Notes under the pieces: generated by a model
Databases searched by the model: none
What the model was told of the DNA's origin: nothing
Seen by the model: the letters and a program-made list of their open reading frames with translations, nothing else
Source: a virus
IMG/VR virus record: IMGVR_UViG_3300038566_000121
Span: 1-35,621 of that record
Direction: 5' to 3' (one strand)
DNA: 35,621 nucleotides
Shown: positions 1 through 35,621 of the stretch, in pieces
Numbering within the stretch: position 1 is the first letter of the stretch
Layout: the number at the start of each line of letters is the position of its first letter
Position numbers and translations under genes: made by a program

Positions 1-17
1 GTTTCCCAGTCACGATC
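1..17. other. Random-amplification primer tail (non-biological)
   Basis: The first 17 bases read GTTTCCCAGTCACGATC. From memory this is the fixed part of the primer widely used for sequence-independent amplification of viral DNA, where it precedes a random 8-9-mer. It is therefore most likely library sequence left on the contig. The next roughly nine bases may come from the random part of the primer and may contain errors. The primer reads in frame into the gene crossing this edge, so the last residues of that partial protein are not trustworthy. Confidence 0.85.
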
Positions 18-245
18 GAAAATCGATCGTGTGGCCGTGTATTGTGGAAGTTGATAAACCTGCCCAGAATTGGGGTCTGTCCAGTCATAAGTTCCGGTTT
101 GTTCGTAGGTCAGGCTTCCATTCGGGCCAACTTGGTTGACATTGCCCATCGCGGTATTCGCAATAGCTGTGCCAATATTTGTGCCAGTTGCCGCGCCTGC
201 GGTTTCATACGGGTCTGGGGGTGTTGGTGCTTGTGGCTTGCCCAT
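1..245 (-). CDS. Virion protein, N-terminal fragment (runs off left edge)
   Basis: A minus-strand reading frame starts at an ATG (243-245) preceded by an AAGG Shine-Dalgarno about seven bases upstream, and is open to the window end. About 76 residues are visible before the primer sequence. It begins MGKPQAPTPPDPYETAGAAT, followed by runs such as NIGTAIANTAMGNVNQVGPN and LTYEQTGTYDWTDP. This Pro-rich start followed by a TGTN/NVNQV/GSLTY pattern is familiar from podovirus tail or internal virion proteins encoded beside the tail hub gene. The rest lies outside the window. On a circular map it would continue into the right-hand end, where a minus-strand gene also enters from outside. The family assignment rests on recognition, not a search. 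Confidence 0.7.
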   Translation of the reverse strand, partial: MGKPQAPTPPDPYETAGAATGTNIGTAIANTAMGNVNQVGPNGSLTYEQTGTYDWTDPNSGQVYQLPQYTATRSIFDRDWE

Positions 246-303
246 GTCTTTACCTTGCGTTGTGATAAATCCATGCGGCAGCAGAAGATTGCCACACCAT
301 AGC

Positions 304-753
304 CTATTTATTCATTCGGCGCAAGTGCCTGCGCGTTAGCGGCTGGGCCTGCCATGCCTCTTTAGTAAGTGTGCATATCATTTCGGCTTCATTCCTACCG
401 CGCAACCGTGGAATTTTGTGCAGGTCATATCCAAAACGGTCCGCAATTCCTAGCATGTTTTCGTTGTTTTCCGACACTTGCAAAACCGCCAATTGGCAAA
501 AATCAAAGCAATAAGCGTGCATCCTGTAAAGTGTTTCGCCCGTTAGCCATTTTTTTGACGTTGCCGCCGATGACATGCAAATGGTTTCGGCATCCGGGTT
601 CCAATCGTGGTAAAGCACAACGGCGATCAAATCACCGTCATACACGCCAAGGGTCACAAAGTTTTCAAAAGGTCTAGTGAAGCCTAATTGCCTTTGCAGC
701 CATAACCCGTGTTTTTTATTAAGAAGGTTGTCGCGGGCAAATTCATACCTCAA
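304..753 (-). CDS. GNAT-like acetyltransferase fold virion-region protein
   Basis: 149 aa. The pattern (N-terminal helix, then FVTLGVYDGDLIAVVLYHDWNP, a TGETLYRMHAYCFDF helix, and ENNENMLGIADRFGYDLHKI) resembles the GNAT acetyltransferase fold, where the last part is the usual 'N..a.r...k.Gf' segment. Podoviruses often carry such a gene next to internal virion genes (T7 gp13 region), sometimes without obvious catalytic residues. The start is TTG at 751-753; it overlaps the stop of the preceding gene as TTGA and has AGGAAGG about ten bases upstream. No other start in this frame lies nearby. Enzymatic activity is not shown; a purely structural role is possible. Confidence 0.55.
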   Translation of the reverse strand: MRYEFARDNLLNKKHGLWLQRQLGFTRPFENFVTLGVYDGDLIAVVLYHDWNPDAETICMSSAATSKKWLTGETLYRMHAYCFDFCQLAVLQVSENNENMLGIADRFGYDLHKIPRLRGRNEAEMICTLTKEAWQAQPLTRRHLRRMNK

Positions 754-2303
754 AGAATTTGGCCTTCCTGAAAAACCAAATCAAGCGCGATGCATTCCAA
801 TGAAGGTGCTGTCAAACGGTTGGATGATATTTTAACCGCTGGCGAAATAGCCGTGCCGATGGATGATACAGACTGCCAATCCGAAATATACGTCTTATCT
901 TCGCCTGCGCCCCAAATAGCGGTCCCCCAAATAGCGGTTCCCCAAACACTTGACGATTCCTCAGTTGCCGCCGCTACCGTATCAATGGTGCCTAATTCGT
1001 AATCGCTAAACGCGGAAAGGCCAAGTGAATAGGTTTCCGAAGCCCTGCCCCTAAACCTAGCGTGCACGGCCATCTTTTGCGAGATATTGCCTTCGGCCAT
1101 CTTAGGCACCCATATGCCGGAATATTCAACCTCGTTATCCGCCCCGGTCACTTCAGCTTGGAATATCTCCGCGCTTTCCGATCCAAAATACAAATTGTCG
1201 TCTGACACGACGGAGCATTGCACGTCCCAGCCTGTAAATCGGCACCAAGCGCCTGTGCGGGAATTAGCAACAAATGCCACCTTGTTTGAACCGTCTATTG
1301 AGGGCGTGCCAATCATCAGCATGGTTTGCGTGTGCCATAGAGTTACCGAGAAAGGATAGACCGATGAACGGTTAGCAATCGCCGCCTGCCATGCGTCTTC
1401 AATAGGGTATGTGATAGCGACCGACTGCAATGCGGCGCGGTCCTTCTGCAAGGCCTCGGAAACGGGTATAATCCCGTCTTCGGTTAGAATAGCCAAGTCC
1501 CCACCCGCCTTAAACGTGCCGTTCTTGCTCAACGGCCTGCCAATGCGATAAACGCCCTTCAAGGCCCAGGTGGACGCGCTGGATGGATCATCACCAACGT
1601 AAACGGCTATTTCGCCTTCTGTCGTAACAAATATGGCCACATCGTCAAGGCCGGAACCGGAATCAAGTGACCAAGTGGCACCGAATAGCAAAGACCCGCC
1701 AAGGTGAAAAACGCCCTTTAGCGGAAATTCAGTGATTGTTCCGGCGATTGCATTTACCGCAAAATACCAAAAGGAAAGGGTGTCTTTCTCGATAAAGAAA
1801 AGCCGTGATTTGAACGTGAACACTTGCGACAACAGCGCCGATGAAATGCCGGTAAAGGTTTGGGTTGTCCACGTGGTCCCGTCAAACGTCTGGCAAGCGT
1901 CCGCACCATTAACCGCCATTAGATAATCACCGCCCGAATTGGCAAACTGCGTATAGGACCAATCGCCATTCGTTAGGCCTGTGACGCTTGCTGTGGGCGA
2001 TACGGCAGGGTCCGCTGGCGTTGTAATGTCGTAAATGGCTGTGGCCGATGCCGCTAGTAATATCTCCGTCCCGCCTGACTTCCACGTCATCAACTGCTTG
2101 ACAGCATCGCCTATGGTTGCATGCAACGAATTACCTTTGCGAAGTCTTGCACCCTGCGCCGTTGGAAAGAAATTGTCCAGCGCTTCAGCCCCGTCTGGCA
2201 TGGCTTGAATCAGGGTTTCGTTCTTTATCCAGCCGCGTTTAGGCGCTGGGAAAGTCTTTGTTTTTGATTTCAGCGCGGGGGCATTAAAGCGGTCAAAAAG
2301 CAT
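750..2303 (-). CDS. Tail hub / DNA-stabilisation-like tail protein
   Basis: 517 aa, close in size to P22 gp10 (about 470 aa), the hub that plugs the portal. The N-terminal stretch (PAPKRGWIKNETLIQAMPDG, then DNFFPTAQGARLRKG) and the many WxSGGTEILLAAS / GDWSYTQFANSGGDYLMAVNG blades look like a repeated beta-structure typical of this hub family. A GTAIWGTAIWG repeat lies near residue 450. An ATG with AAGGA nine bases upstream sets the start. Its place after the gp4/gp11-like adaptor and before the GNAT-like gene fits a distal neck component. Assignment is by pattern and position. Confidence 0.6.
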   Translation of the reverse strand: MLFDRFNAPALKSKTKTFPAPKRGWIKNETLIQAMPDGAEALDNFFPTAQGARLRKGNSLHATIGDAVKQLMTWKSGGTEILLAASATAIYDITTPADPAVSPTASVTGLTNGDWSYTQFANSGGDYLMAVNGADACQTFDGTTWTTQTFTGISSALLSQVFTFKSRLFFIEKDTLSFWYFAVNAIAGTITEFPLKGVFHLGGSLLFGATWSLDSGSGLDDVAIFVTTEGEIAVYVGDDPSSASTWALKGVYRIGRPLSKNGTFKAGGDLAILTEDGIIPVSEALQKDRAALQSVAITYPIEDAWQAAIANRSSVYPFSVTLWHTQTMLMIGTPSIDGSNKVAFVANSRTGAWCRFTGWDVQCSVVSDDNLYFGSESAEIFQAEVTGADNEVEYSGIWVPKMAEGNISQKMAVHARFRGRASETYSLGLSAFSDYELGTIDTVAAATEESSSVWGTAIWGTAIWGAGEDKTYISDWQSVSSIGTAISPAVKISSNRLTAPSLECIALDLVFQEGQIL

Positions 2304-2312
2304 AATAAGTCC

Positions 2313-3038
2313 TTAACTGGACGGGATGAAATCAGGAACTGGTTGTCGCATAGGGTGCCTATCTGGGCTAACATCACCAAAGCCGATTGAAAGCCTGCGC
2401 CGGTTTCTGTTCGCATTTGTTGCAATCCATGCCTCGTATTCGGCAAGAATATCTTGATACGGAAGCCCCTTGCGTTTTCTAAACCGCCAAACAATACCAA
2501 GTTCAAGAATCCTGCGCGGAAACAAGGCCACGTCATCGGGGTCGGTTAGCATATTGCCCTCGGTTCCACCGCTATTTGCCATCCACACATTAGACATATA
2601 ACTGACTGTGATGCTATCACCAACCGCCGGTTCGCGGTAAAAGCCAATCGTGTGATTACCTTCATAGCCCTGAACGCGAAAATATCGCGCTCCGCCAGCC
2701 GTGCCTATTTCTTTCAAGTGCGTCCATTCGCCGTCTGTCGTAATAGGTATCCCGGCGCGGCGTGTGCTGCTTGTTTCATAAACAGCTAACTTGTCATCGG
2801 CCAATCGAATAAAGTTGGTGGGCAGCGAATAATCCTCGCTGCCATCACCCGTTATAACGGTTTGCTTGGAAATAGGCGAAGCCCAGTCAACGCGCTTGTG
2901 AAGTTCGTCAACGGTTTCCAGCAAGAAATCATCCCGTAATTCAACTGCGGTTAGGCTTGTTGCTGTCACCCAAGAATCTGGAATTGTCACCGAGCACTGT
3001 CGCGCAGCACGGTCAAGTATTTCGGTGATTTTAGTCAT
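2313..3038 (-). CDS. Head-tail adaptor (T7 gp11 / P22 gp4-like)
   Basis: 241 aa. The sequence shows the features of podovirus adaptor or tubular proteins: an N-terminal helical part (ITEILDRAARQC, FLLETVDELHKRVDW), a central beta-rich part (GDGSEDYSLPTNFIRLADDK, YRVQ-like VQGYEGNHTIGFYREPAVGD) and a C-terminal helix (ILAEYEAWIATNANRNRRR). The motif 'I.YvS..w' is visible as ITVSYMSNVWM. The ATG overlaps the upstream stop as TAATG, implying coupled translation. Gene order capsid, small protein, adaptor, hub matches P22- and T7-like neck clusters. It is likely to ring the portal and bind the tail hub. Confidence 0.7.
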   Translation of the reverse strand: MTKITEILDRAARQCSVTIPDSWVTATSLTAVELRDDFLLETVDELHKRVDWASPISKQTVITGDGSEDYSLPTNFIRLADDKLAVYETSSTRRAGIPITTDGEWTHLKEIGTAGGARYFRVQGYEGNHTIGFYREPAVGDSITVSYMSNVWMANSGGTEGNMLTDPDDVALFPRRILELGIVWRFRKRKGLPYQDILAEYEAWIATNANRNRRRLSIGFGDVSPDRHPMRQPVPDFIPSS

Positions 3039-3622
3039 TAGGCCGCTTCCTCGGATTGCATTTCGGCTTTGGTCCGGCGGGTTCGTTTAGGCTTGTTCAT
3101 TTCTGCTTTCATTTGTTCCATAAGGTCCATAGCAGCGGCAAGTTGTTCTTTGGTGTCGGCCACTTCTTGCGCAAGCCCAACGCTGTCGGCACTAGCTAGG
3201 TAATCAGCGGCTAGGCCACGCAACCGCGCCACCTGCGGCAAATTGATTTTTTGAATCGCCCCGTCTGTAATTCCAGCAACATCCTCGACCGTCTTAATGC
3301 CAGCTTTTTTAAACTCGGAAACCTGCGCGGCATTAACCGCACCCCAAGCCACCAGAGGCGTGCCGGTTTCAGGCAATTCGTTTCCGCTTTTCCACGCTTT
3401 ATAGGCAGGCTCAATAAATGACCAAACCGCTTTCATGTGCATTTTCTTGGTTCCCATAGGGTCGCGCTTGTGCTTGTCGTCATCGTCATCAAGCGGCTTT
3501 AGCCGGTCCACACGTTCCCAAGTTTGTGCATCTTTGATATTGCTGGCGGGGGCGTAAAGAACCCAATCGTGTTCTTTACCGTTTGTGTATTTGGTTTTAA
3601 ATTCTAAAACGCGGATGTCCAT
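3038..3622 (-). CDS. Conserved structural-cluster protein with helix-hairpin-helix-like segment
   Basis: 194 aa. The N-terminus is beta-rich and followed by a run of five Asp (LDDDDDKHKRD). Residues about 100-140 (VSEFKKAGIKTVEDVAGI..GAIQKINLPQVARLRGLA) look like a helix-hairpin-helix module. The C-terminus is a coiled coil (EVADTKEQLAAAMDLMEQMK) ending in a basic tail. Such proteins sit directly after the capsid block in several podoviruses, but I know no assigned role. It follows the terminator after the capsid genes, so its transcription depends on readthrough or a weak local promoter that I could not define. Confidence 0.6.
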   Translation of the reverse strand: MDIRVLEFKTKYTNGKEHDWVLYAPASNIKDAQTWERVDRLKPLDDDDDKHKRDPMGTKKMHMKAVWSFIEPAYKAWKSGNELPETGTPLVAWGAVNAAQVSEFKKAGIKTVEDVAGITDGAIQKINLPQVARLRGLAADYLASADSVGLAQEVADTKEQLAAAMDLMEQMKAEMNKPKRTRRTKAEMQSEEAA

Positions 3623-3646
3623 TGTGGAGCCTCTTTTAGTTTAAGG

Positions 3647-3673
3647 TAAAAGCGGGGCCATTACAGCCCCGCT
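3647..3673 (-). terminator. Rho-independent terminator after capsid genes
   Basis: Read on the minus strand there is a perfect 8-bp stem, AGCGGGGC and GCCCCGCT (3666-3673 and 3651-3658), with a 7-nt loop, followed by TTTT including the last stem base, then ACC. It lies between the capsid-associated gene (stop at 3681) and the next gene (start at 3622). A terminator behind the major capsid region is common in T7-like and related phages, where partial readthrough lowers expression of the following neck genes. Confidence 0.8.
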
Positions 3674-3680
3674 AATTGTT

Positions 3681-4145
3681 TTATTGTGGGAAGCAGCAGA
3701 TAATTTCCTTGTCGGAAATATCGCCAGCAATCGCGCACACATTGTCTGTCACAGCCGCAGAAACGTCTAGCGTCCCATCGGCCGAGCCTGTTGGGGTGAG
3801 AGGGTCGCCATCAGCACCCGCTGTCAAAGCAATGGTCAGCGTTGCCGCACCAGAGATTTGCACCCAACCGTATTCACCGTCGCTCATATCAACTTGCAAG
3901 ACGCCTGCGCCAATCTCGACACTGTCGGAAAGGTCCGAAGTGACTTGATTGTTTTTGTAGCCATCAAGCGTGTAATAATACGCAACCTCACCAGCCACAC
4001 CAGCGGTTGCCGCTGTAGCTTCTTTGTATTGGATGAATTTATAGGATTTATTCCCATTCAACGTTACAACGTCACCTAGTGCGGGCGTGTTGCCCTCATC
4101 AAGCGAAGTATAAACAGCATCCAGTTTTGCACCGAGTCCAATCAT
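3681..4145 (-). CDS. Capsid-associated (decoration/stabilisation-like) protein
   Basis: 154 aa from the ATG at 4143-4145, which has AAGGAG seven bases upstream; the longer frame would overlap the capsid gene's end and lacks a good ribosome site. It begins MIGLGAKLDAVYTSLDEGNT and is Ala/Gly/Thr rich with short beta-like stretches (YKFIQYKEA, EVAYYYTLDGYKN, GWVQISGAATLTI). The position immediately downstream of the major capsid gene and before the terminator fits a decoration or head-stabilising protein. The sequence alone does not prove this. Confidence 0.6.
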   Translation of the reverse strand: MIGLGAKLDAVYTSLDEGNTPALGDVVTLNGNKSYKFIQYKEATAATAGVAGEVAYYYTLDGYKNNQVTSDLSDSVEIGAGVLQVDMSDGEYGWVQISGAATLTIALTAGADGDPLTPTGSADGTLDVSAAVTDNVCAIAGDISDKEIICCFPQ

Positions 4146-4156
4146 ATCAAATCTCC

Positions 4157-5125
4157 TTATGCTGCGTCGATCAGAACGCCCTGCAAGGAGCGCTGCGTGC
4201 AAACAAGATTACCCATCCAGTAGATAGGAACCACGATTGCATCCTGATTGGTTGGCCGTTTTTCTTCATCCGGCGTCCACTGCGCTTCCTTGTGCTGAAC
4301 AAGGCGCAAATAATCAGTATTCAAGAAATACATCTTTTCAGCGGTTGTGGTGAAGTTGGTGTTATCATCAAAGATAACATCGGCGGATTTGTATTTCAGC
4401 GAAGTAAAGCCCTCGCCAGCGGAATCCTTGTCGGTATAGCGCGCGCGGTCCTCGATGCCTGCCTCAAAGACAGAATAAAGGTCATGCGAACTAACGATAA
4501 GGTCAGGCTTATCAGCGCCGCGATTAAGCGGTAGCCAAAGTTTGCCCATTTCGTTCTTCAACGTGCTGGACGTATAAGCGTCCGTGCCAGTCATTTCACG
4601 ATATTGGTTAGCCCAGAAGGTAAAGGTTGCGGCGTTGATGCCGCCCACAGTGCCGTTGCCATCCGATTGAATGACGTGTGCAAGGCCACCAATTTGGTTG
4701 GTCAATGCGCCATCTGAATAAAGGTCGATCGAGAACTGATTAGCCGCCGTGCGGAGCGCGTTGTCTTTACGCGTCTTCACAAGGTTAATCATGCGCTCTT
4801 TATTGCCCATATTCATACGGACTTCACGCCCGGACGAGGTAACATGCAGGGCCACCTGCTGCCATTCGTATTTGACCGAGGTCAAAACGTCAGACGCTTC
4901 AGTGTTCAACTGCTCATACCCGCTGTAACGCTGATACGTGCCGTTCTCTGCGTATTCGATTGGCTCGGCGATTTCGTAGCCGCCGGATACCGTCTTAATA
5001 TTGCCCTTTTTCTTCATGCGATTAATAAGGGCGTTGTGTTCGCTCACGTTATCAGTAACCTTCTTTCCCCAGTTTCGATCTGTGGTGGTTACCATTTCAG
5101 TGAACACGCTCGATGGAGTTGCCAT
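4157..5125 (-). CDS. Major capsid protein
   Basis: 322 aa. It is preceded by a strong AGGAG site and follows the scaffold gene by eleven bases. Typical capsid features are visible: an N-terminal arm (ATPSSVFTEMVTTTDRNWGKKV), a helical segment with HNALINRMKKKG, the E-loop-like GGYEIAEPIEYAENG, the spine-helix region KERMINLVKTRKDNALRTAANQF, the NEMGKLW/LIVSSHDLYSVFE region, and a closing VPIYWMGNLVCTQRSLQGVL. This suits an HK97-fold coat protein, built around the scaffold and later bound by the small protein downstream. It is probably the most abundant product of the window. Confidence 0.85.
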   Translation of the reverse strand: MATPSSVFTEMVTTTDRNWGKKVTDNVSEHNALINRMKKKGNIKTVSGGYEIAEPIEYAENGTYQRYSGYEQLNTEASDVLTSVKYEWQQVALHVTSSGREVRMNMGNKERMINLVKTRKDNALRTAANQFSIDLYSDGALTNQIGGLAHVIQSDGNGTVGGINAATFTFWANQYREMTGTDAYTSSTLKNEMGKLWLPLNRGADKPDLIVSSHDLYSVFEAGIEDRARYTDKDSAGEGFTSLKYKSADVIFDDNTNFTTTAEKMYFLNTDYLRLVQHKEAQWTPDEEKRPTNQDAIVVPIYWMGNLVCTQRSLQGVLIDAA

Positions 5126-5136
5126 CTTTTATGCTC

Positions 5137-6219
5137 CTAATTTGACATCAACCGGTCGTATGCGGAACCCAAAGCGTCCATTTCCGATATTGGCTTAGGG
5201 GTTCCCGTCCGGGATGATACATTAACAGATTTAGCTTTTATCGCTGCTTTCGTCCGTTTAGGAGATGATTCCGCTGCCTGTGTCGTAGGGTTTGGAGTCG
5301 TAGCCTTTAGTCCTTTGGCGGTGATAGCCATATTATAAGCGGCGTCAAGGATATCCGTGTTGGAGGCCCCTTCGCCAAGGTTGTATTGCGCTGCTGGGAT
5401 GTAAACCGGAATATCTGCCTCGACAGAACCCCAATGCTCCCTACTTGCCCCAAAACTCCGCACTTCATTTTGCAAAGCCTGATCTGCAAGCGCCTGCGTC
5501 ACAATCTCCTGCACATTAGCAGGATTGTTTGCCTGTTGCAACTGTTGTCGCATTTGGGCGATTTCTTGCTGTGTTTTAATCGTTTCAATGTTCTGTTGCG
5601 GCTGTCCCTGATACCCACTGACCTGCTTGCCGCCTAACTTTGCCGCCAGCGCCTCTAACTGCCCTGTCTGCTGCGCAACCATCAAAATGGTCCCCAAAGG
5701 ATCGCGCTGCAAGTTAGCCCGCGTGTGGGCGAGTTCCACGACTTCAGATGCCAATTGTTGCGGCGTCATGTTCAAGTCCGGGAATTGCTGCGCCGCCCGT
5801 GTAACTGATTCTGCGATAGGCTGAAATGCCGCCACCTGCCGCCCCAAGTTGGCGTTTTTGACGTTCTGGTCCTGAACCAGCTTTGAAATAGACGATTGCG
5901 CCTCCGCTGGGATATCTTTCCACTTGGCCTTTATCTCTTGGGGCAGGTAGGACGGTGCTTCTGTATTCTCAACAGCACTTTCTTCAGGTTCCTCCTCGGC
6001 CACTTCCTCCACATCGGATTCCTGCGCTTCAGCTTCGGCAGTTTCTGGCTCTGGCTCAACAGCAGGCTCCTCTTGGTTTTTCGACACAAAGCGCCCGGTT
6101 TCGTCGCGTTCACGCTCCAATGGCTCAGCGTTTAGCTTATCATAAATATCGCCTAGCTGAGAATCTTCGTCAACTTCCGGCGTTTCGGCTACTGCCTCCA
6201 CGGTTTCGTCAATCTGCAT
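5137..6219 (-). CDS. Scaffold protein
   Basis: 360 aa when started at the ATG at 6217-6219 (MQIDETVEAVAETPEVDEDS), which has AAAGGA seven bases upstream and overlaps the previous gene by eleven bases. A longer frame starting at 6318 runs deep into the upstream gene and is unlikely. The protein has a very acidic N-terminal third (EEPAVEPEPETAEAEAQESD), then Gln/Ala-rich helices (TQQEIAQMRQQLQQANNPAN) and a basic C-terminus (SSPKRTKAAIKAKSVNVSSR). An acidic N-terminal and a basic helical C-terminal end that contacts the coat are the hallmarks of podovirus scaffolds, and the gene lies directly before the capsid gene. Confidence 0.8.
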   Translation of the reverse strand: MQIDETVEAVAETPEVDEDSQLGDIYDKLNAEPLERERDETGRFVSKNQEEPAVEPEPETAEAEAQESDVEEVAEEEPEESAVENTEAPSYLPQEIKAKWKDIPAEAQSSISKLVQDQNVKNANLGRQVAAFQPIAESVTRAAQQFPDLNMTPQQLASEVVELAHTRANLQRDPLGTILMVAQQTGQLEALAAKLGGKQVSGYQGQPQQNIETIKTQQEIAQMRQQLQQANNPANVQEIVTQALADQALQNEVRSFGASREHWGSVEADIPVYIPAAQYNLGEGASNTDILDAAYNMAITAKGLKATTPNPTTQAAESSPKRTKAAIKAKSVNVSSRTGTPKPISEMDALGSAYDRLMSN

Positions 6220-6541
6220 TGGTTGTCCTTTCAGGTCTGACAAATGGTTCATCTTTATATCGCTCGGAAACTTCCAAGCCGTGCTTTTTGGCAAACTTTT
6301 CGTTGCGTATCTCACCACCGGTCGCCCCTTTCGGGTTAACCTCCAACGCCTCTACACAGTTATGCTTTTTTAGATTGGCTTTGTGTTGCTCAAGCGTGGA
6401 AATGGGCTTGCCTGTAATTGGGCAGGCGTATTCCTTAAAACCCATGATTTGCGGCATAGAAACAGGACCTTTAAGCGGCGATAATTCCTCACCCGTTTCT
6501 TTGTCAAAAATCTTGTCGCCTTTGTAAACCCGCGTTGTCAT
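6209..6541 (-). CDS. Small protein with possible zinc knuckle
   Basis: 110 aa. Near residues 39-61 it has CPITGKPI...H......HNC, a spacing of Cys, His, His, Cys that could hold zinc. The rest is polar (KGDKIFDKETGEELSPLKG) with an Arg/Lys-rich C-terminal half. The gene sits between the polyvalent protein and the scaffold, joined to both by overlaps (TAATG upstream, eleven bases downstream). Similar short genes occupy this slot in other podoviruses; the function is unknown to me. Confidence 0.6.
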   Translation of the reverse strand: MTTRVYKGDKIFDKETGEELSPLKGPVSMPQIMGFKEYACPITGKPISTLEQHKANLKKHNCVEALEVNPKGATGGEIRNEKFAKKHGLEVSERYKDEPFVRPERTTNAD

Positions 6542-7698
6542 TACTGCTGAACCCTCCGCAGATACGCCGCAAGGCTTTGGTCGTCTTGCTCTTGCGTGTA
6601 GGGCAGGTTCAACCCCATTGCTGCTAATGGTGAGCCTGTAATTGCCGATAGATTCGCAGAATGTGATAGGCGTGGATCAAAGCGGGCAAATTTGCTGCGG
6701 ATGTTTTCTGGTCTCCACGCTATTAAACCGTCCGTGGTGGCCAACCCGCCAATGCCCATACGATCCAAATCATCAATCACCGGCCCTGCCAATTCCGGAT
6801 CATCCCACATTCCAGCACTGTCAACAATATCATCCGGGTTAGCTTCGCGCGCTAGCGATGATGCAGTCACGTTATATTCTTCTTGCAGGTCGCGGCTGCG
6901 TATTGACCTTACAATATCTTTTTGAAAATCCGTAACATCTGAATCAGGCCTACCCATCCACATGGCAGGCCCATAACTTTCAATATCATCTAACTTTCCC
7001 ATAGCGTCTCCGCCACTTTCCACAAACATAGCATAATCTGTATCGTTAAATGGACTAGATTGCGATTGAGACCGTCTTACATAATCGAACCCCATTTCCT
7101 GCGCTCTCGCCATGCGCGAAGCTTCGTCCATAGGTAAATCATAGTTGTTAAATAAATAAGCATCATCAGCAGCGGCCAACATGTCATCAGTTACTTCAGA
7201 GCCACGGCCCGCCTTGAGCATCCTTAGAATATCATCCGCCTGTTGCTGTGCGGGGCTTAGATTATCAGCCGACCCTGCCGCCATACGCACCATGCTAGGG
7301 TCATACTTGCCAAACATTGCCGCTGCGCCCTGTGTATCAACCAAACCCGCAACAATCCGATCAATGGAGTTTTGCGATTCAGGGTCAATCTCGCCAGCAA
7401 GCGCTGCCCGTGGCATATCCACCAATCCAGCCCCATTATTCACCATTTCACGCGCCATATTAGGCCAAGCGAATGAAAGCCCGCCTTGCGTTGGCACGCG
7501 GTTGTGCGATGCCCTGCCCTGTGCGTCCGTGGTGGTCACTAGCTTTTCAAAGTCAGGGTCACGAGTGACTGGCAAAACATCGCTTGTGCTTGGCGGTCCC
7601 ATTATCTGAGAAAGCCAATTTGCGAGCGTTGGCCGTTGGCTTTGGTAATATTGTTTTTCCTCTGCCTGCGCCGCAAGTTCGTCTGCTAGGCTCCCCAT
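6541..7698 (-). CDS. Polyvalent protein, ADP-ribosyltransferase-like architecture
   Basis: 385 aa. From about residue 185 it reads DLPMDEASRMARAQEMGFD, and the C-terminus contains GLIAWRPENIRSKFARFDPR. This pair of motifs brackets ADP-ribosyltransferase-type domains in many phage polyvalent or MuF-like proteins. The usual YHGT start of the catalytic fold is not visible here (it reads YVRRSQSQSSPFNDTDYAMF), so the domain may be degenerate. The N-terminal part is Gln/Asn rich without clear folds. It is coupled to the portal gene by TAATG and could be packaged in the head as an ejected effector or be a portal-associated structural protein. Confidence 0.55.
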   Translation of the reverse strand: MGSLADELAAQAEEKQYYQSQRPTLANWLSQIMGPPSTSDVLPVTRDPDFEKLVTTTDAQGRASHNRVPTQGGLSFAWPNMAREMVNNGAGLVDMPRAALAGEIDPESQNSIDRIVAGLVDTQGAAAMFGKYDPSMVRMAAGSADNLSPAQQQADDILRMLKAGRGSEVTDDMLAAADDAYLFNNYDLPMDEASRMARAQEMGFDYVRRSQSQSSPFNDTDYAMFVESGGDAMGKLDDIESYGPAMWMGRPDSDVTDFQKDIVRSIRSRDLQEEYNVTASSLAREANPDDIVDSAGMWDDPELAGPVIDDLDRMGIGGLATTDGLIAWRPENIRSKFARFDPRLSHSANLSAITGSPLAAMGLNLPYTQEQDDQSLAAYLRRVQQ

Positions 7699-9845
7699 TA
7701 ATCACCAACCTTTGCGGCGCGCTCTTGCTCGCGCTCTATTTCGATTTCGGCAACGGCCTTGGCTTTTTCAAAATTAAGCCGCGCCTCTGCAATCTGCCTA
7801 TCAATTCCCTTAAGCTGCAATTCCGCTTGCTTGATCTCCAGATCGGCCGCCTTGCCTTGCTGCGTAACCGCCAACTGCTCACGCTTAAGCGCCACATCGG
7901 CCTGCAATTTCTGCTGCTCAAGTTGCAGTTTGGCTTGCTCGGTTTTTGCCTTGGCCATTTCCGCCTGCGCCTTGATTTGCATTTCAGCCTGTTTGGCCTG
8001 TGTTTCAGCCTGCGCTTTTTGTTGTTCAAACTCCATTTGCGCCTTTTGCGCTTCAGCCGCTGGATTAGGTGGCGGGTTGGTTGCCGCCTGTTGTGCCACA
8101 ACGCCCATTTGCTCGATGGCGTCTTCTGCCTGCTTGCCTAGGTTAAACTGGCGTGCAAAACTAGAATACAGGTCAACAACAGGCCCAGCCATTTTCGGAG
8201 ACTGCTGAACAACCGGGTCCATCGTGCTAAAGAATTGCGCCGTGCCGTTAAGAAACTCCGACATTTCGCCCTTGGCCCGCGTTAGGTCAGCCCGCACAGT
8301 TGAATCGCTCTCAACGTCAATCAGATATTGCTGCAATCCGCCTTGAAGGATTTCTTCCATTTCAGGCGCTATCACATCGCCGGTGATTTCTTCCAGCGTC
8401 TCAATGGTGAAATTGTTGCTGATTGCCTCCGCAGTCAGAACAAACAAATCACGGACCTGCCGCTCCACCATGCGCTGCATCTTTTTGATGCGCAAAGAAC
8501 CCCATTGGGTTTTGATCTGCTGCGCCGTGGCTGTTTCAGCCGTTTGACTGGCCCCGCGCACAATATCCGAAATACCCGTGATTTCATAAATCAACTGCTT
8601 GATTTGGTCGCGGTTGATATAAAGTTCACGCAAAACCTGAATGGCCTTGTCGACCGGCCACCAGATTATCGCCTTGTCAAGCCCGCCTGTCTGGGCCAAG
8701 CCCTCAACATTGGCGATTGGAATAAGCTCGTTATCGCCAGCTTCTGAAACCTTGGCGATGCTTTCCGCGTCCCCAACAACAGCGCCGCGCACCTTAAGGC
8801 CCGATGTAATCGCCCTGATGCGCTTGGTTATGCTGTCAAGTTCTTCTGCCTGCTTGCGGTAAATGACGTAGGGGTTAACTGGCAACCGCTTGCCCGTAAC
8901 ACCAATAGGCTGCACAGGTTTGGCGTGGGGGAAAAACCCGGACAATGAAAGCGGATCATCTGACTGCTTTAGAACAACGCCATCATTTGCGCGAATAAAA
9001 TAAACCTTTTTGGTTAGCTTACACCACACTTCCCAAATCTCGGTGTCGGTATCTTCTTTCTGGTCGGTCGGTAATTCGTCTAGCGTTTGGCTGGCAATCA
9101 TATCGCCATCCATTTCCTCTAGCGTCTCATCCGATATGTAATGCCGAAACGCGGCCCAGGGGACATCTTCGAATCTTGACGCTGGCCCCTCACGATAATC
9201 ACGCCACGGGACCGCTTCATACTTAACGCGCTCATTTGTAACCGTGGTGTATTCGACCTCCTCAATTATCTGTTCGCCTGTTTCCTCGTTAAAAGATATT
9301 TCTTGTGCTGTTTCCTTGACCTCATCAGCATCAAACTTAATGCGAACAATGCCACGGCCAGCCATGAAAGCGTCTTGAGATGATGCCTCTATTTCAACGT
9401 CCAGCGCGTTGTCATCCAACTGTATGCCAATAACCTGCTCAAGCATCTGTGCGACTTGTCGCGCGGCGTCTGGTTGTTCTTCTTGCTGTGGCTGCTGCAT
9501 TTGTGGCGGCTGTTGCATCTGTGGCTGTTGCATCTGCGGAGGCATGCCGCCCATTTGCGGGGGCATAGGCTGCTGTTGCTTTGGCCTGTTATACCGTGAT
9601 CGAATGTCAGGCACAGGCGTAGAATTGTAAATCGCGGGGACAATCGTTTCAACATTCGAAAACAGGATATTAAATTCCGGCGCGCTGCCATACTCCGAAG
9701 TCGTGTCCATTGAATACGTGGCCTCGGCTTCTGCCGCATCTTTAAGCCAGCGCTCCTCACGTTTTTCTGCCGCGCGGATTTTATCCATCCACTTGCCGCC
9801 TATTTCGCGGAGTTCGCTTCCCTGGCGGCTTAGTTCGTCACTCAT
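7698..9845 (-). CDS. Portal protein (P22 gp1-like)
   Basis: 715 aa, nearly the P22 portal length (725 aa). The N-terminal part (REIGGKWMDKIRAAEKREERWLKDAAEAEATY) and the core (VPWRDYREGPASRFEDVPWAAF, VYFIRANDG, GKRLPVNPYVIYRKQAEELDSITKRI, GISDIVRGASQTAETATAQQ) follow the P22-type portal family. Two low-complexity parts stand out: a Pro/Gln/Met-rich insert near residues 92-125, and a long Ala/Gln/Lys coiled coil from about residue 590 to the end that could form the barrel inside the capsid. The ATG overlaps the terL stop by eight bases. It acts as the DNA entry ring and tail attachment point. Confidence 0.88.
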   Translation of the reverse strand: MSDELSRQGSELREIGGKWMDKIRAAEKREERWLKDAAEAEATYSMDTTSEYGSAPEFNILFSNVETIVPAIYNSTPVPDIRSRYNRPKQQQPMPPQMGGMPPQMQQPQMQQPPQMQQPQQEEQPDAARQVAQMLEQVIGIQLDDNALDVEIEASSQDAFMAGRGIVRIKFDADEVKETAQEISFNEETGEQIIEEVEYTTVTNERVKYEAVPWRDYREGPASRFEDVPWAAFRHYISDETLEEMDGDMIASQTLDELPTDQKEDTDTEIWEVWCKLTKKVYFIRANDGVVLKQSDDPLSLSGFFPHAKPVQPIGVTGKRLPVNPYVIYRKQAEELDSITKRIRAITSGLKVRGAVVGDAESIAKVSEAGDNELIPIANVEGLAQTGGLDKAIIWWPVDKAIQVLRELYINRDQIKQLIYEITGISDIVRGASQTAETATAQQIKTQWGSLRIKKMQRMVERQVRDLFVLTAEAISNNFTIETLEEITGDVIAPEMEEILQGGLQQYLIDVESDSTVRADLTRAKGEMSEFLNGTAQFFSTMDPVVQQSPKMAGPVVDLYSSFARQFNLGKQAEDAIEQMGVVAQQAATNPPPNPAAEAQKAQMEFEQQKAQAETQAKQAEMQIKAQAEMAKAKTEQAKLQLEQQKLQADVALKREQLAVTQQGKAADLEIKQAELQLKGIDRQIAEARLNFEKAKAVAEIEIEREQERAAKVGD

Positions 9846-11226
9846 TGCGGGCCTTCCTGCGTTTCACCATCGCTTCAACGGCGTCCTTGACAGACATATT
9901 GCCTTGGATAATGCCACCTTGGCCAACAACATACTCTAATTCTTTTGGTTTTGCAACTAATGCGCCCGCCTTCGGAACATCACGCCAGCATAGCCCAAGA
10001 TAACGCCATGCCGACCCGATATGCTCGGACCAGTCTTTTACGGGGTTTTCGCGAAAGGTTTTCATTTCTGCATCCCATTCCCTGCGGTAATTCTTCAAGC
10101 CCTCAATGCCGATCTCGCACTTTCTTTGGTCAAAGATAGCCGCATTGATTGCCATGCGCCCGGCTTGCAAACCATCAGCCACAGAAACCCGCGCGATCCG
10201 CTTTGGATTCATCTTTCTTTCGCGTAGCCGTTCAATGCGTGTTTTGTTACTGCCCCACTCCGTCACCATAATATCATGCGGCACGTAGGTATTGCCGTTA
10301 AACCCGCGCTCACGTAAATCAGCACACCAATCGTCTAGGTCATCCGTTGGCGGCTGATAAAAATCAACAATACGCAGCTCCCCTTCGATAACCTGAAACA
10401 GCCACACGGGGTTATTGACCGCTTTGCCCAAATCCATAACGCAATGCACCGGGTTGGCTTCATCAATTTCGACATCGGCAAACTGGCCGTTGCGCTCGGC
10501 CTTGTTCATTTCAGCACCAAAGTAAGCGCCCACCAGTGCACCCGAGAAACTGCACATGTATTCTTGCTCAAATAGCGCCAACCCCAGATCAATGCCGTGC
10601 AGGTCCTGATATTCCTCGAGGGCTTCGTCAAGCACGTCTTGCGACAGGGTTTTTGTGTCATTAATGCTTAACAACTCGCTAAACCAAAGCGGGCTTGATT
10701 TCGCCCGGTCAAACATTCTCTTGGCGTGATTGTTGCCGCGTGGCGTGGTAATGAAAGCCGCAAATCCTTTTGATTCCCGTATCATTGGGGAATGGTAAGC
10801 CCATGCAGCCGGATTGCTCAATGCCCACTCTGAATAGGCTATGCCCTTGGGGCCAGAACCAACCGTGCTGTCATAGCGATCAGAACCGATAAGCTGAAAT
10901 GTTGCGCCGTTCTTTAACTCAATAAACATATCAGCGTCATGCATCCGCTTGATGATGCTTTCAGGGAATGCCTCTAATATCCGCCTTATGCCCGTATGGC
11001 CGTTAACACCGTTCCAGATAGCTTTGCGGGCTTGCGCTTGTTCAGGGAAGCAGTGCCAATATGTGCCGGGGTTTGTTAGCGCGTTCTGCCGCATCGCGTC
11101 TAGGACTATTTCATCCTTGCCAGCACGTCGATGCCATACCGCCATAAGCCTGTCATGCGTTCTTTCTACTAATGCCTTGTGAAAGTTTCGCTGATACCAT
11201 CTTACTCTGAAGGTGTGTTCGTTCAC
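9838..11226 (-). CDS. terL: Terminase large subunit
   Basis: 462 aa. An adenine-binding-like RWYQRNF near residue 10 is followed by a Walker A variant WHRRAGKD (31-38), a Walker B region GPKGIAYSEWAL, and motif TTPRGNNHAKRMF. The nuclease half begins at VMDLGKAVNNPVWLFQV and contains DWCADLRERGFNGN and DWSEHIGSAWRYLGL. The start is GTG at 11224-11226 with a stop codon directly before it in frame, so no earlier start exists; the next Met would remove the Q-motif region. It is coupled to the portal by an eight-base overlap. It drives ATP-dependent DNA packaging and cuts concatemers. Confidence 0.9.
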   Translation of the reverse strand: MNEHTFRVRWYQRNFHKALVERTHDRLMAVWHRRAGKDEIVLDAMRQNALTNPGTYWHCFPEQAQARKAIWNGVNGHTGIRRILEAFPESIIKRMHDADMFIELKNGATFQLIGSDRYDSTVGSGPKGIAYSEWALSNPAAWAYHSPMIRESKGFAAFITTPRGNNHAKRMFDRAKSSPLWFSELLSINDTKTLSQDVLDEALEEYQDLHGIDLGLALFEQEYMCSFSGALVGAYFGAEMNKAERNGQFADVEIDEANPVHCVMDLGKAVNNPVWLFQVIEGELRIVDFYQPPTDDLDDWCADLRERGFNGNTYVPHDIMVTEWGSNKTRIERLRERKMNPKRIARVSVADGLQAGRMAINAAIFDQRKCEIGIEGLKNYRREWDAEMKTFRENPVKDWSEHIGSAWRYLGLCWRDVPKAGALVAKPKELEYVVGQGGIIQGNMSVKDAVEAMVKRRKARNE

Positions 11227-11287
11227 TTACGATAACAGAACAGTTACGGAAAAAGCCAGAACGAAAGCAATTAAAGCATTTTGTGAA

Positions 11288-11659
11288 TCAATCATCAGGC
11301 TTGCTTTCATAGATTGTGTTGAATACTGGCGCTATGTCTTTGCCGTTTGTTGTGTGGTCGTGGCGCTCTGTGTATTCTTCGCGGTGGCGGGCACTCATTT
11401 GCTTTTGCCACAATGGGGCGTTGAACCTGTCAGCGGTAAGACCTACGCGGCCCTGAGCCTCAAACCATGCTTGCGCTTTTTGCTTTGCGCGCGTTAACGC
11501 TTCCGAAAACTCAGGGTGTGCATCTGCCCAAACATCCATTTGCGACCTTACGACGTCACACGCCTCAGCCATTTCCGCAAGCCACCCGCCATAGGTTCCT
11601 ACCTCAATAACGGTCTGGCAGAACTCTGGTTTATATTTTGTCGGGCGTCCTCCGGGCAT
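11288..11659 (-). CDS. terS: Terminase small subunit
   Basis: 123 aa. It begins MPGGRPTKYKPEFCQTVIEV, the common opening of DNA-packaging small subunits, and contains an HTH-like YGGWLAEMAEACDVVRSQMDVWADAHPEF followed by FSEALTRAKQKAQAWFEAQGR. The ATG overlaps a 28-codon upstream ORF as TAATG and is backed by GGAGG. It lies 61 bases before the terL start. It should recognise the packaging site and regulate the large subunit. Confidence 0.88.
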   Translation of the reverse strand: MPGGRPTKYKPEFCQTVIEVGTYGGWLAEMAEACDVVRSQMDVWADAHPEFSEALTRAKQKAQAWFEAQGRVGLTADRFNAPLWQKQMSARHREEYTERHDHTTNGKDIAPVFNTIYESKPDD

Positions 11660-11745
11660 TATGTAAACTCCTCCGTTAAAGTTTCACCTAATAGATACAA
11701 AAGATCACCGTCCTTTCGATTTGTTGAGGGGTGTCGTGCTGCCAT
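11659..11745 (-). CDS. 28-aa ORF upstream of terS
   Basis: The frame is MAARHPSTNRKDGDLLYLLG followed by ETLTEEFT. It starts at an ATG (11743-11745) with GAGGTG seven bases upstream and ends with TAA overlapping the terS ATG (TAATG). Good ribosome site and tight coupling are the evidence; no family is recognised. It would be the first gene of the late operon behind the promoter at 11788-11815. It may be a true small protein or a leader that sets terS translation. Confidence 0.45.
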   Translation of the reverse strand: MAARHPSTNRKDGDLLYLLGETLTEEFT

Positions 11746-11787
11746 ATCATAGCACCTCGCTTGTGGCGGTCCAAAACCCTCACCAGC

Positions 11788-11815
11788 ATATTACCACGGC
11801 CTAGCCAAAAAGCAA
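11788..11815 (-). promoter_or_regulatory. Sigma70-type promoter for the packaging/head operon
   Basis: On the minus strand TTGCTT (11810-11815) and TAATAT (11788-11793) are separated by 16 bp. It lies between the terminator at 11818-11845 and the 28-aa ORF that leads into terS. The spacer contains CTAGGCC, which is also present in the spacer of the promoter at 14276-14304. Confidence 0.6.
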
Positions 11816-11817
11816 TA

Positions 11818-11845
11818 GGGAAAAGCCACCCCCGAAGGAATGGCT
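11818..11845 (-). terminator. Rho-independent terminator with UUCG tetraloop
   Basis: On the minus strand, a 9-bp stem (AGCCATTCC with GGGGTGGCT, including two G-U pairs) closes a TTCG loop between C and G, the very stable C(UUCG)G form. It is followed by TTTT counting the last stem base, then CCC. The stem begins at the stop codon of the 50-aa gene and ends the 12224-11845 transcript. Confidence 0.8.
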
Positions 11846-11997
11846 TAGAGGCTTTGGCAATCTTTGCCGTCTTTCAAGTCCTCGGCATATTCTTTCACCG
11901 CTTGCTCGTGTTCTGGCTTTACCCATATGCGCACAAGCTTAAGCCCCGCCTCTTTTTGGCGGAGCCTGAAGGCTTTCTGTTTTTCCGCGTTGGTCAT
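11845..11997 (-). CDS. 50-aa ribbon-helix-helix-like protein
   Basis: The translated frame is MTNAEKQKAFRLRQKEAGLK, then LVRIWVKPEHEQAVKEYAED and LKDGKDCQSL. The ATG overlaps the upstream stop as ATGA, and the stop codon enters the terminator stem. The pattern 'R.R..eaGlk.v.iwv..e...a.k.ya' resembles short RHH or MazE-like DNA-binding proteins found in alphaproteobacteria. It may regulate its own small operon. Too short for a firm assignment. Confidence 0.6.
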   Translation of the reverse strand: MTNAEKQKAFRLRQKEAGLKLVRIWVKPEHEQAVKEYAEDLKDGKDCQSL

Positions 11998-12224
11998 TTA
12001 TATGCCCGCCACTTGCCGTTGACCAGCTTGGTGCATACCCAAGCATCACGGTCGGTTGGGTATTCGGAGATGCTTGTATCCCAAATTACAATCATATGGT
12101 CGGTAAATCCGGCACCAAACCGGGCCGTGGCGCGGCGCTTTGCAGTCAGCAAGTTATCTCCTACGTCAATGTGCTCGCCCTGGCTGATGCTGTGGTGCAT
12201 GACTGTGGCTTTGTATTTGGTCAT
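11994..12224 (-). CDS. Small hypothetical protein
   Basis: 76 aa, beginning MTKYKATVMHHSISQGEHID, with an ATG preceded by AAGGAG eight bases upstream. It is the first gene behind the promoter at 12274-12302 and is coupled to the 50-aa gene by an ATGA overlap. The composition is mixed, with a Trp-rich beta-like end (IVIWDTSISEYPTDRDAWVC, NGKWRAYK). I do not recognise it. Confidence 0.65.
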   Translation of the reverse strand: MTKYKATVMHHSISQGEHIDVGDNLLTAKRRATARFGAGFTDHMIVIWDTSISEYPTDRDAWVCTKLVNGKWRAYK

Positions 12225-12262
12225 TTTGTCTCTCCTTGAGTGCAGCGGCCCTGTGCCGTCTG

Positions 12263-12302
12263 TCTATACCCTCAATATAGGTTACGCGTAACCAAATGTA
12301 AA
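12263..12302 (-). promoter_or_regulatory. Sigma70 promoter P1 with 14-bp palindromic operator candidate
   Basis: On the minus strand TTTACA (12297-12302), a 17-bp spacer and TATATT (12274-12279) form a good promoter for the 12224-11845 transcript. The spacer holds the perfect palindrome GGTTACGCGTAACC (12280-12293). The block TCTATACCCTCAATATAGG (12263-12281, plus-strand reading), covering the -10 and the start of the transcript, is identical at 14265-14283. Confidence 0.75.
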
Positions 12303-12809
12303 CCCCCTATTTTCATTTATTTTCGCCTCGCTAAACATTTCTCCCCACACCCGGCTAAATTCAGCTTGCCGTTCTGCCCATGTTTGCTGAGGGCGGTTTT
12401 CAATCATGTAAACCAGGTGATCAGGGGCGCGGCCATAAGTGCCACACGGGGAATAATGGATAACTGAATCCTCGGCTGCTGCCATTTCTAAATCGCATTG
12501 CTTGACGGTTGGGCTGTATAGTGCATCAAAACTCACGCCAATTTTCATGGCCATATCTAAGAGGAGATCATTTTCCTGCGATTTGAAATCATCCGTTTTG
12601 CATGGCGTTGGCACGTCACTGGTCCAAGCCTCTACCGCGTCGTGCATCAACCAGGCGCGTTGAACCTCAACGGGTGCCCCCTGATATTGCAGCCATGCTA
12701 GGCCAATCAACAAATGATCCGAAACGTAAAACTCGCGGGTTACGTTGCCAGCCCACCGGGGAATAATGCTCAAGCTGCGGGATATGCGGGCTATGGTTTC
12801 TGGTGTCAT
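12282..12809 (-). CDS. HD-domain phosphohydrolase (YfbR-like nucleotidase)
   Basis: 175 aa. Visible HD-domain residues are His32 in VSDHLLIGLAW, the His56-Asp57 pair in RAWLMHDAVEAW, Glu60, and the following SDVPTPCK, which matches the 'HDa.Ea..gDiptPlK' pattern of YfbR-type 5'-deoxynucleotidases. A second Asp is expected near residue 115 (AAAEDSVIHYSP). It likely hydrolyses deoxynucleoside monophosphates and adjusts nucleotide pools during infection. The ATG overlaps the preceding stop as ATGA. Its 3' end contains the -35 region of promoter P1. Confidence 0.75.
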   Translation of the reverse strand: MTPETIARISRSLSIIPRWAGNVTREFYVSDHLLIGLAWLQYQGAPVEVQRAWLMHDAVEAWTSDVPTPCKTDDFKSQENDLLLDMAMKIGVSFDALYSPTVKQCDLEMAAAEDSVIHYSPCGTYGRAPDHLVYMIENRPQQTWAERQAEFSRVWGEMFSEAKINENRGFTFGYA

Positions 12810-13261
12810 TTAATCACCCGCACTTCGACTTTTTCGACATGATCAGCGTCGAAACCTGCGCCTTTCATCTCATTTACCGCATATTTCTTACTGGCATAGA
12901 GCATCATATGGTCATCCTTCGGACGCCAGAAAAACTCCAGCTTTTGTGGTGTGTTCTTGACGCGGTAGGCGATGATTGGGTAATTTTCTGCAGCAGCCCA
13001 ATCCAAGCTCTCCGGCTGTGACGTTGTTAGACTGCCTGTAGGCACGTCAACAACCTCAACAATCACGCCATGCTCAACAGGGCAATCACCACCGTTCCAG
13101 CCAATCCACGGTCCCCATTCAGGCTCCGGCTCTGGAATGGCTTTGAGCAGGTCAATGGCGGCTTGAGCCAAAACGCGCTCTTCGCTTGGGGGATAGCTCC
13201 CTTCACACGCCGATAATGACGCGAGCCACTTCGTCACTTCTTGTTTTGTTGGTTTGGTCAT
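12806..13261 (-). CDS. Hypothetical protein with WNGGDCPV motif
   Basis: 151 aa. The centre reads WGPWIGWNGGDCPVEHGVIV, a motif that recurs in small phage proteins and is followed by beta-like segments (YPIIAYRVKNTPQKLEFFWR). The N-terminal 40 residues are helical (EVTKWLASLSACEGSYPPSE). It is coupled on both sides by ATGA overlaps, to the XRE gene upstream and the HD gene downstream. No biochemical role is known to me. Confidence 0.65.
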   Translation of the reverse strand: MTKPTKQEVTKWLASLSACEGSYPPSEERVLAQAAIDLLKAIPEPEPEWGPWIGWNGGDCPVEHGVIVEVVDVPTGSLTTSQPESLDWAAAENYPIIAYRVKNTPQKLEFFWRPKDDHMMLYASKKYAVNEMKGAGFDADHVEKVEVRVIK

Positions 13262-13431
13262 TGTGTTTCCTCCAAAAGATTTCGCATGTAAAACGCCAGC
13301 TCAAAGCTAACCCCTCGCAAGCCTCGCTCATAGCGGCTGATTGTGCCTTTATCCTTGTGCAATATCTTGGCCAGTTCTGGTTGTGAAAGGCCAAGCTGCT
13401 CACGTATCTCTTTGAATTGTTGCGGGGTCAT
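13258..13431 (-). CDS. XRE/Cro-type HTH regulator, 57 aa
   Basis: Encoded MTPQQFKEIREQLGLSQPEL, then AKILHKDKGTISRYERGLRG and VSFELAFYMRNLLEETQ. This is a complete Cro/C1-type helix-turn-helix (LSQPELAKIL...TISRYERG). The start ATG at 13429-13431 has a weak GAAAG site. The stop overlaps the next gene's start as ATGA. It stands directly downstream of the first covarying stem-loop. It may repress its own operon or bind the palindromes in the nearby promoters; this is inference. Confidence 0.8.
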   Translation of the reverse strand: MTPQQFKEIREQLGLSQPELAKILHKDKGTISRYERGLRGVSFELAFYMRNLLEETQ

Positions 13432-13446
13432 TTCATTTCTTTCAAT

Positions 13447-13494
13447 GTTGATATTCAGGAAGGGCGCGCCGCAACGCGCCTAGCCAAAAGATCA
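13447..13494 (-). repeat. Stem-loop element, copy 1
   Basis: A 48-nt element that starts at the TGA stop of the 13734-13492 gene. On the minus strand it has stem GGCGCG/CGCGCC with a 6-nt TTGCGG loop, then CCTTCCTGAA. It aligns without gaps to copy 2 at 14018-14065, and two stem positions change together so pairing is kept. It lies in the 60-base gap before the XRE gene. Confidence 0.7.
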
Positions 13495-13734
13495 GGCGAT
13501 TTCATCCAGCACGTGCGCAACATTTTGCGGATTATGGCAGTGATCAAAAAAGCCGTTGTTGATGTAGCTTTTGACCTTGCGGCTTCTGGCCGCGCTCCAA
13601 TCCTTCATGCGCCCATAGGCCAACACACTGGCTTCATCACGATCAACCCCGCACTGCAGCATGAATACCTCCATCAGTTGGCTGTGAACGTGCAGACGCA
13701 ATTCTATGTGTGCCGCTTGTTTTATTGTTGTCAT
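13492..13734 (-). CDS. Small hypothetical protein
   Basis: 80 aa, MTTIKQAAHIELRLHVHSQL onward, with AAAGGA eight bases before the ATG. It contains MLQCGVDRDEASVLAYGRMK and ends HNPQNVAHVLDEIA. It is mostly helical and rich in His. The stop codon is the first base triplet of stem-loop copy 1. No family recognised. Confidence 0.6.
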   Translation of the reverse strand: MTTIKQAAHIELRLHVHSQLMEVFMLQCGVDRDEASVLAYGRMKDWSAARSRKVKSYINNGFFDHCHNPQNVAHVLDEIA

Positions 13735-13746
13735 AGTCTAAATCCT

Positions 13747-13857
13747 TTATTTCGTGGCAATTGTTGCAATGATGAAAGCAAGCGCGGCGCCAATGGCCAA
13801 TGCCGCTAGAACGGTAGGCTCTGGGGCCGTGTCCGCTGTGATCTGGGGAAGGTTCAT
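13747..13857 (-). CDS. 36-aa single-pass membrane protein
   Basis: The frame reads MNLPQITADTAPEPTVLAAL, then AIGAALAFIIATIATK. Residues about 16-34 form one hydrophobic helix, so the protein is probably membrane-inserted with a short polar N-terminus. The ATG overlaps the upstream frame's stop as ATGA, and AAAGGA of the next gene follows its stop. Function unknown. Confidence 0.6.
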   Translation of the reverse strand: MNLPQITADTAPEPTVLAALAIGAALAFIIATIATK

Positions 13858-13952
13858 TGCTCAACCTCCTGCACGTCACAAGCCAAGCCTGCGGCCTTAC
13901 AAGCGCGTTCTGCGGCTACAAGCTGGCATTCGTCACAAAGTAGACGCGCCAA
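13854..13952 (-). CDS. Short Cys-rich ORF, start uncertain
   Basis: An open frame ends at a TGA that overlaps the following ATG (ATGA). The last 32 residues include RLLCDECQLVAAERACKAAG and LACDVQEVEQ, with a CxxC pair that could bind metal. The start given is a TTG at 13950-13952 with a poor ribosome site. The frame also stays open up to a TTG at 14081, but that would run through stem-loop copy 2 and into the previous gene. The real start cannot be fixed from the sequence. Confidence 0.35.
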   Translation of the reverse strand: MARLLCDECQLVAAERACKAAGLACDVQEVEQ

Positions 13953-14017
13953 CCGGTTAGCACCGGAATTTATTGATACAATATAAAGCGTTAGATAAGT
14001 CCTTTTGTTGCTGTGTG

Positions 14018-14065
14018 GTTGGTCTTCAGGAAGGGCCAGCCGAAACTGGCCTAACCAGAATATCA
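14018..14065 (-). repeat. Stem-loop element, copy 2
   Basis: It begins at the TGA stop of the 14245-14063 gene. The minus-strand stem is GGCCAG/CTGGCC with a TTTCGG loop, followed by CCTTCCTGAA. By hand alignment 38 of 48 positions match copy 1 at 13447-13494, and four of the ten differences are paired stem changes. Confidence 0.7.
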
Positions 14066-14245
14066 CGCATGAAAATCCCAAATGGTGCGTGCCAATTCTT
14101 TGTCGCCATCATTCCAATTGCGATTGGCGTTGTAATCCAACCTGCCAAAAGCGTCAGCCAAATCATCTGTTGATAAGTAATCTCGCGCCCATTTTGGGTC
14201 GTCTTTTACGGTTTTAGCTATCTTGCGAGCCTGTGCTAGTTTCAT
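14063..14245 (-). CDS. Small hypothetical protein
   Basis: 60 aa, MKLAQARKIAKTVKDDPKWA onward, with an excellent AAGGAG site eight bases before the ATG. It is basic at the N-terminus and Trp/Asp rich after that (LDYNANRNWNDGDKELARTI). First gene behind promoter P2. The stop codon begins stem-loop copy 2. No family recognised. Confidence 0.65.
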   Translation of the reverse strand: MKLAQARKIAKTVKDDPKWARDYLSTDDLADAFGRLDYNANRNWNDGDKELARTIWDFHA

Positions 14246-14264
14246 CTTGTCTCTCCTTTGTTTC

Positions 14265-14304
14265 TCTATACCCTCAATATAGGCTAATGGCCTAGGGATT
14301 GCAA
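14265..14304 (-). promoter_or_regulatory. Sigma70 promoter P2 with inverted-repeat operator candidate
   Basis: On the minus strand TTGCAA (14299-14304), a 17-bp spacer and TATATT (14276-14281). The 19-bp block TCTATACCCTCAATATAGG (14265-14283, plus-strand reading) is identical to that of P1. The spacer contains TAGGC-N5-GCCTA (14280-14294). It drives the small-gene operon from 14245 leftward. Confidence 0.75.
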
Positions 14305-14312
14305 GGGTTATT

Positions 14313-15242
14313 TTATGTTTTAGCGCAATAAATATCAGCCCAATCGAATCCTGCTTGATCTGGTATCTTTACGGAAACATTAAACCCCTTCACCGCCAGC
14401 TTATGCGCCAGCGTGTAAGCCGATTTCTGCCCGCCGAATTTTGCATCGTTATCGCCAAAAATCACAATCTCATCGCAGCTTTCAGGCGGAAACCACTTTT
14501 CAAGCATTGTTGAATTGATAGCCGCCCATACTGGCAAGCTATACAACGCACTGGCGCTCATGGCTGTTTCTATCCCCTCGGCAATTCCCAAAGGCCCGCC
14601 ATGATAATCAGAAAGCATCACGCAAGCACCATCCGGCAAGCTGCCGGGCATTAGCTTTCGAGGACTTGGCATTTCAGCCTTTCCTCCTGACGATGAAAGA
14701 AACGTGCGGTGCATTGTGCAGAACTTCTCTTGCCCATAAACACCAACCATTGCAACCATGCACGGCCTTATTCCACCGTCACCATCCCGCAAAGCCTCTG
14801 CGAATCGCAGTGCAGGCGGGTAGATCAATTCATCAATCTTTCGGCTCGAAAGGTATTTATGCGCCAAGTCATCTTGCTCAATAGGCTTGGTTGCTGCCCA
14901 TACATCACGCAAAGCGTTTTTGCGCTGTTGGTCTGTTAATTCGGGTTTTATCTTATCGTGGTTGAATTTTATATTGCCGAGCAAGCCATCAATATCCGCT
15001 GCGACTTCCTTAAATTCTCGGCCAGTGTAATTGATTGCGAGTTCCATGCCGTTACCAGCACCACACTGTCCGCAAATGTATGTGCCTCTGCCTTCTTTGT
15101 TATCCCAACGGAATCGGTCTTTCCCGCCACAAAGAGGACAGGAACCATGCTTATCTTTCAATGAGGACTCGGGCAATCCTAGAGCCATTAGAATCCCGCG
15201 CCATTTTCCTTTTGCTGCATCCGCTGTATTTTGGCTTATCAA
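14313..15242 (-). CDS. DNA primase (zinc-binding plus Toprim)
   Basis: 309 aa. N-terminal zinc ribbon: CPLCGGKDRFRW (Cys35, Cys38) and YICGQCG (Cys57, Cys60), as in P4 alpha-type primases. The Toprim half shows GIAEGIETAMSASA (with the catalytic Glu) and IVIFGDNDAKFGG (DxD). There is no helicase domain, so unwinding must come from another protein, plausibly the SF2 helicase nearby or a host enzyme. The start is TTG at 15240-15242, with GGAG seven bases upstream, overlapping the HNH gene stop as TTGA. Starting at the next Met (residue 19) would still keep the zinc ribbon but lose the usual N-terminal helix. Confidence 0.85.
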   Translation of the reverse strand: MISQNTADAAKGKWRGILMALGLPESSLKDKHGSCPLCGGKDRFRWDNKEGRGTYICGQCGAGNGMELAINYTGREFKEVAADIDGLLGNIKFNHDKIKPELTDQQRKNALRDVWAATKPIEQDDLAHKYLSSRKIDELIYPPALRFAEALRDGDGGIRPCMVAMVGVYGQEKFCTMHRTFLSSSGGKAEMPSPRKLMPGSLPDGACVMLSDYHGGPLGIAEGIETAMSASALYSLPVWAAINSTMLEKWFPPESCDEIVIFGDNDAKFGGQKSAYTLAHKLAVKGFNVSVKIPDQAGFDWADIYCAKT

Positions 15243-15802
15243 GGTTTCGCTCCATGATTTTCGTGATAATTGCTTATAGGTTCCGCATCTTTACGGGCGC
15301 TTATCGCATCTTCAATTTCTGAAAAATCACCTATGAATTTTGACTTGCCTTTTACGTGGACTCGAACCTTCCATTTATTCCGCGACTTATCCCACGTTAC
15401 ACCTACGCACCCGCTTGTATTATTAACCTGCATAGGCTTGTTTTTCATATTCACAGCCCTTGAAACGTTTCTAAGATTAACTATCCGGTTATCGCCCCTG
15501 TTATGGTTTATGTGGTCTATTTCTTCTGGCCATTCCCCGTGCACCATCATCCATATTACACGATGCGCACGAAGCTTAATCCTAAATACTTGCCCATGAC
15601 GGTAACCGGCATTGAAGGCTGTAAATGCCTCTTTACCAGAAAACCTCGTGTTCCATATTTTCGCATTACGTTCAGCAGTATACCTGCCCCCATTGTTTTG
15701 GAACATATCTAAACTGCGCTCACGCCAATATAACTTCCCCGTGTCCGGTTCATAGCGTAAAAGCTTGCGTAATGTTTCAATTGTTGGTAAATCTCTAGTC
15801 AT
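15239..15802 (-). CDS. HNH homing endonuclease with AP2 DNA-binding domain
   Basis: 187 aa. The HNH core is HRVIWMMVHGEWPEEIDHIN followed by NHNRGDNRIVNLRNVSRAVN. The C-terminal part (SGCVGVTWDKSRNKWKVRVH, then KGKSKFIGDFSEIEDAISAR) is an AP2-type DNA-binding domain, the standard partner in free-standing phage HNH endonucleases. It sits between a 15-codon ORF and the primase and overlaps both (ATGA, TTGA). It is likely a mobile gene that cuts phage lacking it near the primase start. Confidence 0.85.
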   Translation of the reverse strand: MTRDLPTIETLRKLLRYEPDTGKLYWRERSLDMFQNNGGRYTAERNAKIWNTRFSGKEAFTAFNAGYRHGQVFRIKLRAHRVIWMMVHGEWPEEIDHINHNRGDNRIVNLRNVSRAVNMKNKPMQVNNTSGCVGVTWDKSRNKWKVRVHVKGKSKFIGDFSEIEDAISARKDAEPISNYHENHGAKP

Positions 15803-15846
15803 TGGCTATCTCCATTAGCTGATCGTGGGGCCGGATGTTGACGCAT
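15799..15846 (-). CDS. 15-aa ORF before HNH gene (leader or remnant)
   Basis: MRQHPAPRSANGDSQ, with a strong GGGAG site seven bases upstream and a TGA overlapping the HNH ATG (ATGA). It may be the ribosome-loading remnant of the gene that the HNH gene displaced, possibly the original primase start, or a leader peptide for coupled HNH translation. No homology is claimed. Confidence 0.35.
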   Translation of the reverse strand: MRQHPAPRSANGDSQ

Positions 15847-15885
15847 CGCGGCTCCCTTTCTTTTTAGCCCTATGCCGCAATAAAA

Positions 15886-17373
15886 TCAAGCATTACTACG
15901 CTTTGCATACGCTATCTGTTTTGCCTTGACCCAATTATATATTTCTTGAGTTGGTTCGGTCGGCATTCTTTCAATGCCTTTTGGCCAAACATCATATTTC
16001 TGCCGATATTTTTGCGAAGCCCAACCATCTTTATACCCCCTCTTTCTCGCTATGAATAAGAAAGCCGAAAACCAAAGCTGTTTTTCTGCCATTGTTGGTT
16101 TAGGTGGTTTCTTTCCATTAATTTCCACAAGGACGCCATCCGCAGTTTCAACACCAGCAATAGGCTTTCGCTCATGCCCGCAAAATGGGCAAGTAAGCCC
16201 GGTATGAAGCCCGCCACAGTTTGCGCACTCTTTCGGTAGTTTTTCTGCCGTGGTTTTCTTCTGCTTTTCACCCTTGATTGATTTATCCAGCGTATCGTGC
16301 AGAATGTCAGTTACAAGGCCAAGACGTAAAGAATTACCAGCATGATCGAGAATCATTAAATCCTCTGTGCCTTCATTTACCCGCAAGCCTCGGCCAATCT
16401 TTTGAACATGAAGCATTTCTGATTTTGTAGGGGCTGCATCAATGATGCAACTCACTGGCCAATCAATGCCAGTGGTCAATGTTCGAACCGAGCAAGCGAC
16501 TTGAACCTCGCCCGCCCTAAACCTGCGCTCAATCAATTGGCGCTCAACAACATCCGTATAGGCGTCAACATAAGCCGCTGCAACGCCCGCAGACTGGAAA
16601 GCCTCAAACATTGTGTGGGCATGGGCGCAATTAACCCCGAAGGCCAGCGTTGGGCGTCCTGTGGCCTTTTCCAGCCATGTTTCAACAATGCCGCCTACCA
16701 GAATACCTTCCGACATGATTTCCTCTAAATCAGCCTCGACATATTCCCCGGCGCGCGTTTTTACCTTTGTTAAATCTGGTATGCTTGGCGCGTATGCCGT
16801 GAATTTTGAAAGATAGCCATCATCAATCAATTCTTGCAGCGTTGTTGGAATAACCAAATCTTGCCACAAGTTTCCCATTCCCTTGGCCCACGGTGTAGCT
16901 GATAACCCAACAAAAAACACGTCCTCGCGTTCCTTCATCATTTTCTCAACTGCCTTTGACCGTATATGCGCCTCATCCACAATCACCAAGCTTACCTCTG
17001 GAACCTCGCGCCTAGCCAGTGTTTGAACAGATGCGATTTGAACCTTGGCAAAGCTATTCGTGCGCGGGTGGCTTGCCTGCATGACGCCAATGTCATAAAT
17101 CCCCTCGTCCTCAAATGCAGATACCGTCTGGTCAATCAGGCTTATGGCTGGGGCTGTGAACATCACGCTGTTACCTTTAGTCAAAGCGCCTTCGATTATT
17201 TTGGCTGATAGCAGCGTTTTGCCGAAACCTGTTGCCCCTTGGATAACTGTGCGCTTATTTCCTTTCCCAAATGATTGACGCAATAGGTTGAGAGCGTTTT
17301 GCTGATAGCCTCGAAGTTCTTTCTTCTGGCTAGGGCTTGCTTCGGTTCCTCTTGGTGAAAACATATCATTCAT
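15886..17373 (-). CDS. SF2 DEAD/DEAH-box helicase
   Basis: 495 aa from the ATG at 17371-17373, which has GGTGG six bases upstream; a GTG three codons earlier is also possible. Motifs seen: Q-like RGYQQNALNLL, Walker A GATGFGKT (about 46-53), VIVDEAH, motif III GLSATPWAKG, and QKIGRGLR in the second RecA domain. A zinc ribbon follows (CANCGGLHTGLTCPFCGHE). The C-terminus is basic and Trp rich. It overlaps the upstream winged-helix gene by eight bases and precedes the primase block, so it probably opens DNA during phage replication or recombination. Type I restriction-like helicases share this layout but no partner subunits are nearby. Confidence 0.85.
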   Translation of the reverse strand: MNDMFSPRGTEASPSQKKELRGYQQNALNLLRQSFGKGNKRTVIQGATGFGKTLLSAKIIEGALTKGNSVMFTAPAISLIDQTVSAFEDEGIYDIGVMQASHPRTNSFAKVQIASVQTLARREVPEVSLVIVDEAHIRSKAVEKMMKEREDVFFVGLSATPWAKGMGNLWQDLVIPTTLQELIDDGYLSKFTAYAPSIPDLTKVKTRAGEYVEADLEEIMSEGILVGGIVETWLEKATGRPTLAFGVNCAHAHTMFEAFQSAGVAAAYVDAYTDVVERQLIERRFRAGEVQVACSVRTLTTGIDWPVSCIIDAAPTKSEMLHVQKIGRGLRVNEGTEDLMILDHAGNSLRLGLVTDILHDTLDKSIKGEKQKKTTAEKLPKECANCGGLHTGLTCPFCGHERKPIAGVETADGVLVEINGKKPPKPTMAEKQLWFSAFLFIARKRGYKDGWASQKYRQKYDVWPKGIERMPTEPTQEIYNWVKAKQIAYAKRSNA

Positions 17374-17869
17374 GTTTGCCACCGTTTGATTTTTTCGCTA
17401 AGTTATTTTCAAATAACAACACGTTTGACGTATACTTATACTGTGTATCATTTTGATACGCTAGTGGTGTATCATTTTCGGGAAAAGTAGTGTAGCATTT
17501 TGGCGATGACAATGCCATAAATTCGTCTAGCCAATACTGCCCACAATGGAGCATAAGAGCGTGGATATTTACCACGTATTGAGTTGGTTTTTGCCCCTCA
17601 CCTTTGGGGTTTTTAATGGCTAGTATAACGTGGGAATCTCTCAGCCGAGTCAAACATCTAGCAACTGTTATGATTGATACATTTGCTTTTTTAGCTAAAT
17701 GCTTTCTGCCGGGATGAATGTAGCCCTTTGGCCCGTTTCTGTGGTGAAACCATAAATTGACAATCGCTAGAGTTATATCTCTGTCGCTCTTTGTCATGTT
17801 TGATTTTCGGATTGCTGCGCGCACTAATCGCCTGTAGGCGTATTCCGTGCTATCTTTATAATTAGTCAT
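17366..17869 (-). CDS. Winged-helix replication-initiator-like protein
   Basis: 167 aa from the ATG at 17867-17869. An HTH/wing is clear: GYIHPGRKHLAKKANVSIIT followed by VARCLTRLRDSHVILAIKNP and a TQYVVNIHAL strand, as in phage replication-initiator N-terminal domains. A hydrophobic helix (DITLAIVNLWFHHRN) precedes it. The C-terminus is polar and low in structure. A longer frame from a TTG at 17902 has no supporting ribosome site. It is placed directly before the helicase, so it may bind the phage origin and recruit the helicase. Confidence 0.65.
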   Translation of the reverse strand: MTNYKDSTEYAYRRLVRAAIRKSNMTKSDRDITLAIVNLWFHHRNGPKGYIHPGRKHLAKKANVSIITVARCLTRLRDSHVILAIKNPKGEGQKPTQYVVNIHALMLHCGQYWLDEFMALSSPKCYTTFPENDTPLAYQNDTQYKYTSNVLLFENNLAKKSNGGKHE

Positions 17870-17887
17870 TACTGCCCTTTTGTGTGG

Positions 17888-17934
17888 GCAAAGCACTTGC
17901 AAACACGATCCCCATCATGTAATACTTGCTTTGC
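17888..17934 (-). repeat. Inverted repeat in 5' leader of the winged-helix gene
   Basis: Perfect 8-bp arms GCAAAGCA (17888-17895) and TGCTTTGC (17927-17934) are separated by 31 bases and end 18 bases before the start codon of the 17869 gene. In the minus-strand transcript this could form a hairpin next to the ribosome site. It could equally be a protein-binding site. Confidence 0.45.
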
Positions 17935-17975
17935 AGTTGGTAACCGCACCCTAGCCTAACCCAAGGCAAACATCA

Positions 17976-18005
17976 ACCCCGTCGCTTAGTTGTGGCGGGG
18001 TTTTT
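17976..18005 (+). terminator. Strong terminator reading on the plus strand
   Basis: On the plus strand ten bases pair (ACCCCGTCGC with GTGGCGGGGT, two G-T pairs) around a TTAGTT loop, then TTTTTGG (first T inside the stem). The minus-strand reading has two C-A mismatches and no clean U-run (TTGATGTTTG), so it is weaker for the minus-strand operon ending at 18009. It may be bidirectional, or end an unseen plus-strand RNA. Confidence 0.65.
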
Positions 18006-18008
18006 GGT

Positions 18009-18209
18009 TTATACCCGCATTCCCGGCGTTAGCTTCAGCCGATTCATATCTGCCACTTCCATACGCATTAGCCCGTGGGTGTATTCCAGCAATTCGGCGC
18101 GCAGCACCGCCACCGGATCGTGACGCGCCACAGCTTCGGCAACCTTGGCCATAAGTAGCTTGCGCTTTGCGTCCAGCGCCTTGTAATAGGCTTGTTCCAT
18201 TTTGTTCAT
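18009..18209 (-). CDS. Small helical hypothetical protein
   Basis: 66 aa from the ATG at 18207-18209 (MNKMEQAYYKALDAKRKLLM), with GGAG eight bases upstream; a longer frame overlaps the VRR-NUC gene. It is almost wholly helical and basic/Ala rich (AKVAEAVARHDPVAVLRAEL). Last gene of the 19837-18009 operon. Not recognised. Confidence 0.6.
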   Translation of the reverse strand: MNKMEQAYYKALDAKRKLLMAKVAEAVARHDPVAVLRAELLEYTHGLMRMEVADMNRLKLTPGMRV

Positions 18210-18213
18210 ACCT

Positions 18214-18501
18214 CTAACTCCTCTTTGCATTTACGATTGATCCAGCCCATCTATGCGTGTCATCTTCATTGCTCAAAACAACAACCTGACCGCACCATTC
18301 ATAAATGAATTTGATTTGTGGCTCGGTTAGCCTGCCAGCCTTGCCGTTCTTGATTTCAACAAGATAATTCACGCCCTTGAAGGCGCAGATTGCATCAACA
18401 GGCTGATCCATTGGGTGGACCTGAATTTTGTAATCGCGCAGAATTTTGAATAGCGTTTGCTCATTCATATCGCGCTTGGCTTTAAGTGGGGGCCGCTTCA
18501 T
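18214..18501 (-). CDS. VRR-NUC type nuclease
   Basis: 95 aa. The core reads PVDAICAFKGVNYLVEIKNG then KAGRLTEPQIKFIYEWCGQV, which matches the VRR-NUC variant of PD-(D/E)xK nucleases: Asp in VDA, ExK in VEIKNG, and the downstream LT..Q..F. Single-domain VRR-NUC proteins are common in phages near replication genes, where they are thought to act on branched or replication-associated DNA. Coupled to the preceding gene by an ATGA overlap. Confidence 0.85.
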   Translation of the reverse strand: MKRPPLKAKRDMNEQTLFKILRDYKIQVHPMDQPVDAICAFKGVNYLVEIKNGKAGRLTEPQIKFIYEWCGQVVVLSNEDDTHRWAGSIVNAKRS

Positions 18502-19127
18502 TTCTTAGCACTGCTGTAAATGTATTCAGCACCGCCGCCCTCACGTCCGCGCCGGTTACTGTGTCGATAGATAAGGCCAATCCGTGACATTGCGCTGCAA
18601 AGTCGTGATGCTGTGACGGTGGAAGTGCCAATAATATCGGCTAATTCGCGGCTAGCTAAATCTTTGTCCTCAAGCGCGGCAATAATCCTTGCGGCGTTGG
18701 TGCCTTTGCTCGTGTTGATACCGTTATTTTTAATCGGGATGCGCACTTTGATATTTTGGTTTGGAAGGCCGTAAACCCGCGCGCCTTTTTTGTCTTTGCC
18801 GTTGGTGCCGTATACCTGAAGCAATCCCTGCCGAGCCATTTCGGAAATACTGGCACTAAGCAAATCTCGTGACTCGCCCAAAATCTCAGCCAGATCAGTT
18901 AGGGTTAGACCTTCGTCTTCATCAAACACCGCCAAGACACGCTCCCGGCGTGTTGTTTTCATCCCGTAATATGCTTTTGACTGAACCCCGTCACTTGAAA
19001 CCTTGGGGAGCCGTATGCCGCCGCGCATCCATTCGCCAACCGCCTCCTCCATTTCAGGAAACCAGCCAGACTTCATGAATATTTCCGATGAATTTATTTT
19101 CACGCCGTTTGCTTCAATAATTGCCAT
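18498..19127 (-). CDS. Tandem winged-helix DNA-binding protein
   Basis: 209 aa with two similar winged-helix modules. The first, about residues 60-105: RRERVLAVFDEDEGLTLTDL then AEILGESRDLLSASISEMAR. The second, about 140-200: NAARIIAALEDKDLASRELA then DIIGTSTVTASRLCSAMSRI with a basic wing (YRHSNRRGREGGG). Two such modules suggest binding to a repeated or long site, for regulation or replication-origin recognition. ATG with GGAG nine bases upstream. Confidence 0.7.
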   Translation of the reverse strand: MAIIEANGVKINSSEIFMKSGWFPEMEEAVGEWMRGGIRLPKVSSDGVQSKAYYGMKTTRRERVLAVFDEDEGLTLTDLAEILGESRDLLSASISEMARQGLLQVYGTNGKDKKGARVYGLPNQNIKVRIPIKNNGINTSKGTNAARIIAALEDKDLASRELADIIGTSTVTASRLCSAMSRIGLIYRHSNRRGREGGGAEYIYSSAKK

Positions 19128-19158
19128 TATATATCTCCGTTTGAATTTTGGTTGCTGG

Positions 19159-19497
19159 CTATTCGGCCTCTGGTGGGGTGATGCGCTTCCACTTGAAATC
19201 CGCGCTCAGTTCTGGCCAATACTCCCAACCGTCCATGTCGTAATCAACACGGCCATAATATTCTAAATTCCCATACCCATCGAAGCGATTGCGCCACTCA
19301 ATGTCACGGCCATCCCAAATCGTAAATTCCGTTCCATCCTTCGGCGCGGTTTCAATCGGTTGCCACTCCATTGCCTCTAGGGCTGCGGCGGCTTCTTTCA
19401 GCAGCGCTCTTTGTTGCTCAATCATGTGCTCCTTGTTGATGCACATACTCATGGTCAAAGGGCCGGTTAGCCGTTCAATTAAATCTCGGTTGCTCAT
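19159..19497 (-). CDS. DUF551-like small protein
   Basis: 112 aa. The centre reads MEWQPIETAPKDGTEFTIWD, the signature of the DUF551 family that is widespread in phages ('W.piet.PkdG..vl'), followed by an aromatic beta-rich end (WEYWPELSADFKWKRITPPE). The N-terminal 45 residues are a separate helical part. Function unknown. It is coupled to an upstream short frame by an ATGA overlap. Confidence 0.75.
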   Translation of the reverse strand: MSNRDLIERLTGPLTMSMCINKEHMIEQQRALLKEAAAALEAMEWQPIETAPKDGTEFTIWDGRDIEWRNRFDGYGNLEYYGRVDYDMDGWEYWPELSADFKWKRITPPEAE

Positions 19498-19631
19498 TCT
19501 ATCATCCCTTCGAGTATCTCTTGAATTTGTGTGCCTTCTATCGCTCCGGCAGCGCTGCGTTTACCAATTAGTGCGAATAATGAAATCAGTGGGGGGACTC
19601 GCTTGCATTGGATTTGGGTTAACCGACGCAC
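19494..19631 (-). CDS. 45-aa ORF with GTG start
   Basis: A frame from GTG at 19629-19631 reads (V)RRLTQIQCKRVPPLISLFA then LIGKRSAAGAIEGTQIQEIL and EGMIE, and ends with TGA overlapping the next gene's ATG (ATGA), as most genes in this region do. The ribosome site is weak, so the evidence is the overlap and plausible composition only. Confidence 0.4.
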   Translation of the reverse strand: MRRLTQIQCKRVPPLISLFALIGKRSAAGAIEGTQIQEILEGMIE

Positions 19632-19657
19632 ACGAAACGCCAGAGGAAGATACCCCC

Positions 19658-19837
19658 CTATTCGCTATGGGCTTCTTGCCATTCAAGGCCCAAATATTGT
19701 GCGGCGCGCTTAAGTGATGTTTTATTCACAGGCTTGCCGTTTTTGATTTTATACCATGTTTCCTCACAAAGAAGTGACTTCTTCGCCATCTTCTTTACGC
19801 TGCGATCCTCCATAGCTTCCTGAATTTCCTTTAGCAT
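19658..19837 (-). CDS. Small HTH regulator at the divergent junction
   Basis: 59 aa: MLKEIQEAMEDRSVKKMAKK, then SLLCEETWYKIKNGKPVNKT and SLKRAAQYLGLEWQEAHSE. The pattern VKKMAKKSLLCEETWYKIKN...LKRAAQYLGLEW fits an XRE-like HTH. An AAGGAG site lies six bases before the ATG. It is the first minus-strand gene leaving the divergent control region, behind a strong promoter that carries a palindrome over its -10. By place and size it is a candidate Cro- or repressor-type switch for the two opposing early operons. Confidence 0.7.
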   Translation of the reverse strand: MLKEIQEAMEDRSVKKMAKKSLLCEETWYKIKNGKPVNKTSLKRAAQYLGLEWQEAHSE

Positions 19838-19855
19838 ATACGCCTCCTTTTATAA

Positions 19856-19888
19856 GCCAATAATATTGGCGGTTGCCGTGCTGGTCAA
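19856..19888 (-). promoter_or_regulatory. Leftward promoter with palindromic operator candidate
   Basis: On the minus strand TTGACC (19883-19888), a 17-bp spacer and TATTAT (19860-19865). The -10 lies inside the perfect 15-bp palindrome GCCAATAATATTGGC (19856-19870). It drives the small HTH gene and the genes behind it, and looks autoregulated. Confidence 0.7.
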
Positions 19889-19921
19889 GCAATAGTTTTG
19901 CGTATAGCCCGATTTTTTTGC

Positions 19922-19949
19922 TTGCGTATGTATTTTATGTGTGCATACT
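19922..19949 (+). promoter_or_regulatory. Rightward promoter of the plus-strand operon
   Basis: TTGCGT (19922-19927), a 16-bp spacer and CATACT (19944-19949) lie before the first plus-strand gene. The -10 is followed by GAGGGCATAG, almost the same as GAGGGTATAG after the -10 of P1 and P2. A GCGTATAG box stands upstream at 19900-19907. Confidence 0.5.
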
Positions 19950-19976
19950 GAGGGCATAGCAACAAGGAATGAAACA

Positions 19977-20171
19977 ATGCAAATGCAACCTCAAAAACAA
20001 CGTGATTCCTTTGAAACCTACCAGGGCAAAGCTGGCAAATCCAGCCGCGTGTCTAACCGCAATCGGTGGTTCTGGACTGGTGCAGGCTTTGCAGTGGCTT
20101 TCTTGGCTCTCTACGGGGCTTCACAGGGCGCACAGGCGCTTGTGGGTATGATTATGGAGGCAGTGCAATGA
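19977..20171 (+). CDS. Small membrane protein
   Basis: 64 aa from the ATG at 19977, which has AAGGA eight bases upstream; an ATG at 19969 in another frame is too close to that site. The sequence starts MQMQPQKQRDSFETYQGKAG, and residues about 32-58 (WTGAGFAVAFLALYGASQGA) form a membrane helix. It is the first gene of the rightward operon and overlaps the next start as ATGA. Function unknown. Confidence 0.6.
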   Translation: MQMQPQKQRDSFETYQGKAGKSSRVSNRNRWFWTGAGFAVAFLALYGASQGAQALVGMIMEAVQ

Positions 20172-20572
20172 AACATACGAAAGAGCCTTGGAGCGTCCGT
20201 GGCGGAGTGGAGCATCTTGAGGATGGTCCAGATGAATATGTAGCGGAGATCGAACCTGCACCTTGCGCCACATTTAGAGGCGATGTTTGCCGGATACAGA
20301 GCGCGGTATGTATATCTGGTATTGGCCATGAAGAATCCGCTGCCAACGCCAACCGCATTGTCACCTGTGTAAACGCTATGGCAGGCATAGAAGACCCGCA
20401 AGCGTTTGTGGAAAGCCATGCGGCAATGTTGGAGGCTTTGGGGGCTTTAAAGGCTATTTTGGGCTTGAGCGAAACCACCTCTCCTTTTGGCGGAGAAATG
20501 CAGCAGGATCGTATTGACCGCACGGTTGAACGGGCAGAAGCCGCCATAGCCAAAGCGGAGGCAATCCAATGA
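20168..20572 (+). CDS. Hypothetical phage protein
   Basis: 134 aa from the ATG at 20168 (MKHTKEPWSVRGGVEHLEDG). The segment ESAANANRIVTCVNAMAGIE resembles a motif common in small phage proteins of unknown role that start with an 'H..ePW' stretch. The C-terminus is a helical acidic tail (QDRIDRTVERAEAAIAKAEA). The chosen start overlaps the previous stop as ATGA; a longer frame from 20066 lies inside the previous gene. Confidence 0.65.
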   Translation: MKHTKEPWSVRGGVEHLEDGPDEYVAEIEPAPCATFRGDVCRIQSAVCISGIGHEESAANANRIVTCVNAMAGIEDPQAFVESHAAMLEALGALKAILGLSETTSPFGGEMQQDRIDRTVERAEAAIAKAEAIQ

Positions 20573-20760
20573 GCAATCGCCGTGATCTGCAATTCCAGCT
20601 TGAGCGCGAGTTGAGCGACCGCCGAGAAGCTGCTGACAAGGCCGCGAAGGAAGCCAGAACAAAGACGACAGAGACTTACCACCAAGGCAGGTCATCCGCC
20701 TTTAGCGAGGCTTACTGGCTGCTGCGCGAAAAAATTGAACAAGCAAAGGAGTTGGAATAA
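20569..20760 (+). CDS. Short coiled-coil protein
   Basis: 63 aa, MSNRRDLQFQLERELSDRRE then AADKAAKEARTKTTETYHQG. Almost entirely charged helix, so probably a coiled coil. Linked by ATGA upstream and TAATG to the ERF gene downstream. Its coupling to ERF suggests joint expression; a direct partnership is only a guess. Confidence 0.55.
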   Translation: MSNRRDLQFQLERELSDRREAADKAAKEARTKTTETYHQGRSSAFSEAYWLLREKIEQAKELE

Positions 20761-21368
20761 TGGAAAATGTTCACGAACTTTTGCATATGCTGCAAATGGA
20801 GGTTAACGCCCCAAAAAATAAGACGAATAGCTTTGGTGGGTATAACTACCGCACGGCAGAGGGCATGCTGTCCGCTGCAAAGCCACACTTGCCGAAAGGG
20901 TCGCACTTAACTTGCAGGGATGAGCCTTTGGAATTGTGCGGGAAGCTGGTTCTCAAGGCAACGGCAACGCTTTATTATTTGGGCGAAACTGTTTCCACAA
21001 CTAGCTTTGCACTACATGCTTTTACTCGTAAGGGCATGGATGAGGCGCAAATCTCCGGGTCTGCATCAAGCTACGCACACAAGTATGCGCTTGGTGGATT
21101 GCTGGCTATAGATGATGGAACTCAAGACCCTGATTCAAAGAAACCCGAGCCAGAACCGAAACCAAAGATGAAACCGAAACCTATTCCGAAAATCCTAGAG
21201 GAAATCAGCAAGGTTGAAAGTGTTGATGAACTGACAGATTATTACAAACAGCTAAAATCACTTGAGCCACAATCTGCGGCAAATCAACAAATCATTGACG
21301 CTTGCGCAAAGAAAAAAGCCAGCTTTGCGGCTGACACGTTGCCTGATGGTGACGAAATTCCATATTAG
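20760..21368 (+). CDS. ERF-family single-strand annealing recombinase
   Basis: 202 aa. The ERF core is visible: APKNKTNSFGGYNYRTAEGM near residue 20 and GMDEAQISGSASSYAHKYAL then GGLLAIDDGTQDPD near 95-125. A Lys/Pro/Glu linker (EPEPKPKMKPKPIPK) leads to a small helical C-terminal domain ending DTLPDGDEIPY. Family members form rings that anneal complementary single strands during phage recombination. The ssb gene lies downstream in the same operon, as expected for a working pair. Confidence 0.85.
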   Translation: MENVHELLHMLQMEVNAPKNKTNSFGGYNYRTAEGMLSAAKPHLPKGSHLTCRDEPLELCGKLVLKATATLYYLGETVSTTSFALHAFTRKGMDEAQISGSASSYAHKYALGGLLAIDDGTQDPDSKKPEPEPKPKMKPKPIPKILEEISKVESVDELTDYYKQLKSLEPQSAANQQIIDACAKKKASFAADTLPDGDEIPY

Positions 21369-21378
21369 GAGAGTTGAT

Positions 21379-22068
21379 ATGAACAAGATAACCACCATAG
21401 GCCACAACAACCCGCCTGACCCCATCACCGAGGCTTTAGCGCCATTTGATGCGGTTATCACCGAAGCTGAAAACTGGACCGATGGCGAGGTAATTGAAAC
21501 CGCCGAACAGTTGGAGGTTGTGGATGGCCTAACCAAAAGTATCAAGGAAGCGCTAAAAGAGGTTGGGCTGGCAGAGAAATCAGCCGCTGCCCCTCTCTAT
21601 GATGAATGGAAGGCTGAGAAAGCACGATGGAAGCCAACGCTTGATGACCTGACCCGCATTCGTGACGCTCTTGTCGCAACCTGCGCCCCATTCAAAGCCA
21701 AACTTGCAGCGGAAAAGAAAGCCGCCGAGCGCAAGGCATGGGAAGAAGCCAACGCCGCCCGGCTAGAGGCTGAGCGTGTAGCGCGTGAAGCCGCAGCCAG
21801 TGACCTTGAGGGACAACGTGCAGCACAGGCCGCTAAAGAGGCAGCGCTAGAGGCTGACAAGGCCGCGCGCGCCGCTTCCAAGGATAAAGTCAAAGGTATG
21901 CGCAAGGTTCACAAGTATGAAATCACCGACCACCGCGCCGCGCTGCACTGGATCGCGAAAAACGACCGTGAGGCTGTAACCTCATTTATAGAAACCTATG
22001 TGTCAAAAAACCACAAGGTTTCTGACATAGACGGTGTGAATCAAACAATCGAAAAGGAGGCTTTTTAA
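21379..22068 (+). CDS. GHNNPP-motif coiled-coil protein
   Basis: 229 aa from the ATG at 21379, with TAGGAG nine bases upstream. It begins MNKITTIGHNNPPDPITEAL, an opening seen in phage and prophage proteins of alphaproteobacteria near recombination genes. Residues about 110-180 are a long Ala/Glu/Arg coiled coil (AAERKAWEEANAARLEAERV). The C-terminal domain (KVHKYEITDHRAALHWIAKN) is shared by similar proteins. Biochemical function is unknown; the location between ERF and ssb suggests a DNA-recombination accessory. Confidence 0.65.
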   Translation: MNKITTIGHNNPPDPITEALAPFDAVITEAENWTDGEVIETAEQLEVVDGLTKSIKEALKEVGLAEKSAAAPLYDEWKAEKARWKPTLDDLTRIRDALVATCAPFKAKLAAEKKAAERKAWEEANAARLEAERVAREAAASDLEGQRAAQAAKEAALEADKAARAASKDKVKGMRKVHKYEITDHRAALHWIAKNDREAVTSFIETYVSKNHKVSDIDGVNQTIEKEAF

Positions 22069-22277
22069 TGGACGATACAGAAATGCTAGATAGTGCTGTG
22101 TGCGGATTTGTTCGAGATGCAGCGAAACATATCACAGGCGGGAACTGCGCATTCATAGACGATGACATATCAATATTAACGCATTTGGCGCAACGAGCAG
22201 TGGATGCCGGATTGACTGACGAGTTAAGCGAAAGCATTCGCTCAGATATTAAAAAGAAACAAAAGGAGGCTTACTAA
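22068..22277 (+). CDS. Small hypothetical protein
   Basis: 69 aa, MDDTEMLDSAVCGFVRDAAK onward, acidic and helical with a Lys-rich end (IRSDIKKKQKEAY). Its ATG overlaps the preceding stop as TAATG, and its own stop overlaps the ATG of the ssb remnant in the same way. The AAAAGGAGG near its end is the ribosome site that once served ssb. Confidence 0.6.
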   Translation: MDDTEMLDSAVCGFVRDAAKHITGGNCAFIDDDISILTHLAQRAVDAGLTDELSESIRSDIKKKQKEAY

Positions 22278-22321
22278 TGGCCGGGTCAGTTAACAAAACA
22301 ATTCTTGCGATTTCTGGTTAG
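22277..22321 (+). pseudogene. ssb: Detached 5' end of ssb (MAGSVNK remnant)
   Basis: A 14-codon frame, MAGSVNKTILAISG, follows a strong AAGGAGG and overlaps the upstream stop as TAATG. The first seven residues are the usual opening of bacterial single-strand binding proteins (MAGSVNKVILIGNLG). The rest of such a protein resumes at 22845 after an HNH gene. The parsimonious reading is that the HNH gene entered after codon 7 of ssb. The peptide itself is unlikely to have a function. Confidence 0.65.
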
Positions 22322-22351
22322 CCGAGTATACTACTGAAAAGGAGATTGTAA

Positions 22352-22855
22352 ATGCCATCAGCCGCACCGCCGTTCGTCCGCCTCTTAGATGGGTATGTCC
22401 TTGATGGGCTAACTATGTGCTGGAACTGGGACGGTCACACATATAAAAATGGCTACGGGTGCATAAAGGCATTTGGTAAAACGGTTTCGGTTCATAGGCT
22501 TTCTTACGAGCTTCATAAAGGGCCAATCCCAACTGGTTTAGAGGTTATGCATTCGTGTGATAATAAGCTGTGCATAAATCCTGACCATTTGTCCCTTGGT
22601 TCTCATGCTCAAAATATGAAAGACGCTGCCGCTCGTGGGCTTATGAAAAGCGGGAAAGGGCACCATATGCACGGCAAAAAAAACCCCCGCCCAGAGCAAG
22701 CAAACGCGGTAAAAGTTCTTGGTGTAGATTATGCCAGTCAAAAAGAAGCTGAAAGGGCATTAGGCCTTGGAAGTGGCACTGTCCGATATTGGATAAAAAA
22801 CCGCCCTGAAAAAGCGGTAATATTGAAAAAAGGGAAACATAAAAATGCTAAATAA
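22352..22855 (+). CDS. HNH homing endonuclease inserted at ssb
   Basis: 167 aa. The HNH_3 core is CWNWDGHTYKNGYGCIKAFG, then VHRLSYELHKGPIPTGLEVM and HSCDNKLCINPDHLSLGSHA, with the expected metal and catalytic His/Asn. The C-terminus (VLGVDYASQKEAERALGLGS then GTVRYWIKNRP) is a NUMOD/IENR1-type DNA-recognition helix-turn-helix, typical of I-HmuI-like enzymes. An AAGGAG site precedes the ATG. The last ten bases overlap the start of ssb, and its TAA falls on the ssb codons for Asn-Lys. It probably cleaves ssb alleles that lack the insertion. Confidence 0.88.
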   Translation: MPSAAPPFVRLLDGYVLDGLTMCWNWDGHTYKNGYGCIKAFGKTVSVHRLSYELHKGPIPTGLEVMHSCDNKLCINPDHLSLGSHAQNMKDAAARGLMKSGKGHHMHGKKNPRPEQANAVKVLGVDYASQKEAERALGLGSGTVRYWIKNRPEKAVILKKGKHKNAK

Positions 22856-23309
22856 ATGGGTTGGAATAGGCAATTTAGGTGCCGACGTTGAAATCAGGAC
22901 GTTCGGGAACGGTGGCCGTGTGGCTAACCTGCGGCTAGCTTGCACTGAGAAGTGGAAGAAAGACGGGCAGCAGCACGAGCGCACAGAGTGGGTAACAATT
23001 GCCATTTTCACAGAGGGACTTGTTGGCATTGCAGAGCGGTTTCTGAAGAAAGGCTCTAAGATTTACATTGAAGGCAAGTTGCAAACCCGCAAGTGGCAGG
23101 ACCAATCTGGTAATGATCGGTATTCAACCGAAGTTGTGTTGCATGGCTTTGATGCCAAACTGGTGATGCTGGACGGGCCTAAAGGTGAAAGCCAAGGCCA
23201 CGGCAACGGCGCGCAAGGGTATCAGGCACCTTCCCAAGGTGGAGCGCCTGCTGGTGGTGTTGACCTAGACGGGGACTCCATTCCCTTCGCCCCAGAGTGG
23301 AGGGCTTAA
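22845..23309 (+). CDS. ssb: Single-stranded DNA-binding protein
   Basis: 154 aa. The OB fold is clear: MLNKWVGIGNLGADVEIRTF, NGGRVANLRLACTEKWKKDG, HERTEWVTIAIFTEGLVGIA, KGSKIYIEGKLQTRKWQDQS and YSTEVVLHGFDAKLVML. A Gly/Gln-rich linker leads to DLDGDSIPFAPEWRA, in which the canonical terminal IPF is followed by six extra residues; this may change binding to SSB-interacting partners. The current start lies inside the 3' end of the HNH gene, with AAAGGG nine bases upstream. Confidence 0.92.
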   Translation: MLNKWVGIGNLGADVEIRTFGNGGRVANLRLACTEKWKKDGQQHERTEWVTIAIFTEGLVGIAERFLKKGSKIYIEGKLQTRKWQDQSGNDRYSTEVVLHGFDAKLVMLDGPKGESQGHGNGAQGYQAPSQGGAPAGGVDLDGDSIPFAPEWRA

Positions 23310-23310
23310 C

Positions 23311-23580
23311 ATGACCGAAGAAGAAGCAAAAACCAAATTGTGTCCGCAAGCGATTGAATATGAAACACGCGAGAATTGCCATGGCTCAGACTGCATGGCT
23401 TGGCGGTGGATCCCGCTCAACGCCAATACGCCTGAATATATCGCGGCGCTTAAGGAGTGCGAAAAAGAGCGCGGCATGACGGCTAAAGGTGCAGCAAAAT
23501 ATGTGCTGGAAAATAAGGCTGAATTTGCCCTGCCAACGAAACCCTTTGAAGGATATTGCGGTCTAGCAGGCAAGCCATAA
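23311..23580 (+). CDS. Cys-rich CMAWRW-motif protein, copy 1
   Basis: 89 aa. It starts MTEEEAKTKLCPQAIEYETR and contains CHGSDCMAWRW and GYCGLAGKP. A second gene at 26459-26695 has the same opening, the same CxGSxCMAWRW box and the same end, so the pair are paralogues. The conserved Cys residues (CPQ, C..S.C, YCG) suggest a small metal-binding fold. Function unknown. Confidence 0.65.
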   Translation: MTEEEAKTKLCPQAIEYETRENCHGSDCMAWRWIPLNANTPEYIAALKECEKERGMTAKGAAKYVLENKAEFALPTKPFEGYCGLAGKP

Positions 23581-23586
23581 CCGAAT

Positions 23587-23656
23587 CCCCAACCTCTCGG
23601 GGCAACTCCCTCACCGCATTTTACCTAAGTAACCAGTTCGCGGTGGGGGCTTTTTA
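23587..23656 (+). terminator. Tandem hairpins, the second terminator-like
   Basis: Directly after the stop of copy 1 lie CCCC-N8-GGGG (23587-23602) and then a 10-bp stem (CCCTCACCGC, 23608-23617, with GCGGTGGGGG, 23640-23649, one T-G pair) around a 22-nt loop, followed by CTTTTTAT. The long loop makes it weaker than a classic terminator; partial termination is plausible. Confidence 0.55.
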
Positions 23657-23670
23657 TAAAAGGAAAGAAA

Positions 23671-24165
23671 ATGGGCATTGGAGCCGCAATGGCATTTTAC
23701 GAAGAAAACTCAAGCTGGCTTGACAGTCCAGAAGACGCCTACAATGTCTTGTATGGTCGATATGATGTTAAGAAATCGCAGAAGCACAAGTGCGACATCT
23801 GCGGTAAAAAATGCAAAAACGTTGAAGGCGTTGCTGCCCACAAGGCGGCAAAGCACAGGTTGGAATGTGGGGAAAAGCCCAAATACAAAAAATTCGAAAA
23901 AGCCGAAAACATTGCGGAAATGGAAGGAGTAAAGTCGCAAATAGAATCTTTTTCGGAAGTTGTCGTGCGCAGCGCCTATCACTGGACAGTAAAATTCAAG
24001 GACGGGTTTTGTGTCGAGCTTCACCCGTCTGTTTTGGGCTTTTATGACAATCTTAACATGCTGTATTTCAAGGATTCTTCCGCTGTTGTTTCAGCCCTGA
24101 AAAATGTGTCTACGAAAGACAGGGATCATGAAGAATGCGATTTTGACGTAATAGACAGCGATTAA
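23671..24165 (+). CDS. C2H2 zinc-finger protein
   Basis: 164 aa. A classical C2H2 finger is visible near residues 40-62: CDICGKKCKNVEGVAAHKAA then KH (Cys-x2-Cys-x12-His-x4-His). The rest is unlike known families: a Lys-rich linker, then a beta-like domain (VVVRSAYHWTVKFKDGFCVE) and an acidic end. GGAAAG precedes the ATG. The gene is flanked on both sides by tandem hairpins. It may bind nucleic acid; no target is evident. Confidence 0.65.
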   Translation: MGIGAAMAFYEENSSWLDSPEDAYNVLYGRYDVKKSQKHKCDICGKKCKNVEGVAAHKAAKHRLECGEKPKYKKFEKAENIAEMEGVKSQIESFSEVVVRSAYHWTVKFKDGFCVELHPSVLGFYDNLNMLYFKDSSAVVSALKNVSTKDRDHEECDFDVIDSD

Positions 24166-24169
24166 CCAG

Positions 24170-24219
24170 TTCCCCACGGGGAAGCCACCACCGCGCCCCT
24201 TGTTGCTAGCGGTGGTGGC
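24170..24219 (+). repeat. Tandem hairpins between zinc-finger and NinB-like genes
   Basis: After the stop codon lie TTCCC-CACG-GGGAA (24170-24183) and a perfect 11-bp stem GCCACCACCGC/GCGGTGGTGGC (24184-24194 and 24209-24219) with a 14-nt loop. There is no U-tract, so it is not a terminator; it may protect or process the message. Its layout matches the element at 23587-23656. Confidence 0.6.
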
Positions 24220-24234
24220 AGAAAGGAAAGACCG

Positions 24235-24702
24235 ATGCCCAGCCGCTCCATCAAATCAATCGCACAGCTTCGCAACCTGTTTACGTTCATAAGCACTCAA
24301 AAGCTACCGATGCGGATTAGCTGGGTTCTTGGCGATGATAGAAGCACAAAGCAAAATAATCTGATGTGGTTATGGGTAGCAGATATTGAAAAATACCTCG
24401 GCGATACCGATGCTGCAACAATTCAAGCCACAATGAAGCTTGAAATAGGTGTTCCGATTATGAGGGCAGCAAGCGAGTCATTCAGGCAAAAATATGACGA
24501 GATTATTAAACCGATGACATACGAGCAGAAAATAATATGTATGCGCGATTTCGGGTTTTCCGTGACCAGTGAAATGACGATCAAGCAAATGAACCAATTC
24601 CTTGATCATGTTTGGCAGAAATACACGGCGCTAGGAATTGAGTTGAGCAACCCGGACCCGGAAATGGTTGATTATTTGAAAAGCCAAAAGGTGGCCGCAT
24701 GA
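24235..24702 (+). CDS. NinB-like recombination protein
   Basis: 155 aa. The segment DDRSTKQNNLMWLWVADIEK near residues 34-53 matches the 'rs..QN...W....di' signature of the lambda NinB/Orf family, followed by KLEIGVPIMRAASESF and a C-terminal TIKQMNQFLDHVWQKYTALG then IELSNP. The lambda protein helps load strand-exchange proteins on SSB-coated DNA. The position in an operon with ERF, ssb and a Ref-like nuclease fits. The assignment rests on this motif and context. Confidence 0.6.
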   Translation: MPSRSIKSIAQLRNLFTFISTQKLPMRISWVLGDDRSTKQNNLMWLWVADIEKYLGDTDAATIQATMKLEIGVPIMRAASESFRQKYDEIIKPMTYEQKIICMRDFGFSVTSEMTIKQMNQFLDHVWQKYTALGIELSNPDPEMVDYLKSQKVAA

Positions 24703-25073
24703 CTGATTTCAGGCCATGCCCAAAGCCAAAAAAGAAACCTAAGGTTCGCAAGCCGTTTAGGCCGAATAGCCGCAAGCCTGAAAAAACCACAGCAGAGAAT
24801 TGGTATGCAAATGAAATGACTCACCTTCCTTGTTGGTGCTGCGGCAGATACGGGCCGCTTGATCTGCACCATCAATATCACGATAGGAAAGGAAGCCATA
24901 AAAAGAACATGTTTTCCTGTATGCCAATGCTGGTGAAGTGCCATAGCCGGGATTTCGCTGGTAGCTTTCACCGCAACCCAACGGCCTTCATTGAAGCTAA
25001 AGGGCATGATTCATTCGGGATTATTGACACGCTAATTAAGATTTACGGCGATGATTACTCAATAGACCATTGA
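24699..25073 (+). CDS. Ref/NinG-like HNH recombination nuclease
   Basis: 124 aa. A basic N-terminus (PCPKPKKKPKVRKPFRPNSR) is followed by a zinc-bound HNH-like core: LPCWCCGRYGPLDLHHQYHD, FSCMPMLVKCHSRDF and GSFHRNPTAFIEAKG. The CxxC, HH and final SFH...F...G pattern is that of P1 Ref-type RecA-dependent nucleases and NinG/Rap-like phage proteins. It overlaps the NinB-like gene as ATGA, repeating the lambda nin-region pairing. Function is inferred. Confidence 0.65.
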   Translation: MTDFRPCPKPKKKPKVRKPFRPNSRKPEKTTAENWYANEMTHLPCWCCGRYGPLDLHHQYHDRKGSHKKNMFSCMPMLVKCHSRDFAGSFHRNPTAFIEAKGHDSFGIIDTLIKIYGDDYSIDH

Positions 25074-25105
25074 TAAATAATTTCCCCTATAGGCAAACAT
25101 TGCGC

Positions 25106-25134
25106 TTGACACCCAATAATTGTGCGTATAGTAT
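25106..25134 (+). promoter_or_regulatory. Sigma70 promoter for the outer-membrane gene block
   Basis: A perfect TTGACA (25106-25111) is followed after 17 bp by TAGTAT (25129-25134), or after 15 bp by TATAGT. Within it are CCAATAAT and GCGTATAG, two boxes that also occur in the divergent control region at 19857-19907. It gives the 25165 gene its own promoter inside the operon. Confidence 0.7.
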
Positions 25135-25164
25135 GGTTTTATCGAGGCAACTAGGGGAATTGAT

Positions 25165-25740
25165 ATGAAATACCGAGATAGAAACCACGGCCAAATCCGC
25201 GAAATGTTGCGCGACATTGCCTACATTGCCGCCATTATCGGCCTCGTGGTTATTATGATGCTGGCCTTTGGGCGACCATCTCAGGCTGAAACGCAATTCC
25301 GCCTCGGCGCGACCTTGGGCAGTTATCACCCTGGCCATGCCAATGAGTATGAACAATTCAACCCCGGCCTTAATGCCAGCGTGACATTCCGTGCCGACAA
25401 GGTTTTTCAGTATGGCTTTCAGGCTGGTGCATATTCCAACAGTTACGGAAACCGCACGATCTATGGACTCGGATTTGCTGACACGCGCCTGTTTGACATT
25501 GGACAGATTGAAATTCGCGGCGGGGGCTTTGCTGGCATGTTTGAATATGCCGAGTTTGCCCCGAAAGCAGCGGCGCACGGCTGGCCAACAATGGGCGATT
25601 TTGTGCTTGTCATCGGCCCGCACGTTAAGGCGCGGTTCAACAACGGCGTTGATTTAAATGTGGGTTTTATCCCGCTCTATACCAGCAAAACCTCGGGGGT
25701 ATTCACGCTCTCCGTGAGTATTCCGATAGGAGGGAATTGA
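25165..25740 (+). CDS. Outer-membrane beta-barrel protein 1
   Basis: 191 aa. After a cytoplasmic-side basic N-terminus, a hydrophobic segment (IAYIAAIIGLVVIMMLAFGR) ending PSQAET can act as a signal peptide or anchor. The mature part has LGATLGSYHPGHANEYEQFN, FQAGAYSNSYGNRTIYGLGF and regular alternating strands, ending in a VSIPIGGN strand. The 'GSYH...N..G......G.Y.NSYG..s.Y.G' pattern resembles PagP-like lipid A acyltransferase-family barrels that turn up in phages. It has its own promoter and a good RBS. It may alter the host surface; enzymatic activity is not shown. Confidence 0.65.
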   Translation: MKYRDRNHGQIREMLRDIAYIAAIIGLVVIMMLAFGRPSQAETQFRLGATLGSYHPGHANEYEQFNPGLNASVTFRADKVFQYGFQAGAYSNSYGNRTIYGLGFADTRLFDIGQIEIRGGGFAGMFEYAEFAPKAAAHGWPTMGDFVLVIGPHVKARFNNGVDLNVGFIPLYTSKTSGVFTLSVSIPIGGN

Positions 25741-25741
25741 T

Positions 25742-26029
25742 ATGAGGAAACCGAGCGTAGCACCTGAAGGTGTCCCAGTAAAAATCCACAGTGAAGTCGC
25801 GTGGGGGATAGCTTCACATTGGTCATGGGCTTTGGCCTCAAGCACCAGAACATTAGCGGGGCAGATTGACGAAGCCCTAGCCGCCGAGCGTGAAGCCCTG
25901 CAAGCCACCAATGCGGAATTGCTGGAGGCTTTGGCAGGCATAATGGAGGAAGCATTAAAGATACCAAACGGAACAGAAAACCGAAGGGATTTGCTTAATG
26001 CCATCGCCAAAGCGAAGGGCAAGCTATGA
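25742..26029 (+). CDS. Hypothetical protein
   Basis: 95 aa, MRKPSVAPEGVPVKIHSEVA then WGIASHWSWALASSTRTLAG. The second half is an Ala/Glu/Leu coiled coil (AAEREALQATNAELLEALAG) common at the ends of small phage accessory proteins. GGAGG seven bases before the ATG. Not recognised. Confidence 0.55.
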   Translation: MRKPSVAPEGVPVKIHSEVAWGIASHWSWALASSTRTLAGQIDEALAAEREALQATNAELLEALAGIMEEALKIPNGTENRRDLLNAIAKAKGKL

Positions 26030-26054
26030 GCCCCCACACTAGGAGAAAATTGAT

Positions 26055-26462
26055 ATGACTGACACAATGGAAATAATGCAATACATGCTAGTCCAGAATG
26101 ACGGTGCTCACAAGAGCCATGTTTATGAACATCTTTATTCTGACTTTGCCAAAATGGTGAATGACTTAGCAACTGGCGAGGATAACTATTGGACCATCCA
26201 AGTGCTTAGCTTAGACATGAAGGGTGACAAAATATCCTCGATGGGAGATATTACAGATTTTGTTGCGGAATGTGTTGCTGAGGAAAGTTGGGATATGGCT
26301 ACCAAGGGCCGTGATGTTCACCCGCTGACGTTGTCATATAAAAGTCTTGCCAAGCGCGTTGAGGATATCGCCGAGATCGAGCGTATTCGCGCCGAATATT
26401 TCGGTTGCAAAATGCCGCGCGCCGTAATTGAGCGGCTTGAAGAATTGGGGGATACGGTATGA
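26055..26462 (+). CDS. Hypothetical protein
   Basis: 135 aa, MTDTMEIMQYMLVQNDGAHK onward. TAGGAG nine bases before the ATG. Acidic, with a conserved-looking Trp pair and a helical end (RVEDIAEIERIRAEYFGCKM). Its stop overlaps the paralogue copy 2 start as ATGA. No family recognised. Confidence 0.55.
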   Translation: MTDTMEIMQYMLVQNDGAHKSHVYEHLYSDFAKMVNDLATGEDNYWTIQVLSLDMKGDKISSMGDITDFVAECVAEESWDMATKGRDVHPLTLSYKSLAKRVEDIAEIERIRAEYFGCKMPRAVIERLEELGDTV

Positions 26463-26695
26463 CTGAGGAAGAAGCAAAAAACAAATGGTGTCCGCAAACA
26501 TTGGCAAGCGACTGCCCGGATGAAATTAACGGGCGGGAAGCAGTTTACTTTGCAGGGGGTATAAGATGCCGAGGCTCAGAGTGCATGGCTTGGCGGTGGG
26601 ATGAACCGGATGGCTTGGCAATGTCCGAGATGGAACAACAAGATGCTGTTCGCCCATCAACAAGCGGCTACTGCGGATTGGTAGGCAAGCCATGA
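26459..26695 (+). CDS. Cys-rich CMAWRW-motif protein, copy 2
   Basis: 78 aa. It opens MTEEEAKNKWCPQTLASDCP and contains CRGSECMAWRW and GYCGLVGKP, matching the gene at 23311-23580. The middle differs, with an extra Cys and REAVYFAGG absent from copy 1 and a shorter linker before GYCG. Overlaps on both sides (ATGA). The duplication and retained Cys pattern point to a functional zinc-binding fold of unknown role. Confidence 0.65.
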   Translation: MTEEEAKNKWCPQTLASDCPDEINGREAVYFAGGIRCRGSECMAWRWDEPDGLAMSEMEQQDAVRPSTSGYCGLVGKP

Positions 26696-27291
26696 TTGAC
26701 CACCCGATACTATTCCAGCCCGATATGGCCCTTGCTGCGTGGGAAGGCCGGAAAACGCAGACGCGACGCATTTTGAAGCAACAGATTCCACCATCGTCAT
26801 CAGTTTTTATGAATGAGGATGAATGGGAATATAACCCGCATTCTTACCCACGGTCTGAAAGCAGCGACGAACCATTGCACGTTCCCTACAAAGTTGGAGA
26901 CCGCCTTTGGGTTCAAGAAATGTGGGCGACAACATACTTCCCCGAAACTGCGACAATTTACAAAGGCCACGAGGCTTTCATTGATGACACGCAGCCCGGC
27001 ATAGAATGGCAGTTTGCAGATGAAATGCCCAAATGGTCCAGCCGCATGACTCTGACCGTGACAGATGTTCGCGTCCAGCGATTGCAGGATATTAGCGAGG
27101 CGGAGGCAAGGGCCGAAGGCTCCAATCCGCATGAGTTTGGCACTGCGCGGAATCCGTCCGAAAGCTATCGGTTGGGTTTTGCCGAAATTATTGACAAGAT
27201 CAATGGCCTTGACACATGGGCCAGCAACCCATGGGTGGCGGCTTACACGTTCACCGTTGAGCGCCGGAACATATTGGAGATTGAAGCATGA
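26692..27291 (+). CDS. ASCH-domain protein
   Basis: 199 aa. Phage ASCH-type features: PILFQPDMALAAWEGRKTQT at the start (the 'K.ltiRr' basic box), VGDRLWVQEMWA, the MPKWSSRMTLTVTDVRVQRL segment and the final NPWVAAYTFTVERRNI. ASCH domains bind RNA and some hydrolyse N4-acetylcytidine; phage members are often annotated as morphogenetic proteins without proof. Coupled by ATGA to the genes on either side. Confidence 0.75.
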   Translation: MIDHPILFQPDMALAAWEGRKTQTRRILKQQIPPSSSVFMNEDEWEYNPHSYPRSESSDEPLHVPYKVGDRLWVQEMWATTYFPETATIYKGHEAFIDDTQPGIEWQFADEMPKWSSRMTLTVTDVRVQRLQDISEAEARAEGSNPHEFGTARNPSESYRLGFAEIIDKINGLDTWASNPWVAAYTFTVERRNILEIEA

Positions 27292-27425
27292 CCCCCGACT
27301 ACCACCCGCCCGAACTGAAATGGTGGGAGATTATTCTCCTGACCTTGATTGACCTAGTTTGTGCTGTGTCAGTCCTATCCCCGCTGCCTATCTTGGTAGC
27401 AACCTATATGTCCCTGAAAGGATAA
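27288..27425 (+). CDS. 45-aa single-pass membrane protein
   Basis: MTPDYHPPELKWWEIILLTL, then IDLVCAVSVLSPLPILVATY and MSLKG. Residues about 14-40 are hydrophobic with a WW interface pair, so one or two membrane helices are likely. The ATG overlaps the ASCH gene stop as ATGA, and the stop is five bases before the second outer-membrane gene. It may assist the exported neighbour, which is speculation. Confidence 0.6.
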   Translation: MTPDYHPPELKWWEIILLTLIDLVCAVSVLSPLPILVATYMSLKG

Positions 27426-27429
27426 AACT

Positions 27430-28176
27430 ATGAAGAAAATCTTACTCACAACCGCCCTTATCAGCCTCGCCATGCCCGCTTATGCAGGTAACTATGTTTA
27501 CGCCACCGGCGAAACTCAGGAAGTTGTGCCGCCTGCACCGCCCGCGCCATTTGTGCCTATCAGCCCATTCTCCGGCGCTTACATCGGCATTCATGCTGGC
27601 GCGGCAGCAATGCGGAAAATCACGGAATACAGCGAGGATATTTACAAAACCCGTGACGTGACCGAGTGCTGGAAGTGGTGGCAAAACGATTGGAACCGCC
27701 AACTCGATGAACGCTATTGCAATGGTGGCTTCCCTGGTATGAACCAGCATTATTTTGACAACGCCCGCGAGCGTGTGGTCGGCACCGAGGAATATTTTGA
27801 CCATACCGAAACGTGGACCGAGGAAGAAAAGGAAACATTCCTGATCTACGGTGCGCAAGCCGGTTACCTGTGGGATTGGGGCAGTGTGCTTGTTGGCGGG
27901 GAAGTCAGCTATTCGGTATACGATAGCGAAACATTCCCGATTACTGGCGTGGCCACCGTGAAAGCTCGCGCTGGCCTCGATATGGGGCGCGTCAGCCCCT
28001 ATGCCCACGTTGGCTATTCCTGGGCCTCTGGCGTGGCTGACGAGGGCATGAGCTATGGTGCCGGGCTTGATTGGGCATTGAATAGCCGCATCATCCTCGG
28101 CGCTGAATATACCCACTATGCCTTTGCCGACTATGCGCATGACGCGGCGGTGCTGCGGGTTTCGTATAGCTTTTAA
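27430..28176 (+). CDS. Outer-membrane beta-barrel protein 2 (Omp25/31-like)
   Basis: 248 aa with a textbook signal peptide (MKKILLTTALISLAMPAYAG, cleavage expected after AYA). A Pro-rich stretch (VVPPAPPAPFVPISPF) precedes FSGAYIGIHAGAAAMRK, the start of an eight-strand barrel of the Omp25/Omp31 porin-like family common in Rhizobiales. The end has AGLDMGRVSPYAHVGYSWAS, GAGLDWALNSRIILGAEYTH and a final Phe strand (VLRVSYSF), the signal for barrel insertion. A 60-residue Trp/Glu-rich insert (about residues 70-130) likely forms a large surface loop. Such a gene on a phage suggests superinfection exclusion or surface change. Confidence 0.85.
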   Translation: MKKILLTTALISLAMPAYAGNYVYATGETQEVVPPAPPAPFVPISPFSGAYIGIHAGAAAMRKITEYSEDIYKTRDVTECWKWWQNDWNRQLDERYCNGGFPGMNQHYFDNARERVVGTEEYFDHTETWTEEEKETFLIYGAQAGYLWDWGSVLVGGEVSYSVYDSETFPITGVATVKARAGLDMGRVSPYAHVGYSWASGVADEGMSYGAGLDWALNSRIILGAEYTHYAFADYAHDAAVLRVSYSF

Positions 28177-28192
28177 CCAAAGGAGAATGAAC

Positions 28193-28390
28193 ATGTTAAC
28201 AATAAAACAGGCCAGAAAGCTTTTGGCAGAAGTTGATCAACTTGAGGATGACGCATATGTGCGGGCACTTTTGGACGTGCAGCAAAATATCTTTAACCTG
28301 ATAGATGCAGACACACCAGACGATCAAATGGTAAATTTACTTAGTGAGAGTATTGGCGAGCGCATAGATGAAAAAACTATACGCTTTTAA
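28193..28390 (+). CDS. Small helical protein
   Basis: 65 aa from the ATG at 28193 (MLTIKQARKLLAEVDQLEDD), seven bases after AGGAG; an ATG six bases earlier is too close to that site. Acidic and fully helical. Not recognised. Confidence 0.55.
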   Translation: MLTIKQARKLLAEVDQLEDDAYVRALLDVQQNIFNLIDADTPDDQMVNLLSESIGERIDEKTIRF

Positions 28391-28397
28391 CCCAACC

Positions 28398-28419
28398 GCC
28401 CGCTGCTACGGTGGCGGGC
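28398..28419 (+). repeat. GC-rich hairpin in short intergenic gap
   Basis: GCCCGC (28398-28403) and GCGGGC (28414-28419) with a 10-nt loop, just after a stop codon and before GGAGG of the next gene. It follows the same position rule as the hairpins at 23587 and 24170. Confidence 0.45.
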
Positions 28420-28436
28420 ATACTTTGGAGGATAAC

Positions 28437-28631
28437 ATGTTTCATAAATACATAATTACTGGCGCGTTGGTGGACGGTGAGAAAGTCCTGCCAGATGAAT
28501 ATCTAGCATTTCTCATCGAAGCAGACGCTGATGATTATTATACCACCCCTAGAAAAGCTAAGGATGCGTGGGAAAAAAGGTATCGTGAGATACCAGACAA
28601 AGTTGGGTATTATTTCGCGGGGAAAGTATAA
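28437..28631 (+). CDS. Small hypothetical protein
   Basis: 64 aa from the ATG at 28437 (MFHKYIITGALVDGEKVLPD) behind GGAGG; a start at 28368 would lie within the previous gene and read through the hairpin. It contains aromatic pairs (DDYYTTPRKAKDAWEKRYRE) and overlaps the next start as TAATG. Not recognised. Confidence 0.55.
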   Translation: MFHKYIITGALVDGEKVLPDEYLAFLIEADADDYYTTPRKAKDAWEKRYREIPDKVGYYFAGKV

Positions 28632-29005
28632 TGACTAAAGCACCTGAAATAATATTCGCACGTAAAGAAGGGGACAACTACGGTAAGTGGTATATCATTA
28701 ACGAATACCTTGCAACGTGGGCTGATGGCGGTGCGGAAGAATATGTCCGCCTCAATGCAGTCCGTGCCGACCCAGCCAGGTTTGGCATACCAATGGATGA
28801 CGACTTGCTACTGATCTCTTATCAGCAGGGGGTGCTCGACGCTAAGAAAGATATGGTCAAGCCGAAAGCTAAGGAGTTGGAGTGGAAGAACGATGAAACC
28901 TGCCGCCTCGCCTTGTTTGTGGGCATTGTGCTTGGGTTCGCTGCTTGCGGGCTGACTTATGCTGTATACGGGCCAGCTATGCCCGTTTGTGAAAGTGGTG
29001 AGTGA
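28631..29005 (+). CDS. Membrane-anchored hypothetical protein
   Basis: 124 aa. A soluble N-terminal part (MTKAPEIIFARKEGDNYGKW) is followed near the C-terminus by a membrane helix (LALFVGIVLGFAACGLTYAV). The stop overlaps the next start. No family recognised. Confidence 0.55.
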   Translation: MTKAPEIIFARKEGDNYGKWYIINEYLATWADGGAEEYVRLNAVRADPARFGIPMDDDLLLISYQQGVLDAKKDMVKPKAKELEWKNDETCRLALFVGIVLGFAACGLTYAVYGPAMPVCESGE

Positions 29006-29199
29006 TGACAATTTGCAAGTATGATGGATTTCTATGCACATGCCCTTACCGGACATGCGCTCGGCATCCAGAAATCAACAAGGCAGACGTGGATTCATTA
29101 GATGAACTAATAAGTGGATCAAAAAGAAGCATCTCCAAAGTATTTGCGAAAGGACAGAATGATGAACCTACCCAAAAAAACCGAAGCCAAACTGATTGA
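29005..29199 (+). CDS. Small Cys-rich protein
   Basis: 64 aa from the ATG at 29005 (MTICKYDGFLCTCPYRTCAR), overlapping the previous stop as TGATG. Four Cys in 18 residues and a following His (CARHPE) could bind zinc. The tail is polar. It overlaps the next gene's start by 38 bases in another frame. Confidence 0.5.
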   Translation: MTICKYDGFLCTCPYRTCARHPEINKADVDSLDELISGSKRSISKVFAKGQNDEPTQKNRSQTD

Positions 29200-29440
29200 G
29201 GATATGATTGCCGCCTACGAAAGCCGCAGGGAGGAACACCGTGGCGGGCCGGAAAGCGCTATGCGTATAGTCCTATACGTTGCGGAGAAAGCCATTAGGG
29301 ATGCGGTGTTGGAGGAGGCTGCGCTCAAAGCCGAGCCGCCAAACCCACAGCGCCGCCCATCCAAAATGGGTATATGGGGCGCGGCAAAAGTGGATTCAGC
29401 AAAGCGCATCCGCGCCATGAAAACCGAAGGGGGTGAGTGA
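29162..29440 (+). CDS. Basic helical hypothetical protein
   Basis: 92 aa from the ATG at 29162 (MNLPKKTEAKLIEDMIAAYE), seven bases after AAAGGA; an ATG one codon earlier is possible. It has a helical EKAIRDAVLEEAALKAEPPN segment of the type seen in many small phage proteins, and a basic tail. Not recognised. Confidence 0.5.
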   Translation: MNLPKKTEAKLIEDMIAAYESRREEHRGGPESAMRIVLYVAEKAIRDAVLEEAALKAEPPNPQRRPSKMGIWGAAKVDSAKRIRAMKTEGGE

Positions 29441-29739
29441 TGAGTTGTTGCTATTATAGTGCTGATCTGCCGAAAGTATTTAGGTCGGTTGAAGTTGTGG
29501 CGCGCAAGCAGCACACTTGTTGCGAGTGCGGGCGTGATATAACTAAAGGAAGCACTTACGAAAATGTTACAGGCTTATGGGATGATTTTTGGCAAACTTA
29601 TAAAACGTGCGAAACCTGCGCTGATTTAAGAACATCAGTGGAGGCTTCCGTATGCGTCAACTTCGGTGAACTATATGAAGCATACGAATATCTTGTTGGT
29701 CAAAAAACCGCTGATAAAGTTTTTCACCGTAGGGCCTAA
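29440..29739 (+). CDS. Zinc-ribbon protein
   Basis: 99 aa from the ATG at 29440. A zinc ribbon is visible: RKQHTCCECGRDITKGSTYE then CETCADLR (CxxC ... CxxC with a preceding His). Proteins of this form ('C..C...I..G..y.......d.f...k.C..C') are frequent in phages and of unknown role. It is the last plus-strand gene; its TAA overlaps the stop of the convergent spanin gene. Confidence 0.6.
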   Translation: MSCCYYSADLPKVFRSVEVVARKQHTCCECGRDITKGSTYENVTGLWDDFWQTYKTCETCADLRTSVEASVCVNFGELYEAYEYLVGQKTADKVFHRRA

Positions 29740-29939
29740 CCACACCCAGCCCGATACTTAACAACCACAATCTCGGTCGCTACCACAATGGCGTCCGAGC
29801 CTTCTTGCAGCACAACGTCAGTCAGCGCCATAAGGCTATCACGTATCCCATCGCAAACGGCTTGCTCACTAATCGTCTGGGTGCAACCAATCGTTAAGAT
29901 TGTCCCGAGCATCATCAACATTTTCAGCAGGTTTTGCAT
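29736..29939 (-). CDS. Outer-membrane spanin (Rz1-like lipoprotein)
   Basis: 67 aa from the ATG at 29937-29939, with AAAGGA seven bases upstream. MQNLLKMLMMLGTILTIGC is a lipoprotein signal with Cys19 as the lipid site. The mature part is short (CTQTISEQAVCDGIRDSLMA). It overlaps the inner spanin gene by 71 bases in a different frame, as Rz1 overlaps Rz. The gene ends opposite the plus-strand operon. Confidence 0.65.
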   Translation of the reverse strand: MQNLLKMLMMLGTILTIGCTQTISEQAVCDGIRDSLMALTDVVLQEGSDAIVVATEIVVVKYRAGCG

Positions 29940-30105
29940 TATCCATCCTTTCGCGTGTTTTCTTTTCGGCTTCAAGATCAGCAACCTTGCGCTTATTCTC
30001 TGCCGCCTTCTTGCCGGATTGCCGAGCCAACCCAAGCGCGGCCAGCACCAGCACGGCAATGCCGACAATCTTTCCCGCACCGGATTTGATGAAGGCCCAA
30101 ATCAT
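29869..30105 (-). CDS. Inner-membrane spanin (Rz-like)
   Basis: 78 aa. One N-terminal membrane helix (AGKIVGIAVLVLAALGLARQ) followed by a periplasmic coiled coil (AENKRKVADLEAEKKTRERM) and a Trp-containing end (DNLNDWLHPDD). This is the layout of inner-membrane spanins, shorter than lambda Rz. It overlaps the outer spanin in another frame and is joined upstream by ATGA. It should bridge to the lipoprotein and fuse the membranes at lysis. Confidence 0.65.
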   Translation of the reverse strand: MIWAFIKSGAGKIVGIAVLVLAALGLARQSGKKAAENKRKVADLEAEKKTRERMDNAKPAENVDDARDNLNDWLHPDD

Positions 30106-30215
30106 GATTCATAAAGGCTATCAAGGTTGCTATATATAGCGTCCTCAAAAGGCTCCCCCAACCTAACTTGTCGGCGTAGAAGATCAGCTAATATTTTCCG
30201 TAGTTCCTTAGTCAT
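30102..30215 (-). CDS. 37-aa ORF in the lysis cassette
   Basis: MTKELRKILADLLRRQVRLG, then EPFEDAIYSNLDSLYES. The ATG at 30213-30215 has AGGA eight bases upstream, and the TGA overlaps the inner spanin start as ATGA. Polar and helical, not membrane bound. Function unknown. Confidence 0.55.
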   Translation of the reverse strand: MTKELRKILADLLRRQVRLGEPFEDAIYSNLDSLYES

Positions 30216-30227
30216 GGTGATTTCCTC

Positions 30228-30422
30228 TCATGGTTTCACGTTCGTAAACCAAGTGCGCAAGGTCATAATCAGCGCCGGACCAACAAGCGTGGTAATGGTC
30301 AGCACTTCCGATTTAACCTCGGGCGATGCACCGCCAAGCAGCAAGCCAAGCGTGACCAGCGAAATCAGCAACGCGGTATAGTTGATCTTTGATTTTGTCG
30401 GTTTGTTCACTTCGGTTTTCAT
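30228..30422 (-). CDS. Two-helix membrane protein, holin candidate
   Basis: 64 aa from the ATG at 30420-30422 (MKTEVNKPTKSKINYTALLI). Two hydrophobic segments (YTALLISLVTLGLLLGGASP and VLTITTLVGPALIMTLRTWF) with a charged N-terminus and tail fit a class II-type holin. It overlaps the endolysin stop as ATGA. The other candidate is the protein at 31476-31700. Confidence 0.6.
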   Translation of the reverse strand: MKTEVNKPTKSKINYTALLISLVTLGLLLGGASPEVKSEVLTITTLVGPALIMTLRTWFTNVKP

Positions 30423-31024
30423 TTTCTCACCTTCCATATAATAAACGCGCCTACCAGAGCCGCCACAATCGCCACATACGCCCATGAAGGCAGATCAGCG
30501 GCAACGGCCCCGACAATGGCAGCAGCGCTGCCTGTAGCGGCTAGTGTGGTTGATTTGGTTGATTTGCGCGGGCGACCTTCGGCCAAGAACTCCTGCACAT
30601 TAAAGCCAGGGCACGCCTTACTGCTCACTTCATTGTGGCCCCGAATCTCAATATCGTCACCGTAGCGGGCGCGCACTGCGTCGATTTCATCCCAAAGCCA
30701 CTGGCGCTGCGCCTCGGTGTAATGGTCACTGAATTTGTCAGTGCGCTTGCTTCCCTTGCCACCAACCAGCGCGATACCAATTCCGCTGACATTGTAGCCT
30801 TTGGCGTGTGCGCCGGTTTCTTCATAAACATCACCGTCATTGTCTTTGTCGCGACCATCTGCCGAAGTGCCATCGCGGTGCCCAATCTTAGCATACCCGA
30901 TGTCGGACCATCCCCGCTCAAGGTGCCAACGCTTAACCGTGGCAACCACTTCCTCAACTGGCCGACCTTCCATAAAGTCCGCTGGCGTTGCAAGGCAGTG
31001 AATAAAGAGTGCTTTCTTGGTCAT
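30419..31024 (-). CDS. Endolysin, T7-type N-acetylmuramoyl-L-alanine amidase with membrane tail
   Basis: 201 aa from the ATG at 31022-31024 with GGAG eight bases upstream. The amidase_2 domain matches T7 lysozyme: LFIHCLATP (zinc His9), DIGYAKIGHRDGT (Tyr44), GAHAKGYNVSGIGIALVGGK, and IRGHNEVSSKACPGF (His130, Lys136, Cys138). Unlike T7 lysozyme it carries about 40 extra C-terminal residues with two hydrophobic segments (LAATGSAAAIVGAVAA, WAYVAIVAALVGAFIIW) and a basic end, so the enzyme may be membrane tethered. It cuts the bond between muramic acid and the peptide. Confidence 0.9.
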   Translation of the reverse strand: MTKKALFIHCLATPADFMEGRPVEEVVATVKRWHLERGWSDIGYAKIGHRDGTSADGRDKDNDGDVYEETGAHAKGYNVSGIGIALVGGKGSKRTDKFSDHYTEAQRQWLWDEIDAVRARYGDDIEIRGHNEVSSKACPGFNVQEFLAEGRPRKSTKSTTLAATGSAAAIVGAVAADLPSWAYVAIVAALVGAFIIWKVRK

Positions 31025-31473
31025 TCCGGTTCTCCTACTGTGAAATAATTTGATACCGCCACGACCTTCCCATCCGGGATGAATCCCCATAGCCGTTCAA
31101 CCTCCCATGTGGTTTTCACACTGTATGTTCCATTTGGAAGATCGTGGCAGCGTGTGTCTGAATAGGCCCACCAGCTCAGCACAAGCGGTTCGGGCAATTC
31201 TGCATCAGGTCGGTAGTCAACCTTACCATGCGCCTCACACTCAATGGTGTTGCCGATTATGTTGCGGGCCTCGACGCGGTATTCCCCCGTGAACGGTAGG
31301 TGGATTTCACGGTCAACCACCATAGGGATAAAATTGCCCCGCGCCGCATCTGGAATGAAGACACTTCGAACCTCGAACCAGTATGACGGCGATGCTACCG
31401 CCCACAACACACCCCACAAACAAGCAGCAGTTGCCAGAACATGCGAAACCCCTATGGTTTTCCGTATGGCCAT
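31021..31473 (-). CDS. Signal-anchored lysis-cassette protein of unknown role
   Basis: 150 aa from the ATG at 31471-31473, two bases after the previous stop. One N-terminal hydrophobic helix (VLATAACLWGVLWAVASPSY) then a beta-rich part (FTGEYRVEARNIIGNTIECE, NGTYSVKTTWEVERLWGFIP) with two Cys that could bridge in the periplasm. The placement between the holin-like and amidase genes suggests an export-linked lysis or control function (antiholin-like), but nothing specific is recognised. Confidence 0.55.
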   Translation of the reverse strand: MAIRKTIGVSHVLATAACLWGVLWAVASPSYWFEVRSVFIPDAARGNFIPMVVDREIHLPFTGEYRVEARNIIGNTIECEAHGKVDYRPDAELPEPLVLSWWAYSDTRCHDLPNGTYSVKTTWEVERLWGFIPDGKVVAVSNYFTVGEPE

Positions 31474-31475
31474 TT

Positions 31476-31700
31476 TCAACCCCACCATTTCACCAGAAAC
31501 GCCGACACGGCGGCAATCATCCCGCCGAGCCACATTATTGCCTTGAACGAAAACTTGCCCAGTTTCCAATGCTTGGCCATTTGGTCGTGTTCCCATGCCC
31601 GGCTCTTGCCTCCCTCAATCACTGGCTCAAACCAAAAACGATCAAAGCGTTCAGTGCGCTCGTTCGTTTCTTTGAGCATTTGGTGTTCCTCTGGTGTCAT
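31476..31700 (-). CDS. Membrane protein, holin-like candidate
   Basis: 74 aa. A polar helical N-terminus (MTPEEHQMLKETNERTERFD then RFWFEPVIEGGKSRAWEHDQ) ends in one membrane helix (FKAIMWLGGMIAAVSAFLVK) with WWG at the end. This N-in, single C-terminal helix form occurs in class III-type holins and pinholins. The first gene of the lysis cassette, with AAGGAAG before the ATG. Which of the two candidates forms the hole is open. Confidence 0.55.
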   Translation of the reverse strand: MTPEEHQMLKETNERTERFDRFWFEPVIEGGKSRAWEHDQMAKHWKLGKFSFKAIMWLGGMIAAVSAFLVKWWG

Positions 31701-31727
31701 GTTCTTCCTTTCACGCGCCGCCCTGCG

Positions 31728-32780
31728 CTATGCTCCTGACCACGTTTCAAGTGCGCTGTTTGATAGGCGGGCATGGTAGTAGATTAGTTTTTTAATGTGC
31801 CCACCGAGTTGGGAATTCTGCAAATAACTCATGCCATAATCTAGGCTGGTTAACCCAGTAGGGATGGTCACGCCAACGCCAGTATCTTCGACAACCGCCG
31901 CGCCATCTACAGACAACCCGAATGACACAGTGGTTTCCCAAGAAAAAGCCCCCCTGAAATTCCCGCCAACGGTTTCAGCGGCCAGCCCTACTACGTCTGC
32001 AGTTCCTACGCCTCCATCCTTAACAAATGAACGATGCTGGTCTTGCCCCCCGCCTGATCTTTGATAGTAAATTCTATTGTTAGCGGTTCCGTCAGATATA
32101 TTCACAAAATGCTGGCTATTAATCTTAGGAGATTCATACTCAATCAAAACAGTCCCTACCGTAGTGTTGAAATCAAATGCACTTAGCAAGGTGAGGGGAA
32201 CGTCTTTAGCCCGTGTGCCCTGCGTTCCTGTGCTCGGATAGTAAGAAGATTGCGGTCCAACCTCCAATTGCGCAACCGTGACCGAACCGGTGACAATACA
32301 AATCAAAGTTCCAGCATTGGGCGTAAATGTCAGGCTAACACGGTTGCTTTCGCCCGTTCCAGTGCCAACAAGAGGTCCAGCCGTGGAAGCCCCTGACAGT
32401 GTGATTGTTCCCGTGCCTGTGAAGTGAAGGGTATGTTCAACCGCCGTTACTGTTACATTTTGAGTGGAAAGGGTGGCTGTATTCAGCAGCAAATTAGTAG
32501 CCGCAGGCTCAACCAACATGCCTAAGACGTTACCACTTCCATCATGGTCAACCCGTATTTCATCAACAGCGGCAGATGCCAGCACACCGCTAGAATTAAC
32601 GTAGGTGGCCGTGGATGCCCGCGTTAACGTCACCACATCAGCAATGGCCTTGCTTGCCCCGTCTAGGCCATACAAGCCAGCCTCGGTATCCATGACCAGT
32701 GAGGGCGCATTGCCTTCAAGGATGTAGTCAGCAAAGGGGTTGCCACCATTGCGCCTACGCATGTTTAATAAATAACTCAT
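31728..32780 (-). CDS. Tail fibre / receptor-binding protein with LamG-like domain
   Basis: 350 aa from the ATG at 32778-32780, overlapping the previous stop as ATGA. The N-terminal part (VTLTRASTATYVNSSGVLAS then VDEIRVDHDGSGNVLGMLVE and PAATNLLLNTATL) is a well known opening of phage fibre proteins, followed by TGTITLSGAST, FTPNAGTLICIVTGSVTVAQ and a C-terminal concanavalin/LamG-like sandwich (FNTTVGTVLIEYESPKINSQ, KLIYYHARLSNSALETW). It probably forms the distal host-binding end. Family fold is inferred from the pattern. Confidence 0.75.
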   Translation of the reverse strand: MSYLLNMRRRNGGNPFADYILEGNAPSLVMDTEAGLYGLDGASKAIADVVTLTRASTATYVNSSGVLASAAVDEIRVDHDGSGNVLGMLVEPAATNLLLNTATLSTQNVTVTAVEHTLHFTGTGTITLSGASTAGPLVGTGTGESNRVSLTFTPNAGTLICIVTGSVTVAQLEVGPQSSYYPSTGTQGTRAKDVPLTLLSAFDFNTTVGTVLIEYESPKINSQHFVNISDGTANNRIYYQRSGGGQDQHRSFVKDGGVGTADVVGLAAETVGGNFRGAFSWETTVSFGLSVDGAAVVEDTGVGVTIPTGLTSLDYGMSYLQNSQLGGHIKKLIYYHARLSNSALETWSGA

Positions 32781-33139
32781 CCTACTGGCTGATACCAAAC
32801 AGTCATAGCAATACTGACTGACTGAGAGGAACCACCAGCAAAGGTTGGCGTAATCGACCCGGGGCGCTGCAAAACAGAAAACAGCGCGTTAGCGGTCCAT
32901 GCCGCCGTTGATCCGTCCATTGCCGTGCAAACCGCCCCGCTTGATCCGCCGTTGCTGCCAACTAGCGTAAGCGAAGCCCCGCCCCATGCCGATGTATCGT
33001 CAGCCTCGATGGAAATATCTTGCGCCAAGTCTTGGAATTCAAACGGAGCGCATGTGTCATTTTCCGTGACATTGCTCCATGTGTATGTGTGCTTAATCCC
33101 CGGCTGTTCAATGCTGGTTGTGTATGCTATTTCTGCCAT
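32777..33139 (-). CDS. Small fibre-associated beta-sandwich protein
   Basis: 120 aa, MAEIAYTTSIEQPGIKHTYT onward, with AGGAGG seven bases before the ATG. Rich in Ser/Thr/Gly with alternating strand-like segments (ASLTLVGSNGGSSGAVCTAM, FAGGSSQSVSIAMTVWYQPV). It lies between the two fibre genes, so a virion or fibre-chaperone role is likely. Not recognised by family. Confidence 0.55.
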   Translation of the reverse strand: MAEIAYTTSIEQPGIKHTYTWSNVTENDTCAPFEFQDLAQDISIEADDTSAWGGASLTLVGSNGGSSGAVCTAMDGSTAAWTANALFSVLQRPGSITPTFAGGSSQSVSIAMTVWYQPVG

Positions 33140-33149
33140 GATAGGCCTC

Positions 33150-34337
33150 CTAAATTTTCCAAAGACGAATTATAGAATTGTTGTGAACCTTGCCAGTATT
33201 GGCGGCAACGCCATTATCAAGGGATGAAACCTCACCAACCCCCCGCAATGATATTGTGGACGTTGCCCCAAGGGTAAAGAATCCAGCGCCCGTTATGCTT
33301 ACCGAGGTATTATCGTTGAGCCGACCAGAGGCTGAAGCCGCAAGGTATGCCGCACCCGTAACATCATAGAGCATCGTATCAACATGGGGGAACCCCACCA
33401 CAGAGCCAGCATATGCCGTTACAACCCACTGCGCATAATAATCCCCAGCAACCAAGCCCGTGATTTGGTTTGACGTTAATGTTGCGCCGAGAATGTTTCG
33501 CCCGGTTGCGTTGATCGTTAAATCAGCAAATGATGTGCTAAATGTAGCAACAGCCCCATTCCCTGTTGTTTGGTAATACATTTCCAATTGTGGCGGCGAG
33601 AATGTATCCACCATTTCTTTAACGCCAGCAACGTCAGGGAAAACATCTGTTGCCGTTCCTGCTACATTTTCCGCACTGGTTGACTTTTCAACTAGCCCCT
33701 CTGCCGTGTCCGTTGCCGTGTTAACGCCCAAGGAAGCCCGCGCCGTAGCGCCGCTTTCAGCAACCCAATTCGCACCATCACCGACAATGATATTGCCATC
33801 TGTGACCGCCAAAGCGGCTATATCGTCGAGCTGCGCATCCCATGCCTGAACATTTGTGCCAATAGTGGTTGTTTTGAACTGTGAATAAAATGCCGTGCCA
33901 TTGCACCGAATGCGGCAAGATTGACCTACTGTGACTTCAAGCGTTGAAGCACCGTCAATTGTTTCCGAGCCATCAGGATCAATGGTTAGCGTTCCCGTAG
34001 TAGCCAAAACATCAATAAACCAACCATTACCACACGTTGCTGCCGCCGTTAACGATAGCGTCATTGTGGCCGTTGATCGAATAAGTTTAGACCTATCCCA
34101 GGCTACCACTGTATAGTCCCCCGACTTGTCCAAAATCATTGCATCCATATCAAGGTTATGACGCGCCAGCGTGGCCGTAACCGCGCCTGTGCCGCCCGCA
34201 ACAATTGGCCGCGGGGTATTCATATCCGCTTCAAGGTCAGCCAGCGGGGTGTTGTGTGTGGTGGCTAGAACTGTCGTGCCATCCGTTGCGATTGATCCCG
34301 CTGGCAAACTGTAAACACCTGATCCGTTTCGGGACAT
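33150..34337 (-). CDS. Tail fibre protein
   Basis: 395 aa. The N-terminus MSRNGSGVYSLPAGSIATDG is a well known start of podovirus tail fibres that attach to the tail tube. Then come TRPIV-like and GGTGAVTATLARHNL repeats, a DGNIIVGDGANWVAESGATA then RASLGV segment typical of fibre shafts, and a beta-rich C-terminal tip (TINATGRNILGATLTSNQIT, KVHNNSIIRLWKI) ending like C1q/TNF-type heads. Coupled to the upstream gene by TAATG. Confidence 0.8.
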   Translation of the reverse strand: MSRNGSGVYSLPAGSIATDGTTVLATTHNTPLADLEADMNTPRPIVAGGTGAVTATLARHNLDMDAMILDKSGDYTVVAWDRSKLIRSTATMTLSLTAAATCGNGWFIDVLATTGTLTIDPDGSETIDGASTLEVTVGQSCRIRCNGTAFYSQFKTTTIGTNVQAWDAQLDDIAALAVTDGNIIVGDGANWVAESGATARASLGVNTATDTAEGLVEKSTSAENVAGTATDVFPDVAGVKEMVDTFSPPQLEMYYQTTGNGAVATFSTSFADLTINATGRNILGATLTSNQITGLVAGDYYAQWVVTAYAGSVVGFPHVDTMLYDVTGAAYLAASASGRLNDNTSVSITGAGFFTLGATSTISLRGVGEVSSLDNGVAANTGKVHNNSIIRLWKI

Positions 34338-35621
34338 TACATATCTCCTGTTGCGTTTAGCCCTACGCCCATAAGCAATGGGCGCAATGCTGCAATTGTT
34401 CTTTGTTCTGCTTTAGTTTGTGGACCATTCTGCACATTCCGCAATAATTGCTGAACAATAGCGTCGCGTTCTGGACCCTGTGCTGAAAGTATTCGGCCCA
34501 TATCCATATTTGCATTAGCGGTTCTGCCTGATGTGAGCGCGTCTAAAATAGCATTGCCAGCTTCATCAGCGCCCATTTTCATTCGGCGCAATGGACCCGG
34601 CCTGCGTAGCGTATCCGGCGCGCGCAAATCGCCAAGGTCAGCGGCAGACTCTTGCCTTAGCTGTGTCATAGAGCCAGCGTCTAAACGCCCCCTTGTGTCA
34701 CTAAATACTTGCTCTGCCTCAAGCCTGTTGAAAAGCTGCGACGCTTCCTCTGGACCGAGGATTTCATTCAACTTTTCAATGTTCCATTCTTTAGTTAAAT
34801 CTGCCCTTGCTGTGGCTGGCGCATTTCGTGCGGTTCCCATTCTTGCGTAAACATATTCACGGACACCCTGCACAAAGGCTTCACGCTCGTTTTCCTTCAT
34901 TCCCGCAAGCATCTCTCTTAGGGCTTGCGGAGATTGGGCATTGATTGCGCCGCCTGATAGTGCTTCACGGCCACGTTGAATTGCGTCCTCAACCTCATAG
35001 GTATCAGCCCAAATCGCGCGCGCGTCAGCATAGCCCGGGATGTGGTCAAGTTCCTGCGTTATTTCGTCAAGCGCTTCACCTAATGCAAGAGATTGCTTAG
35101 AATTACCAGCCCTATTTGCGGCAGCAACTGCATCGCTTAAATCAGACCGCAGATTGTGCAGTTGAACTGCACTCATATCCTCGCCAAGGTCGCCTCGGAA
35201 TTTTTGAAGCACGGCCCTCGTATCCGGCCCTGCTACGTCGATTCTAGCTTGCAATGATGCGGCAAGGTTTGACGTGTTAATCTGGTCAGTGCTTGCTAGT
35301 GCTGCCTCGTATAGTGGGCTGCCAACATTTTGCCTAAGGTCGCTTTGAGCGGCGCGATTTGCACCTGCTGCGCCAGCCCCGCCTAGAACTTCATCAACAT
35401 CGTCGGCAATCCGCTGGCCTGCGCCATCTGCCCTGCCTCTAAGCATCCGAGCAATAGTCTCGCCACCTTCGCCAGGCATGGATACTAGGCCCATGCCACG
35501 CGATTGCAATGCCCCCGGCACGTCAGCCAATGTTCCTTCATTTCCGATTCTGGCGAGATAGTCTTCAATCTCGCCCGGCGGTGATATCCGCATACTTTGG
35601 CGCATGGCCGATGTCGCCTTG
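34337..35621 (-). CDS. Internal virion (ejection) protein, C-terminal part
   Basis: At least 427 residues; the frame is open through the right edge, so the start is outside. The visible part has SPPGEIEDYLARIGNEGTLA, VPGALQSRGMGLVSMPGEGG, a long Ala/Arg-rich helical stretch (ETIARMLRGRADGAGQRIAD, ALREMLAGMKENEREAFVQG) and a Gln/Ala-rich end. Long helical proteins of this kind encoded next to the fibre genes are ejected into the cell in podoviruses. On a circular map it would follow, directly or after a gap, the gene cut at the left edge. Confidence 0.6.
   Translation of the reverse strand, partial: KATSAMRQSMRISPPGEIEDYLARIGNEGTLADVPGALQSRGMGLVSMPGEGGETIARMLRGRADGAGQRIADDVDEVLGGAGAAGANRAAQSDLRQNVGSPLYEAALASTDQINTSNLAASLQARIDVAGPDTRAVLQKFRGDLGEDMSAVQLHNLRSDLSDAVAAANRAGNSKQSLALGEALDEITQELDHIPGYADARAIWADTYEVEDAIQRGREALSGGAINAQSPQALREMLAGMKENEREAFVQGVREYVYARMGTARNAPATARADLTKEWNIEKLNEILGPEEASQLFNRLEAEQVFSDTRGRLDAGSMTQLRQESAADLGDLRAPDTLRRPGPLRRMKMGADEAGNAILDALTSGRTANANMDMGRILSAQGPERDAIVQQLLRNVQNGPQTKAEQRTIAALRPLLMGVGLNATGDM

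Follow-up and report, generated by a model that had tools for sequence, protein, structure and literature searches.

Do the two similar hairpins that follow the stop codons of two small genes in one phage operon represent a selected RNA structure and, if so, what might such a structure do between genes? The 35,621-base virus record analyzed here, which we refer to as the window, belongs to an uncultured tailed phage. Among named phages, its terminase is nearest to those of Rhizobium and Bradyrhizobium phages (~45% identity), and relatives were collected through terminase and primase matches. Both hairpins are located in a leftward operon, 3' of the primase gene, together with the following features.

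13447..13497, minus strand: hairpin copy 2, consisting of a stop codon, an irregular lower stem, a 7-bp stem with a UGCG loop and a CUUCCUGAA tail (repeat search, folding, alignment)
13463..13480, minus strand: core stem-loop of copy 2, GGCGCGU-UGCG-GCGCGCC (folding)
14018..14068, minus strand: hairpin copy 1, consisting of a stop codon, an irregular lower stem, a 7-bp stem with a UUCG loop and a CUUCCUGAA tail (repeat search, folding, alignment)
14034..14051, minus strand: core stem-loop of copy 1, GGCCAGU-UUCG-GCUGGCC (folding)
13492..13734, minus strand: 80-aa ORF that ends at copy 2 (ORF list, relative searches)
14063..14245, minus strand: 60-aa ORF that ends at copy 1 (ORF list, relative searches)
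13258..13431, minus strand: gene for a 57-aa helix-turn-helix (HTH_3) regulator downstream of copy 2 (PF01381, 41.7 bits, cutoff 23)
13854..13951, minus strand: small ORF downstream of copy 1, start uncertain (inferred; TTG at 13951 assumed)
14276..14304, minus strand: promoter-like site TTGCAA-17-TATATT (promoter scan; same arrangement in L035, the closest relative)

An earlier note on this DNA had described a gap-free alignment of 48 nt (13447-13494 against 14018-14065) with 38 matches. This alignment and its coordinates are borne out, and a repeat tool lengthens the match to 51 nt, with 40 of the 51 positions (78%) identical between 13447-13497 and 14018-14068, again gap-free. In a blastn comparison of one copy with the other, with the fetched loci as the database, the E-value was ~8e-6. 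The alignment demonstrates, at the level of sequence, a common origin of the two copies. As the earlier note stated, each copy starts at the TGA of a different small gene, read in the minus sense: 13494-13492 for the 80-aa ORF and 14065-14063 for the 60-aa ORF. On the minus strand, the order in each copy is the TGA of the small ORF, 11 nt, the 7-bp UNCG stem and CUUCCUGAA. The proteins encoded upstream of the two copies show no mutual similarity, so that the repeated unit is a stop-plus-hairpin block rather than a shared gene end; searches for protein relatives of the 80-aa and 60-aa ORFs found none. Downstream of copy 1, the stop of the small ORF 13854..13951 overlaps the ATG of a 36-aa ORF (13747-13857).

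Both copies adopt a common predicted fold, in which a 7-bp stem ends in a U·G pair that closes a UNCG tetraloop (UGCG or UUCG), and the core is surrounded by an irregular lower stem of 5 interrupted pairs. The 6-nt loop described previously is better read as a U-G-closed UNCG tetraloop (UUGCGG and UUUCGG). The reported alteration of two stem pairs on both sides holds as well: pair 21-32 changes from G-C to C-G and pair 22-31 from C-G to A-U. In addition, the outer pair 11-42 is U-G in one copy and C-G in the other. Across the two copies, 24 of 24 pair cells form, with no broken pairs, that is, all 12 pairs remain intact despite 11 differences. The loop difference is confined to the free N of the UNCG, with the closing U-G retained, and the internal loop, a U-U mismatch and the tail are conserved too.

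When the 11 substitutions were placed at random, only 7 of 10,000 trials (0.07%) kept every one of the 12 pairs and included two or more compensated double changes, and because random substitutions so seldom retain the pairing pattern, the hairpin structure is probably under selection. Sliding the partners by 1-3 columns abolished all covariation. A column-shuffle control (128 of 500) has no power with two rows only. A degenerate core pattern, with up to 3 mismatches allowed, matched the window twice, compared to 0.03 matches expected. The repeated unit by itself folds better than its shuffles (z -2.6 and -2.7); with the flanks included, the folding energy is no better than that of shuffles, and because this energy is ordinary, the evidence lies in the pairing pattern and not in exceptional stability. 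The earlier note had spoken outright of a selected RNA structure; the conservation of pairing through sequence change stands, but the selection itself is only probable, since proof is beyond a comparison of two sequences.

Any argument for selection depends on these two copies, because a covariance model built from them matched nothing further in relatives, a search that the earlier note had asked for and that took in 44 loci and the whole of 24 virus records. A scan of the window with the core pattern revealed no third copy. Exact-pattern scans of IMG/VR, with two patterns, and of GTDB, with 84,980 species represented by a single genome each, yielded no match with the whole structure, and Rfam produced nothing at either gathering or permissive thresholds. 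Two full-stem GTDB matches (L060 and L061) represent one and the same Bradyrhizobium site, which was rejected: the outer stem is absent and, by eye, the site is inside a coding gene. As far as sequence comparison can tell, the element is an orphan within the sets searched, from which close records may be left out.

Pairing without fixed sequence is found elsewhere in this phage group. In the leftward intergenic DNA of the window (~1.2 kb, on a gene map hand-drawn from the ORF list), three UNCG hairpins have stems of 7 bp or longer, compared to 0.01 expected from shuffles. On the plus strand, in the region 28390-28420, a fourth UNCG hairpin (at about 28398-28419), UACG-capped and with a stem of 9 bp, directly follows the stop codon of a small gene and precedes a ribosome site. 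At the orthologous junction upstream of a 194-aa gene (3623-3680 in the window), hairpins of 10-11 bp are present in the window and in 3 of the 5 relatives found, with unrelated sequences, with the loops UAA, UCAG, UUCG and UACG, and with U-run tails in some only. Automatic gene calls on the relatives were set aside, since false ORFs covered hairpins. Taking together this junction and the UNCG hairpins, intergenic hairpins are a habit of the phage group, free in sequence and kept in pairing. As a separate observation, the layout at about 28390-28420 is the same as that of the two copies, and the small gene before this hairpin shares its start, TIKQA, with the 80-aa gene.

The promoter-like site at 14276..14304 would start the transcript that carries both hairpins. 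Promoter-like cassettes on the minus strand at 12258-12302 and 14260-14304 have CTATATTGAGGGTATAGA in common, preceded by a -35-like hexamer at a distance of 17 nt. L035 repeats this arrangement 3' of its primase gene (7065-7120) and L008 has it at about 3467, which suggests a conserved early promoter of the phage group. L035 shares 75% identity with the window phage in the helicase and 71% in the primase, and carries different small genes at the matching place.

The explanation that we prefer, and to which we assign an even chance, is that 13447-13497 and 14018-14068 are diverged copies of one intercistronic hairpin in a leftward early transcript, which most likely serves as an RNA-level boundary 3' of the preceding ORF. 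Under this explanation, the stop codon, the irregular UNCG-capped hairpin and the CUUCCUGAA tail would have passed, by duplication or movement, between small genes that are not related, in a direction and by a mechanism that we infer, and the pairing of the block would have been maintained after the duplication. The hairpin could then block 3'-5' exonucleases, slow the polymerase or ribosomes, or both, with the result that the genes on its two sides in a single mRNA would reach different levels. Direct sequestration of the ribosome site at copy 2 is unlikely because the ATG of the following gene is ~20 nt beyond the outer stem, and both the start codon and the ribosome site are outside the hairpin. 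Several points speak against our explanation: a single genome holds the two known copies, with none in the relatives examined; the fold with its flanks is no better than shuffles; and template switching in palindromes is another source of paired changes (PMC7202029). Among the possible functions, that of a 3'-end barrier or stabilizer in a polycistronic mRNA seems the most likely, followed by that of a weak terminator or attenuator and, third, by that of a site for a specific protein.

Compared to known systems, the pair can be filed among the intercistronic hairpins of phage mRNAs: a UNCG tetraloop caps each copy, on the sense strand, at an mRNA junction. In phage T4, C(UUCG)G hairpins lie between genes. 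Such hairpins, described in T4 mRNAs (Tuerk et al. 1988, as cited in PMC3972237), resemble the present ones in being phage mRNA elements with a UNCG tetraloop on a GC-rich stem, and by this analogy the pair may work in a similar manner. However, the closing pair is U-G in both copies, instead of the C-G of the extra-stable cUNCGg (T4 CUUCGG) type, the conserved block is longer and includes a tail, and the phage group is different. The Extended Start-Associated Sequences (ESAS) of cluster K mycobacteriophages occur in many copies, with 17-bp arms and spacers of mostly 4-13 bp, and adjoin a 13-bp start-associated sequence of the GGGATAGGAGCCC type (PMC3203893). Like ESAS, the present elements are imperfect inverted repeats that recur between non-structural genes of one phage; unlike ESAS, they have a 7-bp core stem and a CUUCCUGAA tail, and the 51-nt repeat contains no GGGATAGGAGCCC-type 13-mer. 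Membership in ESAS was rejected on account of the missing 17-bp arms and 13-bp repeat. The promoter-stem-loop cassettes (PeSL) of T4-type phages are repeated stem-loop units between genes. The window phage likewise has stem-loop repeats between genes and also repeats a promoter cassette, but here the hairpins and the promoter repeats are separate.

The strongest rival, in our view rather unlikely, holds that the hairpins are weak or factor-dependent terminators, or attenuators, that lower downstream expression. A GC-rich hairpin directly 3' of a stop codon, as in intrinsic (Rho-independent) terminators, would suit this role, and other gene-end hairpins of the phage group carry U-runs (3623-3680 and 11823-11846 in the window, and in L009 and L016). 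Nevertheless, the U-run that should directly follow the stem of an intrinsic terminator is missing, as had been noted before: CUUCCUGA comes next in both copies, and just 3 of the 8 nt past the stem are U. Moreover, a terminator scan lists neither site, and genes continue downstream with no obvious new promoter.

Conservation of the tail, the internal loop and the U-U mismatch exceeds the needs of a plain stem and would be accounted for if both places were bound or cleaved by a specific protein, through RNase III-like processing or by a phage RNA-binding regulator. We consider this improbable, given that the lower stem is weak, with its 5 interrupted pairs, and that no candidate protein was identified. 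A bolder version, in which a mobile stop-plus-hairpin cassette inserts at gene ends and sets the expression ratios of early genes once its RNA is recognized by a protein of the phage or the host, has likewise a small chance of being correct. Imperfect inverted repeats become more perfect through template switching, which could yield paired changes (PMC7202029). The pair might accordingly be a functionless duplicated palindrome, kept paired through quasipalindrome template-switch repair in replication, which would fit the presence of two copies only and the lack of relatives. We assign a low probability to this possibility: it leaves unexplained the retained U-G closing pair, which is not complementary in DNA, the confinement of the loop change to the N of UNCG, and the conservation of the outer stem and the tail.

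The earlier note had itself named a duplicated coding segment as a challenge to the RNA reading. Such a remnant, or a short peptide under protein selection, would correspond to the minus frame IFWLGxxRxALPExQ, in which 11 of 16 residues are identical between the copies, 3 changes are synonymous and 5 of the 11 differences fall at third positions. However, copy 2 lacks a usual start codon, with stops bounding it on both sides, the remaining frames also yield 8-10 identities, and the degenerate peptide pattern matches nothing in IMG/VR. A frameshift was ruled out because copy 2 closes the frame two codons upstream. Thus, neither frame statistics nor the peptide scan reveals protein-level selection strong enough to displace the RNA reading; we regard the peptide likeness as a by-product of nucleotide similarity and this origin as highly improbable. 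An operator palindrome in the DNA, to which the adjacent HTH protein would bind (its gene is just downstream of copy 2), is scarcely credible because the arms, unlike operator half-sites, differ between the copies, with the pairing kept rather than the sequence.

The pair, then, is probably a real but ordinary mRNA hairpin between genes, and alone it opens no new class. The intercistronic hairpin that we favor presents a natural, small-scale case of paired-arm evolution after duplication within one phage operon and, if functional, would imply that phages use portable hairpins to tune single genes within polycistronic early mRNAs.

Several further observations were made in the window and its relatives. 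In L035, 306 nt of the plus strand without a gene call (7285-7590), located between the promoter-proximal small gene and the gene that follows it, fold at -130 kcal/mol (z -3.9 compared to shuffles) into a long stem with GGCGCGCC on both arms. This region has no match in Rfam or among phage DNA, and the predicted fold makes a structured non-coding RNA possible. In the window, 23311-23409 and 26459-26599 on the plus strand are ~90% alike and apparently represent paralogous small genes. Finally, in the related phage L036, positions 5464-5500 of the plus strand match the Rfam abiF RNA at 37.3 bits, compared to the threshold of 37.
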